Assembly (NCBI RefSeq): GCF_003205205.1
Contig: NZ_QJRL01000025.1
Span: 1 to 64,000, forward strand
Reading direction: 5' to 3'
DNA: 64,000 nucleotides
Source of the DNA: Pseudomonas sp. LB-090624
GTDB taxonomy: Bacteria > Pseudomonadota > Gammaproteobacteria > Pseudomonadales > Pseudomonadaceae
How positions within the stretch are numbered: position 1 is the first letter of the stretch; the number at the start of each line of letters is the position of its first letter. Positions 1-64,000 of the stretch are shown here, one piece after another. The translations under genes and the position numbers were made by a program. A model generated the notes under the pieces. It did not search any database, was not told the origin of the DNA, and saw only the letters and a list, made by a program, of their open reading frames with translations.

Positions 1-1172
1 TCAACGTCGAGACCCCACCGGTGCCCGGCACCGACGACCAGGTCGACGTCAACTACAGCGTCGAAGAGCAGGCTTCCGGTTCGATCACCGCCAGCGTCGG
101 CTTCGCCCAGAGTGCGGGCCTGATCCTGGGTGGTTCGATCAGCCAGAGCAACTTCCTCGGTACCGGTAACAAGGTGTCCATCGGGCTGACCCGTTCGGAA
201 TACCAGACCCGCTACAACTTCGGCTTCGTTGACCCCTACTTCACTGCCGATGGCGTCAGCCTGGGCTACAACGCCTTCTACCGCAGCACCGACTACGACG
301 ACCTCGACGTCGACGTGGCCAGCTATGCGGTGGACAGCTACGGTGCCGGCGTCAGCCTGGGCTACCCGATCAGCGAAACCTCGCGTCTGACCTACGGCCT
401 GAGCGTGCAGCAGGACAAGATCAAGACCGGTAAGTACACCGTTGACGAGATCTTCGACTTCCTTGAGCAGGAAGGCGACAACTTCCTCAACTTCAAGGCT
501 TCGATCGGTTGGTCCGAGTCGACCCTGAACAAGGGCGTGCTGGCCACCCGTGGCCACTCGCAAAGCCTGACCCTGGAATCGACCATTCCAGGCAGCGACC
601 TGTCCTTCTTCAAGCTTGACTACCGTGGTCAGCTGTTCCAGCCGATCAACAACGATTACACCCTGCGCCTGCACACCGAGCTGGGCTATGGTGATGGTTA
701 CGGCAGCACCTCTGGCCTGCCGTTCTACGAGAACTACTTCGCAGGTGGCTTCAACTCCGTGCGTGGCTTCAAGGACAGCAGCCTTGGCCCTCGCAGTACG
801 CCGAGCATCGGCGAGGCCGCGGGTGGCAAGCCAGGCACCATCGCCGACCCGGATCAGGATCCGCTGCCGTTCGGTGGTAACGTGTTGGTGCAAGGTGGCG
901 TCGAATTGCTGTTCCCGCTGCCGTTCGTCAAGGACCAGCGTTCGCTGCGCACCTCCGTGTTCTGGGACGTGGGTAACGTGTTCGATACCAATTGCGGCAA
1001 TAAGCCTGATTGCGAAAAAGTCGGCTTCTCGGGCATGGCCAGCTCGGTCGGCCTGGGCGTGACCTGGATTACCGCACTGGGCCCGTTGAGCTTCAGCCTG
1101 GCAATGCCGGTGAAGAAGCCGGACGATGCCGATACCCAGGTGTTCCAATTCTCTCTGGGCCAGACCTTCTAA
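1..1172 (+). CDS. bamA: Outer membrane assembly factor BamA, C-terminal part
   Basis: The reading frame is open from the window edge (codons in phase with base 3), so the 5' end lies outside; about 389 residues remain. BamA is the central beta-barrel of the BAM machine that inserts outer membrane proteins. What is visible is the end of the POTRA region followed by the Omp85 barrel: alternating beta-strand sequence, the conserved SVRGF motif of the inward-folded loop 6, and a final strand ending in a terminal Phe (FSLGQTF), the usual beta-signal. It heads a run with skp and the lpx genes, 44 bp before skp. Identity is firm because barrel, VRGF motif and neighbours agree. Confidence 0.96.
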   Translation, partial: NVETPPVPGTDDQVDVNYSVEEQASGSITASVGFAQSAGLILGGSISQSNFLGTGNKVSIGLTRSEYQTRYNFGFVDPYFTADGVSLGYNAFYRSTDYDDLDVDVASYAVDSYGAGVSLGYPISETSRLTYGLSVQQDKIKTGKYTVDEIFDFLEQEGDNFLNFKASIGWSESTLNKGVLATRGHSQSLTLESTIPGSDLSFFKLDYRGQLFQPINNDYTLRLHTELGYGDGYGSTSGLPFYENYFAGGFNSVRGFKDSSLGPRSTPSIGEAAGGKPGTIADPDQDPLPFGGNVLVQGGVELLFPLPFVKDQRSLRTSVFWDVGNVFDTNCGNKPDCEKVGFSGMASSVGLGVTWITALGPLSFSLAMPVKKPDDADTQVFQFSLGQTF

Positions 1173-1216
1173 GGTCGGCCCTTGCTTAATGACAACGGTT
1201 TATCCAGGAGTGCATC

Positions 1217-1720
1217 GTGCGTAAATTGGCTCAACTGGCCGTAGTGGCCGCGGCGCTGGTCGCCACCCCGGCTTTCGCCGAAATGAAGGTTGCCGTTCTG
1301 AACTATCAGATGGCCCTGCTTGAATCGGATGCCGCCAAGAAATACGCGGTCGATGCCGAGAAGAAGTTCGGCCCGCAACTGACCAAGCTGAAAAGCCTGG
1401 AAAGCAGTGCCAAGGGCATCCAGGACCGCCTGATCAAGGGCGGCGACAAGATGCAGCAGCAGGAGCGTGAGCGCCTGGAGCTTGAGTTCAAGCAAAAGGC
1501 CCGCGACTTCCAGTTCCAGTCCAAGGAGCTGAACGAAGCCAAGGCCGTTGCCGATCGCGACATGCTCAAGCAGCTGAAGCCGAAGCTGGACGGTGCTGTC
1601 GAAGAAGTGATCAAGAAGGGCGGTTACGACCTGGTCCTGGAGCGTGGTGCGGTCATCGATGTCAAGCCTCAGTACGACATCACCCGCCAGGTCATCGAGC
1701 GCATGAACCAAGCCCGTTGA
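1217..1720 (+). CDS. skp: Periplasmic chaperone Skp/OmpH
   Basis: This encodes a 167-residue periplasmic chaperone of the Skp (OmpH/HlpA) family, which holds unfolded outer membrane proteins on the way to BamA. The start is a GTG with a good CCAGGAG site just upstream. Residues 1-21 form a Sec signal peptide ending ATPAFA before EMKVAV. The middle is highly charged and rich in Lys, Glu and Gln, as expected for the coiled-coil tentacles of the trimer. The position between bamA and lpxD is the classical one. It is normally co-transcribed with bamA and under envelope-stress control, which I infer and do not see directly. Confidence 0.95.
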
Positions 1721-1721
1721 T

Positions 1722-2777
1722 ATGAGTGTGACCATGACGCTAGGCCAGCTGGCCGAGGCCCTCGGTGCTACCCTCAAGGGGCCCGAGGCGCTGCAGATTA
1801 CCGGGCTGGCCACCTTGCAAGAGGCTGGCCCGACGCAGTTGAGCTTCCTCGCCAACCCGCAGTACCGCAAGTACCTGGATAACAGCCAGGCCGGCGCGGT
1901 GCTGCTCAAGGCTGCGGATGCCGAAAGATTTGCCGGCAATGCCCTGGTCGTGGCGGACCCGTACCTGGCTTACGCGCGGATTTCCCACCTGTTCGATCCC
2001 AAACCCAAGGCTGAGGCGGGAATACATCCCAGCGCCGTGGTGGCGGAAGATGCCCAGGTGGACGCCAGCGCCAGCATCGGGCCGTTCGCGGTCGTCGAAA
2101 GTGGTGCGCGCATCGGCGCCAACGTCAGTATCGGCGCCCACTGCTTCATCGGTGCCCGCTGTGTGGTCGGTGAAGGGGGGTGGCTGGCACCGCGGGTCAC
2201 GTTGTATCACGACGTGACCATCGGTAAGCGTGTGGTCATACAGTCGGGTGCCGTGATCGGCGGCGAGGGCTTCGGCTTCGCCAACGAGAAGGGCATCTGG
2301 CGTAAAATTGCACAGATCGGCGGCGTCACCATCGGTGATGACGTGGAGATCGGCGTCAATACTGCTGTAGACCGTGGCGCGCTGTCCGACACCCGGATCG
2401 GCGACGGGGTCAAGTTGGACAACCAGATCCAGATCGCTCACAACGTGCAGATCGGTGATCACACGGCCATGGCCGCTTGCGTCGGAATCTCCGGCAGCAC
2501 GCGCATCGGCAAGCACTGCATGCTGGCCGGTGGTGTGGGGCTGGTTGGGCACATTGATATTTGCGACAACGTTTTCGTTTCCGGAATGACCATGGTTACC
2601 CGTTCGATCACTGAACCGGGTTCCTATTCTTCCGGCACTGCCATGCAGCCATTGGCTGACTGGCGCAAGAGCGCCGCGCGTATCCGCCAACTGGACGACA
2701 TGGCCAAGCGTCTCCAGCAGCTGGAAAAACGCGTCGATACCGTGACCTCAGGTGGCCTGCCGACATCAGAAGGCTGA
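1722..2777 (+). CDS. lpxD: UDP-3-O-(3-hydroxyacyl)glucosamine N-acyltransferase LpxD
   Basis: LpxD adds the second, N-linked hydroxyacyl chain from acyl-ACP to UDP-3-O-acylglucosamine, the third step of lipid A synthesis in the cytoplasm. The 351-residue protein has the N-terminal uridine-binding domain (about 1-100), then a left-handed beta-helix of hexapeptide repeats (for example SIGPFA, NVSIGA, DVTIGK). The catalytic His lies in IQIAHN at residue 240. A C-terminal helix (about 315-345) contributes to ACP binding. It begins one base after the skp stop, so translation is probably coupled. An alternative start at Met5 would change little. Confidence 0.97.
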
Positions 2778-2891
2778 TACCATTCCCTGAGCAAGAGTGA
2801 ACAGTCGCTAGCTGGCTCCTCTTTGGATTGCAAAAGGAGCGTGTGGTCAGCACCTGCGCTCCCTATTCTTATTACAGGCTTCCCCCCCGAA

Positions 2892-3332
2892 ATGATGGAC
2901 ATCAACGAGATTCGCGAATACCTGCCTCACCGTTACCCGTTCCTGTTGGTGGACCGCGTAACGGACCTGGACTTCGAGGCCCAGAGCATTCGTGCCTACA
3001 AGAATGTCAGCATCAACGAGCCGTTCTTCAATGGCCACTTCCCGGCGCACCCGATCATGCCGGGCGTCCTGATCATCGAAGCCATGGCCCAGGCGGCCGG
3101 CATACTGGGTTTCAAGATGCTCGATGCCAAGCCGGCCGATGGCACCCTGTACTACTTCGTCGGTTCCGACAAGCTGCGCTTCCGTCAGCCGGTGCTGCCA
3201 GGTGACCAGCTGGTGCTGGAGGCCCGGTTCCTCAGCCGCAAGAGCATGATCTGGAAGTTCGAATGCCGTGCGCTGGTCGACGGCAAGCCGGTTTGCTCGG
3301 CAGAAATCACCTGCGCGGAACGCTCCCTATGA
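2892..3332 (+). CDS. fabZ: 3-hydroxyacyl-ACP dehydratase FabZ
   Basis: FabZ dehydrates 3-hydroxyacyl-ACP in fatty acid elongation and competes with LpxA/LpxD for the same substrate, which explains its place inside the lipid A operon. The 146-residue hot-dog-fold protein shows the catalytic His49 in GHFPAHP and Glu63 in the helix after MPGV. The frame is open further upstream (to 2823), but that extension is poorly conserved in character; I chose the tandem ATG ATG at 2892/2895, which gives the usual family length. Its stop overlaps the lpxA start as ATGA. Confidence 0.96.
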
Positions 3333-4105
3333 ATTCGATTGATCCTCGGGCCATTATCGATCCATCAGCCAGGCTGGCCGATGGTGTCGAGGTCGGCCCT
3401 TGGTCGATCATTGGCCCTGATGTAGAAGTCGGGGAGGGCACCGTTATCGGGCCGCATGTTGTGCTCAAAGGGCCGACCCGTATCGGCAGGCACAACCGTA
3501 TCTTTCAGTTTTCCTCGATCGGCGAAGACACCCCGGACCTGAAGTACAAGGGGGAACCGACGCGGCTGGTCATTGGTGATCACAACGTGATCCGCGAAGG
3601 GGTGACCATTCACCGTGGTACCGTTCAGGACCGTGCGGAAACCACAGTGGGTGACCATAACCTGATCATGGCCTACGCCCACATCGGCCATGACAGCGTC
3701 ATCGGTAATCACTGCATCCTGGTCAACAATACGGCGCTGGCCGGCCATGTGCATGTGGGTGACTGGGCAATCCTGTCCGGCTATACCCTGGTACACCAGT
3801 ACTGCCATATCGGTGCCCACGCGTTTTCCGGCATGGGTACGGCAATCGGCAAGGACGTACCGGCGTTCGTGACCGTGTTCGGCAGCCCGGCCGAAGCCCG
3901 CAGCATGAACTTCGAGGGCATGCGCCGCCGCGGTTTCAGTGACGAGGTGATCCATGTGCTGCGTCGTTGCTACAAGATTGTCTACCGCCAGGGCCTGACC
4001 GTCGAAGATGCGCTCAAGGAGTTGGCTGAACCGGCTGCGCAACATCCTGAGGTCGAGCTGTTCCGCCAGTCGATCGTGAACTCCGCCCGCGGCATTACCC
4101 GCTGA
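3329..4105 (+). CDS. lpxA: Acyl-ACP:UDP-GlcNAc O-acyltransferase LpxA
   Basis: LpxA catalyses the first step of lipid A synthesis, 3-O-acylation of UDP-GlcNAc. The 258-residue protein is a hexapeptide-repeat beta-helix followed by a C-terminal helical domain from about residue 185. His121 in AHIGHD fits the general base (E. coli H125). Residue 169 in FSGMG is Met, the hydrocarbon-ruler residue reported for Pseudomonas enzymes that select 10-carbon 3-hydroxyacyl chains, where E. coli has Gly. The start ATG at 3329 overlaps the fabZ stop by four bases, which fixes the start over an open extension to 3263. Confidence 0.97.
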
Positions 4106-4106
4106 C

Positions 4107-5234
4107 ATGGCCCGGCTTTGCGTAGCCTTGGTCGCAGGTGAGGCCAGCGGCGATATTCTGGGTTCAGGCTTGATGCGGGCTCTCAAGGAACGCCACCCCG
4201 AGGTCCGTTTCATCGGCGTGGGCGGCCCCTTGATGGAAGCAGAAGGCCTGCAATCCTACTTCCCCATGGAGCGCCTGGCGGTCATGGGCCTGGTCGAAGT
4301 ACTGGGGCGCCTGCGCGAGCTGCTCAAGCGTCGCAAGCTGCTGATCCAAACCCTGATCGATGAAAAGCCCGATGTGTTCATCGGTATCGACGCCCCTGAC
4401 TTCACCCTCAATATCGAACTCAAACTGCGCCAGGCCGGGATCAAGACCGTGCACTACGTCAGCCCTTCGGTATGGGCCTGGCGACAGAAGCGTGTGCTGA
4501 AGATTCGCGAAGGCTGCGACTTGATGCTGACGCTGCTGCCTTTCGAGGCGCGCTTCTACGAAGAGCAGGGCGTGCCGGTGCGCTTTGTCGGCCACCCGCT
4601 GGCCGACACCATCCCGCTTGAAGCCGACCGTGCCGCCGCCCGCGCCCTGCTGGGGCTTGGTGACGGGCCAGTGGTGGCACTGATGCCGGGCAGCCGTGGT
4701 GGCGAAGTGGGCCGCCTGGGCGCATTGTTCCTCGATGCCGCCGAGCGCTTGCGCCAGCAGGTGCCAGGCGTGCGCTTCGTGCTGCCTTGCGCCAATGCTG
4801 CGCGGCGCGCCCAGGTCGAGCAGATGCTTGAGGGGCGCCAGTTGCCGCTGACCCTGCTCGATGGCCAGTCGCATCAGGCCTTGGCCGCATGTGATGCCGT
4901 CCTGATCGCCTCGGGCACCGCTACCCTCGAAGCGCTGTTGTACAAGCGGCCGATGGTGGTGGCTTATCGCCTGGCGCCGTTGACCTACTGGATCCTCAAG
5001 CGCCTGGTGAAAAGCCCCTACGTGTCGTTGCCGAACCTGCTGGCCCAGCGTGAATTGGTGCCCGAGTTGCTGCAGGACGCTGCTACCAGCGAAGCCCTGG
5101 CCAAGACTTTGGCGCCGCTCGTGCAAGATGGCAGCCGGCAGACCGAACGCTTCGACGAAATTCATCGCACCCTGCGCCGTGACGCCTCAAACCAGGCGGC
5201 CGAAGCGGTACTGGCCCTGCTCAAGGACCGCTGA
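4107..5234 (+). CDS. lpxB: Lipid A disaccharide synthase LpxB
   Basis: LpxB, a family GT19 glycosyltransferase at the inner membrane surface, condenses UDP-diacylglucosamine with lipid X to make the lipid A disaccharide. At 375 residues it has family length. Recognisable features are the N-terminal VAGEASGD motif, the [10 protein letters not shown] segment, the MPGSR motif that opens the second Rossmann-like domain, and SGTATLE near the UDP-binding site. It starts one base after the lpxA stop and ends one base before the rnhB start, so the four genes from fabZ to lpxB are tightly coupled. Confidence 0.97.
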
Positions 5235-5235
5235 C

Positions 5236-5859
5236 ATGCAAATTGGATTGGACTTCAACCTGGTCGAAGATCTGGTTGCCGGTGTCGACGAAGTAGGCCG
5301 TGGCCCGCTGTGCGGCGCGGTGGTGACGGCGGCGGTGATCCTCGACCCGGCGCGGCCGATCATTGGCCTGAATGACTCGAAGAAGCTCACCGAGGCCAAG
5401 CGCGAGGCGCTGTTCGACGAGATTTGCGAAAAGGCCCTGAGCTTTTGCATCGCCCGCGCCGAAGTCGAGGAGATCGACCGCCTGAACATCCTGCAGGCCA
5501 CCATGCTGGCCATGCAGCGTGCGGTCGAAGGCTTGCACGTTACACCCAAGCTTGCCCTGATCGACGGTAACCGCTGCCCGAAACTGGCAGTCCCGTCGGC
5601 CCCTGTGGTCAAGGGTGATAGCCAGGTGCCGGCCATTGCGGCGGCCTCGATCCTGGCCAAAGTGATCCGTGATCGGGAGATGAGTGCATTCGAACTGATC
5701 TACCCAGGTTATGGCATTGGCGGGCACAAAGGTTACCCAACCCCGGTGCATCTCGAAGCCTTGGCGCGCCTTGGGCCTACGCCCATTCATCGGCGCTCCT
5801 TCGCCCCGGTGCGGGCAGCCTGGGAAGCGCGCGAAGGCGTCACCGATTCCCTGATCTGA
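5236..5859 (+). CDS. rnhB: Ribonuclease HII
   Basis: RNase HII cuts RNA in RNA-DNA hybrids and starts removal of single ribonucleotides misinserted into DNA. The 207-residue protein carries the signature [10 protein letters not shown] with the first catalytic Asp and Glu, then LNDSKKL and the conserved GYPT segment near the C-terminus. The frame is open upstream to 5050 inside lpxB; I chose ATG 5236, one base past the lpxB stop, because it gives standard length and start sequence. Co-location with lpxB and dnaE is conserved in gammaproteobacteria. A REP pair follows the stop. Confidence 0.96.
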
Positions 5860-5865
5860 CCTATT

Positions 5866-5980
5866 GGGGCCGCTTTGCGGCCCTTCGCGGGCATGCCCGC
5901 TCCCCAGGATTCATCGGTCTGAGCAGCGGTGCCGTACCTGCAGGAGCGGGCGTGCCCGCGAAGGGCTGCAAAGCAGCCCC
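5866..5980. repeat. Inverted pair of REP elements (BIME) between rnhB and dnaE
   Basis: Two copies of a roughly 43-bp sequence face each other: one at 5866-5908 (GGGGCCGCTTTGCGGCCC, then TTCGCGGGC..GCCCGCTCC) and its near-reverse-complement at 5937-5980. The core TTCGCGGG...CCCGCTCC is the P. putida-type REP core. Transcribed, the pair folds into a long hairpin and may end the lpx-rnhB transcript or protect its 3' end. The right copy is followed by seven A residues, as expected of a hairpin read from the other strand. Confidence 0.8.
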
Positions 5981-6044
5981 AAAAAAAGCCCCTAGTTAGG
6001 CTACAATCCCGCCCTTGTCGTTCAGCACTGCTACAGGATCTTCC

Positions 6045-9569
<3,525 letters not shown>

Positions 9570-9675
9570 ATCGACAAAAATTTAATCTCGACCTGAATGC
9601 GCCTGATCCCTTAAGGTAGGGCGCCAAACGGATCAACCGGCCGGCCGCCTGGCCGTAGACCCAAGACGGATGACT

Positions 9676-10623
9676 ATGAACCCGAATTTTCTCGATTTCG
9701 AACAGCCGATTGCCGACCTGCAAGCCAAGATCGAAGGCCTGCGCCTGGTAGGCAACGACAACTCGCTGAACATCAGCGATGAAATTGCCCGTCTGCAAGA
9801 CAAGAGCAGCACCCTGACCGAAAGCATCTTCGGCAACCTGACCAGCTGGCAGATTGCCCGCCTGGCGCGTCATCCACGTCGTCCATACACCCTGGACTAC
9901 CTGGAGCACATCTTCACCGAGTTCGAAGAACTGCACGGTGATCGCCACTTCTCCGACGATGCTGCCATCGTGGGTGGTACGGCGCGCCTGGACGGCAAAC
10001 CGGTCATGGTCATTGGCCACCAGAAAGGCCGCGAAGTGCGCGAGAAAGTGCGCCGCAACTTCGGCATGCCGCGCCCTGAAGGCTACCGCAAGGCCTGCCG
10101 CCTGATGGAAATGGCCGAGCGCTTCAAGATGCCGATCCTGACCTTCATCGACACCCCGGGCGCCTACCCGGGCATCGACGCCGAAGAACGCAACCAGAGC
10201 GAAGCCATTGCCTGGAACCTGCGCGTGATGGCGCGCCTGAAAACCCCGATCATCGCCACCGTGATCGGTGAAGGTGGTTCCGGCGGTGCACTGGCTATCG
10301 GTGTGTGCGACCAGCTGAACATGCTGCAGTACTCTACCTACTCGGTGATCTCGCCGGAAGGCTGCGCTTCGATCCTGTGGAAGACCGCCGACAAGGCAGC
10401 TGACGCGGCCGAGGCCATGGGCATCACTGCCGAGCGCCTGAAGAGCCTGAACATCGTCGACAAGGTCATCCAGGAGCCGCTGGGCGGCGCCCACCGTGAT
10501 CCGGCCAAGATGTCCGAAAGCATCCGTGCCGATCTGGTGCAGCAACTGGACATGCTCGGCAAGTTCGACAACGATGCGCTGCTGGCCCGTCGTTACGAGC
10601 GCCTGATGAGCTACGGCCTCTGA
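9676..10623 (+). CDS. accA: Acetyl-CoA carboxylase carboxyltransferase subunit alpha
   Basis: AccA pairs with AccD to transfer the carboxyl group from carboxybiotin to acetyl-CoA, the committed step of fatty acid synthesis. The 315-residue protein contains the crotonase-like carboxyltransferase fold with [10 protein letters not shown] and the glycine-rich [11 protein letters not shown] oxyanion region. Two earlier residues are possible (start at 9670), but the start [11 protein letters not shown] at 9676 is the family form. It lies 106 bp downstream of dnaE, the conserved order in Pseudomonas. A weak GC hairpin and REP remnants follow the stop. Confidence 0.97.
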
Positions 10624-10667
10624 TTCTGATTGCCCCGGGGCCGTTTTGCGGCCCTTGGGATTGATGG

Positions 10668-10747
10668 CACCGGCTTCGCCGGTGTTCGCGGGTAAAGCCG
10701 CTCCCGCAGGTAATGCACGGCCCCTGTGGAAGCGGGTTTACACGCGG
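10668..10747. repeat. REP elements between accA and tilS
   Basis: A REP-like copy at about 10668-10710 (CACCGGCTTCGCCGGTG followed by TTCGCGGGTAAAGCCGCTCC) is followed by a truncated inverted copy at 10722-10747 (CCCTGTGGAAGCGGGTTTAC). Both match the P. putida REP core, with several changes. The accA side also has a short hairpin (GGGCCG at 10638, CGGCCC at 10649) without a T tract. The second copy ends about 30 bp before the tilS start, so the tilS promoter would have to lie in or upstream of the repeats. Confidence 0.7.
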
Positions 10748-10775
10748 ATGTGGCATCATACTTTTCGAGGTCTTG

Positions 10776-12059
10776 ATGATTGATCTCGCCCCCTGGCTCA
10801 ACGCCCCCTCTTGGTGCATCGCTTTCTCTGGCGGCCTCGATTCCACCGTCCTCCTGCACCTGCTGGCCGAGTACGCCCGCAACCACGCATCCCCCCCGCT
10901 GCGCGCCGTCCATATCCACCACGGCCTGCAAGGCGCTGCCGATGCCTGGCCCAGCCACTGCCAAACCGTCTGTGACGATCTCGGCATTCAACTCCAGGTC
11001 ATCCATGTCCAGGTCAGCCCCGGCGCCAGCCTGGAACAAGCTGCCCGCGACGCCCGCTATGCCGCTTTCAGGCAAACCCTGGGCCCAGGCGGCATCCTGT
11101 TCACCGGGCAGCACCGCGACGACCAGGCCGAAACCCTGTTGTTCCGCTTGTTGCGCGGTGCCGGCCTGCGTGGCCTGGCGGCAATGCCGGGGCAGCGGGC
11201 GTTGGGGCAGGGCAGCCTGGTCAGGCCGTTGCTGGCCTGTTCCCGACAACAGTTGCAGGATTATGCCGAGGCCCAAGGGCTGACCTGGATCGAAGACCCG
11301 TCTAACGCCGACACCCAATTCGCACGCAACTTCCTGCGCGGCGAAGTGATGCCCCGGTTGCAGCAGCGTTGGCCGCAGGCCAGCCAGAACTTCGCCCGTG
11401 CAGCACAGCATTTGGGAGAGGCGCTGGGCATGCTGGACGAACTGGCCCAGGAAGACCTGGCGCTTGCGGGGGAGGGCGCGCCCATCGCCTGGGCAGGGCT
11501 GGACTCCCTCGACCTGGCAGCCCTGAGGGCACTCTCCCCGGCGCGTCAGCGCAACGCCTTGCAATACTGGCTGAGCCGGCGCAGCCGGTTGCCCGATACC
11601 CGGCATTGGGCCGGTTGGGTAGATTTGCGCGATGCCGCTGCCGATGCACAACCGGTCTGGCGGCTGGCTGACGGGCAGCTGCTGCGCAGCCAGGGGCGCA
11701 TCTGGTGGTTGAGCGGCGATTGGTTGCAGCATCCTGTTGGCCAGCTGGACTGGCCAGTGCCCGGGCTGCCGTTGCTGCTGCCAGGCAACGGCAGTGTGCG
11801 ACTGGTTGGCGCAGCCGGCCTGCACGGGCTGCGCGTAGCCTACCGGCAGGGCGGTGAAGTGCTGGAGGTTCCCGGCCGAGGCCGACGTGAGCTCAAGCGC
11901 CTGCTCAACGAGCAGCAGGTACCGCATTTCCTGCGTTCGCGCCTGCCGCTGCTGTACCACGGCACGCGCCTGTTGGCGGTGGCCAACCTGCCCGGGCTGT
12001 TGCAGGCGGATTGCCAGCTGCACTGGCAGTTACCGACGAACGCGCAAGGTTTGAGCTGA
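10776..12059 (+). CDS. tilS: tRNA(Ile)-lysidine synthetase TilS
   Basis: TilS modifies C34 of the tRNA-Ile with CAU anticodon to lysidine, changing both codon and amino acid identity from Met to Ile. The N-terminal PP-loop ATPase motif FSGGLDST is at residues 15-22, followed by the HHGLQG segment; the middle and C-terminal domains that contact tRNA follow, with RRELKRLLNEQQVP near residue 370. At 427 residues it is the usual proteobacterial length. I chose ATG 10776, which has CGAGG upstream, over an open extension to 10713 that runs through REP sequence. Confidence 0.95.
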   Translation: MIDLAPWLNAPSWCIAFSGGLDSTVLLHLLAEYARNHASPPLRAVHIHHGLQGAADAWPSHCQTVCDDLGIQLQVIHVQVSPGASLEQAARDARYAAFRQTLGPGGILFTGQHRDDQAETLLFRLLRGAGLRGLAAMPGQRALGQGSLVRPLLACSRQQLQDYAEAQGLTWIEDPSNADTQFARNFLRGEVMPRLQQRWPQASQNFARAAQHLGEALGMLDELAQEDLALAGEGAPIAWAGLDSLDLAALRALSPARQRNALQYWLSRRSRLPDTRHWAGWVDLRDAAADAQPVWRLADGQLLRSQGRIWWLSGDWLQHPVGQLDWPVPGLPLLLPGNGSVRLVGAAGLHGLRVAYRQGGEVLEVPGRGRRELKRLLNEQQVPHFLRSRLPLLYHGTRLLAVANLPGLLQADCQLHWQLPTNAQGLS

Positions 12060-12307
12060 AGGGTACATTCCGGTAGACTACCCTCCCTTCTTGATACAAC
12101 TTCTGTGGGTTCCGCGAAAACACAGCAGTTGCCGATTACCAAGCAGTTTTTTGCTGGGCTGATTCTGAAAATGACGAGCGAGCTCCATGCCGGGGATAAC
12201 CCTGGTCTGTACAGACGCGGCAGTTTTTCGAGATGCACTGTGATTGACGCAGGTGATCGGGGGCTTCGGCCTTCCTTCGCTTTCTCCGGCGGCGCTGGCC
12301 GCCTTAA

Positions 12308-16250
<3,943 letters not shown>

Positions 16251-16332
16251 GCAAGAGATGGTAAAAAGACAGTAGCCGGAGCTGCAGGGGCGTTCTTACT
16301 GAACTGAACTGCGTTCCAACGGGTTTCTGTCG

Positions 16333-16360
16333 ACGAAGCCTGGCCTCGGCCAGGCTTCGT
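16333..16360 (+). terminator. Strong hairpin between eno and ftsB
   Basis: ACGAAGCCTGGCC and GGCCAGGCTTCGT form a perfect 13-bp stem with a two-base centre, 83 bp after the eno stop and 55 bp before ftsB. There is no run of T after it. It probably ends or attenuates eno transcription ahead of the less-expressed ftsB-ispD pair. Confidence 0.6.
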
Positions 16361-16414
16361 GCTATTCGAGGCCCCGTAGAAGTACGCGGCAGCCTTTTTA
16401 ACCTGGATAACGTG

Positions 16415-16696
16415 ATGCGCAGTCCCTATTGGTTGTTCCTCGTTCTGCTCCTGCTGTTGGGAGGCCTGCAATACCGCCTGTGGGTGGGTAACGGCAGCCT
16501 GGCGCAAGTGACCGAGCTGAAGCAGCAGATTGCCGACCAGCATGCCGAAAACGAGCGATTGCTCGAGCGTAACCGTGTGCTCGATGCCGAAGTGCTTGAG
16601 CTGAAGAAAGGCATGGAGACCGTTGAAGAACGCGCCCGCCATGAATTGGGGATGGTCAAAGAGGGCGAAACCCTCTTCCAGTTGCCACAGAAATGA
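16415..16696 (+). CDS. ftsB: Cell division protein FtsB
   Basis: FtsB is a small bitopic protein of the divisome that forms the FtsQLB complex and signals activation of septal peptidoglycan synthesis. The 93-residue protein has a short cytoplasmic start, one membrane segment (about 5-22, rich in Leu) and a periplasmic leucine-zipper-like coiled coil (about 30-70, KQQIADQHAENERLLERN). A GTG lies directly before the chosen ATG and cannot be excluded. The stop overlaps the ispD start by four bases; the ftsB-ispD pair is conserved. Confidence 0.95.
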   Translation: MRSPYWLFLVLLLLLGGLQYRLWVGNGSLAQVTELKQQIADQHAENERLLERNRVLDAEVLELKKGMETVEERARHELGMVKEGETLFQLPQK

Positions 16697-17400
16697 TCGA
16701 AACCTTACCGGCCTTCTGGGCCGTGATTCCTGCTGCGGGCGTTGGCGCCCGCATGGCTGCCGACCGCCCCAAGCAGTATCTGGAGCTGGCCGGGCAGACC
16801 CTTCTCGAGCATAGCCTCGACTGTTTTCTTGGCCACCCGGCGCTGAAAGGTGTGGTGGTCAGCATTGCCGAAGACGACCCGTACTGGCACGGCCTGCGCT
16901 GTGCCAGCGACCTGCGAATCCAGCGCGCAGCGGGCGGGCGTGAGCGCGCCGACTCGGTACTGAACGCCTTGCTGCTGCTGCATGCCCAAGGGGCGGCAGA
17001 CAGCGATTGGGTGCTGGTGCACGATGCCGCGCGGCCAAACCTGGCACGCAGCGACCTGGACAAGCTGTTGGCGGAGTTGGCGGATGACCCAGTGGGTGGC
17101 CTGCTGGCGGTGCCGGCGCGTGACACGCTCAAGCGTGCCGATGGCAACGGGCGGGTAAGCGCTACGGTGGACCGCAGTACCATCTGGCAGGCCTACACGC
17201 CACAGATGTTTCGCCTTGGTGCCTTGCACCGGGCGCTGGCTGAGTGCCTGGTGTCCGATGTGGTGGTGACCGATGAGGCTTCGGCCATCGAATGGTCCGG
17301 CCAGGCGCCGCGGCTGGTCGAGGGGCGTAGCGATAACATCAAGGTGACCCGGCCTGAAGACCTGGAGTGGTTGCGTCAGCGCTGGGCGGGTAGGCGCTGA
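16693..17400 (+). CDS. ispD: 2-C-methyl-D-erythritol 4-phosphate cytidylyltransferase
   Basis: IspD attaches CMP to methylerythritol phosphate in the non-mevalonate isoprenoid pathway. The 235-residue protein has the nucleotide-binding start AVIPAAGVGARM followed by RPKQYL, and the VHDAARP segment. Its partner ispF is about 3.4 kb further on, after the formaldehyde genes, as in other P. putida relatives; in many gammaproteobacteria the two are adjacent. The start overlaps ftsB (ATGA). Confidence 0.97.
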   Translation: MIETLPAFWAVIPAAGVGARMAADRPKQYLELAGQTLLEHSLDCFLGHPALKGVVVSIAEDDPYWHGLRCASDLRIQRAAGGRERADSVLNALLLLHAQGAADSDWVLVHDAARPNLARSDLDKLLAELADDPVGGLLAVPARDTLKRADGNGRVSATVDRSTIWQAYTPQMFRLGALHRALAECLVSDVVVTDEASAIEWSGQAPRLVEGRSDNIKVTRPEDLEWLRQRWAGRR

Positions 17401-17410
17401 ACATCGTTCT

Positions 17411-17458
17411 CCTGTACTGGCCCATTCGCGGGTGAACCCGCGAATGGGCCAGTACAGG
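17411..17458. terminator. 48-bp perfect palindrome between convergent ispD and LysR gene
   Basis: Arms of 23 bp (17411-17433 and 17436-17458) are exact reverse complements around a two-base centre; the core TTCGCGGGT...ACCCGCGAA is REP-like. It sits 10 bp after the ispD stop and 12 bp before the end of the convergent LysR gene, so a two-way terminator or barrier is the simplest role. No T tract flanks it. Confidence 0.7.
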
Positions 17459-17470
17459 CGGCGCATCCCT

Positions 17471-18367
17471 TCACCCGAAACGATATTCCGGCAACCCCGC
17501 CAACCCTTCCTTCAGGTAATCCACCAACCGCCGCACCTTCGGCGACAGGTGTCGCTGTTGCGGATACAGCGCCCATACCGCCGTATTCGGCGGCTGGTGC
17601 GCTTCGAGCAAAGACACCAGCGCACCAGTGTTCAGGTGTTCCAGCACGTAGTAGTCCGGCAACTGGCACAACCCGATCCCTTGCAGCGCCGCATCCAGCA
17701 CTGCCTGGCCACTGTTGCAGCGCCAGTTGCCCTGTATCCGCTGGCTGATTTCGCGGCCGTCCTGCTGCAGCGCCCATAAGTCCGAACTGCCCACCAGGCA
17801 ATTGTGCCGCGCCAGCTCCGACAGGCTATGCGGCCTGCCATATCGCTCCAGATAAGCCGGCGAGGCGCACAGATACATGCGCCGTGGCGCCAGGCGGGTG
17901 GCTACCAGGCGCGAATCGGCCAGCCGGCCCAGGCGGATCGCCAGGTCCATGCCTTCATGCAGCAGGTCGAGGGTGTGGTTACTCAATTCCACGTCCACCC
18001 GTAACTGCGGATACAACGCCATGAACCGCGTCACCAACGGCACGATGAAACGTTCGCCATAGGCCACAGCGCAGGTCATGCGCAGCAAGCCCTTCGGCTC
18101 GCTGGCCAGATCGCCCATGGCACGCAGGGCTTCCTCGCGGCCATCCTGCAGGCGCTGGCAATGCTGCAAGAAGGTCTGCCCGGCTTCACTCAGCGTCACC
18201 CGGCGGGTACTGCGGTACAGCAGACGGGTCTGCAAGCGCTCCTCCAGCCGGGCGATCTGCCGACTGATGTGCGACGAGGACACCCCCAGGCGCTCGGCGG
18301 CGGCGGTGAACTGGCCCGACTCGGCCACGGCGACGAATTCGTCGATCCCTTCCCAGCGGCTGCTCAT
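17471..18367 (-). CDS. LysR-family transcriptional regulator
   Basis: A 298-residue LysR-type regulator: N-terminal winged helix-turn-helix (ESGQFTAAAERLGVSSSHIS, residues about 15-35) and a C-terminal effector-binding domain. It is divergent from the glutathione-dependent formaldehyde dehydrogenase gene, with 107 bp between the coding starts, which suggests it controls that pair, itself, or both. The shared region contains AATAAT (18386-18391) and ATTATT (18409-18414), an inverted repeat spaced by 17 bases that could be its operator. The inducer is unknown; the regulatory link is inferred from position only. Confidence 0.88.
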   Translation of the reverse strand: MSSRWEGIDEFVAVAESGQFTAAAERLGVSSSHISRQIARLEERLQTRLLYRSTRRVTLSEAGQTFLQHCQRLQDGREEALRAMGDLASEPKGLLRMTCAVAYGERFIVPLVTRFMALYPQLRVDVELSNHTLDLLHEGMDLAIRLGRLADSRLVATRLAPRRMYLCASPAYLERYGRPHSLSELARHNCLVGSSDLWALQQDGREISQRIQGNWRCNSGQAVLDAALQGIGLCQLPDYYVLEHLNTGALVSLLEAHQPPNTAVWALYPQQRHLSPKVRRLVDYLKEGLAGLPEYRFG

Positions 18368-18420
18368 GGATTATCCCTGTATGGCAATAATGTTTTGTCT
18401 TTGGCCTGATTATTCATTAA

Positions 18421-19587
<1,167 letters not shown>

Positions 19588-19595
19588 GGTGTGCC

Positions 19596-20450
19596 ATGAG
19601 CCTGGATAATATCTCCTGCCAAAAGAGCTTCGGCGGCTGGCACAAGCGTTACCGGCATCACTCCAAGGTGCTGGGTTGTGACATGGTGTTCGCTGTGTAC
19701 CTGCCGCCGCAGGCCGAGCAGGGTGAAAAGCTGCCGGTACTGTACTGGCTCAGCGGCCTCACCTGCACCGACGAGAATTTCATGCAGAAGGCCGGCGCCC
19801 AGCGTCTGGCCGCCGAGCTGGGGCTGATCATCGTGGCCCCCGATACCAGCCCGCGTGGCGAGCAGGTGCCGGGCGATCCGGACGGCGCCTGGGACTTCGG
19901 CCTGGGCGCTGGCTTCTACCTCAACGCCACCCAGCAACCTTGGGCGCAGCACTACCGTATGCACGACTATGTGGTGGAAGAACTGCCGGCGCTGATCGAG
20001 GCACACTTCCCAGCGTCGGCCGAGCGCAGCATCAGCGGCCACTCCATGGGCGGGCATGGCGCACTGGTATGCGCCTTGCGCAACCCGGGGCGCTACCGCT
20101 CGGTCTCGGCGTTCTCGCCGATCAGCAACCCGATGGATTGCCCGTGGGGCGAGAAGGCGTTCAGTCGCTACCTGGGCGAAGACCGTGCGCGCTGGCGCGA
20201 GTGGGATGCCAGCGTGCTGCTGGCCGAGACGCCTGCTGGCGAGTGCCCACCCTTGCTGGTAGACCAGGGCGACCGCGACGACTTCCTCGAGAAGCAGCTC
20301 AAGCCCGAAGTGCTGGAGCAGGCGGCACGCAAGGGCGGCCATGAACTGACCCTGCGCCTGCAGCCTGGCTATGACCACAGTTACTACTTCATCGCCAGCT
20401 TCATCGAAGACCACCTGCGCCATCATGCGGTGGCGCTGGGGCGGGTTTAA
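19596..20450 (+). CDS. fghA: S-formylglutathione hydrolase
   Basis: This esterase-D family serine hydrolase releases formate and glutathione from S-formylglutathione, the second step of formaldehyde detoxification. The 284-residue alpha/beta hydrolase has the nucleophile elbow GHSMGGHGA and the C-terminal His in GYDHSYYFI; an Asp in [10 protein letters not shown] completes the triad. It lies 8 bp after the dehydrogenase and clearly shares its transcript. A long inverted-repeat element begins 29 bp after its stop. Confidence 0.95.
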
Positions 20451-20478
20451 GCCGTAGCATTTTCAGCGTTTGTGATAC

Positions 20479-20691
20479 CGAGCGCCGCCCGCGCGGCGCA
20501 TCGCGAGCTGCGCTCGCTCCGTTTGTTTCGACCAATTATGCCTGGGGGATTTACGCGCGACCGCGTTGGCGCATGACGCGATATCGCGTCATTCAAACAA
20601 GGCGGTCGCGCGCGCCTGTCACAGGCGTTACTGGCCCGAAAAAAACGTAGGAGCGAGCGCAGCTCGCGATGCGCCGCGCGGGCGGCGCTCG
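20479..20691. repeat. 213-bp element with perfect 42-bp inverted arms (MITE-like or giant REP)
   Basis: Bases 20479-20520 and 20650-20691 are exact 42-bp reverse complements (ends CGAGCGCCGCCC... and ...GGGCGGCGCTCG). The 129-bp interior is itself nested: GCGCGACCGC pairs with GCGGTCGCGC around an 18-bp palindrome TGACGCGATATCGCGTCA, and CGCCTG TCA CAGGCG follows. No open frame of any meaning is inside. The structure resembles a non-autonomous transposon or a large BIME. I see no target-site duplication. It lies in the 338-bp gap between fghA and ispF. Confidence 0.8.
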
Positions 20692-20759
20692 ATCTCGCAG
20701 GCGCCGCCAATACAGCGTCAATCACCTCACGCCCCAATGCCTCAAAAGCAGGTAGAATC

Positions 20760-20786
20760 ACGCCCTGACTCATTCAGGGCGTTTTT
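20760..20786 (+). promoter_or_regulatory. Terminator-like hairpin covering the ispF ribosome binding site
   Basis: ACGCCCTGA and TCAGGGCGT form a perfect 9-bp stem with a five-base loop; a T run (20782-20786) begins at the last base of the stem and the ispF ATG is at 20789. The only Shine-Dalgarno-like sequence (AGGG, within CAGGGCG) is inside the right arm. The hairpin could end upstream transcripts, act as an attenuator, or block ispF translation. Confidence 0.65.
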
Positions 20787-20788
20787 CT

Positions 20789-21262
20789 ATGCGTATTGGC
20801 CATGGCTACGATGTGCACCGTTTCTGCGACGGTGATTTCATTACCTTGGGCGGGGTGCGTATCCCGCACAAATTCGGCCTGCTGGCCCACTCCGACGGTG
20901 ACGTGCTGCTGCACGCCCTGAGCGATGCCCTGCTTGGCGCGGCCGCGCTGGGCGACATCGGCAAGCATTTCCCAGACACCGACCCGCAGTTCAAAGGTGC
21001 CGACAGCCGCGTCCTGCTGCGTCACGTGGTCGCTATCGTCAAGGCCAAGGGCTGGCAAGTCGGCAATGTCGACGCCACCATCGTCGCCCAGGCACCGAAA
21101 ATGGCCCCGCACATCGAAACCATGCGCCAGTTGATCGCCGAAGACCTGCAGGTCGAGCTGGACCAGGTCAATGTCAAGGCCACCACCACCGAAAAACTGG
21201 GCTTCTGTGGCCGCGAGGAGGGTATTGCCGTGCATTCGGTCGCCCTGCTGCTGCCAGCATGA
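20789..21262 (+). CDS. ispF: 2-C-methyl-D-erythritol 2,4-cyclodiphosphate synthase
   Basis: IspF cyclises CDP-methylerythritol phosphate with loss of CMP in the isoprenoid pathway. The 157-residue protein starts with the family signature [12 protein letters not shown], giving the zinc ligands Asp and His, and has [18 protein letters not shown]. There is no free Shine-Dalgarno sequence: the only candidate lies in a hairpin directly upstream. It overlaps truD by four bases, and truD overlaps surE, so these are co-translated. Confidence 0.97.
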
Positions 21263-22304
21263 CCGAACTGGAACTGCTGGGCCCGCGCGCATCGGGCGAA
21301 TCACTGGGCACTGCGGTACTCAAGGCAGTGGCCGAAGATTTCCAGGTCGACGAAGTGCTGGATATCCCGCTGTCGGGGCAGGGCGAGCACCTGTGGCTGT
21401 GGGTCGAGAAGCGTGACCTGAACACCGAGGAAGCCGCCCGCCGTCTGGCCCGTGCCGCTGGCGTGCCGGTGCGCAGCATCAGCTACGCCGGGCTCAAGGA
21501 CCGCCAGGCGCTGACCCGCCAATGGTTCAGCCTGCACCTGCCGGGCAAGGCCGACCCTGACCTGTCCCGTGCCGAGGATGCCAGCCTGCGCGTGCTCAAG
21601 CAGGTGCGCCACCAGCGCAAGCTGCAACGGGGCGCGCACTCTGCCAACGGTTTCACCTTGCGTCTGACGGCCTTGAGCGCCGATCACCAAGCCGTGGATG
21701 CGCGTCTGCAACAGCTCAAGCAGCAGGGTGTCCCCAACTATTTCGGCACTCAGCGCTTCGGCCACGGCGGTGGCAATGTTCACGATGCCCTCGACTGGGC
21801 CGGGCGCAAGGCATTGCCCGAGCAGCGCAATGTACGCTCGCGGCTGCTGTCGGCCGGGCGCAGCTACCTGTTCAACCAACTGCTGGCGGCACGTGTCGCC
21901 GAAGGTAGCTGGAATCGGGCTCAGGTCGGCGACCTGCTGGCATTCACCGACAGCCGTAGCTTCTTCCCGGCAGGTGAGGCGGAGTGTGTCGACCCGCGCC
22001 TGGCGATTCTCGACCTGCACCCGACCGGCCCGATGTGGGGCGAGGGCGCTTCACCTGCCGGCGCTGCCACTGCCGCGCTGGAAAATGCCGTCGGCGCACG
22101 CCAGCCGGCACTTTGCCAGTGGCTGGCCCAGGCGGGCATGGATCACGAACGACGCATTCTGCGGCTCCCTATTGGCGGCCTGACGTGGCATTATCCCGAG
22201 CCTGATATCCTGCAACTGGAATTCGTCCTGCCGGCTGGATGCTTCGCCACCGTGGTGGTGCGTGAAGTCGTGGATCTGGTGTCGGCAGGGCAGACGGACA
22301 GCCC

Positions 22305-22317
<13 letters not shown>
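21259..22317 (+). CDS. truD: tRNA pseudouridine(13) synthase TruD
   Basis: TruD makes pseudouridine 13 in tRNA-Glu. The 352-residue protein carries the catalytic Asp in [13 protein letters not shown] (about residue 80) and the TRUD-specific region with NYFGTQRFG. It overlaps ispF at its start (ATGA) and surE at its end by 13 bp. The chain ispF-truD-surE-pcm-nlpD-rpoS is the usual gammaproteobacterial order. Confidence 0.96.
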
Positions 22318-23728
<1,411 letters not shown>

Positions 23729-23861
23729 GGTATACCGGCATGAGTCTCGCGGTATTTTTGCGCGGTCGGCGAATTCCTGCAGTTTCGTCCTGTCTATCTG
23801 GCGGGGTGAAGCGCTAGCGCATCGCGTGGAGCGGGGCTTTGCAACAGCCTTTCCCACCGGC

Positions 23862-23890
23862 CTGCCAACACTGGCTGGCTCGGTTATAAT
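23862..23890 (+). promoter_or_regulatory. Probable sigma-70 promoter of nlpD
   Basis: A perfect -10 hexamer TATAAT (23885-23890) is preceded by 17 bases and CTGCCA (23862-23867, 4 of 6 matches to TTGACA). Transcription would start near 23897, about 54 bases before the chosen nlpD start. An inverted repeat TGCAA-N5-TTGCA (23891-23905) lies just at the expected start point. Confidence 0.55.
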
Positions 23891-23950
23891 TGCAACAATA
23901 TTGCATTTCTTGTCTTCATATCGTTTTTCGGCACCATGAGGGGAGCGCGG

Positions 23951-24808
23951 GTGGGTCACACAGTCATTCGGCAGCGCAAGGACGGGTCAGGTTTCAAGCT
24001 TCTGGTGATTGCATTGGCCATGGGCACGCTACTGGTGGGTTGCTCAAGCACCAGCAGCACCAGCGCGCGGGTGGTCGACCGCAACAACAGTGCGCCCAAG
24101 CGCCCGGCGGTGACTTCCGGGCAGTACATCGTCAAGCCTGGCGACACCCTCTTCTCCATCGCCTTCCGTTATGGCTGGGACTACAAGGAGCTGGCCGCAC
24201 GCAACGGCATCGCCGCGCCCTACACCATTCGCCCGGGCCAGGCGATTCGTTTCAGCAGCGGTTCCGGCAGTAGCACCACGGTGGTGTCCAGCCCATCGTC
24301 GTCAAGCCGCACCACGGTCACGCGGCGGCCTGTGGGCGGCACTGTCACGGCGCCTGCCAACCCCAGCAAACCGGCCACGTCGGCGCCGTCCACCACTGCC
24401 CCGGTAGTCGCTACCGTACCCGCTGCAGAGCGCGCGGTAGGTGGTTGGACCTGGCCTGCCAACGGCGTGCTGATTGGAAAATTCGCTTCAAACGGTAGTT
24501 TGAATAAAGGCATTGATATCGCCGGTGATTTGGGACAGCCTGTTTTTGCTGCGTCTGATGGTGCGGTGGTTTACGCCGGGAGTGGTTTAAGGGGCTACGG
24601 CGAGCTGATCATCATCAAACACAGCGATACCTACGTCAGTGCCTACGGCCATAACCGCAGGCTGTTGGTTCGGGAGGGGCAGCAGGTCAAGGCAGGGCAG
24701 TCGATTGCTGAAATGGGGTCCACGGGCACTGATCGGGTGAAGCTGCATTTCGAGATTCGCCGCCAGGGCAAACCCGTCGATCCGCTCCAGTTCCTGCCAC
24801 GTCGTTGA
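23951..24808 (+). CDS. nlpD: NlpD-type LysM/M23 lipoprotein
   Basis: NlpD is an outer membrane lipoprotein that activates a cell-separation amidase. It has a lipoprotein signal peptide with lipobox LLVGC, a LysM domain (YIVKPGDTLFSIAFRYGW onward) and a C-terminal LytM/M23 domain. The domain is degenerate: the usual His of HxGxDI is Asn (NKGIDIAG) and the HLHFE motif reads KLHFE, so it should be a regulator and not a peptidase. I chose GTG 23951 because GAGGGGAG is ideally placed before it; ATG 23936 has no such site. The rpoS promoter normally lies inside this gene. Confidence 0.93.
   Translation: MGHTVIRQRKDGSGFKLLVIALAMGTLLVGCSSTSSTSARVVDRNNSAPKRPAVTSGQYIVKPGDTLFSIAFRYGWDYKELAARNGIAAPYTIRPGQAIRFSSGSGSSTTVVSSPSSSSRTTVTRRPVGGTVTAPANPSKPATSAPSTTAPVVATVPAAERAVGGWTWPANGVLIGKFASNGSLNKGIDIAGDLGQPVFAASDGAVVYAGSGLRGYGELIIIKHSDTYVSAYGHNRRLLVREGQQVKAGQSIAEMGSTGTDRVKLHFEIRRQGKPVDPLQFLPRR
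24487..24504 (+). promoter_or_regulatory. PsrA-type operator inside nlpD, upstream of rpoS
   Basis: TTCAAAC GGTA GTTTGAA is a perfect inverted repeat that fits the published PsrA consensus (C/G)AAAC-N2-4-GTTT(G/C). It is about 415-430 bp before the rpoS ATG, where the main rpoS promoter of Pseudomonas lies. PsrA is known to activate rpoS in P. putida and P. aeruginosa; binding here is inferred. Confidence 0.75.
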
Positions 24809-24885
24809 CCGTTGTACCCGGCCTGTTCCTGCGATGTAGAGGGGACAGGCTCAAGCGCTGCCAGGGATAAAGGTGCCGCTCGAGT

Positions 24886-24901
24886 CTGAGTTCGAACTCA
24901 G
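24886..24901 (+). promoter_or_regulatory. Palindrome next to the rpoS ribosome binding site
   Basis: CTGAGTTCGAACTCAG is a perfect 16-bp palindrome ending two bases before the AAGGA (24904-24908) of rpoS. In RNA it would form a short hairpin touching the Shine-Dalgarno sequence, a plausible site for translational control, or it could bind a dimeric protein as DNA. Confidence 0.5.
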
Positions 24902-24916
24902 CAAAGGACTATAACA

Positions 24917-25924
24917 ATGGCTCTCAGTAAAGAAGTGCCGGAGTTTGACATCGACGATGACGTCCTCCTGATGGAGACGGGTATCGTTTTGGAAACGGAT
25001 GTGGTGTCAGACGAACCTGCTGTATCTTCGGTTCGGACGAGGGCCAAGTCAGGCTCTTCGCTCAAGCAACACAAGTACATCGATTACAGCCGGGCGCTTG
25101 ATGCCACCCAGTTGTACCTCAACGAGATTGGTTTCTCGCCACTGCTTTCCCCGGAAGAGGAAGTGCACTTCGCACGGCTGTCGCAAAAAGGCGACCCGGC
25201 CGGCCGCAAGCGCATGATCGAAAGCAACCTGCGCCTGGTTGTGAAAATTGCCCGTCGTTACGTGAACCGTGGCCTGTCGCTGCTCGACCTGATCGAGGAG
25301 GGCAACCTGGGGCTGATCCGTGCGGTCGAGAAGTTCGACCCGGAGCGCGGTTTCCGTTTCTCGACCTATGCGACCTGGTGGATTCGCCAGACCATCGAAC
25401 GGGCGATCATGAACCAGACCCGTACCATTCGCCTGCCAATCCACGTGGTCAAGGAGCTGAACGTCTACCTGCGCGCCGCGCGCGAGCTGACGCAAAAACT
25501 CGACCACGAGCCTTCGCCGGAAGAAATCGCCACCTTGCTGGAAAAGCCGGTCGCCGAGGTCAAGCGCATGCTCGGGCTCAACGAGCGGGTGTCTTCGGTA
25601 GACGTGTCGCTTGGCCCGGATTCGGACAAGACCCTGCTCGATACCCTGACCGACGACCGCCCGACCGATCCGTGCGAGCTGCTGCAGGATGACGACCTGT
25701 CGCAGAGCATTGATCAGTGGCTGGGCGAGTTGACCGACAAGCAGCGCGAAGTGGTTGTACGCCGCTTTGGCCTGCGCGGGCATGAAAGCAGCACCCTTGA
25801 GGATGTTGGGCTGGAGATCGGCCTTACCCGTGAACGCGTGCGGCAAATCCAGGTGGAAGGCCTCAAGCGCTTGCGCGAGATCCTTGAAAAGAATGGCCTG
25901 TCCAGCGAGTCATTGTTCCAGTAG
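24917..25924 (+). CDS. rpoS: RNA polymerase sigma factor RpoS
   Basis: RpoS is the master sigma factor of stationary phase and general stress. The 335-residue protein has a variable acidic N-terminus, region 1.2 ([15 protein letters not shown]), region 2 with the -10 recognition helix ([18 protein letters not shown]), region 3, and region 4 with the -35 helix-turn-helix ([19 protein letters not shown]). It lacks the long region 1.1 and insertion of RpoD. The leader carries a PsrA box and a palindrome by the ribosome binding site. It is followed by a strong terminator and rsmZ. Confidence 0.98.
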
Positions 25925-25945
25925 CTAGCGCTGCAACAAAAAAAC

Positions 25946-25970
25946 GCCCCGATGATCTCGGGGCTTTTTT
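25946..25970 (+). terminator. Intrinsic terminator of rpoS
   Basis: GCCCCGA, a five-base loop TGATC, and TCGGGGC followed by six T residues, 22 bases after the rpoS stop. A run of A before the stem makes it usable from the other strand too. Confidence 0.9.
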
Positions 25971-26084
25971 GTTCGTGGCGAGAAAAGCGAACGTCCCGTT
26001 CAGATTTTCGGGGCGCATAGCGCCCAGAGGCTGCCAGGCAAGCCACCTATCAAATGTGTACCGCGCTACCCTAGTAACACCGCG

Positions 26085-26102
26085 TGTAAGCCTTTGCTTA
26101 CT
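26085..26102 (+). promoter_or_regulatory. GacA upstream activating sequence of rsmZ
   Basis: TGTAAG CCTTTG CTTACT matches 11 of 12 fixed positions of the GacA box TGTAAG-N6-CTTACA. A second half site TGTAAG follows at 26108-26113. It is about 160 bp upstream of the rsmZ -10 element, with the AT-rich linker seen in other Pseudomonas rsmZ promoters between them. Confidence 0.88.
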
Positions 26103-26240
26103 CGTTGTGTAAGCTATTTATGCAACCTTCGGTAAATCAATGTCGTTTCCAAAGGCTGCATTTTCACAACCCGTTGAAAAGCATGGTTTATTCATCGGTG
26201 AGTAAATGTGTCCGCGGAAATACTTTGCAAGCTCCATCCC

Positions 26241-26268
26241 TTGCTCGCCCGGCTGAACCCGCTAGTAT
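26241..26268 (+). promoter_or_regulatory. Core promoter of rsmZ
   Basis: TTGCTC (26241-26246), 16 bases, then TAGTAT (26263-26268) resembles a sigma-70 promoter. Transcription would begin near 26275, at the first stem-loop of rsmZ. Confidence 0.65.
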
Positions 26269-26274
26269 TCGAAC

Positions 26275-26409
26275 TGTGCACAGGGACATGCACAGGCTTT
26301 CAGGATGAAGGCCAAGGACATCGCAAGAAGCGATTTCATCAGGATGATGTTTGGGACAAGCAGGGACTACGGAAAAAAATGTGGGCGGGTCAAACCGCCC
26401 CTTTTTTTT
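26275..26409 (+). ncRNA. rsmZ: Regulatory sRNA RsmZ
   Basis: RsmZ sequesters the translational repressor RsmA/RsmE (CsrA family) and so carries the output of GacS/GacA. About 135 nt, it contains seven GGA motifs (AGGGA, AGGA, AGGA, AGGA, GGGA, GGGA, CGGA). The first stem is TGTGCA/TGCACA with CAGGGACA in the loop; further stems are ATCGC/GCGAT and CATC/GATG, the latter presenting AGGA. It ends in an intrinsic terminator. The location between rpoS and fdxA and the GacA box upstream are diagnostic. No reading frame here looks coding. Confidence 0.92.
26383..26409 (+). terminator. Intrinsic terminator of rsmZ
   Basis: GGGCGG, loop GTCAAA, CCGCCC, then C and eight T residues. Strong and typical. 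Confidence 0.92.
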
Positions 26410-26423
26410 GCCCGCAGGAAAAC

Positions 26424-26448
26424 AAAAAAGGCCCCGAAGGGCCTTTTT
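26424..26448. terminator. Bidirectional terminator between rsmZ and fdxA
   Basis: Six A residues, stem GGCCC-CGAA-GGGCC, then five T residues. It is symmetric, so it can end fdxA (minus strand, whose stop is 16 bp away) and back up the rsmZ terminator on the plus strand. Confidence 0.85.
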
Positions 26449-26463
26449 CGCGTCTGGGCGCTA

Positions 26464-26787
26464 TCAGCGCTCCAGGTCGGCAATCTTGCCAGGCTTGCCA
26501 TCCCACTCTTCAGCGTCCGGGAGGGCGTCCTTACGCTCGGTGATGTTAGGCCAGATTTCCGCCAGCTCGGCGTTCAGCTCGATGAAGTTTTCCATGCCCG
26601 AAGGCACTTCGTCTTCCGAGAAGATGGCTTGCGCTGGGCACTCCGGCTCGCACAGTGCGCAGTCGATGCACTCGTCCGGGTGGATGACCAGGAAGTTCGG
26701 GCCTTCGTAGAAGCAGTCCACCGGACAGACTTCCACGCAGTCGGTGTATTTGCATTTGATGCAGTTGTCGGTGACGACGAAGGTCAT
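26464..26787 (-). CDS. fdxA: Seven-iron ferredoxin FdxA
   Basis: A 107-residue ferredoxin of the [3Fe-4S][4Fe-4S] type that carries low-potential electrons in the cytoplasm. Cysteines are arranged as [17 protein letters not shown] near the start and [12 protein letters not shown] at about residues 39-50; the Lys-Tyr-Thr-Asp spacing at the first cluster is the 7-Fe pattern. GGAGAG precedes the ATG. It is downstream of mutS on the same strand, after a hairpin, and converges on rsmZ. This ferredoxin is a plausible partner of the Fpr reductase encoded at 38 kb. Confidence 0.95.
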
Positions 26788-26814
26788 TTCTAATTCTCTC
26801 CTCAGGCGACGGCG

Positions 26815-26837
26815 GCGGCCCTTCCTCTCAGGGCCGC
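26815..26837 (-). terminator. Hairpin between mutS and fdxA
   Basis: GCGGCCCT and AGGGCCGC form an 8-bp stem around a seven-base loop. On the minus strand it lies between the mutS stop and the fdxA start; there is no T tract, so it may only partly separate the two transcripts. Confidence 0.45.
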
Positions 26838-26927
26838 GCGGTTTACGGGTATGTGGCTGCAGGCCAGGCTAATAACCTGCAGCACCAGCAAACCGCGGCG
26901 GATTCTACCAGCTTGTAATGGGCGCCG

Positions 26928-29513
26928 TTATAACAGGTTCTTTAGTTGATATAGCATTTCGATAGCTTGACGCGGGGTCATGTCGTCCAGTTGCAGCTTA
27001 CCCAGCTTCTCGATGGCCGGATGAGGCAGGCTGGCGAACAAGTCGCTCTGGTGCGGCACTTGCGGCGCGTCCTTGGCCTTGTGGGCCGCAGGCTGCTCAT
27101 GGGGCAGGCTGGTGGTTTCCAGCCGGCCAAGGTGTTCGCGGGCACGCTGGATCACTGCCGTCGGCACGCCGGCCAACTGCGCAACGGCCAGGCCGTAGCT
27201 TTGGCTGGCAGGGCCGGGTAGCACATGGTGCAGGAACACGATGCGTTCATTGTGCTCTGTGGCGTTCAGGTGCACGTTGGCCACCAGCGGCTCGCTCTCC
27301 GGTAGCACGGTGAGCTCGAAGTAGTGGGTGGCGAACAGCGTATAGGCACGTAGCTGGGCCAGGCGCTCGGCGGCGGCCCAGGCCAGCGACAGGCCGTCGA
27401 AGGTGCTGGTGCCGCGGCCCACTTCGTCCATCAGCACCAGGCTGCGGTCGGTGGCGTTGTGCAGGATGTTGGCGGTTTCGCTCATCTCGACCATGAAGGT
27501 CGAGCGGCCGCCGGCCAGGTCGTCGCTGGAGCCGATGCGGGTGAAGATGCGGTCGACCAGCGACAGCTCGCAGCTGGCTGCGGGCACGAAACTGCCGATA
27601 TGGGCCAGAAGCACGATAAGTGCTGTCTGGCGCATGTAGGTCGATTTACCGCCCATGTTAGGGCCGGTGATGATCAGCATGCGCGTGCTGTTGTCCAGGC
27701 CCAGGTCGTTGGCCACGAACGGCGTGGTCAGTACCTGTTCCACCACCGGGTGGCGGCCCTGCTCGATGCGCAGGCAAGGCTCGTCGACGAAGCGCGGGCA
27801 GTTCAGGTCGAGGTTCAGCGCGCGCTCGGCCAGGTTGCTGAGCACATCCAGTTCGGCCAGGGCGGCGGCGCTGTCCTGCAGCGGCGCCAGGTGGCTGATC
27901 AGGGTTTCCAGCAGCGCGTCGTAGAGCATCTTCTCGCGGGCCAGGGCGCGGCTTTTGGCCGACAATGCCTTGTCCTCGAACGCCTTCAGCTCGGGGGTGA
28001 TGAAGCGCTCGGCGCCTTTGAGGGTCTGGCGGCGGATGTAGTCGCCTGGCGCCTGCTCGGCCTGCTTGGTCGGCAACTCGATGAAGTAGCCGTGCACGCG
28101 GTTGTAGCCGACCTTGAGGTTGGCCAGGCCGGTACGGGCTTTTTCCCGGGCTTCCAGGTCGATCAGGAACTGGCCGGCGTTCTCGCTGATCGCCAGCAGG
28201 TCGTCCAGTTCGTTGTCGTAACCGGCCTTGAGCACGCCGCCATCGCGGATCACCGCTGGCGGGTTGTCGATGATCGCCCGCTCCAGCAGACTGGCCAGCT
28301 CCGGGTAGGTGCCGGTGATGGCGGCCAGGCGCGCCAGGTGCGGTGCCTCCAGCTCGGTCATGGCGTTTTGCAGCTCGGGCAACGCGCCCAGCGCATCGCG
28401 CAGGCGCGCCAGGTCACGGGGGCGGGCATTGCGCAGGCCGATACGGGCGAGGATGCGCTCGATGTCGCCGATTTCCTTCAACTGCGGCTGCAGCTTTTCG
28501 AAGCGATAGCCGTCGAGCATGCAGCGGATCGAGTCCTGGCGCGCCTGCAGCACCTTGAGGTCGCGCAGCGGGCGGTTCAGCCAGCGGCTCAGCAAGCGGC
28601 TGGCCATGGCGGTCTGGCAACGGTCCACTACCGATTGCAGGGTGTTGTCACGCCCGCCGGCCAGGTTGACGTCCAGTTCCAGGTTGCGCCGGCTGGCGCC
28701 ATCGAGGATGACCGTGTCGTCGAGGCGCTCGTGGCGCAAGCTGCGCAGGTGCGGCAGGGCGGTGCGCTGGGTTTCTTTGGCATAAGTCAGCAGGCAGCCC
28801 GCAGCGCCAATGGCCAGGGTCAGCTTGTCGCAGCCAAAGCCTTTCAGGTCCTTGGTTGCGAACTGCTGGCACAGGGCCTTGCGCGCAGAGTCGCGGTCGA
28901 AGTCCCACGGTGCACGGCGGCGGGCGCCCGGGCGCTTCTCGGCCGGCAGGTCGCGTGGCCAGTCATCGGGGATCAGCAGCTCGACCGGGTTCAGGCGTTC
29001 GAGTTCGGCCAGCAGGTTTTCCCAGCCCTTGATCTCCTGCACGCTGAAGTTGCCACTGGTGATATCCAGCACCGCCAGGCCGAACAGGCGCTCGTCACCT
29101 AGCAGCGCGGCAATCAGGTTGTCGCGGCGTTCGTCGAGCAGGGCTTCGTCACTGACGGTGCCGGGGGTGATGATGCGCACCACCTGGCGCTCCACCGGGC
29201 CTTTGCTGGTCGCCGGGTCCCCAATTTGCTCGCAGATGACCACCGACTCGCCAAGCTTGACCAATTTGGCCAGGTAGCCCTCCAGCGAGTGGAACGGAAT
29301 ACCGCACATGGGGATGGACTGGCCAGCCGATTGGCCGCGCGCAGTCAGCGTGATATCCAGCAGTTTTGCGGCTTTTTTCGCATCTTCGTAGAAGATTTCG
29401 TAGAAGTCGCCCATGCGATAGAACATCAGCTGGTCCGGGTGCTGGTGCTTCAGCTTCCAGTACTGCTGCATCATCGGGGTGTGTGCGGAGAGATCAGAGA
29501 TTGCTTTATTCAT
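26928..29513 (-). CDS. mutS: DNA mismatch repair protein MutS
   Basis: MutS recognises mismatches and small loops and starts repair with MutL. The 861-residue protein has the mismatch-reading motif FYRMGDFYE near the N-terminus (Phe wedges at the mismatch), connector and lever domains, and a C-terminal ABC ATPase with Walker [10 protein letters not shown] and Walker [14 protein letters not shown] codon precedes the chosen ATG in frame; MNKAISDL is the family start. Being next to cinA-recA-recX on the other strand is the typical Pseudomonas arrangement. Confidence 0.97.
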
Positions 29514-29680
29514 CAATGGCTTAGAAAGTAGGTCTCAATATTGTGGGGCAATTTTGGGGCGTTCTGTGTTGCATGCTCGACGCCGAGACCCACCGGATTT
29601 TCAAGCCGCATAGGTTAACACGGCTGCCTGGCAGGCAGAACCTGTCAGGCAGGCGCATGCTGGGTTGCCCTGAAGGCGTG

Positions 29681-29708
29681 TTGACATCATTGGGCCTCTG
29701 TGGAGAAT
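29681..29708 (+). promoter_or_regulatory. Probable promoter of the glycosyltransferase gene
   Basis: A perfect -35 hexamer TTGACA (29681-29686), 16 bases, and GAGAAT (29703-29708, 4 of 6 to TATAAT). The expected start point near 29715 supports translation from GTG 29742 and not from GTG 29700. An inverted repeat CTGCCTG-G-CAGGCAG (29624-29638) lies upstream. Confidence 0.5.
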
Positions 29709-29741
29709 TGCGGACTTTTTTTGACCATCAGGGACGGTGTA

Positions 29742-30395
29742 GTGAGCGCAGTACGTTTTGATGTCGACGCAGTTTTCTGTATTTCCCTCGATACCCGCGC
29801 AGACCGGCGCGAACTGTTCACTGACACGATCGGGCGGCAGCTTGGCAACGACGTCATCTTTCATGTCGTCGAGAAGCACAGTGATCCCAGGCGCGGATGC
29901 TATGAATCGCATCAACAGCTGGCCCGTCGCGCGCTTGACGATGGACTGGAAAGAATCCTGATTTTCGAAGATGACGCCAAAGCCTATGCCTTCAAGCCTT
30001 CGCGGGTCGACTGGGTAAACCGCTTCATACGCTCGCGACCCTTCGAAGCCTTGCACCTGGGTTACTCCATGGGGCGCACATGGCTGACCTGGTTTCCGTT
30101 CATCGCCAGAGGCCGGGTGGTCGCCCTGCATGCCTACGTGCTGTCGCGCGAAGGCTGCCGAATCCTCGCAGAGACGCCATACGATGGCACGCCCGTGGAT
30201 GTGGTCGTGAAGCACAAGATGCGCCAGCATTGCGTGTTCCCCATGATGTACCGGCAGCATGCAGCTGCAGTGACCGGCAGTGACCTGGAGCAGGTCATAC
30301 GTAATGAAGACGAATGGTGGGAGCGTAATTGGGCCAAGCACCGTCGCTCGCCGCTGAAGAACATCTGGCGCACCGCGCTGCGTCTGAACTTCTGA
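29742..30395 (+). CDS. Glycosyltransferase family 25-like protein
   Basis: The 217-residue product has the marks of family GT25 (LOS/LPS galactosyltransferase-like): an N-terminal FCISLDTRADRRELF strand, a CYESHQQLARRALDDGL segment in the place of the conserved SH motif, and ILIFEDDA, the Glu-Asp-Asp motif that binds nucleotide sugar and metal. No signal peptide or membrane segment is visible. I chose GTG 29742, preceded by AGGGACGG, over GTG 29700. It stands alone between mutS and cinA, away from any LPS or capsule locus, so donor and acceptor are unknown. Confidence 0.75.
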   Translation: MSAVRFDVDAVFCISLDTRADRRELFTDTIGRQLGNDVIFHVVEKHSDPRRGCYESHQQLARRALDDGLERILIFEDDAKAYAFKPSRVDWVNRFIRSRPFEALHLGYSMGRTWLTWFPFIARGRVVALHAYVLSREGCRILAETPYDGTPVDVVVKHKMRQHCVFPMMYRQHAAAVTGSDLEQVIRNEDEWWERNWAKHRRSPLKNIWRTALRLNF

Positions 30396-30489
30396 TGGGT
30401 GTGGCCGGGGAGTGTCGTGTCGATGCCTCCGGGCGAACACCCCCGCCCACAAGATGCTAGGGTAGAGGCTTGCCTTGAAGGAGCCCTGC

Positions 30490-30972
30490 ATGGACCCGAT
30501 CACCACGCTTGCCACCCGCCTGGGTGAACACCTGCGCCGTTTCAATGCTCAGGTGACCACTGCCGAATCCTGCACCGGCGGCGGGATCGCCGAAGCCATC
30601 ACCCGTGTGCCCGGTAGCTCTGCCTGGTTCGAGGCCGGTTACGTGACCTACTCCAACGCCCAGAAAACCCGACAGCTGGGCGTGCCCCCGGCGCTGTTCG
30701 GCGAGGTGGGCGCGGTCAGCCAGGAAGTCGTCGAGGCCATGGTTCGCGGCGCCCAGGCAGCCAGCGGCGCGCGCTTCGCCGTGGCGGTGAGCGGCGTGGC
30801 CGGCCCGGACGGCGGTTCGCCAGCCAAACCGGTGGGCACAGTGTGGCTGGCCTGGGGCGACGGTAGCCGGGTGTTCAGTGAGCGCCGCCAGTTCGACGGT
30901 GACCGCGAGGCGGTGCGCCGACAGACGGTGATCGCCGCGTTAGACGGCTTGTTACAGCTTGGTGCCGAGTAA
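30490..30972 (+). CDS. pncC: Nicotinamide-nucleotide amidohydrolase (CinA C-terminal type)
   Basis: The 160-residue protein is the stand-alone CinA C-terminal domain, which deamidates nicotinamide mononucleotide and recycles the product of NAD-dependent DNA ligase. Signature segments are [22 protein letters not shown] and [12 protein letters not shown] chose ATG 30490, which has AAGGAG at good spacing; the frame is open to 30475. The N-terminal CinA (COG1058) domain is absent, as in most gammaproteobacteria. It precedes recA by 103 bp; in many bacteria the two are co-transcribed. Confidence 0.93.
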
Positions 30973-31016
30973 ATCGACGACAGGGGTTTGCTCAGGCGTC
31001 TGCCTGTGGAATAATA

Positions 31017-31032
31017 CTGGCTACTTATACAG
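31017..31032 (+). promoter_or_regulatory. LexA (SOS) box of recA
   Basis: CTGGCTACTTATACAG has the essential CTG-N10-CAG form and lies 44 bp before the recA ATG, the expected place for SOS control of recA. Confidence 0.85.
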
Positions 31033-31075
31033 GTATTCCGGCCGTCAGGGCCAAGTCGAACACGTGAGGATTTCA

Positions 31076-32143
31076 ATGGACGACAACAAGAAGCGCGCCT
31101 TGGCTGCGGCCCTGGGTCAGATCGAACGTCAATTCGGTAAAGGCGCGGTCATGCGCATGGGTGACCAGGAGCGTCAAGGCATCCCGGCCATCTCCACCGG
31201 CTCCCTGGGCCTGGACATCGCGCTTGGCATCGGCGGGCTGCCAAAAGGCCGTATCGTCGAGATCTACGGCCCGGAATCATCGGGTAAAACCACGCTGACC
31301 CTGTCGGTCATCGCCGAAGCCCAGAAGAACGGTGCCACCTGCGCCTTCGTCGACGCCGAACACGCCCTCGATCCTGAATACGCCGGCAAGTTGGGCGTCA
31401 ACGTCGACGACCTGCTGGTTTCGCAGCCGGACACTGGCGAGCAGGCCCTGGAAATCACCGACATGCTGGTGCGCTCCAACGCCGTTGACGTGATCATCGT
31501 CGACTCCGTTGCCGCTTTGGTACCAAAGGCCGAGATCGAAGGCGAAATGGGTGACATGCACGTGGGCCTGCAGGCTCGCCTGATGTCCCAGGCGCTGCGC
31601 AAGATCACTGGTAACATCAAGAACGCCAACTGCCTGGTCATCTTCATCAACCAGATCCGTATGAAGATTGGCGTGATGTTCGGTAGCCCGGAAACCACCA
31701 CCGGTGGTAACGCCCTGAAGTTCTACGCCTCGGTCCGTCTGGACATCCGCCGTACCGGCGCGGTCAAGGAAGGCGACGAAGTGGTCGGCAGCGAAACCCG
31801 CGTCAAGATCGTCAAGAACAAGGTTTCGCCTCCGTTCCGTCAGGCCGAGTTCCAGATTCTCTACGGCAAGGGTATCTACCGTAACGGTGAGATCATTGAC
31901 CTCGGTGTATCTCAGGGCCTGGTCGAGAAGTCCGGTGCCTGGTATGCCTATCAGGGCAACAAGATCGGCCAAGGTAAAGCCAACGCTGCCAAGTACCTGG
32001 CTGAGAACCCGGCTATCGGCGCCGAGATCGAGAAGCAGATTCGTGACAAGCTGCTGAAGGCGGGTGCCGTTGCTGAGGCTGGCAAGGCTGCTGCTGCCGA
32101 AGCCGATGCCGACGACATGGCCGATGCTGACGCCGGTTATTGA
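31076..32143 (+). CDS. recA: Recombinase RecA
   Basis: RecA forms filaments on single-stranded DNA, drives homologous recombination and triggers LexA self-cleavage. The 355-residue protein begins [17 protein letters not shown], has Walker [10 protein letters not shown], the ATP-binding VDAEHALDP segment, DNA-binding loops around [15 protein letters not shown], and an acidic C-terminal tail ending in [10 protein letters not shown]. The open frame extends to 30959 but ATG 31076 gives the family start, downstream of the LexA box. recX follows after 21 bp. Confidence 0.98.
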
Positions 32144-32164
32144 TTGCGCGGTAGATAGCTGAAC

Positions 32165-32635
32165 ATGTCCGCCGTACTCGACACTCCCGTCGCCATCCGG
32201 CGGACAGCCATGGACCTGCTTGCGCGACGTGAGCATGGTCGCGTCGAGCTGACGCGCAAGTTGCGTCAGCGCGGCGCTTCGGATGAGCTGATCGAGCCTG
32301 AGCTCGACCGGCTTACCGAAGAGGGGCTACTGAGTGAAGCCCGCTACCTTGAAAGTTTTATCCGCTACCGTTCTGGGTCTGGCTATGGGCCTGCGCGTAT
32401 TCGCGAAGAGCTTGGTCAGCGCGGTTTGGCGCGTTCCGACATTGAACAGGCGCTTCGCGAAAGCGAGGTGAATTGGGCTGAGCGCCTGCGTGATGTTTGG
32501 CAGCGCAAATTTGCCGGTCAACGCCCGCAGGATCCGCGTAGCCGTGCTCAGCAAACCCGCTTTCTGGCTTACCGTGGGTTCCCCATGGACATGATCGGTC
32601 GGCTGCTGAACGGGCGTGATCTGGACGATTACTGA
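32165..32635 (+). CDS. recX: RecA regulatory protein RecX
   Basis: RecX binds RecA filaments and limits their extension and activity. The 156-residue protein is built of three-helix repeats, seen as [22 protein letters not shown], then [29 protein letters not shown], and a last repeat with [25 protein letters not shown] shortened here to its key parts KFAGQRP and RFLAYRGF. It is 21 bp after recA and almost certainly transcribed with it, at lower level. Confidence 0.94.
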
Positions 32636-32830
32636 CCGCCCGTGCTGCTTGGAATCCCGATGCTGTTGCAATCCTTGTGTGGCCTTGTGTCGCGACAGGG
32701 CTGGCTGGCAGCGCCGGAATCTCAGCGGCACTGCATGATGGTTGGGCCGCTTTGCAGTCCTGTCGTGACGCATTGGCGCTTGCACAGGGCGTCGCGATTC
32801 CCCGTGAGGGCGATTGGCTGGCAAGGGCCA

Positions 32831-33949
32831 TCAATTGACCTTCAGCGCCTCCCTGGCTCGCTGTGTGGTATGCATGGGCTGCGGCTTGGCCCAGTTCTCC
32901 GGCAGGTTGATGAAATCCACCAGCTCGCGCAACCGCCCTTGGTCGCGGCCATTGAAGGCGAATGACAAACGGGTCAGGTGGCTGTAGTTGCCTACCTCAT
33001 GCTCGGCGCTGCTATCCGGTTGCTGGTGATATTTGCCGCTCAGACGCAAATCGGCAAAACCTTCCTGTATGTCATACAACGCTGCCTCGCTCAGCGCATG
33101 GTGCATGCGGATCACGAACTGGCTCTTCAGCCAGCGGCTGGAGTGGTAGTTGCTGTAGAACTGGTTGATTTCCTCAACCGCCTCGTCAGCGCTGTGCACC
33201 AGGCGCACCAGCTTCAGGTCGGTGGGCAGAATGTAGCGGTTTTCTTCCAACTGGCGGCTGATGAAGTCCAGGCAGTCACGCCAGAAGCTGCCGCCCGGTG
33301 AGTCGAGCAGCACCACCGGCACCAGCGGGCTCTTGCCGGTCTGGATCAGGGTCAGCACCTCCAGCGCCTCATCGAGGGTGCCGAAACCGCCCGGGCAAAG
33401 CACCAGGGCATCGGCTTCCTTGACGAAGAACAGCTTGCGGATGAAGAAGAAATGGAACGGTAGCAGTTTGTCGGTGCCATCCACAGTCGGGTTGGCGTGC
33501 TGTTCGAAGGGCAGGGTGATGTTGAAGCCCAGGCTGTGCGCGCTGCCAGCACCTTCGTGGGCAGCCGCCATGATGCCGCCGCCGGCACCGGTGATGACCA
33601 TCAGCTCGGAACGTGCCAGGCAGGCGCCGAGTTCGCGGGCCAAAGCGTACATCGGGTGTTCCAGCGGGGTGCGTGCCGACCCGAACACGGTCACCTTGCG
33701 CCGGCCCTTGTAACGCTGCAGGGCGCGGAACGAATGATCCAGTTCGCGCAGGGCCTGCAGGGTTATCTTGGCGCTCCAGCGGTCGCTGTCGTCGTGGGCC
33801 ATGCGCAGGATGGTCAATATCATGTCGCGGTACAGCGGCAGGTTGGGGCTATCGGGTGCTACCAGTTGCAGTTGTGCATCGATGTGGCTCAGGTCGATGT
33901 TGTTGTCGCGGAAGTGGCTGAACAGCTGTTCGTTCGATTGGTAAGGCAT
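32831..33949 (-). CDS. LOG-family (TIGR00730-like) nucleotide-binding protein
   Basis: A 372-residue protein whose centre has the Rossmann-like LOG fold: VTVFGSART, GAGGGIMAAAHEGA and PGGFGTLDEALEVL. The last two are the phosphate-binding and catalytic motifs of cytokinin-riboside-monophosphate phosphoribohydrolases and of the related nucleotide nucleosidase PpnN. It is longer than the simple LOG proteins (about 190 residues), with N- and C-terminal extensions of about 80-100 residues each. Old annotations call this family lysine decarboxylase, which is not supported by the motifs. Physiological substrate here is unknown. Confidence 0.85.
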   Translation of the reverse strand: MPYQSNEQLFSHFRDNNIDLSHIDAQLQLVAPDSPNLPLYRDMILTILRMAHDDSDRWSAKITLQALRELDHSFRALQRYKGRRKVTVFGSARTPLEHPMYALARELGACLARSELMVITGAGGGIMAAAHEGAGSAHSLGFNITLPFEQHANPTVDGTDKLLPFHFFFIRKLFFVKEADALVLCPGGFGTLDEALEVLTLIQTGKSPLVPVVLLDSPGGSFWRDCLDFISRQLEENRYILPTDLKLVRLVHSADEAVEEINQFYSNYHSSRWLKSQFVIRMHHALSEAALYDIQEGFADLRLSGKYHQQPDSSAEHEVGNYSHLTRLSFAFNGRDQGRLRELVDFINLPENWAKPQPMHTTQRAREALKVN

Positions 33950-34109
33950 GCAACGTCTCCTTATGCACCAATACCTCTGACCTCAATCTAGACCCTCGCG
34001 ACCAATTGTGCCGGGTAGTTTGGCGGCGCCGCCCGTCGGCATGCGGCCAACGGCGGTACGGGTTTGGTTAACTGGTAAAGCGAAACGTGTCGATGCGGGA
34101 GGTGGCGGT

Positions 34110-34319
34110 ATGCATCGCTTGATCATCGAAGTGGACCGGCAACTCTTGCAGCAGCTGGAAAGTGCGGCCCAGGTGCATCACCTGAGCCTGGAGGCCGAGT
34201 GCCAGCGCAGGCTGGCAGGGCTGGAGTGCCAGTCGCGCTACTTGCAAGCGCTATTGGCCGAGATGCGTGCCGAAGCCGCCGAAGGGCACTGGCGCGCCCG
34301 TGAAGACGAGAAGGAGTGA
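34110..34319 (+). CDS. Small ribbon-helix-helix-like protein
   Basis: A 69-residue protein with a good ribosome binding site (GGGAGG, about 9 bases before the ATG). The N-terminus, MHRLIIEVDRQLLQQLESAA then LSLEAECQRRLAGLE, follows the strand-helix-helix pattern of FitA/VapB-type antitoxins and other RHH repressors. No toxin gene (PIN, RelE or similar) is next to it: the following genes are a secreted protein and TapT. An open extension to 34008 lacks family character. It may be a solo DNA-binding regulator. The assignment rests on pattern only. Confidence 0.6.
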   Translation: MHRLIIEVDRQLLQQLESAAQVHHLSLEAECQRRLAGLECQSRYLQALLAEMRAEAAEGHWRAREDEKE

Positions 34320-34333
34320 GTGCGACCCAGTGC

Positions 34334-34753
34334 TTACTTCTTCTTGTTACCGGCTACGCAGCTGGCATTGTCGAAAGCCTGATCCATGATGGGCTGGTTG
34401 GTCTTGTAGACCGTGAAGCGGTAGACCATCACTGCGCCTTTGGACATGAGATTGCGGAAGCCGCTGTTGCGGCACACGCTGTCGCCCAATTGGCTGCGCA
34501 CCTGTTCAGGGTTGGCCTGCATGCGCTCGGCATGGCTCTGGCGCACGCTCAGGTGATTGACCAGCGCCTTGCCTTCCACGGTGTAGCCCTGGTCGAGAAT
34601 GTCTTCGTTTATCGCGCGCGGGGTGCCGACGCTGCTCTCTTTGGCGACTTTTTCGAGCATCTTGTTCAGGTCGTAATCCTGCTTGGAAGCCGCCTGGGCT
34701 GCCAAGGGCAGGGTGAGCAACAGGCTCAGGGCGGGGGCGATAAGGCGCAGCAT
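34334..34753 (-). CDS. Small secreted protein, PA3611-like
   Basis: The 139-residue product has a Sec signal peptide (MLRLIAPALSLLLTLPLAAQA, cut to about residue 20) and a mature part of about 118 residues with two Cys (one in SVCRNSGF, one in NASCVAGN) that could form a disulphide. The C-terminus is Lys-rich. It recalls the small secreted protein PA3611 of P. aeruginosa, also found near recA-erdR; that match is from memory and not tested. AGGAGAG precedes the chosen ATG 34753; the frame is open to 34885. No function can be given. Confidence 0.75.
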   Translation of the reverse strand: MLRLIAPALSLLLTLPLAAQAASKQDYDLNKMLEKVAKESSVGTPRAINEDILDQGYTVEGKALVNHLSVRQSHAERMQANPEQVRSQLGDSVCRNSGFRNLMSKGAVMVYRFTVYKTNQPIMDQAFDNASCVAGNKKK

Positions 34754-34971
34754 GAATCTCTCCTGGTTCGATGACTGGCGCTTTGACATGCGCCCGTCGA
34801 CGGCGTTCCGTAGAATCGTGCGGGCCTGCAGGCCCAGCACGGAAAACATCCGATTATAAAGACCGGCCTGCCGCCTGCACAGCAATTGCCCGCTGTTCTG
34901 ATAGACTGATCCCCTTGTTTTTCCAGAGTCATCCTTGTGCCCATTTCCAACCTGTCCAGAGGCCTGCCGGC

Positions 34972-35682
34972 ATGAGCCATGCGGTAGCGCGCCTGCGTGC
35001 CGAACGCCTGGCCCGCAGCAACAAGCCTTTCATCGCCCGTGGATCACGTGCCGAGCGCTGCCCGGATTGTCGGGTAATTGCCACCCATTGCCTGTGCGCC
35101 TGGAAGCCTCGGGTGCAGGCCGACGCTGGCATGTGCCTGCTGATGCACGACACCGAGCCGCTCAAGCCAACCAACACCGGCTGGCTGATTGCCGACCTGA
35201 TCGAAGATACCTCGGCGTTCGGCTGGCTGCGCACTTCGGTTGACGAGCGTTTGCTGGCGTTGCTCGACGACCCGCAGTGGCAGCCCTATATCGTGTTCCC
35301 GGGCGAGTTCGTCGCCCAGGAGCGGGTGGTCAGCGAGGTGGTGCGCATGCCGGGCAAACGCCCGCTGTTCATCCTGCTGGATGCCACCTGGACCGAAGCA
35401 CGCAAGATGTTCCGCAAAAGCCCGTACCTGGACCGTTTTCCGGTGTTGAGCCTGCAAGCTGAACAGATGTCGCGCTACCGCCTGCGCCGCTCCAAGCGCG
35501 ACGATCACTTCTGCACGGCCGAAGTCGCAGCCATGTGCCTGGACCTTGCCGGCGATAGCCGGGCTTCGCAGGCGCTGGATGCCTACCTGGATGTGTTCAG
35601 CCTGCATTACCTGAGCGGCAAGCGGCGCCTGCCGCTGGACGATCAGGATGACACTCACCAGCGTTTGCATACCTTCCTATAG
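34972..35682 (+). CDS. tapT: tRNA-uridine aminocarboxypropyltransferase TapT (DTW domain)
   Basis: DTW-domain proteins transfer the aminocarboxypropyl group of SAM to a uridine of tRNA (acp3U47). The 236-residue product shows an N-terminal zinc-binding set CPDCRVIATHCLCAW, a LLMHDTEPLKPTNTG segment and the family motif as DATWTEARKM, then RLRRSKRDDHFCTAEV. I chose ATG 34972 after the signal-peptide gene on the other strand; the open frame runs back to 34771 through the divergent promoter region. A small hairpin (35687-35701) follows the stop. Confidence 0.85.
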   Translation: MSHAVARLRAERLARSNKPFIARGSRAERCPDCRVIATHCLCAWKPRVQADAGMCLLMHDTEPLKPTNTGWLIADLIEDTSAFGWLRTSVDERLLALLDDPQWQPYIVFPGEFVAQERVVSEVVRMPGKRPLFILLDATWTEARKMFRKSPYLDRFPVLSLQAEQMSRYRLRRSKRDDHFCTAEVAAMCLDLAGDSRASQALDAYLDVFSLHYLSGKRRLPLDDQDDTHQRLHTFL

Positions 35683-35860
35683 TCCAAGGGGCATAGCCCC
35701 TGCTTTGGTTCATAATGACGGAGCTGGCAGCCAGGGTGGGCGAGACGGCAGGGCGTTGGCTTGACCATCCTTGACCGTGCTCGGCATCCTTGGCGCCGAT
35801 TCCCCGCCGTGCACTTCCCCAACCCCCGAGTGCCTGGCACAGAACAGGATCCTTAGATCG

Positions 35861-36511
35861 ATGGCCACTTACGAAATCCTGATTGCCGATGACCACCCAC
35901 TGTTCCGTGGCGCCCTGCGCCAGGCCGTTACCCTCGGCCTGGGCCCGGATGTGCGCCTGGTCGAAGTTGCGAGCATTGCCGAACTGGAAGTCCGGTTGAG
36001 CGAAAAAGCCGACTGGGACCTGGTGCTGCTGGACTTGAACATGCCGGGTGCCTACGGTTTTTCCGGGCTGGTGCTGCTGCGCGGGCAATACCCGCAGATT
36101 CCGGTAGTGATGGTTTCGGCGCAGGAAGAAGCCGCCGTGGTGGTCAAGTCCCGGGAATTTGGCGCCAGTGGGTTCATTCCCAAGTCCAGCCCCCTGGAAG
36201 TGATCCAGGATGCTGTACGCAAAGTGCTCGACGGCGAAGTCTGGTGGCCGCCGCAAGCGTTCGAAAAGGTCGATGTCTCGGCCGAAGCCAAGGCTGCCAG
36301 CGAAGGCCTGGCGAGCCTCACGCCGCAGCAGTTCCGGGTGCTGACCATGGTCTGCGAAGGCCTGTTGAACAAGCAGATCGCTTATGAGCTGAACGTGTCG
36401 GAAGCCACCATCAAGGCGCACGTGACGGCGATATTCCGTAAGCTGGGCGTGCGTACCCGGACTCAGGCTGCACTGCTGTTGCAACAACTTGAATCGGTTG
36501 CCAGCAACTGA
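35861..36511 (+). CDS. erdR: LuxR-family response regulator, ErdR-like
   Basis: A 216-residue response regulator: receiver domain (phospho-acceptor Asp58 in LVLLDLNMPG, acidic pair DD at 10-11, Lys in IPKSS) and a LuxR/NarL-type helix-turn-helix at the C-terminus (LTPQQFRVLTMVCEGLLNKQIA, abbreviated here as LTPQQF..GLLNKQIAYEL). Sequence and position fit ErdR, which in Pseudomonas controls growth on ethanol and acetate. No sensor kinase is adjacent. I chose ATG 35861; the frame is open to 35771. The gene symbol is from recognition, not from a search. Confidence 0.8.
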   Translation: MATYEILIADDHPLFRGALRQAVTLGLGPDVRLVEVASIAELEVRLSEKADWDLVLLDLNMPGAYGFSGLVLLRGQYPQIPVVMVSAQEEAAVVVKSREFGASGFIPKSSPLEVIQDAVRKVLDGEVWWPPQAFEKVDVSAEAKAASEGLASLTPQQFRVLTMVCEGLLNKQIAYELNVSEATIKAHVTAIFRKLGVRTRTQAALLLQQLESVASN

Positions 36512-36584
36512 CTGCTTGCGGCTTCACGCTTTTTTTACCCGGGCCGGTCTAGTCTGCTGGCCTTTCCGTTGTGAAGTGACTCAC

Positions 36585-36950
36585 ATGACATCGCCATTCA
36601 AGGGCCAGACCGGCCTGAAACGTATCTTCAACGCCGCTGGCTACTCGCTGGACGGCCTGCGCGCGGCCTTTAAGGGCGAGGCAGCATTCCGCCAGCTGGT
36701 ACTGCTCAACGTGCTGCTGATCCCGATTGCCTTCTGGCTGCCGGTTAGCCGCGCGGAGCGGGCGATCATGATTGCCGTGTGCCTGCTGGGGCTGATTGTC
36801 GAGCTGTTCAATTCGGCCGTGGAGGCCGCCATCGACCGCATTTCGCTGGAGCGCCACCCACTGTCGAAGAACGCCAAGGACATGGGCAGCGCCGCACAGC
36901 TGGTGGCACTGACCATGGTGGCGCTGGTATGGGGCGTGATCCTGCTTTAA
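36585..36950 (+). CDS. dgkA: Diacylglycerol kinase DgkA
   Basis: DgkA is a small inner membrane enzyme that phosphorylates diacylglycerol, returning lipid released by periplasmic glucan or LPS modification to phospholipid synthesis. The 121-residue protein has three membrane segments and the active-site stretch ELFNSAVEAAIDRI followed by HPLSKNAKDMGSAAQ with the conserved Glu, Asn, Lys and Asp. I chose ATG 36585 because it gives the standard length; the frame is open to 36489. It converges on finR, whose stop it overlaps by four bases. Confidence 0.95.
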   Translation: MTSPFKGQTGLKRIFNAAGYSLDGLRAAFKGEAAFRQLVLLNVLLIPIAFWLPVSRAERAIMIAVCLLGLIVELFNSAVEAAIDRISLERHPLSKNAKDMGSAAQLVALTMVALVWGVILL

Positions 36951-37873
36951 GCGATCGGCGGCAGCACGATTTCGTCGCTGCGGGTAAAGCCCGCAGTGAA
37001 GTTGCGGCAGAGTTCGAGAAATTCGCGCATGGCAGAGGTTTGGTATTTCTGCTTGTGCCAGATGAAGTAGAACTGGCGCATCAGGTCTAGCTCCGGAGTT
37101 TCTACCGGCACCAGGCTGCCCCGGCGAAAAGCGTCGCGCAAGGCCAGTCGTGAAATGCAGCCGATTCCAAGCCCTGACTCGACCGCGCGCTTGATCGCCT
37201 CGGTGTGTTCCAGTTCCAGGCGGATGTTGAGGTTGGCGCGATGATGGCGCATGGCTTGGTCGAAGGTCAGGCGCGTGCCCGAACCTTGTTCTCGCAGGAT
37301 CCATGCTTCTTGCGACAGGCTTTCGATATCGGCGCGGCCCAGCCTGGCCAGCGGGTGCTGTGGTGCGCAGAACACCACCAGTTCGTCCTCGACCCATGGC
37401 TGGACTTCCAGGTCGGGGTGGTTGCAGTCGCCTTCGATTAGACCCAGATCAATTTCGTAATGGGCAACCTGCTGCACGATATGCGCAGTGTTCTGTACAT
37501 GCAGCTTTACCTGGCTTTCGGGGTGCGTCTGCATGAAGCTGCCGATCAACAAGGTGGCCAGGTAGTTGCCAATGGTCAGGGTGGCGCCGACCGCCAGGGA
37601 ACCGAACCCGGACTTGCCGTTGAGCAAGTCTTCGATTTCCTTGGCCTGATCGAGCAAGGCTACCGCCTGGGGCAGCAGTTGATGGCCCAGGGCATTGAGG
37701 GCCAGTCGTTTGCCGGCACGGTCAAACAGCTGGCAACTCGATTGGCGCTCCAGTTCGGTGATCGAAGTGCTGGCGGCCGACTGCGACAACGCCAGCAGGC
37801 TGGCGGCCCGGGAGACGCTTTGATGCTGGGCCACGGCGACGAAGACTTGCAGTTGACGAAGTGTAAATCGCAT
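36947..37873 (-). CDS. finR: LysR-family regulator FinR
   Basis: A 308-residue LysR-type regulator with the N-terminal helix-turn-helix (RAASLLALSQSAASTSITEL region) and substrate-binding-like C-terminal domain. It is divergent from fpr, the arrangement described in P. putida, where FinR activates the ferredoxin-NADP reductase gene under oxidative (superoxide) stress. The 120-bp intergenic region has several TATC/GATA inverted repeats that may be its sites. I chose ATG 37873 (MRFTLRQLQVF); the open frame to 37963 would run into the operator region. Confidence 0.88.
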   Translation of the reverse strand: MRFTLRQLQVFVAVAQHQSVSRAASLLALSQSAASTSITELERQSSCQLFDRAGKRLALNALGHQLLPQAVALLDQAKEIEDLLNGKSGFGSLAVGATLTIGNYLATLLIGSFMQTHPESQVKLHVQNTAHIVQQVAHYEIDLGLIEGDCNHPDLEVQPWVEDELVVFCAPQHPLARLGRADIESLSQEAWILREQGSGTRLTFDQAMRHHRANLNIRLELEHTEAIKRAVESGLGIGCISRLALRDAFRRGSLVPVETPELDLMRQFYFIWHKQKYQTSAMREFLELCRNFTAGFTRSDEIVLPPIA

Positions 37874-37904
37874 ATCGATATAACCGATAACACATATCTT
37901 GATA
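37873..37904. promoter_or_regulatory. Candidate FinR operators in the finR-fpr intergenic region
   Basis: TATCG-N7-CGATA (37873-37889) and TATC-TT-GATA (37895-37904) are two inverted repeats with the same half site, in an AT-rich stretch between the divergent starts. The first begins at the finR start codon, so a bound regulator could repress its own gene while activating fpr. Confidence 0.45.
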
Positions 37905-37993
37905 ATCCAGTTAACAGATATTGTCGCTGCCCCTAAACTATCGCGCAACTGTGCGTGTTGCACGCGCTGCGTTTTTCTTCAGGAGCCCCATCA

Positions 37994-38773
37994 ATGAGCA
38001 ACATGAACCACGAACGTGTCCTCAGTGTGCACCACTGGAACGACACCCTGTTCAGCTTCAAGTGCACCCGCGACCCGGGCTTGCGCTTCGAGAACGGTCA
38101 GTTCGTGATGATCGGCCTGCAGCAGGAAAGCGGCCGTCCGCTCATGCGTGCGTACTCCATCGCTTCGCCGAACTGGGAAGAGCACCTGGAGTTCTTCAGC
38201 ATCAAGGTGCCGGACGGCCCGCTGACCTCGCAGCTGCAGCACTTGAAGGAAGGCGATGAGATCATCATCAGCAAGAAGCCTACCGGCACCCTGGTCCTCG
38301 ATGACCTGAACCCGGGCAAGCACCTCTACCTGCTGAGCACCGGCACTGGCCTGGCGCCGTTCATGAGCGTCATCCAGGACCCGGAAACCTACGAGCGCTT
38401 CGAAAAAGTGATCCTGGTGCATGGTGTGCGCTATGTGAACGAAGTGGCCTACCGCGAGTTCATCACCGAGCACCTGCCGCAGAACGAGTTCTTCGGTGAA
38501 TCGGTGCGCGACAAGCTGATCTACTACCCGACCGTCACCCGTGAGCCGTTCGAGAACCAGGGCCGCCTGACCGACCTGATGCGCAGCGGCAAGCTGTTCA
38601 GTGACATCGGCCTGCCACCGATCAACCCGCAGGACGACCGCGCGATGATCTGCGGCAGCCCAAGCATGCTCGACGAGACCAGCGAAGTACTGGACAGCTT
38701 CGGCCTGAAAGTCTCTGCCCGCATGCGCGAGCCGGGTGACTACCTGATCGAGCGTGCCTTCGTCGAGAAGTAA
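37994..38773 (+). CDS. fpr: Ferredoxin-NADP+ reductase
   Basis: Fpr exchanges electrons between NADPH and ferredoxin or flavodoxin through FAD and supports iron-sulfur repair and oxidative stress defence. The 259-residue protein is of the bacterial subclass I type: FAD-binding RAYSIAS motif near residue 52, the NADP-binding STGTGLAPFMSV segment at about residue 115, and a C-terminus ending VEK. AGGAG lies 9 bases before the ATG. It is divergent from finR. The FdxA ferredoxin encoded at 26.5 kb is a possible partner. Confidence 0.95.
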   Translation: MSNMNHERVLSVHHWNDTLFSFKCTRDPGLRFENGQFVMIGLQQESGRPLMRAYSIASPNWEEHLEFFSIKVPDGPLTSQLQHLKEGDEIIISKKPTGTLVLDDLNPGKHLYLLSTGTGLAPFMSVIQDPETYERFEKVILVHGVRYVNEVAYREFITEHLPQNEFFGESVRDKLIYYPTVTREPFENQGRLTDLMRSGKLFSDIGLPPINPQDDRAMICGSPSMLDETSEVLDSFGLKVSARMREPGDYLIERAFVEK

Positions 38774-38791
38774 GGCGCGGGCAGGTACAGC

Positions 38792-38814
38792 AAGGCGACC
38801 CTCGGGTCGCCTTT
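38792..38814 (+). terminator. Terminator of fpr
   Basis: AAGGCGACCC, a TC centre, then GGGTCGCCTTT with further T residues, 18 bp after the fpr stop. Confidence 0.75.
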
Positions 38815-38846
38815 CTTATGCCTGATAGTTGTCGAGTGGTTGCAGC

Positions 38847-38940
38847 GGCCCTTTCGCGGGGCAAGCCCGCTTTCACAAGGGCATCAATTCCCAGGATCCA
38901 GCGTTATCCCTGAGGTAGCGGGCTGCCCCGCGAAAGGGCC
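38847..38940. repeat. Inverted REP pair between fpr and sprT
   Basis: GGCCCTTTCGCGGGGCAAGC (start of copy 1, 38847-38880) and its inverted partner (38909-38940, containing GCGGGCTGCCCCGCG) flank 28 bp. This is a BIME between convergent genes. Confidence 0.8.
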
Positions 38941-38959
38941 TGCACCGGCAATACACACT

Positions 38960-39454
38960 CTATTCGACGCGCGTCTCACCGCTGTACACCAGAATCTCCC
39001 GGCAGCGCTTGCACAGGTAACGCCGCCCCTGGTGCACCAGCTTGTGCCGTTGGGCGGTGAACGGGAAGTCGCTTTGCGGGCAAGGGCATCGGTAGATATA
39101 GCGGGTGACCACGCGCCGTTGCACCTCGTAGTTGTGGCAACGGTTGGGCGGCAGTTCGTACACCCCGCGCATGATCAACTGCCATTCCTCGCCATGGGCC
39201 TGAATACGGTCACCGAACAATTGGTGGGCGATGAGGTGTGCCACTTCATGGGCGACGGTCTGGCGCAGGAAGTCATCCTGGTTTTCGCGGTACAGCTGCA
39301 GGTTGAAGCGCAGCAGGTTCTCGTGCAGGTGAGCGACCCCGGCTTTTTGCCCGCGCAGCTTGAAGCTGACTTCCGGGCGCGGGAAGGGGCGCTTGAAAAA
39401 GGTTTCGGCTTGCTGGTAACAGGTTTCGACGCGTTGTCGGAGCAGCTCGGGCAT
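38960..39454 (-). CDS. sprT: SprT-family zinc metalloprotease-like protein
   Basis: The 164-residue protein has the zinc-binding HExxH (AHEVAHLIAHQLFG), the His in QAHGEEWQ as further ligand, and a C-terminal zinc ribbon with paired Cys (CPCP and CKRC). SprT-like proteins are related to the eukaryotic protease SPRTN that removes DNA-protein crosslinks; the bacterial role is not settled. I chose ATG 39454 (MPELLRQRVE); the open frame reaches 39514. It converges on fpr across a REP pair. Confidence 0.9.
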   Translation of the reverse strand: MPELLRQRVETCYQQAETFFKRPFPRPEVSFKLRGQKAGVAHLHENLLRFNLQLYRENQDDFLRQTVAHEVAHLIAHQLFGDRIQAHGEEWQLIMRGVYELPPNRCHNYEVQRRVVTRYIYRCPCPQSDFPFTAQRHKLVHQGRRYLCKRCREILVYSGETRVE

Positions 39455-39585
39455 GGCGGGGTGGTTCTCCTGACCGGGCATTATGCCGTAACCGCGGGCG
39501 GCTTGCCGAGCCACCGGTCAGCGCACAGCCAGAGGCCGCCTTGCGGCGGCCCCTGGTTGATGCCCCAGTGTTGGTTCAGTCTGTT

Positions 39586-40185
39586 CTAGTTGGTGTAGAC
39601 GGGCCCCACGCCCAGTCCCCAGATGATCACCGTGGCAGCCATGATCGCCACCAGTACCACAAGGCCTACTGCCAGCACCGAGCTGGAGAAGAGGAAGCCT
39701 TCGTCAGAGGGTATGTTCATGAACGTCGGCAAGCCGACATACAGCAGGTACACCGTGTAGCAGATGGCGGCAGTGCCGATCAGCATGCCCAGCCACAGAT
39801 GCGGGTACAGTGCCGCCAGGCCGCCGATGAACAGCGGTGTGGCGGTGTAGGTAGCAAAGGCAATGCACTGCGCCATGGACGGGTTGGCGTCGTAGGTGCG
39901 AGCCATCCAGTGGATGAACGCCCCCATCACGGCCACCCCGGCGAGCATCGCCAGGTACGACATGATGCTCATCCAGATGGCGCTTTCCATGGTCAGCATC
40001 ACTGCTGGCCGGTCGCCGATCACCCAGCCGACCTGTGTGGTGCCGATAAACGCGGAAACGGCGGGGATCGCCGCCAGGATGAGGGTGTGTGTCAGGTACA
40101 TGTGGCTGATGGTTTCTTCTTCGCCACGAATCTCCCGCCATTCCTGGTCGGGATGGGTAAACAGCCCCACAACGTGATGGATCAT
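39586..40185 (-). CDS. Yip1-family inner membrane protein
   Basis: A 199-residue integral membrane protein with five hydrophobic segments and the Yip1-domain pattern. The start MIHHVVGLFTHPDQEWREI (a cytoplasmic amphipathic part typical of bacterial Yip1 proteins) is followed by membrane spans from about residue 35. GGAGTG lies before ATG 40185; the frame is open to 40233. Neighbours (sprT downstream, ttcA divergent) do not suggest a role. No function is assigned to this family in bacteria that I can name with confidence. Confidence 0.82.
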   Translation of the reverse strand: MIHHVVGLFTHPDQEWREIRGEEETISHMYLTHTLILAAIPAVSAFIGTTQVGWVIGDRPAVMLTMESAIWMSIMSYLAMLAGVAVMGAFIHWMARTYDANPSMAQCIAFATYTATPLFIGGLAALYPHLWLGMLIGTAAICYTVYLLYVGLPTFMNIPSDEGFLFSSSVLAVGLVVLVAIMAATVIIWGLGVGPVYTN

Positions 40186-40446
40186 GCCGTCACTCCTCTC
40201 AATGTTGCCAAACGCCCCCCAGATGGAGCGCAAGCGGCCCGAGGCCCGAACACCGATGCAAGCGGTAATGTGGCCTTATGTCGCAGTATAGGAAGCCGTT
40301 ACCGGAATAAACCGTGCTTTTTAGAGCAAATTGCGCTGTATACGGCACTGTTGATTACATTGAAGTCTTTATCGGAATGCCTACAGCCGCGGCCCGTTTG
40401 TGCGTAAAATAGCCGCCTTTTGTCACACCTCGCGGATTCAAGCGCT

Positions 40447-41271
40447 ATGGGCACCCTCTCGGTCAACCAGAACAAACTGCAAAAACGCCTGCGTCGTCTC
40501 GCCGGCGAAGCCATCACCGACTACAACATGATCGAGGATGGCGACAAGGTCATGGTCTGCCTGTCCGGCGGCAAGGACAGCTACACCATGCTCGACGTTC
40601 TGTTGCACCTGCAGAAGGTTGCACCGATCAAGTTCGAGATCGTCGCGGTGAACATGGATCAGAAGCAGCCGGGCTTCCCTGAGCACGTGCTGCCGGCCTA
40701 CCTGAAGGAACTGGGGGTCGAGTACCACATCGTCGAGAAGGACACTTACTCGGTGGTCAAGGAGCTGGTACCCGAGGGCAAGACCACCTGTTCGCTGTGC
40801 TCGCGCCTGCGCCGTGGCACCCTCTACACCTTCGCCGACGAAATCGGCGCGACCAAGATGGCGTTGGGGCACCACCGCGACGACATCGTCGAAACCTTCT
40901 TCCTCAACATGTTCTTCAACGGCGCACTCAAGGGCATGCCGCCCAAGCTGCGCGCCGACGACGGCCGCAATGTGGTGATCCGCCCGCTGGCCTACTGCAG
41001 CGAGAAGGACATCCAGGCCTACTCGGACATGAAGGAATTCCCGATCATCCCGTGCAACCTGTGTGGTTCGCAGGAAAACCTGCAGCGCCAGGTGGTCAAG
41101 GACATGCTGGTGGAGTGGGAGCGCAAGCACCCAGGCCGTACCGAGAGTATTTTCCGTGCCATGCAGAATGTGGCGCCCTCACAGCTGGCCGACCGCAACC
41201 TGTTCGACTTCACCAGCCTGAAGATCGACGAGAACGCCACCCCGCGTTTCCTCGACGTGGTGAACATCTGA
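40447..41271 (+). CDS. ttcA: tRNA 2-thiocytidine(32) synthetase TtcA
   Basis: TtcA inserts sulfur at C32 of certain tRNAs using ATP and a [4Fe-4S] cluster. The 274-residue protein has the PP-loop [10 protein letters not shown] and the two CxxC motifs: TCSLCSRL (about residue 117) and CNLCGSQ (about residue 202). I chose ATG 40447; an in-frame TTG at 40420 is less likely. The Tag-like glycosylase gene follows after 4 bp, so the two are probably co-transcribed. Confidence 0.95.
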
Positions 41272-41275
41272 ACCC

Positions 41276-41947
41276 ATGCGTGATTACCAGTGGCTGCATG
41301 AGTACTGCCTGAACCGCTTTGGCTCGGCCCAGGCCCTGGAGGCCTTCCTGCCGCAGCCACGTACGCCAGCACAATTGCGCGCCATCAGCGACGATCGCTA
41401 CCTGTCGACGCTGGCCCTGCGCGTGTTCCGCGCGGGCCTCAAGCACAGCCTGGTGGACGCCAAGTGGCCGGCGTTCGAGCAGGTGTTCTTCGGCTTCGAC
41501 CCGGAGAAAGTGGTGCTGATGGGCGCCGAGCATCTGGAGCGGCTGATGCAGGATGAGCGCATTATCCGCCACCTGGGCAAGCTCAAGAGCGTGCCGCGCA
41601 ATGCGCAGATGGTGCTGGACATCGCCAAGGCACAGGGCAGTTTTGGGGCCTTCATCGCCGACTGGCCAGTGACCGACATTGTCGGCTTGTGGAAGTACCT
41701 GGCCAAGCATGGCAACCAGTTGGGCGGGTTGTCGGCGCCACGGTTCTTGCGCATGGTCGGCAAGGACACGTTCATCCCGACCGATGACATGGCAGCGGCG
41801 TTGATTGCGCAGAAGGTGATCGACAAACAGCCGACCAGCCAGCGCGACCTGGCCCTGGTGCAGCAGGCGTTCAACCAGTGGCATGCCGAGAGCGGGCGGC
41901 CGCTGTGCCAGTTGTCGGTGATGCTGGCGCATACCGTCAACCATTGA
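41276..41947 (+). CDS. DNA-3-methyladenine glycosylase I-like protein
   Basis: A 223-residue protein related to Tag (COG2818): LKSVPRNAQMVLDI, GSFGAFIADWP and the C-terminal KFLG-like region (APRFLRMVGKDTF) align with the alkyladenine glycosylase fold. The N-terminal RCPW and C-terminal Cys/His zinc-binding residues of classical Tag are missing; the first line reads DYQWLHEYCLNRFG instead. Activity on 3-methyladenine is therefore uncertain. It is 4 bp after ttcA and converges on the DUF2069 gene with a shared hairpin (41955-41973). Confidence 0.75.
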   Translation: MRDYQWLHEYCLNRFGSAQALEAFLPQPRTPAQLRAISDDRYLSTLALRVFRAGLKHSLVDAKWPAFEQVFFGFDPEKVVLMGAEHLERLMQDERIIRHLGKLKSVPRNAQMVLDIAKAQGSFGAFIADWPVTDIVGLWKYLAKHGNQLGGLSAPRFLRMVGKDTFIPTDDMAAALIAQKVIDKQPTSQRDLALVQQAFNQWHAESGRPLCQLSVMLAHTVNH

Positions 41948-41954
41948 GGTCGGC

Positions 41955-41973
41955 GGGGCTGCACCGCAGCCCC
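41955..41973. terminator. Hairpin between convergent Tag-like and DUF2069 genes
   Basis: GGGGCTGC-ACC-GCAGCCCC, an 8-bp perfect stem 7 bp after one stop and 4 bp before the other. It can serve both strands; no T tract. Confidence 0.6.
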
Positions 41974-41977
41974 ACGA

Positions 41978-43339
<1,362 letters not shown>

Positions 43340-43424
43340 GTCGGGTCGCATCCAGCAGGGTGTGGCGGCTATTCTAACCGCAGCGACTGACCAATTTGCT
43401 TTAAAACTCGAGAAGGATTGACCC

Positions 43425-43889
43425 ATGGCAAGGCGTCTGGCAGCAGTACTGGCCATCACCGCGAGCCTGTTGCTCGGTGGTTGCGGTGCCGATTATGGCG
43501 TGGACCAACACGGTAATACGGTTAAGGCCGAACAGATCGAAGGGCACTGGCTGGTGCTCAATTACTGGGCCGAATGGTGCGGGCCGTGCCGTACCGAAAT
43601 CCCGGAACTGAACGCAGCGGCCAAGCAGTGGGCGGCTGACGGCATCAAGGTGGTGGGGGTGAACTTCGATGGCCTGCAGGGGCAGGACCTGAAGCAGGCT
43701 GCCGAAACCCTGGGTATCGGTTTCACCGTGCTGGCCCAGGACCCGGCTGAGCGCTATGACCTGCCGCGTAGCGAGGCGTTGCCGGTGACTTACATCATCG
43801 ACGACAAGGGCAAGGTGCGTGAGCAGTTGATGGGCGAGCAGACCCTGGAAGGGTTGCAGGCCAAGATCAAGGCCCTGAAAGGCGCTTGA
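43425..43889 (+). CDS. TlpA-family thioredoxin-like lipoprotein
   Basis: The 154-residue product has a lipoprotein signal peptide with lipobox LLLGGC (Cys at about 20) and a thioredoxin fold with the active site WCGPC in YWAEWCGPCRTEIPELN. TlpA/ResA-like proteins act as periplasmic thiol reductants, for example in cytochrome maturation; after the lipobox Cys comes Gly, so outer membrane sorting is plausible. It is divergent from arsC and converges on a META lipoprotein gene across a hairpin (43897-43915). Confidence 0.88.
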   Translation: MARRLAAVLAITASLLLGGCGADYGVDQHGNTVKAEQIEGHWLVLNYWAEWCGPCRTEIPELNAAAKQWAADGIKVVGVNFDGLQGQDLKQAAETLGIGFTVLAQDPAERYDLPRSEALPVTYIIDDKGKVREQLMGEQTLEGLQAKIKALKGA

Positions 43890-43896
43890 TGCATTC

Positions 43897-43915
43897 GGGG
43901 CCGCAAAGCGGCCCC
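43897..43915. terminator. Hairpin between convergent lipoprotein genes
   Basis: GGGGCCGC-AAA-GCGGCCCC, a perfect 8-bp stem, 7 bp after the TlpA-like gene and 8 bp before the end of the META gene. No T tract. Confidence 0.6.
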
Positions 43916-43923
43916 GGCAATCC

Positions 43924-44328
43924 TCAGCCTTCCTCAGGCCAGAATCGCAGCGGCTTGCCTTCGGCCGGCCAGAAGCGTATTTGCTCCACTGCCGACACAT
44001 CCCAGCGCTGTACCGTTTCCAGCGCCTGCAAGAAGCGTTTTTCTTGCTCCATCAACGCCGGTGCACACAGCTTGCGGGTCTTGCCCACCTTGCCGAAGCT
44101 AAGGTGTTCGCCCTCCAGCGTGTAGGGTGCAAACCAGTGGTTGCAGCCACCGTTACCATAGGCGCGGCCGTCGCTGGCCAGGGTCAGGGTCAGGTGGCTG
44201 TAGTCGATCAGCGGGCGTTCGCCAATCCACTCCAGCACATAGCTGCGTTCCTGCTGCAGCCTGGAAGGTTCGGCGGCACAACCGAGCAGGCCGGTGGCAA
44301 TCAGCGCGCCGGTCAGCAGATTTTTCAC
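43924..44328 (-). CDS. META-domain (HslJ-like) lipoprotein
   Basis: The 134-residue product has a lipoprotein signal (LIATGLLGC, Cys at about 17) and one META domain, as in HslJ: YVLEWIGERPL, LTLASDGRAYGNGGCNHWFAPY and MEQEKRFLQAL. The start is a GTG at 44328 that shares bases with the stop of the upstream gene (GTGA) and has GGAGAGC before it. META proteins are linked to heat shock or novobiocin tolerance in E. coli; the role here is unknown. Coupled with the upstream Cys-rich protein. Confidence 0.85.
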   Translation of the reverse strand: MKNLLTGALIATGLLGCAAEPSRLQQERSYVLEWIGERPLIDYSHLTLTLASDGRAYGNGGCNHWFAPYTLEGEHLSFGKVGKTRKLCAPALMEQEKRFLQALETVQRWDVSAVEQIRFWPAEGKPLRFWPEEG

Positions 44329-44762
44329 TCGGCGCTCTCCTGGCAACGCGGGCACAGGTGTTTTTCGCCACGGCTGGCCCAGCCCAGCTCAGCGATACGC
44401 GCGCTGGCCGCAGGCTGGCGGGCTTGCTTGCCGAGCTTGGCGTCCACCGCGAACTCGAAGTCGAGCACGGCGTCGCAGCTGTCGCATTCGACCTGCCAGG
44501 TGAGGATTTCCAGCTCGTTGAACACCGGGCCGCTGGCCACGGCGACCCATTGGCCGCGCGGGTTGATCAGGTGGCGCACGCTTTCCACGGTCAGTCGCAT
44601 GGACAGGTCCTTGCTGCCCTTGAGGGTGACCAGCAGGGTGTCGCCTTTATGCATCGAGCCGCCGTTGCCAGTGACCTGGTACCGGCCCGGCACCAGCGCG
44701 CGGCACTCGATCAGGGTGTGTTGCGGGTTGAAAAGGGTGTAGCGAAAATCGTGCTCGACCAT
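44325..44762 (-). CDS. Conserved hypothetical protein with C-terminal zinc-binding cysteines
   Basis: A 145-residue soluble protein I do not recognise. The N-terminal part (to about 90) is beta-rich and has the look of a small barrel (TVESVRHLINPRGQWVAVAS). The C-terminal part has two Cys pairs, CDSC at about 93-96 and CPRC near the end, that could bind one zinc. No signal peptide or membrane segment. It overlaps the META lipoprotein gene (GTGA) and follows ldhA, 31 bp away, with its own start on the same strand side. Function unknown. Confidence 0.75.
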   Translation of the reverse strand: MVEHDFRYTLFNPQHTLIECRALVPGRYQVTGNGGSMHKGDTLLVTLKGSKDLSMRLTVESVRHLINPRGQWVAVASGPVFNELEILTWQVECDSCDAVLDFEFAVDAKLGKQARQPAASARIAELGWASRGEKHLCPRCQESAE

Positions 44763-44793
44763 GGGTCCTCCAGAAATGCCGCGTATCCTAGCA

Positions 44794-45783
44794 CTAACCC
44801 ATCACCAGATTCTGGGGATTCCCTGCCGCCCAGCGGTTGATGTTTTCCAGGGTGGTCGCGGCAATGGCATCCAGTGCCTCGCGGGTAAGGAAGGCCTGGT
44901 GTGCGGTGATGATCACGTTGGGGAAGGTCAGCAGGCGGGCCAGCACATCGTCCTGCAGGGGCAGGTCGGAGCGGTCTTCGAAGAACAGCTGGGCTTCTTC
45001 TTCGTAGACGTCCAGGCCCAGGTAGCCGAGCTGGCCGCTTTTTAGCGCGTCGATCAGCGCAGGCGTGTCGACCAGCGCGCCGCGGCCGGTGTTGATCAGC
45101 ATGGCGCCGGGCTGCAGCTGGGCCAGGCTTTGCGCGTTGATCAGGTGCCGGCTGTGCTCGTCAAGCGGGCAGTGCAGGCTGATGATGCGGGCTTCGCGCA
45201 GCAGCTCGGGCAGCGGCAGGTAGCGCGCGCCGAGGGCCAGCAGCTCTGGGTTGGGGTAGGGGTCATAGGCGAGCAGCTGGCAGCCGAAGCCAGCCATGAT
45301 GCGGGCGAAGGCCAAGCCGATCTGGCCGGTGCCGACCACCCCGACGGTTTTGCCGTGCAGGTCGAAGCCGGTCAGCCCGTGCAGGGTGAAATCGCCTTCG
45401 CGGGTGCGGTTGTAGGCCCGGTGCAGTCGCCGGTTCAGGGCCAGGATCAGCGCCACGGCGTGCTCGGCCACGGCGTGTGGCGAATAGGCCGGTACGCGCA
45501 CCACGGCCAGGCCCAGGCGCTTGGCAGCGGCCAGGTCGACGTGGTTGTAGCCGGCCGAACGCAGGGCGATCAGGCGCGTGCCCCCGGTGGCCAGGCGTTG
45601 CAGTACCTGAGCGTCGAGCTCGTCATTGATGAAGGCGCAGACGACTTCGTAACCGTCGGCCAGGGCGGCGGTGTCGAGGGTAAGCCGGGCGGGCTGGAAA
45701 TGCAGGTCCAGCCTGCTGCCCTTGGCGGCCTCGCTGAAGCTTTCCTGGTCGTAGTGCTGGCTGCTGAACAACAGGGCGCGCAT
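44794..45783 (-). CDS. ldhA: D-lactate dehydrogenase (2-hydroxyacid dehydrogenase family)
   Basis: A 329-residue NAD-dependent D-2-hydroxyacid dehydrogenase. It has the NAD motif GVVGTGQIGLAFARI, the catalytic Arg in NTGRGALVDT, Glu in DVYEEE and His in TAHQAFLT. The LIALRSAGYNHVDL segment is typical of fermentative D-lactate dehydrogenases. It sits just downstream of gacS on the same strand, the order found in many Pseudomonas. It starts 81 bp after the gacS stop, with a perfect hairpin in between. Confidence 0.93.
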   Translation of the reverse strand: MRALLFSSQHYDQESFSEAAKGSRLDLHFQPARLTLDTAALADGYEVVCAFINDELDAQVLQRLATGGTRLIALRSAGYNHVDLAAAKRLGLAVVRVPAYSPHAVAEHAVALILALNRRLHRAYNRTREGDFTLHGLTGFDLHGKTVGVVGTGQIGLAFARIMAGFGCQLLAYDPYPNPELLALGARYLPLPELLREARIISLHCPLDEHSRHLINAQSLAQLQPGAMLINTGRGALVDTPALIDALKSGQLGYLGLDVYEEEAQLFFEDRSDLPLQDDVLARLLTFPNVIITAHQAFLTREALDAIAATTLENINRWAAGNPQNLVMG

Positions 45784-45829
45784 GGTGATGGTTTCCTTTG
45801 TGGTGCATGTCTTCTGTTGGCCGCTGCCT

Positions 45830-45856
45830 GTGAGATCGGGCGGCGCCCGATCTCAC
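45830..45856 (-). terminator. Hairpin between gacS and ldhA
   Basis: GTGAGATCGGGC-GGC-GCCCGATCTCAC, a perfect 12-bp stem 9 bp after the gacS stop. No T tract on the minus strand, so it may act with Rho or as a 3' end protector. Confidence 0.6.
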
Positions 45857-45864
45857 GAGCCCAC

Positions 45865-48618
45865 TCAGGCGCTTAGGCGTGCCTGGGCAGCCAGGCGGTT
45901 GATCGCCGCGTCCAGTTCATCCAGCGCCTGCTGCGCCTGCGGACTCTCCTGCTTGAGCAGGGTTTCACTCCGCTGGCACGCCGCGCGTAATTGCGGCACG
46001 CCGCAATAGCGCGAGGCGCCGTTCAGGCGGTGCACCTGCTCGATCAGGCCGTTGTGGTCCTCGGCTTCACGGGCGGCGCGTATGGCCTCGCGATCGGCGT
46101 CCAGCGAGGCCAGCAGCATGCTCAGCATGTCGGCTGCCAGGTCGGCCTTGCCAGCGGCCAAGCGCAGGCCCTCTTCGTGGTCGAGCACCTTCAGCTCATC
46201 GCTGTTGGGTGGTTGCTCGGCCTGCCCCTGCTGGGGCATGCCCAGGCTCAGGCCGGTCCATTTCAACACCACCTGGGCCAGTTGGCGCTCGCTGATCGGC
46301 TTGGTCAGGTAGTCGTCCATCCCGCCGTGCAGCAGTGCGCGTTTCTCGTTGGCCATGGCATGGGCGGTGAGGGCAACGATCGGCAGCGGGTTGCCGCTCT
46401 GGGTGTTTTCCCACAGGCGGATCTGCTCGGTGCAGGCGCGGCCGTCCATGCCCGGCATCTGCACGTCCATCAGTACCAGGTCGAACGGCTCGTCTTGTAC
46501 GGCCTTCACTGCCGCATAGCCGTTGTCGACCGCCAGCACCTCGGCACCCAGGTCTTCAAGCAGGGTCTGCACCAGCAGCAAGTTCGCGGCGTTGTCGTCG
46601 ACGCACAGGACCTTCGGTTGGCGCTGGCCGTTGACCTTGTTCACTTCGCCTTGCGGCCGACGCGGTTGCAGCAGTTCCAGCAGCAGCCGGCGCAGCTTGC
46701 GGGTGCAGGTAGGCTTGGAGAGCAACTGGCCATGCCCGTTGGGCAGGTAAGGGTGGTAAAGCGCCTGTTCGGTGGTAGGGCACAGCACCACGCACTGGCA
46801 GTGGTAACGCTCGAGCTGCTGGTGGTAATGGCCCAGTTGCTCGGGTGAGAGATTGCCCAGGTTGGCCCCGAGCACGGCGAACTCGAATGGCTGGCCGGCT
46901 TGGCTGGCGGCTTGCACGGCTTGCAGCAACTGTTCATACGAGGTGAACAGGCTGACGCTGAGGCCGCAGTCTTCCAGTTGGTGTTCCAGCGCCTGGCGGG
47001 CCAATTCGTGGCTGTCCACGATGGCGGCGCGGCGGCCCAGCAACGGTTGCAACGGCAGCTCTTCGATATCGTCGTGGGCTTTGGGCAGGTTGAGGCTGAT
47101 CCAGAACTGCGAACCTTCGCCCGGTGTGCTGTCGACGCCGATCTCGCCGCCCATCTGCTCGATCAGGCGCTTGGAAATCACCAGCCCCAGGCCTGTGCCG
47201 CCGGGCTGTCGGGCCAGCGAGTTGTCGGCCTGGCTGAAGGCCTGGAACAGCGTGCGCACATCCTGCGGTGACAGGCCGATGCCAGTGTCCTGCACGCTGA
47301 TGCGCAGTTGCGCGAAGTCCTCGTGCTCGTCGTCGAGCATGGCGCGTACGACGATGGTGCCTTCGCGGGTGAACTTGATGGCGTTGCTGACCAGGTTGGT
47401 CAGAATCTGCTTGAGCCGCAACGGGTCGCCGATCAGCGACGACGGGGTGTCGCGGTAGATCAGGCTCAGCAACTCCAGCTGCTTGGCGTGTGCGGCCGGG
47501 GCGAGGATGGTGAGGGTGTCCTGAATCAGGTCGCGCAGGTTGAACGGAATGCTGTCGAGCACCAGCTTGCCGGCCTCGATCTTGGAGAAGTCGAGGATCT
47601 CGTTGATGATGCCGAGCAGGTTGTCGGCAGACTTCTCGATGGTGCTCAGGTAGTCCAGCTGGCGCGGCGTCATCTCGCTTTTCTGCAGCAGGTGGGTAAA
47701 GCCGAGAATGCCATTGAGCGGTGTGCGGATCTCGTGGCTCATATTGGCCAGGAATTCGGACTTGATGCGGCTGGCTTCCAGCGCCTCCTTGCGCGCCATG
47801 TCCAGCTCGATGTTCTGGATTTCGATGGTTTCCAGATTCTGGCGTACGTCCTCGGTGGCCTGGTCGATGCTGTGCTGCAGCTCTTCATGGGCGTTTTGCA
47901 GGGTCTCGGCCATGCGGTTGATGCCGCGCGCCAGTTCGTCCAGCTCATGGCTGCCCATGGTCGGCAGGCGTTCTTCGAGGTGGCCGTCCTTGAGCTGATT
48001 GACTGCATGCTTGATGCGTTCGATGGGATCATTGATGGTGCGGCTCATGCGCAGCGCCAGCAGGCCGCTGAGCACCAGGCAGGCGAGGATCAGCAACAGG
48101 CTGGTGAACAGGTTGCGGTAGCCGCGCAGCAGCGTGCCATCGTGCGACAGCTCGATCTCGACCCAGCCCAGCAGGCGCTCAGCTTCGGCCGGCACGGCAT
48201 CGGTGGCCAGGTCGCGGTGGTGACCGAACACTGGCATCAGGTAGCGGGTGGCGTCATTGCCGCTGCGTTGCAGCAGCTGGGTGCCGGTGCCGCCGCTGGG
48301 CGGCTGGTTGAGCATGCTCGGGCCGGCATGGGCCAGGCGCGTGCGGTCCGGGGCGAGGAAGGCCACCGCGCGCACGTCGGACTGCTCCAGGGTTTGCGCG
48401 GCGATCCGCTCCAATTGCGCTGGCGCCAGCCGGGCCATGGCGGGCGCGGCCAGCGGCGCCAGCTGTTCGGCGATCATCTTGCCGCGCTGCAGCAACTGTG
48501 TGCGCAGGTCATTCTGTTGTAGCCAGGTGAAGTAGCTGCCCAGCACCAGCGCCATCAGGCCGGCCGGCAGCAGCGCCAGTAGCAGGACCCGGCTGCGGAT
48601 TCCCAAGCGATCGAGCAC
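45865..48618 (-). CDS. gacS: Hybrid sensor histidine kinase GacS
   Basis: GacS, a tripartite inner membrane kinase, phosphorylates GacA, which switches on rsmY/rsmZ. The 917-residue protein has TM1 (about 10-31), a periplasmic loop, TM2 (about 170-191), HAMP (to about 245), HisKA with His295 in ANMSHEIRTP, HATPase (GTGLGLVISK), a degenerate receiver (about 528-650), a true receiver with Asp718 in VLMDVQMPGMDG, and an HPt domain with His863 in VHRLNGASRYCG. Start is GTG 48618 with AGGAGG six bases away. Its target rsmZ lies at 26.3 kb. Confidence 0.96.
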   Translation of the reverse strand: MLDRLGIRSRVLLLALLPAGLMALVLGSYFTWLQQNDLRTQLLQRGKMIAEQLAPLAAPAMARLAPAQLERIAAQTLEQSDVRAVAFLAPDRTRLAHAGPSMLNQPPSGGTGTQLLQRSGNDATRYLMPVFGHHRDLATDAVPAEAERLLGWVEIELSHDGTLLRGYRNLFTSLLLILACLVLSGLLALRMSRTINDPIERIKHAVNQLKDGHLEERLPTMGSHELDELARGINRMAETLQNAHEELQHSIDQATEDVRQNLETIEIQNIELDMARKEALEASRIKSEFLANMSHEIRTPLNGILGFTHLLQKSEMTPRQLDYLSTIEKSADNLLGIINEILDFSKIEAGKLVLDSIPFNLRDLIQDTLTILAPAAHAKQLELLSLIYRDTPSSLIGDPLRLKQILTNLVSNAIKFTREGTIVVRAMLDDEHEDFAQLRISVQDTGIGLSPQDVRTLFQAFSQADNSLARQPGGTGLGLVISKRLIEQMGGEIGVDSTPGEGSQFWISLNLPKAHDDIEELPLQPLLGRRAAIVDSHELARQALEHQLEDCGLSVSLFTSYEQLLQAVQAASQAGQPFEFAVLGANLGNLSPEQLGHYHQQLERYHCQCVVLCPTTEQALYHPYLPNGHGQLLSKPTCTRKLRRLLLELLQPRRPQGEVNKVNGQRQPKVLCVDDNAANLLLVQTLLEDLGAEVLAVDNGYAAVKAVQDEPFDLVLMDVQMPGMDGRACTEQIRLWENTQSGNPLPIVALTAHAMANEKRALLHGGMDDYLTKPISERQLAQVVLKWTGLSLGMPQQGQAEQPPNSDELKVLDHEEGLRLAAGKADLAADMLSMLLASLDADREAIRAAREAEDHNGLIEQVHRLNGASRYCGVPQLRAACQRSETLLKQESPQAQQALDELDAAINRLAAQARLSA

Positions 48619-48811
48619 ATTCGCCTCCTGTGATGTGCCTGGATACCGTCAAGTGCTGACGGCCAAGCCGCGAAGTTACTCCGCCTGCCGCACCATTGCA
48701 CCTCTTTAGTAGGTGTTTTATTCCAATGCCATGGCATTGGTCGCAGGGCGGTTGCCTGGCAGGCTCGGGATGCTCAATAATCGCGTAATTGAGAATGCAT
48801 GGCAGTTGCCA

Positions 48812-49531
48812 ATGAATCCTGTAGCTATTTACAACTCCAATATCCTCGCCATCGAGGATGATCCGGTGCTGGGTGCGTACCTGCACGAAGAGCTCCAGCG
48901 CGGCGGCTTTCGGGTAACCTGGTGCCGCAGTGGGCTGGAAGGGCTGGAAACGGCTGGGCGCCAGGTGTTCGATGTGGTGCTCATGGATATCCTGCTGCCC
49001 GGGCTCAATGGCCTGGACGCTTTGGCGCAACTGCGCCAGCGCAGCGCTACGCCGGTGATCCTGATGTCGGCGCTGGGGGCGGAGGCCGATCGCATCAGCG
49101 GTTTCCAGCGTGGCGCCGACGATTACCTGCCCAAGCCGTTCAGCATGGCCGAGCTGCAGGTGCGCATCGAAGCCATCCTGCGCCGCGTTGCGCTTGAGCG
49201 GCGCCATCAAGCGCCGCTGGAGCAAGCCGGCTACGGCGAGCTGCAATTCGATGAGGGTGTGTGCGATGTTCGCCTCAATGGCCACCTGGCCGGTTTGACC
49301 CCCAGCGAATTCCGCCTGCTCGACATCCTCAACCGCAACCTTGACGACGTGTTGAGCAAGCCGTTCCTTTACCAGCAGGTTTTGCAGCGCGGCTATTCGC
49401 GCCATGACCGTAGCCTGGACATGCACGTCAGCCAGATACGCCGCAAGCTCAAGGGCATCGGCTATCACGATCGGCAGATCCGCACCGTATGGGGTAAGGG
49501 CTACGTGCTCAGTGCCAGCGAGGCGGAGTAG
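48812..49531 (+). CDS. OmpR-family response regulator
   Basis: A 239-residue regulator with receiver (acidic pair in AIEDDP, phospho-acceptor Asp59 in VVLMDILLPG, Lys in PKPFS) and an OmpR-type winged helix at the C-terminus (LTPSEFRLLDIL, RSLDMHVSQIRRKL, TVWGKGYVL). It is divergent from gacS and followed after 2 bp by its kinase. I chose ATG 48812; ATG 48770 would add 14 residues and neither has a strong ribosome binding site. Signal and targets are unknown. Confidence 0.9.
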   Translation: MNPVAIYNSNILAIEDDPVLGAYLHEELQRGGFRVTWCRSGLEGLETAGRQVFDVVLMDILLPGLNGLDALAQLRQRSATPVILMSALGAEADRISGFQRGADDYLPKPFSMAELQVRIEAILRRVALERRHQAPLEQAGYGELQFDEGVCDVRLNGHLAGLTPSEFRLLDILNRNLDDVLSKPFLYQQVLQRGYSRHDRSLDMHVSQIRRKLKGIGYHDRQIRTVWGKGYVLSASEAE

Positions 49532-49533
49532 GC

Positions 49534-50925
49534 ATGCTCAACCGCCACTCGCTGTTCTGGAAGCTGGCCATCCTGCTGGTGGGTTTTTGCCTGCTGATGA
49601 TCGGCCTCAGCTACACCTGGGGCCGCCATATGGAAACCCAGAACGCCTTTCTCTCCGAACCGGCACGGCAAGCCTTGCGTGGCTATGCCAGCGAGGCCGA
49701 GCAGGCCTGGCGCAGTGGCGGGCGGGCAGGGCTGGACCAGTGGGTGGCGGTGATGCACCAGCGCGAACGCGGCTGGGTGGGCGTGCTCGATATGAACCTG
49801 CGACCGCTCGACAGTGCCACCCTCAACCCGCAGATCATGCAGCGGCTGACTCGCCTGCGCGGTGTCGACTGGCCGATGAGTCGGCGCAGTGTCCATCAGC
49901 CATGGGTGCGCATTCCATTTCCGGGGGCGCCGGAGCAGGGCATGCTGGTGATCGAACTGCCGGAGCGGTTCAATCCGGACCAGTATCGCTTGCTGTGGCG
50001 TATGGTCACCAACGGCATCATCCCGGGCCTGTTCACCTTGCTGCTCTGCGTGGGCCTGTACCGCATGTTGATCGTGCCGCTGAACCAGCTGCGTGAGCAG
50101 GCCAATGCCTGGCGCGCCGACCAGCTGTCGGCGCGGCTGGACTCGCGCACCATCGCCCGGCATGACGAACTGGGTGAGCTGGCGCGGGCGTTCGACCAAA
50201 TGGCCGAACGCTTGCAGGGCACAGTCGCCATGCAGCAGCAGTTGCTGCGCGACCTGTCCCACGAAATGCGTACCCCGCTGAGCCGCTTGCGGGTGGCAGG
50301 CGACGGCGAGACTGACCTGCAACGCCTGCGCGAGCGCCTTACCCGCGAGGTGGACTGCATGCAGCAATTGGTCGAGGACACCCTGCAGTTGGCCTGGCAG
50401 GATGCCGAGCGCGCGCCGATGAACCTGGAGCCGATCGAGGTCCACGCGCTGTGGGAATTGCTGGCCGAGAATGCCTGCTATGAAAGTGGCTGGTCGCCTG
50501 CGCGGTTGCGTTGCGAAGTTCCGGCTGATTGCTGGGTGCAGGGCAACCTCAACCACTTGGCTCAGGCGCTGGAAAACATATTACGCAATGCCATCCGTCA
50601 CTCGCCGGCCGAAGGGGTTGTGCGGTTAGGTGGGCAGCGTGAGGGTGGTTACTGGTGGCTTTGGGTTGAAGATGAGGGCGGCGGGGTAGCGGAAGACGAC
50701 CTGGAACGGATCTTCGCGCCGTTCTCGCGGCTGGACGGTTCGCGGCCGGGGGATGGGGGCTTCGGCTTGGGCTTGAGCATCGCCCGCAGTGCCATTCAGC
50801 GCCAGGGTGGGACCTTGTGGGCGCAGAATGGCAAGCATGGGCTGCGGCTGTGGATGAGGCTGCCGATACATGTGCCGGCCCCTTCGCGGGCCCACCCGCT
50901 CCCACAGTTACAGCATTTATCTTGA
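49534..50925 (+). CDS. Sensor histidine kinase, partner of the upstream regulator
   Basis: A 463-residue kinase: TM1 (about 9-28), a periplasmic sensor of about 130 residues, TM2 (about 160-180), HAMP, HisKA with His243 in RDLSHEMRTPLSRLR, and HATPase motifs NILRNAIRHS, DEGGGV and GFGLGLSIA. It is 2 bp after its regulator gene. The last 16 residues (448-463, PAPSRAHPLPQLQHLS) are encoded by a REP element and look unlike kinase sequence, so a REP insertion seems to have replaced the original end of the gene. Confidence 0.9.
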   Translation: MLNRHSLFWKLAILLVGFCLLMIGLSYTWGRHMETQNAFLSEPARQALRGYASEAEQAWRSGGRAGLDQWVAVMHQRERGWVGVLDMNLRPLDSATLNPQIMQRLTRLRGVDWPMSRRSVHQPWVRIPFPGAPEQGMLVIELPERFNPDQYRLLWRMVTNGIIPGLFTLLLCVGLYRMLIVPLNQLREQANAWRADQLSARLDSRTIARHDELGELARAFDQMAERLQGTVAMQQQLLRDLSHEMRTPLSRLRVAGDGETDLQRLRERLTREVDCMQQLVEDTLQLAWQDAERAPMNLEPIEVHALWELLAENACYESGWSPARLRCEVPADCWVQGNLNHLAQALENILRNAIRHSPAEGVVRLGGQREGGYWWLWVEDEGGGVAEDDLERIFAPFSRLDGSRPGDGGFGLGLSIARSAIQRQGGTLWAQNGKHGLRLWMRLPIHVPAPSRAHPLPQLQHLS

Positions 50926-50967
50926 AGGCAGCGCGATCCCTGCGGGAGCGGTCGTGCCCGCGAAGGG
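50875..50967. repeat. Inverted REP pair overlapping the end of the kinase gene
   Basis: Copy 1 (50875-50907, CCGGCCCCTTCGCGGG... ACCCGCTCCCACAG) lies inside the kinase coding sequence; the inverted copy 2 is at 50938-50967 (CCCTGCGGGAGCGG...CCCGCGAAGGG). The stop codon of the kinase is between them. Confidence 0.85.
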
Positions 50968-51084
50968 TGTGGACCAAATCAGCGATATAGCTTGTAGCTA
51001 TATCCACCACAGATTGCGTGATATGGCCGGGAAGGGTTTGCCGGTATGATAGGCGCCCCTGCCGTCCGGATTGTGAAATACGCC

Positions 51085-51984
51085 ATGACCTTGCAGTACC
51101 CAACCATCGCCGATTGCGTCGGCAATACGCCTCTGGTTCGCCTGCAGCGCATCGCTGGCGAAACCAGCAATACCCTCCTGCTAAAGCTGGAAGGTAACAA
51201 TCCTGCCGGCTCGGTGAAGGACCGCCCGGCACTGTCCATGATCACTCGCGCCGAGCTTCGTGGCCAGATCAAGCCCGGCGACACGCTGATCGAGGCCACC
51301 TCCGGCAACACCGGTATCGCCTTGGCCATGGCGGCGGCAATCAAGGGTTACAAGATGATCCTGATCATGCCCGACAACTCCACCGCCGAGCGCAAGGCTG
51401 CCATGACCGCCTACGGTGCCGAGTTGATCCTGGTCACCAAGGAAGAGGGCATGGAAGGCGCCCGTGACCTTGCCGAGAAGCTGCAAGCCGAAGGCCGTGG
51501 CCTGGTGCTTGACCAGTTCGCCAACGGCGACAACCCAATCGCCCACTACAACAGCACCGGCCCGGAGATCTGGCAGCAGACCCAGGGCAGCATCACCCAT
51601 TTCGTCAGCTCGATGGGCACCACCGGTACCATCATGGGCTGCTCGCAGTACCTCAAGGAACAGAACCCGGCGGTGCAGATCATTGGCCTGCAACCGATGG
51701 AAGGCTCCGCCATTCCGGGCATCCGCCGCTGGCCCGAGGAGTACCTGCCGAAAATCTTCGACGCCACCCGCGTCGACCGCGTGGTCGACATGTCGCAGCA
51801 GGAAGCCGAAGACACCACCCGTCGCCTTGCCCGTGAAGAGGGCATTTTCTGTGGCGTGTCTTCCGGTGGCGCGGTCGCTGCCATGCTGCGCCTGTCCCGC
51901 GAGGTGGAAAATGCCGTGATGGTTGCGATCATCTGCGACCGCGGCGACCGTTACCTGTCCACCGGCCTGTTCGATCCGAGCTAA
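51085..51984 (+). CDS. cysM: Cysteine synthase B
   Basis: CysM is a PLP enzyme that makes cysteine (or S-sulfocysteine from thiosulfate) from O-acetylserine. The 299-residue protein has the PLP lysine in PAGSVKDRPA, the substrate loop EATSGNTGIAL and the phosphate-binding GTTGT. The shorter C-terminus and IPGIRRWP segment are of the CysM and not the CysK type. I chose ATG 51085; the frame is open to 51046. rlmD follows without any spacer. Confidence 0.95.
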   Translation: MTLQYPTIADCVGNTPLVRLQRIAGETSNTLLLKLEGNNPAGSVKDRPALSMITRAELRGQIKPGDTLIEATSGNTGIALAMAAAIKGYKMILIMPDNSTAERKAAMTAYGAELILVTKEEGMEGARDLAEKLQAEGRGLVLDQFANGDNPIAHYNSTGPEIWQQTQGSITHFVSSMGTTGTIMGCSQYLKEQNPAVQIIGLQPMEGSAIPGIRRWPEEYLPKIFDATRVDRVVDMSQQEAEDTTRRLAREEGIFCGVSSGGAVAAMLRLSREVENAVMVAIICDRGDRYLSTGLFDPS

Positions 51985-53343
51985 ATGTCCAAGAAAAAAA
52001 CCAACAGCGGCCTGCGCTTCCAGCCGGCCGGCGGTAACCGCAGCCCCCAGGTCCCGGTGGGCAAGAAGCAGCGCCTGGATATCGAGCGCCTGGCTGGTGA
52101 CGGCCGGGGAATCGCGTTCTTCGAAGGGCGTACCTGGTTCGTCAGTGGCGCCCTGGCCGGTGAGGCCGTGGAGGCACGGGTGCTCAACGCCCGCGGCAAA
52201 GTGGTAGAAGCCCGGCTGGAGCGCTTGCTGCAGGCCAGCCCGGAGCGCCGGGAAGCACCGTGCCGGCATTACGACCGCTGCGGTGGCTGCAACCTGCAGC
52301 ACCTGCCGCACGCGTCGCAACTGGCGCTCAAGCAGCGCACCCTGGCCGAGCAGTTGCAGCGGGTGGCCGGCGTGCAGCCTGAAGAATGGGCCGCCCCGCT
52401 GAGCGGGCCCGAATTCGGCTACCGGCGCCGGGCACGTGTTGCCGTGCGCTGGGACTTCAAGACGCGTCAGCTGGAGGTGGGCTTCCGCGCGGAAGCCAGC
52501 CAGGACATCATCGCCATCGACGATTGTGCGGTGCTGGTACAGCCCTTGCAGTCGATTCTGCGCCACTTGCCGACCGTGCTGCGTTCGTTGAGCAAACCGC
52601 AGGCGCTGGGCCATGTGGAACTGTTCAGCGGTACGGCTGAAGCGCTGTTGGTGCGCCATGTAGCGCCGCTGCCGGCAGAGGACCTGGTCAGGCTGCAGGC
52701 GTTTTGCGAGCAGGCCAATGCCCAGCTGTGGCTACACGGTGAAGGTGAGCCGGAACCCGTGGAACCGGCCGCGCAACTGGGCTTTGCCCTGGCGCCGTGG
52801 CAACTGGAACTGGCTTGGCGGCCGGGCGACTTCGTGCAGGTCAATGCCCAGGTCAACACGGCAATGATCGAGCAGGCGCTGGCCTGGCTCGCGCCGCAGG
52901 CCGATGAGCGGGTGCTCGACCTGTTCTGCGGCCTAGGCAATTTCGCCCTGCCGCTGGCCCGTCAGGCGCGTGAGGTGGTGGCAGTAGAAGGTGTGCAGGC
53001 CATGGTCGACCGTGCCGCGGCTAATGCCCGAAACAACAATGTGCATAACGCACGGTTTTTTCAGGCCGATTTATCGCAGCCTTTGGCAGGCACCGGATGG
53101 GCCGCCGAGGGCTTTTCTGCGGTACTCTTGGATCCACCGCGCGACGGTGCTTACGAGGTGGTGCAAGGCATCGCCCGCCTCAAGGCCAGCAGGCTGGTCT
53201 ATGTATCGTGCAACCCGGCCACGCTGGCGCGAGACGCCCAAGTGTTGGTCGGCCAGGGGTACCGGTTAAAAAGGGCCGGGATTCTCGACATGTTTCCTCA
53301 AACGGCGCATGTCGAGGCCATGGCGTTATTCGAAGCGGGCTAG
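51985..53343 (+). CDS. rlmD: 23S rRNA (uracil-1939-C5)-methyltransferase RlmD
   Basis: RlmD (RumA) methylates U1939 of 23S rRNA with SAM. The 452-residue protein has an N-terminal TRAM domain, the [4Fe-4S] cysteines in [10 protein letters not shown] plus a further Cys in the IDDCAVL stretch, the SAM motif [15 protein letters not shown], and the catalytic Cys in [12 protein letters not shown]. It starts at the base after the cysM stop. relA follows after 96 bp, the order also seen in E. coli (rumA-relA). Confidence 0.96.
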
Positions 53344-53439
53344 CTGACTGGCCCCTTGGTGCGGCTGCCACGGAAGGGCAGTCGCACGGTGATCGCCAGT
53401 GCACCCGCGTGGTGCGCTGTATGGAAAGGTAAAACAAAG

Positions 53440-55680
53440 ATGGTACAGGTGAGAGTGCACCAGCCGGTCAATACCGACGGCAGTATCAATCTCGATGCAT
53501 GGCTGGACCATGTGGTAAGCGTCGATTCGGCACTGGATCGCGCAGCGCTGAAAGAGGCCTGCGAGTTTGCCCATGAAGTAGAGAAAAAGGGCAACCCGGC
53601 CAAGCATTCCTGGGCGGACGGTACGTCCAGTTTCCAGGCCGGGCTGGAGATCGCCGAAATACTCGCCGACCTCAAGCTCGACCAGGACTCGCTGGTGGCG
53701 GCGGTCATCTATCGCTCGGTGCGCGAGGGCAAGGTCACCCTGGCCGAAGTCAGTCAGCGCTTTGGCCCCGTGGTGTCCAAGCTGATCGACGGCGTGCTGC
53801 GCATGGCCGCCATCAGTGCCAGCCTAAGCCCGCGGCAGTCGCTGGTGTTGGGCTCCCAGGCGCAGGTCGAGAACCTGCGCAAGATGCTCGTGGCCATGGT
53901 CGACGACGTGCGCGTGGCGCTGATCAAGCTGGCCGAACGTACCTGCGCGATCCGTGCGGTCAAGTCTGCCGACGACGAAAAGCGCCTGCGTGTCGCGCGC
54001 GAGGTGTTCGACATCTATGCGCCGCTGGCGCATCGCCTGGGTATCGGCCACATCAAGTGGGAGCTGGAAGACCTGTCTTTCCGCTACCTGGAGCCTGACC
54101 AGTACAAGCAGATCGCCAAACTGCTGCACGAGCGCCGACTGGACCGCGAGCGCTTCATCAGCGACGTGATGAACCAACTGCAGAACGAGCTGCTGGCTAC
54201 CGGCGTGAAGGCCGACATCAGCGGCCGGGCAAAACACATCTATTCGATCTGGCGCAAGATGCAGCGCAAGGGCTTGGAGTTCAGCCAGATCTACGATGTG
54301 CGCGCAGTGCGCGTACTGGTGCCGGAAATCCGCGACTGCTACACCGCGTTGGGTATCGTCCACACCCTGTGGCGGCACATCCCCAAGGAGTTCGACGACT
54401 ACATCGCCAACCCCAAGGAGAACGGCTACCGCTCGCTGCACACTGCTGTGATCGGCCCCGAGGGCAAGGTGCTGGAAGTGCAGATTCGCACCCACGGCAT
54501 GCACGAGGAAGCCGAGCTTGGCGTGTGTGCGCACTGGCGCTACAAGGGCACTGACGTCAAGCCCAGCTCCAACCACTACGAAGAAAAGATCTCCTGGCTG
54601 CGCCAGGTGCTGGAGTGGCACGAGGAGTTGGGCGACATTGGTGGCCTGGCCGAGCAGCTGCGGGTCGATATCGAGCCGGACCGGGTCTATGTGTTCACCC
54701 CGGATGGTCACGCCATCGACTTGCCCAAGGGCGCCACGCCGCTGGACTTCGCCTACCGCGTGCACACCGAGATCGGCCATAACTGCCGCGGCGCGAAGAT
54801 CAACGGCCGTATCGTGCCGCTGAACTACAGCCTGCAGACCGGCGAGCAGGTCGAGATCATTACCAGCAAGCACGGCAACCCCAGCCGTGACTGGTTGAAC
54901 TCCAACCTGGGTTACGTCACCACCTCGCGGGCGCGGGCCAAGATCGTCCACTGGTTCAAACTGCAGGCGCGCGACCAGAACGTCGCCGCCGGCAAGACCT
55001 TGCTCGAGCGCGAGCTCAGCCGCCTGGGCTTGCCACAGGTGGACTTCGAGCGCCTGGCCGAAAAGACCAACGTAAAAACCGCCGAGGACATGTTCGCCTC
55101 GCTCGGTGCTGGCGACCTGCGCCTGGCCCATCTGGTCAACGCCGCTCAGCAGCTGCTGGAGCCCGAGCGCATCGAGCAGATCGAGCTGGTGCCGCGCAAG
55201 CCTAGCGGCCCGCGTACCGGCAAGCGTGGCGACATCCAGATCCAGGGTGTCGGCAACCTGCTGACGCAGATGGCCGGCTGCTGCCAGCCGCTGCCGGGCG
55301 ATGCGATTGTCGGTTACATCACCCAGGGTCGTGGCGTGAGCATCCACCGCCAGGACTGTGCCTCGGTGCTGCAGCTGGCGGGCAAGGAGCCGGAGCGGAT
55401 GATCCAGGTGAGCTGGGGGCCGATCCCGGTGCAGACCTACCCGGTCGACATCGTCATCCGCGCCTACGATCGCCCGGGCCTGCTGCGCGACGTGTCGCAA
55501 GTGCTGCTGAACGAGAAGATCAACGTGCTGGCGGTGAATACCCGCTCGAACAAGGAAGACAACACCGCGCTGATGTCGCTGACCATCGAGATTCCAGGCC
55601 TGGACGCGCTGGGGCGCCTGCTGGGGCGTATCTCGCAGTTGCCGAACATCATCGAGACGCGGCGTAATCGTACCCCTTGA
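53440..55680 (+). CDS. relA: (p)ppGpp synthetase RelA
   Basis: RelA makes (p)ppGpp when uncharged tRNA enters the ribosome and starts the stringent response. The 746-residue protein has a degenerate hydrolase domain: the HD motif is replaced by YR at 91-92 (AAVIYRSVREG). The synthetase domain follows (GRAKHIYSIWRKMQ, YDVRAVRVLV, NPKENGYRSLHTAV), then TGS (VYVFTPDGHAIDLPKG), a Cys-containing helical/zinc-finger region (AGCCQPLPGD) and ACT. I chose ATG 53440; the frame is open to 53356. mazG is next. Confidence 0.97.
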   Translation: MVQVRVHQPVNTDGSINLDAWLDHVVSVDSALDRAALKEACEFAHEVEKKGNPAKHSWADGTSSFQAGLEIAEILADLKLDQDSLVAAVIYRSVREGKVTLAEVSQRFGPVVSKLIDGVLRMAAISASLSPRQSLVLGSQAQVENLRKMLVAMVDDVRVALIKLAERTCAIRAVKSADDEKRLRVAREVFDIYAPLAHRLGIGHIKWELEDLSFRYLEPDQYKQIAKLLHERRLDRERFISDVMNQLQNELLATGVKADISGRAKHIYSIWRKMQRKGLEFSQIYDVRAVRVLVPEIRDCYTALGIVHTLWRHIPKEFDDYIANPKENGYRSLHTAVIGPEGKVLEVQIRTHGMHEEAELGVCAHWRYKGTDVKPSSNHYEEKISWLRQVLEWHEELGDIGGLAEQLRVDIEPDRVYVFTPDGHAIDLPKGATPLDFAYRVHTEIGHNCRGAKINGRIVPLNYSLQTGEQVEIITSKHGNPSRDWLNSNLGYVTTSRARAKIVHWFKLQARDQNVAAGKTLLERELSRLGLPQVDFERLAEKTNVKTAEDMFASLGAGDLRLAHLVNAAQQLLEPERIEQIELVPRKPSGPRTGKRGDIQIQGVGNLLTQMAGCCQPLPGDAIVGYITQGRGVSIHRQDCASVLQLAGKEPERMIQVSWGPIPVQTYPVDIVIRAYDRPGLLRDVSQVLLNEKINVLAVNTRSNKEDNTALMSLTIEIPGLDALGRLLGRISQLPNIIETRRNRTP

Positions 55681-55689
55681 GACCGCGGC

Positions 55690-55721
55690 GCCTGCTTCGC
55701 GGGTTCACCCGCGGAGCAGGC
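55690..55721 (+). repeat. REP-like hairpin between relA and mazG
   Basis: GCCTGCTTCGCGGG-TTCA-CCCGCGGAGCAGGC is a 14-bp stem with one G-T pair, 9 bp after the relA stop and 21 bp before mazG. Its core is REP-like. It probably forms in the relA-mazG transcript. Confidence 0.65.
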
Positions 55722-55742
55722 TCCACCGAAGGACTTGATTGA

Positions 55743-56576
55743 ATGACCTACACCCTCGAAGACCTGCTGCACCTCATGGCCCGCCTGCGCGACCCGCAGT
55801 ACGGCTGCCCGTGGGACTTGAAGCAGAACTACGCCAGCATTGTCCCGCACACCATCGAAGAGGCCTACGAGGTCGCTGACACCATTGAGCGCGGCGACTT
55901 CGAGCACTTGCAAGGCGAGCTGGGCGACTTGCTGTTCCAGGTGGTCTACTACAGCCAGCTGGCCCGCGAAGAAGGGCGTTTCGAGTTCGATGGCGTGGTC
56001 GACAGCATCACCCGCAAGCTCATCCGCCGCCACCCGCACGTTTTCCCCACGGGCGAGCTGTACGCGCCGGTGGACACGCCCAGCCTGAGTGAAGCCCAGG
56101 TCAAGTCGCGCTGGGAAGAAATCAAAGCCGAAGAGCGCGCGGAGAAGAGCCAGCCCGAACAGCTGTCGCTGCTTGATGACGTGCCGGCAACCTTGCCGGC
56201 GCTGTCGCGGGCAGCCAAACTGCAAAAACGTGCGGCCACGGTCGGTTTCGACTGGCCGGCGGCGTTGCCGGTGCTGGACAAGGTTCGCGAAGAGCTGGAT
56301 GAAGTGCTGCAGGCCATGGCCGACGGCGACGCCGATGCGCTGGAAGATGAAGTCGGCGACTTGCTGTTTGCCGCGGTCAACCTGGCCCGCCACCTCAAGC
56401 AGGACCCAGAGCATGCGCTGCGCCGCGCCAACCGCAAGTTTGAACGACGTTTCCGGTTCATCGAGCAGGCATTGCGCGACAGCGGTCGTCCCATTGAAGA
56501 TTGTAACCTTGACGAGCTGGACGCCCTTTGGGGTGAAGCCAAGCGTCAGGAAAAGAACCTGCCCAGCTGCGGCTGA
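55743..56576 (+). CDS. mazG: Nucleoside triphosphate pyrophosphohydrolase MazG
   Basis: MazG cleaves NTPs to NMP and pyrophosphate and in E. coli lowers ppGpp-linked toxicity in starvation. The 277-residue protein has two MazG repeats; the first shows CPWDLKQNY and EEAYEVADTIE with GDLLFQ, the second EELDEVLQAM and DEVGDLLFAAVN, each with the ExxE-ExxD metal-binding pattern. AAGGA precedes the ATG. Pairing with relA is conserved in gammaproteobacteria. Confidence 0.96.
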   Translation: MTYTLEDLLHLMARLRDPQYGCPWDLKQNYASIVPHTIEEAYEVADTIERGDFEHLQGELGDLLFQVVYYSQLAREEGRFEFDGVVDSITRKLIRRHPHVFPTGELYAPVDTPSLSEAQVKSRWEEIKAEERAEKSQPEQLSLLDDVPATLPALSRAAKLQKRAATVGFDWPAALPVLDKVREELDEVLQAMADGDADALEDEVGDLLFAAVNLARHLKQDPEHALRRANRKFERRFRFIEQALRDSGRPIEDCNLDELDALWGEAKRQEKNLPSCG

Positions 56577-56602
56577 GCTGTTGCATAAGTGAGTGAACAT
56601 TC

Positions 56603-57142
56603 ATGAGCCTTTCCCTTCGCGACCAATTGCTCAAAGCCGGTCTGGTCAACCAGAAACAGGTCTCGCAGACCAACAAAGCTGAAAAGAAACAGAAGCGCAT
56701 GGAGCACAAAGGCCAGGTCGAAGTCGACGACAGCCAGCAGCGCATTGCCAAGGAAGCCATGGCTGAAAAGGTCAAGCGCGACCAGGAGCTGAACCGTCAG
56801 CAACAGGAGAAGGCCGAGCAGAAGGCCCGTGCCGCGCAGATCAAGCAGTTGATCGAAGCCACGCGCCTGCCCAAGCTGAACACCGAAGATTATTACAACT
56901 TCGTCGACGACAAGAAGGTCAAGCGGATTGCCGTCAACGCCCTGATGCGGACCAAGTTGAGTAACGGCGCACTGGCGGTCGTGGCCCATGCCGGCGGCTA
57001 TGAGGTCATTCCTCGTGAGGCCGCGGTGAAGATCCAGGAGCGTGACCCCAACCGTATCCTGCTGCTCAATACCCATGTCGAGGAAGCGGACGAGGACGAT
57101 CCGTACGCGGCCTACAAGATCCCTGATGATCTGATGTGGTAA
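56603..57142 (+). CDS. DUF2058 (YaiL-like) protein
   Basis: A 179-residue, very charged cytoplasmic protein. The first 90 residues are mostly Lys, Gln, Glu and Arg (KQVSQTNKAEKKQKR, NRQQQEKAEQKARA) and should form a long helix or coiled coil; the C-terminal domain from about residue 95 (EDYYNFVDDKKVKRIAV onward) is the conserved DUF2058 part. Sometimes called a nucleoprotein or polynucleotide-associated enzyme, without firm evidence. It is 26 bp after mazG and ends in a strong terminator. Confidence 0.88.
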   Translation: MSLSLRDQLLKAGLVNQKQVSQTNKAEKKQKRMEHKGQVEVDDSQQRIAKEAMAEKVKRDQELNRQQQEKAEQKARAAQIKQLIEATRLPKLNTEDYYNFVDDKKVKRIAVNALMRTKLSNGALAVVAHAGGYEVIPREAAVKIQERDPNRILLLNTHVEEADEDDPYAAYKIPDDLMW

Positions 57143-57147
57143 ACACG

Positions 57148-57173
57148 AAAAACCCCGCCTTGGCGGGGTTTTT
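57148..57173. terminator. Bidirectional terminator after the DUF2058 gene
   Basis: AAAAACCCCGCC-TT-GGCGGGGTTTTT, 12-bp perfect stem with A and T runs at both ends, between convergent genes. Confidence 0.92.
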
Positions 57174-57187
57174 CATTGGAAGACTGA

Positions 57188-57370
57188 TCATTGCGTGGTG
57201 CGCTGGTTTTCCAGGTTTTCCAGCTCTGCACGGTACTGGTGGGCTTCGTGTTCATTATGGAACATGCCGACCAGCTGGCCTTGTTGGTGCACATCCCAGA
57301 TCCGCAGGCCGGCGGCCTGGCCTTCGTGGGACATTTTCGATTCGTCGCGTTCGGTTACTTGGACAGTCAT
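57188..57370 (-). CDS. Small conserved hypothetical protein (60 aa)
   Basis: A 60-residue soluble protein, acidic at both ends, with the core GLRIWDVHQQGQLVGMFHN then EHEAHQYRAELENLENQ. The core looks like a small beta-hairpin followed by one helix, like a single-domain dodecin- or DUF-type fold; I cannot name a family. It has its own terminator on one side and about 190 bp free on the other, in which an AT-rich leader (57371-57470) could hold its promoter. Length, codon use and position between two strong terminators favour a real gene. Confidence 0.65.
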   Translation of the reverse strand: MTVQVTERDESKMSHEGQAAGLRIWDVHQQGQLVGMFHNEHEAHQYRAELENLENQRTTQ

Positions 57371-57512
57371 CGGTAAACTCCACTTCTTCAGTTGGCTGCG
57401 ACAGTGTGTCGCACACCCTCTTTATAGAGTTTGTTAGCTGCCTAAGTAAATAAAACAGCCATGAAACAAGTTTCATGAACCGCCCCTGCAGGAGGTTGCG
57501 CAAGGCAGGCAC

Positions 57513-57537
57513 AAAAAAGCCCCGCACTGGGCGGGGC
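57513..57537 (-). terminator. Terminator of the DUF3108 gene
   Basis: On the minus strand: GCCCCGC-CCAGT-GCGGGGC followed by six T residues, 25 bp after the gene's stop. Confidence 0.9.
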
Positions 57538-57562
57538 TTCGGGTGCTGCTGGCAGCGCGGGC

Positions 57563-58273
57563 TCAGTTACCCTTCACCGGCTTGCCATCGACCGTGCCAT
57601 CCTGCAGCACGATCACGTACTCCTTGCCATCGGTTTCTACCTGGCGCAGTTGCACCAGCAGGTAGTCCCAGTTCTTGGCGAACCACAGTTCGGTGATGCG
57701 CTTGCTCTGGCTTGGGTCGCGCACGCGCTCGACCTTCACTGCATCGACCTGGCCGGTCTTGGTGGTGACCTTTTCGGTACCCAGTACGCGGAAGTCGTAG
57801 GTGTCGATCTCGTCACCGTCGACCACCTGGTAGGTCATGCTCTTCTTGCCGGCGGCCACGTCATGCTGCAGGGCCAGCTGGTAGGAGGACTTGTCCAGCA
57901 CACCACGGTTCAGCGGCAGGGTGATAGCGTCGCCACGGTCGCTGCCGGTGACTTTCTTGGCGGTCCAGTCGAAGTTCAGGTCGACCTTCTTGGCCTTGCC
58001 CAGGCCGCCGCGCTCGAAGTGGTACTTCTGCGGCAGCAGGGTGTCGTTATCCAGGCGCAGCGTGCTTTGCTCGGTCAGGCTGGCGATCATCATGGAGGCC
58101 TTGAAGTTAAGGTCCCAGGTGCCGTTGGCATTCTTGACCAGGCTGCGCTCGGCGGTGCCGCTCATGGGCAGTTGCTTCCAGTCGGCGGTGTAGCTGGCCG
58201 AGAAAGGCTTCAGATCAGCTGCCTGGAGGGGCAGGGCGAGCACGGCGAGAGCCAAGAGCAGGGCGCGACGCAT
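57563..58273 (-). CDS. DUF3108 periplasmic protein
   Basis: A 236-residue secreted protein with signal peptide MRRALLLALAVLALPLQAAD and a mature part rich in beta-strands, matching DUF3108 (start PFSASYTADWKQLPMSGTAE; end TELWFAKNWDYLLVQLRQ). The family is found next to purN in Pseudomonas and has no proven function. It lies 8 bp after purN on the same strand and has a clear terminator after it, so it is the last gene of purM-purN-DUF3108. Confidence 0.88.
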   Translation of the reverse strand: MRRALLLALAVLALPLQAADLKPFSASYTADWKQLPMSGTAERSLVKNANGTWDLNFKASMMIASLTEQSTLRLDNDTLLPQKYHFERGGLGKAKKVDLNFDWTAKKVTGSDRGDAITLPLNRGVLDKSSYQLALQHDVAAGKKSMTYQVVDGDEIDTYDFRVLGTEKVTTKTGQVDAVKVERVRDPSQSKRITELWFAKNWDYLLVQLRQVETDGKEYVIVLQDGTVDGKPVKGN

Positions 58274-58281
58274 AAATTCTC

Positions 58282-58935
58282 CTAGGATCGAATCAAGTGA
58301 CCGCTGGCCGGCAGCGGCTGGCCATCCAGTAATGCACCTTGTTCGCCAAGGCGCAAGCGCCCTTCAGCGAACCAGCGCACCGCCAGCGGGTAGATCAGGT
58401 GTTCCTGTTGGTGTACCCGTTGGGCCAGGCTTTCGACGGTGTCGCCAGGCGCCACCGGTACCACAGCCTGTACGACCAATGGGCCGCCATCGAGTTCCTC
58501 AGTCACGAAGTGGACGCTGCAGCCATGCTCGGCATCGCCCGCTTCCAGCGCTCGGCGGTGGGTATGCAAGCCTTTGTATCTGGGCAGCAGCGACGGGTGA
58601 ATGTTGAGCAGGCGCCCCTGATAGTGGCGCACGAAGTCGCCACTGAGGATACGCATGAAGCCGGCCAGCACCACCAGGTCCGGGGCAAAGCCGTCGATCC
58701 GCGCCATCAGCGCGGCATCGAAGGCTTCACGGCCGTCGAACTGGGTGTGGTCGAGCACGGCGCTGTCGATGCCGGCCGCTGCGGCGCGCTGCAGGCCGAA
58801 GGCATCGGCGCGGTTGGAAACCACCGCACGGATGCGCACCGGGCTGTCTGCTGCCTTGCTGCTGTCGATCAGCGCTTGCAGGTTGCTGCCGGAACCCGAC
58901 AGCAGTACCACTACATTGCAGGTCTTGCTCGGCAT
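58282..58935 (-). CDS. purN: Phosphoribosylglycinamide formyltransferase PurN
   Basis: PurN transfers the formyl group of 10-formyltetrahydrofolate to GAR in purine synthesis. The 217-residue protein has the start NVVVLLSGSGSNLQALID, the LLNIHPSLLPRYKG segment with catalytic His and Asn, and a Asp further on in VTEELDGGPLV. I chose ATG 58935, which overlaps the purM stop by one base (TGATG); the frame is open to 59010 inside purM. Confidence 0.96.
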   Translation of the reverse strand: MPSKTCNVVVLLSGSGSNLQALIDSSKAADSPVRIRAVVSNRADAFGLQRAAAAGIDSAVLDHTQFDGREAFDAALMARIDGFAPDLVVLAGFMRILSGDFVRHYQGRLLNIHPSLLPRYKGLHTHRRALEAGDAEHGCSVHFVTEELDGGPLVVQAVVPVAPGDTVESLAQRVHQQEHLIYPLAVRWFAEGRLRLGEQGALLDGQPLPASGHLIRS

Positions 58936-59993
58936 CAGTGTGCCTTGAGGTTGTGCAGCTCGACCTGGGCAGCGCCTTCGGCGGCTTCGGCGATGTGGCC
59001 GATCACCCATGGTTGCTCGCCGGCGGCGCGCAGTTCGTTCAGGGCGGCTTCGACCTGGTCCTGGGCCACGCAGATGACCATGCCCACGCCGCAGTTCAGT
59101 ACACGGTGCATTTCGTGCTCGTCGACGTTGCCTTTTTCCTGCAGGAAATCGAACACCGCCGGGCGCTGCCAGCTGGCCACGTCAACCACGGCCTGAGCGT
59201 TTTTCGGCAGGACGCGCGGGATGTTGTCCAGCAGGCCGCCACCGGTGATGTGGGCCATGGCCTTGACGGCACCGGTGTTCTTGATCAGTTGCAGCAGTGG
59301 CTTGACGTAGATGCGGGTCGGCGCCATCAGCAGGTCGGTCAGCGGCTTGCCGTCCAGTTGCGTGTTCTCGATGTCGGTGCCGGACACCTCGAGGATCTTG
59401 CGGATCAGCGAGTAGCCGTTGGAGTGCGGGCCCGAGGACGGCAGGGCGATCAGCGCGTCACCGGTGGCAACTTTGGAGCCGTCGATGATTTCGGCCTTTT
59501 CCACCACGCCGACGCAGAAACCGGCCAGGTCGTAGTCTTCGCCTTCATACATGCCAGGCATTTCGGCGGTTTCACCACCGACCAGCGAGCAGCCGGCCAG
59601 TTCGCAACCGGCGCCGATGCCGGTGACCACAGTCGCGGCCACGTCGACATTGAGCTTGCCGGTAGCGTAGTAGTCGAGGAAGAACAGCGGCTCGGCACCG
59701 CAGACGACCAGGTCGTTGACGCACATGGCGACCAGGTCCTGGCCGATGCTGTCGTGCTTGTTCAGGTTCAGTGCCAGGCGCAGCTTGGTGCCGACGCCGT
59801 CGGTGCCGGAGACCAGCACCGGCTGCTTGTAGCCGGCCGGGATCTCGCAGAGGGCGCCGAAGCCGCCCAGGCCACCCATGACTTCAGGGCGTGCGGTGCG
59901 TTTTGCCACGCCCTTGATGCGTTCGACCAGTGCTTCGCCGGCGTCGATGTCTACACCGGCGTCCTTGTAGCTCAGGGAGGGTTGCTTGCTCAT
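58935..59993 (-). CDS. purM: Phosphoribosylformylglycinamidine cyclo-ligase PurM
   Basis: PurM closes the imidazole ring to form AIR, using ATP. The 352-residue protein begins [13 protein letters not shown] and has GTDGVGTKL, the MCVNDL segment and [10 protein letters not shown], all typical. It is first in purM-purN-DUF3108; purM and purN are translationally coupled. The 318 bp upstream are free of genes and shared with the divergent DUF2066 gene. Confidence 0.97.
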
Positions 59994-60311
59994 TGATCCA
60001 GGCCTTTAGGAGGGAGGGATTCTTAAAAACGACCATGACGGCCAAGGCCGGCGGGTAAGCGGCGGCTGCCTGAAACGTCAGTGGTCTGTGAAGGCGCGCG
60101 ATTTTATCAGGGTTGCCGGGCAGCGGCCATCCTCAGGCCGACGGGCAGGGCATGAAAATGGGTAAATAGTTGGGCGCTGAACCTCTCGGCGCGGGCATCT
60201 GTCAGACCCCACGCATCTCTCCCGCAACCAATCTTTCACCCGTCGCGACTGGTTACCTTGCGCCCCCGTGTATAAGGTATAGGCATTGCGGTAAATGGAC
60301 AGGAACCTTCC
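59994..60311. other. Gene-free divergent region between purM and the DUF2066 gene
   Basis: 318 bp without a credible reading frame. It must hold the purM promoter (minus strand) and that of the DUF2066 gene. A GGAGG at 60010-60014 on the plus strand has no start behind it. GTATAAGGTATAGG near 60270-60283 could contain a -10 for the plus-strand gene, but no -35 at correct spacing is clear. I see no riboswitch-like pairing. Confidence 0.5.
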
Positions 60312-61373
60312 ATGCGTGTGTTCAATATTGTGGCAGCCGGTTGCCTGGCCCTTATGTCGGCCTCTGTCATGGCTGAAAATGTTTCGGGCCTTTATCAGGT
60401 ACGCGAACCCGTCAGCGGGCAGGGTGCCGAAGCCCGTACTGCAGCGACTGCCAAGGCGCTCGACACGTTGGTGTTGCGCCTCACCGGCGACCCCAAGGCT
60501 GCGCAGAACCCGGCGCTGGCCGAGCTGCGCAAAGACCCGCAGCAAGTCATCAATCAGGTCGGCAGTGAAGCCGGCCCGCCTGAGTCAGTGCTGGTCGAGT
60601 TCGACCCCGGCAGCACCGAACGGGCGCTGCGCAAGGCTGGCCTGGCCTTGTGGGGCAGCAACCGGCCGTCGATCCTTGGCTGGTGGCTGAACGACAGTGC
60701 CGAAGGCAGCAATCTGGTCGGTGACGGCCAGGCCAGCGCCCAGCCCTTGCGCCGCGCCGCTCAGCACCGCGGGCTACCGCTGCGCCTGCCGCTGGCCGAT
60801 CTTCAGGAGCAATTGGTGGCCAATGCCAAGCAGCTCGAAGCAAGCGACCCGGCGCCGCTGCGCCAGGCTGCCGAGCGCTATGGCGCCGATGCCTTGCTGG
60901 CGGTACATGCCCAGGAGGCCGATGGCAAGTGGCAAGGCAAGTGGCAGCTGTGGCTGGGTGACCAGCGTGAGCAAGGCAATGCCGAGGGCGCCGACCAGGC
61001 TGCGCTGGCCGATGCGGTAATGCTGGCGGTAAGCACCCGCCTGGCGCCGCGCTACGTCACCCGACCAGGCGCCAGCAGCCAGTTGCAGCTGCAAGTACAG
61101 GGTATGAACCTGCAGCGCTACGCCGAACTGGCCCGTGTCCTGGAGCCTTATGGCCCCCGCCTGCAACTCGCCGAAGGCACTACCTTGACCTACGGGGTTA
61201 CTGGCAACCGTGAGCAGCTGCGGGCCCAACTGGGCCTGGCCAAGCTGCAGGAAGTGCCGGTAGAGCAGGCGCCTGCAGCACCAGCCACGCCAGCGGCGGC
61301 TGCCGGCCAGGAGCCGACCGCCCCGCAGCAGCCCGTCCCCAAGCCGTTCGACGGCCTGCGTTTTCGTTGGTAA
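60312..61373 (+). CDS. DUF2066 secreted protein
   Basis: A 353-residue protein with signal peptide (MRVFNIVAAGCLALMSASVMA) and the DUF2066 domain (ENVSGLYQVREPV, then LVLRLTGDPKA, VLVEFDP and LGWWLND). A Cys at residue 11 is inside the hydrophobic part and not in a lipobox. The C-terminus is a Pro/Ala-rich linker ending KPFDGLRFRW. It is followed by a PerM-type permease gene after 12 bp; this pair and hda are conserved together in Pseudomonas. Function unknown. Confidence 0.87.
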   Translation: MRVFNIVAAGCLALMSASVMAENVSGLYQVREPVSGQGAEARTAATAKALDTLVLRLTGDPKAAQNPALAELRKDPQQVINQVGSEAGPPESVLVEFDPGSTERALRKAGLALWGSNRPSILGWWLNDSAEGSNLVGDGQASAQPLRRAAQHRGLPLRLPLADLQEQLVANAKQLEASDPAPLRQAAERYGADALLAVHAQEADGKWQGKWQLWLGDQREQGNAEGADQAALADAVMLAVSTRLAPRYVTRPGASSQLQLQVQGMNLQRYAELARVLEPYGPRLQLAEGTTLTYGVTGNREQLRAQLGLAKLQEVPVEQAPAAPATPAAAAGQEPTAPQQPVPKPFDGLRFRW

Positions 61374-61385
61374 GGAGTACTGACA

Positions 61386-62459
61386 TTGTCTGACATGCGC
61401 CGCTGGATCTGGCTGGGTGCCGCGCTGCTGGTTGCCGTGCTTTTGTATGGTTTGCACAACATCCTCACGCCTTTCTTGATCGGCATACTCCTGGCCTATC
61501 TGGCCGACCCGCTGGTTGACTGGCTGGAGCGTCGGGGGTTGTCGCGGACCTGGGGTGTAGTCGTGGTTTTCGGCCTCTTTACCCTGCTGCTCATGGCCCT
61601 GTTGCTGATCCTGGTTCCAATGTTGGCCAAGCAGCTGGTGCGGCTTTATGAGCTGGCACCGCAGATGCTTGACTGGCTGCAGCATGTGGCGCTGCCGTGG
61701 GTGCAGCATCGGTTGGGGCTGGCAGATGGGTTCTGGAAGTTCGACAAGATCAAGGCCGCCATCAGCGAACACATGGGCCAGACCACCGACATTGTCGGCG
61801 TGGTGTTGTCCCAGGCCACGGCCTCGAGCCTGGCGCTGATTGCCTGGCTGGCCAACATGGTGCTGATTCCGGTCGTAGGTTTCTACCTGCTGCGGGACTG
61901 GGACGTAATGATGGCCAAGCTGCGCAGCCTGCTGCCGCGCCAGCATGAGCCACAGGTAGTGGGCCTGGCAGGTGAATGCCATGAGGTACTGGGTGCGTTC
62001 GTGCGGGGGCAACTGATGGTGATGGTGGCCCTGGGCATCATCTATTCGGCCGGGCTGATGCTGGTTGGGCTGGAGCTGGGGCTGTTGATCGGCATGCTCG
62101 CCGGCCTGGCGGCCATTGTGCCGTACATGGGCTTCATCATTGGTATCGGAGCCGCGCTGGTGGCCGGCCTGTTCCAGTTCGGCGGCGACCTCTATCCAAT
62201 GCTGGGCATTGTCGCCGTGTTCATGGTCGGCCAGGCGCTGGAAGGCATGGTGCTGACGCCGCTGCTGGTCGGCGACCGCATCGGCCTGCACCCGGTGGCG
62301 GTGATCTTTGCGATTCTTGCCGGCGGTGAGCTGTTCGGCTTTACCGGGGTGCTGCTGGCGCTGCCGGTGGCGGCGGTGATCATGGTGCTGTTGCGGCATG
62401 TACATGATCTGTACAAGGAATCGGACATGTACGCCGGAGACATTGACCCGGAGTTGTGA
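61386..62459 (+). CDS. perM: AI-2E/PerM-family inner membrane permease
   Basis: A 357-residue membrane protein with about seven or eight spans, of the AI-2E transporter (PerM/YdiK/TqsA) family. Two N-terminal spans (WIWLGAALLVAVLLYGL and further), a soluble part near 75-135, and a C-terminal core with AYLADPLVDWLERRG and PYMGFIIGIGAALVAG are typical. The start appears to be TTG 61386: AAGGAG overlaps the upstream stop at correct spacing for it, but is 18 bases from the next ATG (61395). Substrate cannot be told from sequence; AI-2 export is only a family label. Confidence 0.88.
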   Translation: MSDMRRWIWLGAALLVAVLLYGLHNILTPFLIGILLAYLADPLVDWLERRGLSRTWGVVVVFGLFTLLLMALLLILVPMLAKQLVRLYELAPQMLDWLQHVALPWVQHRLGLADGFWKFDKIKAAISEHMGQTTDIVGVVLSQATASSLALIAWLANMVLIPVVGFYLLRDWDVMMAKLRSLLPRQHEPQVVGLAGECHEVLGAFVRGQLMVMVALGIIYSAGLMLVGLELGLLIGMLAGLAAIVPYMGFIIGIGAALVAGLFQFGGDLYPMLGIVAVFMVGQALEGMVLTPLLVGDRIGLHPVAVIFAILAGGELFGFTGVLLALPVAAVIMVLLRHVHDLYKESDMYAGDIDPEL

Positions 62460-62653
62460 TGGCCGGCACGTTCATCCTTGGATTTGGGGCGCCTGTGAGA
62501 TCGAATGACCTACACCATCAGCCTCGCATTGGCGCAACTTGTTGATTTTACTTGCGCTATCCATTGCCGTGATTGTGCGCCCCGCGTTGCAGGTATAGAC
62601 TTTGCGCATTGTTCAGCAAAGGCCCCCTGCGGTCCTGTCGACCGCCCGCGAGC

Positions 62654-63361
62654 ATGAAACCACCGATCCAGTTGCCCCTGGGTGTGCGCCTGCGCGATGA
62701 CGCCACCTTCATCAACTACTATCCGGGCGCCAATGCTGCGGCATTGGGCTACGTCGAGCGGCTATGCGAAGCCGACGCCGGCTGGACCGAGAGCCTTATC
62801 TACCTGTGGGGCAAGCAGGGTGTTGGCCGTAGCCACCTGCTGCAGGCCGCCACCCACCGCTTCCAGCAGCGCGGCGAACCCGCTGTCTACCTGCCGCTGG
62901 CACAGTTGCTCGACCGCGGCGTAGAGTTGCTTGACTACCTCGCCCAGTACGAACTGGTGTGCATCGACGACCTGCATGTGATCGCCGGCAAGGCCGACTG
63001 GGAAGAGGCCATGTTCCACCTGTTCAACCGCCTGCGTGACAGCGGCCGGCGCCTGCTGCTGGCTGCCTCGGCATCGCCGCGCGAATTGCCGATCAAGCTG
63101 CCGGACCTGAAGTCGCGCCTGACCCTGGCGTTGGTTTTCCAGATGCGTGGCCTGTCTGACGAAGACAAGCTGCGTGCCTTGCAGCTGCGCGCTTCGCGCC
63201 GTGGCCTGCACCTCACCGACGAAGTCGGCCATTTCATCCTCACCCGTGGCGCGCGCAGCATGAGCGCATTGTTCGACCTGCTGGAGCGCCTCGATCAGGC
63301 TTCGCTGCAGGCACAGCGCAAGCTCACCATCCCTTTCCTCAAGGAAACCCTCGGCTGGTAA
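62654..63361 (+). CDS. hda: DnaA regulatory inactivator Hda
   Basis: Hda, with the DNA-loaded sliding clamp, stimulates ATP hydrolysis by DnaA and prevents re-initiation. The 235-residue AAA+ protein is DnaA-domain-III-like: an N-terminal clamp-binding motif (QLPLGVRLRDDATF), a Walker A-like GKQGVGRSHLLQA, Walker B LVCIDDLHVI, and sensor motifs near LKSRLTLAL. I chose ATG 62654; the frame is open to 62573. The PerM-Hda order is conserved. Confidence 0.94.
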   Translation: MKPPIQLPLGVRLRDDATFINYYPGANAAALGYVERLCEADAGWTESLIYLWGKQGVGRSHLLQAATHRFQQRGEPAVYLPLAQLLDRGVELLDYLAQYELVCIDDLHVIAGKADWEEAMFHLFNRLRDSGRRLLLAASASPRELPIKLPDLKSRLTLALVFQMRGLSDEDKLRALQLRASRRGLHLTDEVGHFILTRGARSMSALFDLLERLDQASLQAQRKLTIPFLKETLGW

Positions 63362-63488
63362 CCCCCTGAAAACGCTGGGCCAGAGCGGCAAAACGAAAAA
63401 GTCACATCTTTTTCGATAAAATTTGCAAATGGCCATGATAGAGGGCATAGTTTCACCCTTCTAAAGGATTACAGACACGGTCGTGCCC

Positions 63489-64000
63489 ATGCTGAAGCGC
63501 TTCGCACCCCTCGTGCCACTCGCACTCGTGACCCTGCTTATTGGCTGCGCGGCTCAAGGCCCGGCGTCTCATTCAGAGCCACAGCCTCAGGATCACACCC
63601 CGATCGCCGCACAGTCGGCAATCAAAGCCAAAGCCTCGCCCTCGTCGGTGTTCGGCGAGCCGGAAGAACTGGCCACCGAAGATGACCTGGCGTCCTTCTC
63701 CAGCAGCAAGCCTTACCAGCTTCCAGTCCTGGCTGACAGCATTCTCGAGCGCGGCATGTCGTTGATCGGCACCCGCTACCGCTTTGGTGGTACCTCGGAA
63801 AAGTCTGGCTTCGACTGCAGTGGCTTCATCGGCTACCTGTTCCGCGAGGAGGCTGGTATGACCCTGCCACGCTCCACGCGTGAAATGATCAACGTCGATG
63901 CCCCTAAAGTGGCGCGCAACAAGCTCAAGCCAGGTGACCTGCTGTTCTTCAGTACCAATGGCCGCGGTCGCGTCAGCCATGCCGGCATCTACCTGGGTGA
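63489..64000 (+). CDS. NlpC/P60-family lipoprotein, 5' part
   Basis: The gene runs off the window; 170 residues are visible. A lipoprotein signal (LVTLLIGC, Cys20) is followed by a low-complexity linker and an NlpC/P60 cysteine peptidase domain: catalytic Cys110 in SGFDCSGFIGYLF and His164 in RVSHAGIYLG; the third residue is outside. Such proteins cut peptidoglycan stem peptides. AAAGGA is at 63463-63468, 14 bases from an in-frame GTG at 63483 and 20 from the chosen ATG, so the GTG is possible. Confidence 0.9.
   Translation, partial: MLKRFAPLVPLALVTLLIGCAAQGPASHSEPQPQDHTPIAAQSAIKAKASPSSVFGEPEELATEDDLASFSSSKPYQLPVLADSILERGMSLIGTRYRFGGTSEKSGFDCSGFIGYLFREEAGMTLPRSTREMINVDAPKVARNKLKPGDLLFFSTNGRGRVSHAGIYLG

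Follow-up and report, generated by a model that had tools for sequence, protein, structure and literature searches.

An inverted-repeat element between fghA and ispF of Pseudomonas sp. LB-090624, very probably an aged copy of a RAYT-associated REP doublet

The gap between fghA and ispF in Pseudomonas sp. LB-090624 contains two long and exactly matching inverted arms, which raises the question of whether it harbours a mobile repeat or a structure that belongs to the two genes it separates. We analysed this locus within a stretch of 64,000 nucleotides (contig NZ_QJRL01000025.1, hereafter the window), for which a preliminary description had been made from the sequence, and compared it with the rest of the genome and with related genomes. 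The answer that we hold with considerable confidence is that the fghA-ispF element represents a single, aged copy of a RAYT-associated REP doublet of the REPIN/TIRtron type, about 262 bp long and probably spread by the resident RAYT. REP doublets accompanied by a RAYT are a kind already known, to which this copy and its RAYT add a new member.

Arms, fold and limits of the element

Self-comparison of the window sequence confirmed that positions 20479-20520 and 20650-20691 are exact 42-bp reverse complements with 129 bp between them, as had been described, and when extended the arms reach 62 nt at 87% complementarity (20459-20520 and 20650-20711). Two of the smaller structures reported inside them are likewise present, namely a 10-bp inverted pair (GCGCGACCGC at 20555-20564 with GCGGTCGCGC at 20602-20611) and a CGCCTG-TCA-CAGGCG hairpin at 20613-20627, while the central palindrome, rightly called perfect, measures 20 bp instead of 18 (ATGACGCGATATCGCGTCAT, 20573-20592); all three were read from the sequence. 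As single-stranded DNA, the region 20455-20715 folds at -119.5 kcal/mol (z = -14.59), a stability equalled by none of 200 dinucleotide-preserving shuffles, and its RNA fold gives z = -15.14 against shuffles. The arms, the nested inverted pairs and the central palindrome are real and lie far beyond chance. An Rfam search of positions 20300-20900 returned nothing above threshold, its one sub-threshold match reaching 21 bits against a gathering score of 70.

Each arm is composed of a hairpin with a 7-bp stem (SLS) and an inverted REP whose GTAG tag points to the centre. On the minus strand at the left lie the outer hairpin GCGCCGC-CCGC-GCGGCGC (20482-20499) and the REP with its tag side inward (20500-20520); on the plus strand at the right lie the REP GTAGGAGCGAGCGCAGCTCGCGAT, tag inward (20647-20670, from the sequence and a motif search), and the outer hairpin GCGCCGC-GCGG-GCGGCGC (20671-20688), both hairpins being assigned from the sequence and from conservation over 30 copies. 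The family REP reads GTAGGAGCGAGC-GCA-GCTCGCGAT, and both GTAG tags are intact in 28 of 30 copies. According to the sequence and the copy alignment, the left CTAC tag of the window copy is missing 3 nt (CTA), and it is because of this deletion that the exact match of the arms ends at 42 bp. The spacer (20521-20646) is imperfectly palindromic by sequence and fold and holds the 10-bp inverted pair and the CGCCTG/CAGGCG hairpin.

The limits first proposed for the element, 20479-20691 (213 bp), are too narrow. From the size difference with the sister genome G045, the inserted unit is about 262 bp long and reaches past them on both sides, to about 20451-20712, each end being placed to within roughly 15 bp. 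Its left outer end (20451-20481) is inverted relative to the right outer end, loosely conserved in a profile of 59 arm flanks and partly paired in the fold; the right outer end (20689-20712) was placed from the same profile and the G045 comparison. Conservation of the outer ends fades by about 50 bp in this profile. Beyond about 24 bp it may reflect a target preference, a possibility that arises because the empty L022 site in G045 already holds a similar stretch, as judged by eye. Two further approaches were discarded: outer-end symmetry within copies, although significant, was too weak to serve as a main argument (0.48 vs 0.436, P 0.008, 27 copies, positions 9-48), and in a covariation analysis of the whole fold both sides had changed in 4 of 2330 cells and 27 were broken, too few for a claim.

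Copies, empty sites and conservation of the family

A search of the own genome for further copies, as the preliminary description had advised, found them in large numbers. Forty places, scored from 130 candidates, match the element at 89-100% identity in the better orientation; because the element is nearly palindromic, all 40 can be aligned in the opposite orientation too, at 79-84%. A search of this genome for the REP hairpin motif of the arms, allowing one mismatch, gave 156 matches, against none for a reversed-pattern control. Among the first 100 of these 156 places, 37 tail-to-tail REP pairs (74 places) were found, 33 of them spaced by 153-155 bp; tandem copies at about 330 bp occur at C8, C37 and C2. 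At least ten contigs begin less than 200 bp from a family hairpin among the matches listed, and the assembly therefore probably undercounts the copies. A GC3 heuristic placed 27 of 30 copies outside predicted open reading frames. The family is thus present in dozens of copies and is mostly intergenic. Plasmid and phage collections yielded no match to the element at E 1e-5. In a survey of 95 genomes with at most eight candidates scored per genome, element matches were found in seven, the own genome included; the six others are G045, G023, G057, G025, G009 and G051.

Comparison with relatives revealed sites that are filled in one genome and empty in another. The fghA-ispF gap measures 338 bp in the own genome vs 76 bp in G045, and the span between the same aligned edges 333 vs 71. 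We examined this site in 30 loci, namely the own one and those of 29 relatives, taken as the best among 80 genomes that gave a match; neither the element nor its SLS occurs there in any of the 29 relatives' loci, G045 included. Size differences with G045 give unit lengths of 262 bp (L001) and 257 bp (L022). Nine of 30 long-form sites are colinear in the 2.4 Mb of G045 that were compared, while the other 21 have no mapped or colinear counterpart there; five of the nine are without the element (L001, L002, L008, L019, L022), three carry it (L012, L021, L023) and one has a short form (L018, see below). The L019 gap in G045 holds another REP pair, and at the L012 site of that genome both arms contain REPs of a different class. 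No clear target duplication is seen at the L001 or L022 sites, where the insertion ends are uncertain by about 15 bp.

The distribution of changes along the element was read from 30 aligned copies, a sample biased towards those most like the window copy. In these, the two SLS together differ from the consensus in 11 of 1200 cells (0.0092 per site) and the REPs in 12 of 1440, vs 205 of 3810 cells in the spacer (0.0538 per site), making the arms about six-fold more conserved than the spacer. The window copy has 16 differences from the consensus, the largest number of the 30, of which 11 are in the spacer, 3 in a REP (the tag deletion) and 2 outside. Exact identity of the arms had been taken to suggest recent insertion, strong selection or gene conversion. 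With arms so much better conserved than the spacer, and with the window copy the most diverged of the 30, the exact arms have been kept by constraint and are no sign of youth. The window copy is probably an old one that is no longer mobile.

A variant REP hairpin tends to be present in both arms of its copy. Among 40 copies pooled from the own genome and G045, 13 deviate in the REP hairpin and 7 carry the same variant in both arms, against a mean of 0.39 after shuffling (P 5e-5). Taken by genome, such pairs number 6 of 10 in G045 (P 1e-4) and 1 of 30 in the own genome (P 0.065); it is in G045 and in the pooled set that the signal lies.

The RAYT gene and related REP systems

The transposase with matching ends that the preliminary description had proposed to look for is present. 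The own genome has one Pfam Y1_Tnp match, a protein that scores 157.2 bits against the NCBIfam model REP_Tyr_transpos (REP-associated tyrosine transposase, cut-off 80) and below the cut-off of the NCBIfam IS200 model. Its only PDB match is TnpArep (4er8, E 2.7e-7), and it carries an HVH motif at residue 70 and Tyr-Tyr-Asp at 112. The gene adjoins rpsA and is flanked on the left by about 135 bp of element, the greater part of one copy, and on the right by an arm remnant (27 nt, 93%). In G045, the RAYT is 82% identical and has a complete element on each side.

We tested the flanks of 17 of the 76 RAYT loci found. Eight of them match the element within 700 bp, six on both sides and two on one, and some of the eight match by one arm only. 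They comprise the loci of P. putida KH-21-134, P. hunanensis, P. parafulva (one side), a record labelled Pantoea sp. Ap-967, P. taiwanensis, P. sp. GM84, P. plecoglossicida and P. faucium (diverged, one side). At the other nine loci no element was seen, two of these (L100, L103) being cut by contig ends. Since rpsA (30S ribosomal protein S1) is found within the RAYT locus in 6 of 16 tested, the own genome included, so that this place is common to several related species, it would seem that the RAYT stays at a fixed place in the chromosome and that only the repeats disperse.

RAYT flanks were viewed in the first five of the six other genomes that match the element. G023 has a 50%-identical RAYT adjoined by diverged elements that are built on the same plan, and the best RAYTs of G057 (of 4), G025 (of 2) and G009 (of 2) are flanked by other REP classes. 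In general, the presence of the element does not track that of RAYTs, with 7 vs 71 of the 95 genomes. A rule that the closest RAYT predicts the element was considered and rejected, as G024 has a 63%-identical RAYT and no element match; G057, G025 and G009, with other REPs beside their best RAYT, strain it too.

From this sequence evidence, the resident single RAYT probably spread the family. Recognition of folded single-stranded arms and transfer through an HUH tyrosine are known of the RAYT/IS200 group. The element has an outer hairpin plus an inverted GTAG REP per arm, set tail-to-tail across a palindromic spacer, and the RAYT, as an HUH single-strand transposase, would recognise the folded arms in single-stranded DNA, probably at the replication fork. 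It would then copy or cut out the hairpin and reinsert it without an obvious target duplication, and the window copy would have been inserted in this way just after the fghA stop codon. The family offers a compact test bed for RAYT action: there is one RAYT, at a chromosomal place shared by several species, the copies number in the dozens and are nearly identical, sister genomes provide sites that are filled, empty or in a short form, and the arms of a copy can carry matching changes.

TIRs are described by Di Nocera et al. (2013, PMC3733652) as degenerated GTAG-1 units that adjoin unrelated stem-loops and flank the genes of tyrosine transposases, and they number in the hundreds in the genomes of P. 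putida and P. fluorescens. The same paper recognises TT dimers, the REP arrangement with tags inside. Compared by description only, the arm of SLS and REP fits the TIRs of the Pseudomonas TIRtrons (P. putida ppf 607, P. fluorescens pfs 4255), and in our genome, too, a degenerate GTAG-1 unit with an SLS flanks a tyrosine transposase. Bertels and Rainey (2011, PMC3116915) defined the REPIN as an inverted REP doublet forming a hairpin, mentioned internal deletions that leave one palindrome, and called the way in which RAYTs move REP doublets unresolved in 2011. The REPINs and RAYTs of P. fluorescens SBW25 described there resemble our element in the hairpin-forming inverted doublet, the spacer less conserved than the ends, the extragenic location and the single-copy RAYT. 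More generally, the element has the GTAG palindrome, the inverted doublets at fixed spacing and the extragenic high copy number by which REPINs are recognised, and a cognate RAYT flanked by the same repeats exists in the own genome, in G045 and at the eight loci above; at the best RAYT of G057, G025 and G009 it does not. The commonest inter-REP spacings in SBW25 are 71 and 110 bp, whereas those here are mostly 153-155 bp, and SBW25-type REPINs have their tags outward, head-to-head, whereas ours point inward (TT), with an extra hairpin outside each REP. It is because of the inward tags that we file the element as a RAYT-associated REP doublet and not as a canonical SBW25-type REPIN.

Among the REP classes of Nunvar et al. 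(2013, PMC3686654, Table 1) that we compared, the nearest is PF18 (GTAGGAGCGAGCyyGCTCGCGA), assigned to P. extremaustralis 14-3; relative to GTAGGAGCGAGCGCAGCTCGCGA here, its REP differs only in the loop (sequence and length), and its partner hairpin differs also. Flanking of RAYT genes by inverted REPs was reported by Nunvar et al. (2010, PMC2817692), and stem-loop families of P. putida are listed in PMC2267715. The 35-bp REP of P. putida (Aranda-Olmedo 2002) belongs to the same host group and such REPs occur elsewhere in the window, but its stem and loop are unlike those of our REP and it lacks an SLS partner. The element was thus correctly set apart from the ordinary P. putida REP, but it is still REP-related, with an inverted GTAG REP in each arm. 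No mention of the arm sequences as text was found in the open-licence literature.

Short forms, alternative readings and the flanking genes

Besides the long form, the family has a short form, a palindrome made of the outer end, one SLS and the outer end, without the family REPs. It occurs at 20 places in the own genome and at 13 places in 2.4 Mb of G045, none of the latter with a family REP hairpin within 300 bp. Of the 20, 15 were fetched, and 13 of these 15 have no mapped or colinear counterpart in those 2.4 Mb. The L018 site is long in the own genome and short in G045, and the L297 site short in the own genome and long in G045; among ten relatives fetched for each of the two sites, only G045 has either form. 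In the accessible parts of the open-licence literature we found no description of long and short pairs at one site. The L295 site spans about 3.3 kb in G045 vs 242 bp in the own genome, and its short form is broken off inside its hairpin.

The simplest reading of the short form is that a long form lost the interior that lies between its two SLS. Alternatively, the short form could be an older outer palindrome that was invaded at its hairpin by a REP doublet, after which the composite spread. The stand-alone short forms with the same outer ends in both genomes, the long and short states of L018 and L297 in different genomes, and the REP module of another class in both arms at the L012 site of G045 all speak for such a two-step origin, but loss of the inner part explains these data equally, and internal deletions are mentioned for REPINs in PMC3116915; we consider the composite origin rather unlikely. 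Similarly tentative is the thought that the family cycles between long (SLS-REP-spacer-REP-SLS) and short (one SLS) forms at fixed sites, with the outer hairpins as the joint at which the inner doublet is lost or gained; since a REP module of a different class can fill both arms, the outer element would be a docking frame exchanging REP doublets.

The remaining explanations fare worse. The label MITE-like given earlier was apt in that the element is dispersed, non-autonomous and multi-copy, and a classical MITE, which derives from a DDE insertion sequence by internal deletion and is mobilised by the transposase of that sequence with target duplication, would also have a length of about 260 bp, terminal inverted repeats, many copies and empty sites. 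However, the transposase beside the ends is a RAYT, the arms contain GTAG REPs and the empty-site comparison gives no clear target duplication, which leaves that origin quite improbable; what we see is very probably a RAYT-associated REP doublet and not a classical MITE/IS pair. A fixed regulatory structure, local to fghA and ispF and kept by selection on those genes, would agree with the strong fold of both DNA and RNA, but it is scarcely credible given dozens of copies elsewhere, the absence of the element at this site in all 29 relatives examined, and a window copy that has drifted more than the other 29 compared. The RAYT-doublet explanation that we favour has its own difficulties, since inward tags with an extra outer hairpin are unlike the head-to-head dimers of P. 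fluorescens, the best RAYTs of three genomes carry other REP classes, 9 of 17 RAYT loci (two of them cut by contig ends) are without the element, and RAYTs are present in far more genomes than the element is.

The upstream gene fghA (S-formylglutathione hydrolase) is an open reading frame at 19596-20450 on the plus strand (NCBIfam TIGR02821, 424.9 bits, cut-off 281.7), and its stop codon abuts the insertion; the downstream gene ispF lies at 20789-21262, also on the plus strand (TIGR00151, 240.4 bits, cut-off 116.45). The effect on the formaldehyde operon and on ispF expression that had been suggested from the position of the element is hypothetical. The block upstream of ispF, with a -10-like TAGAAT and a hairpin just before the gene, is downstream of the insertion and intact. 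At most, the element would add a strong hairpin to the 3' end of the fghA mRNA.

Several further features of this region were observed. In the ispF leader (window positions 20750-20788), the -10-like TAGAAT is seen by eye in 29 of 30 loci, the stem pattern of the hairpin after it (CGCCCTGA / TCAGGGCG) in 26 of 30, and a TTTTT within 12 nt of the ispF ATG in 29 of 30; hairpin and T-run appeared terminator-like in a scan, and the hairpin is possibly an attenuator or a start-site hairpin. In G057 (L064) and G025 (L065), REP pairs of other classes occupy the fghA-ispF gap, which makes it a repeated landing place. The gap of G023 (L083) is 943 bp long and contains GATCTGGCTTTT-type repeats in arrays, together with long inverted segments. 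The window itself has two ordinary P. putida-type REP pairs, at 5884-5962 and 50883-50964, which are among six REP matches there vs 0.05 expected.
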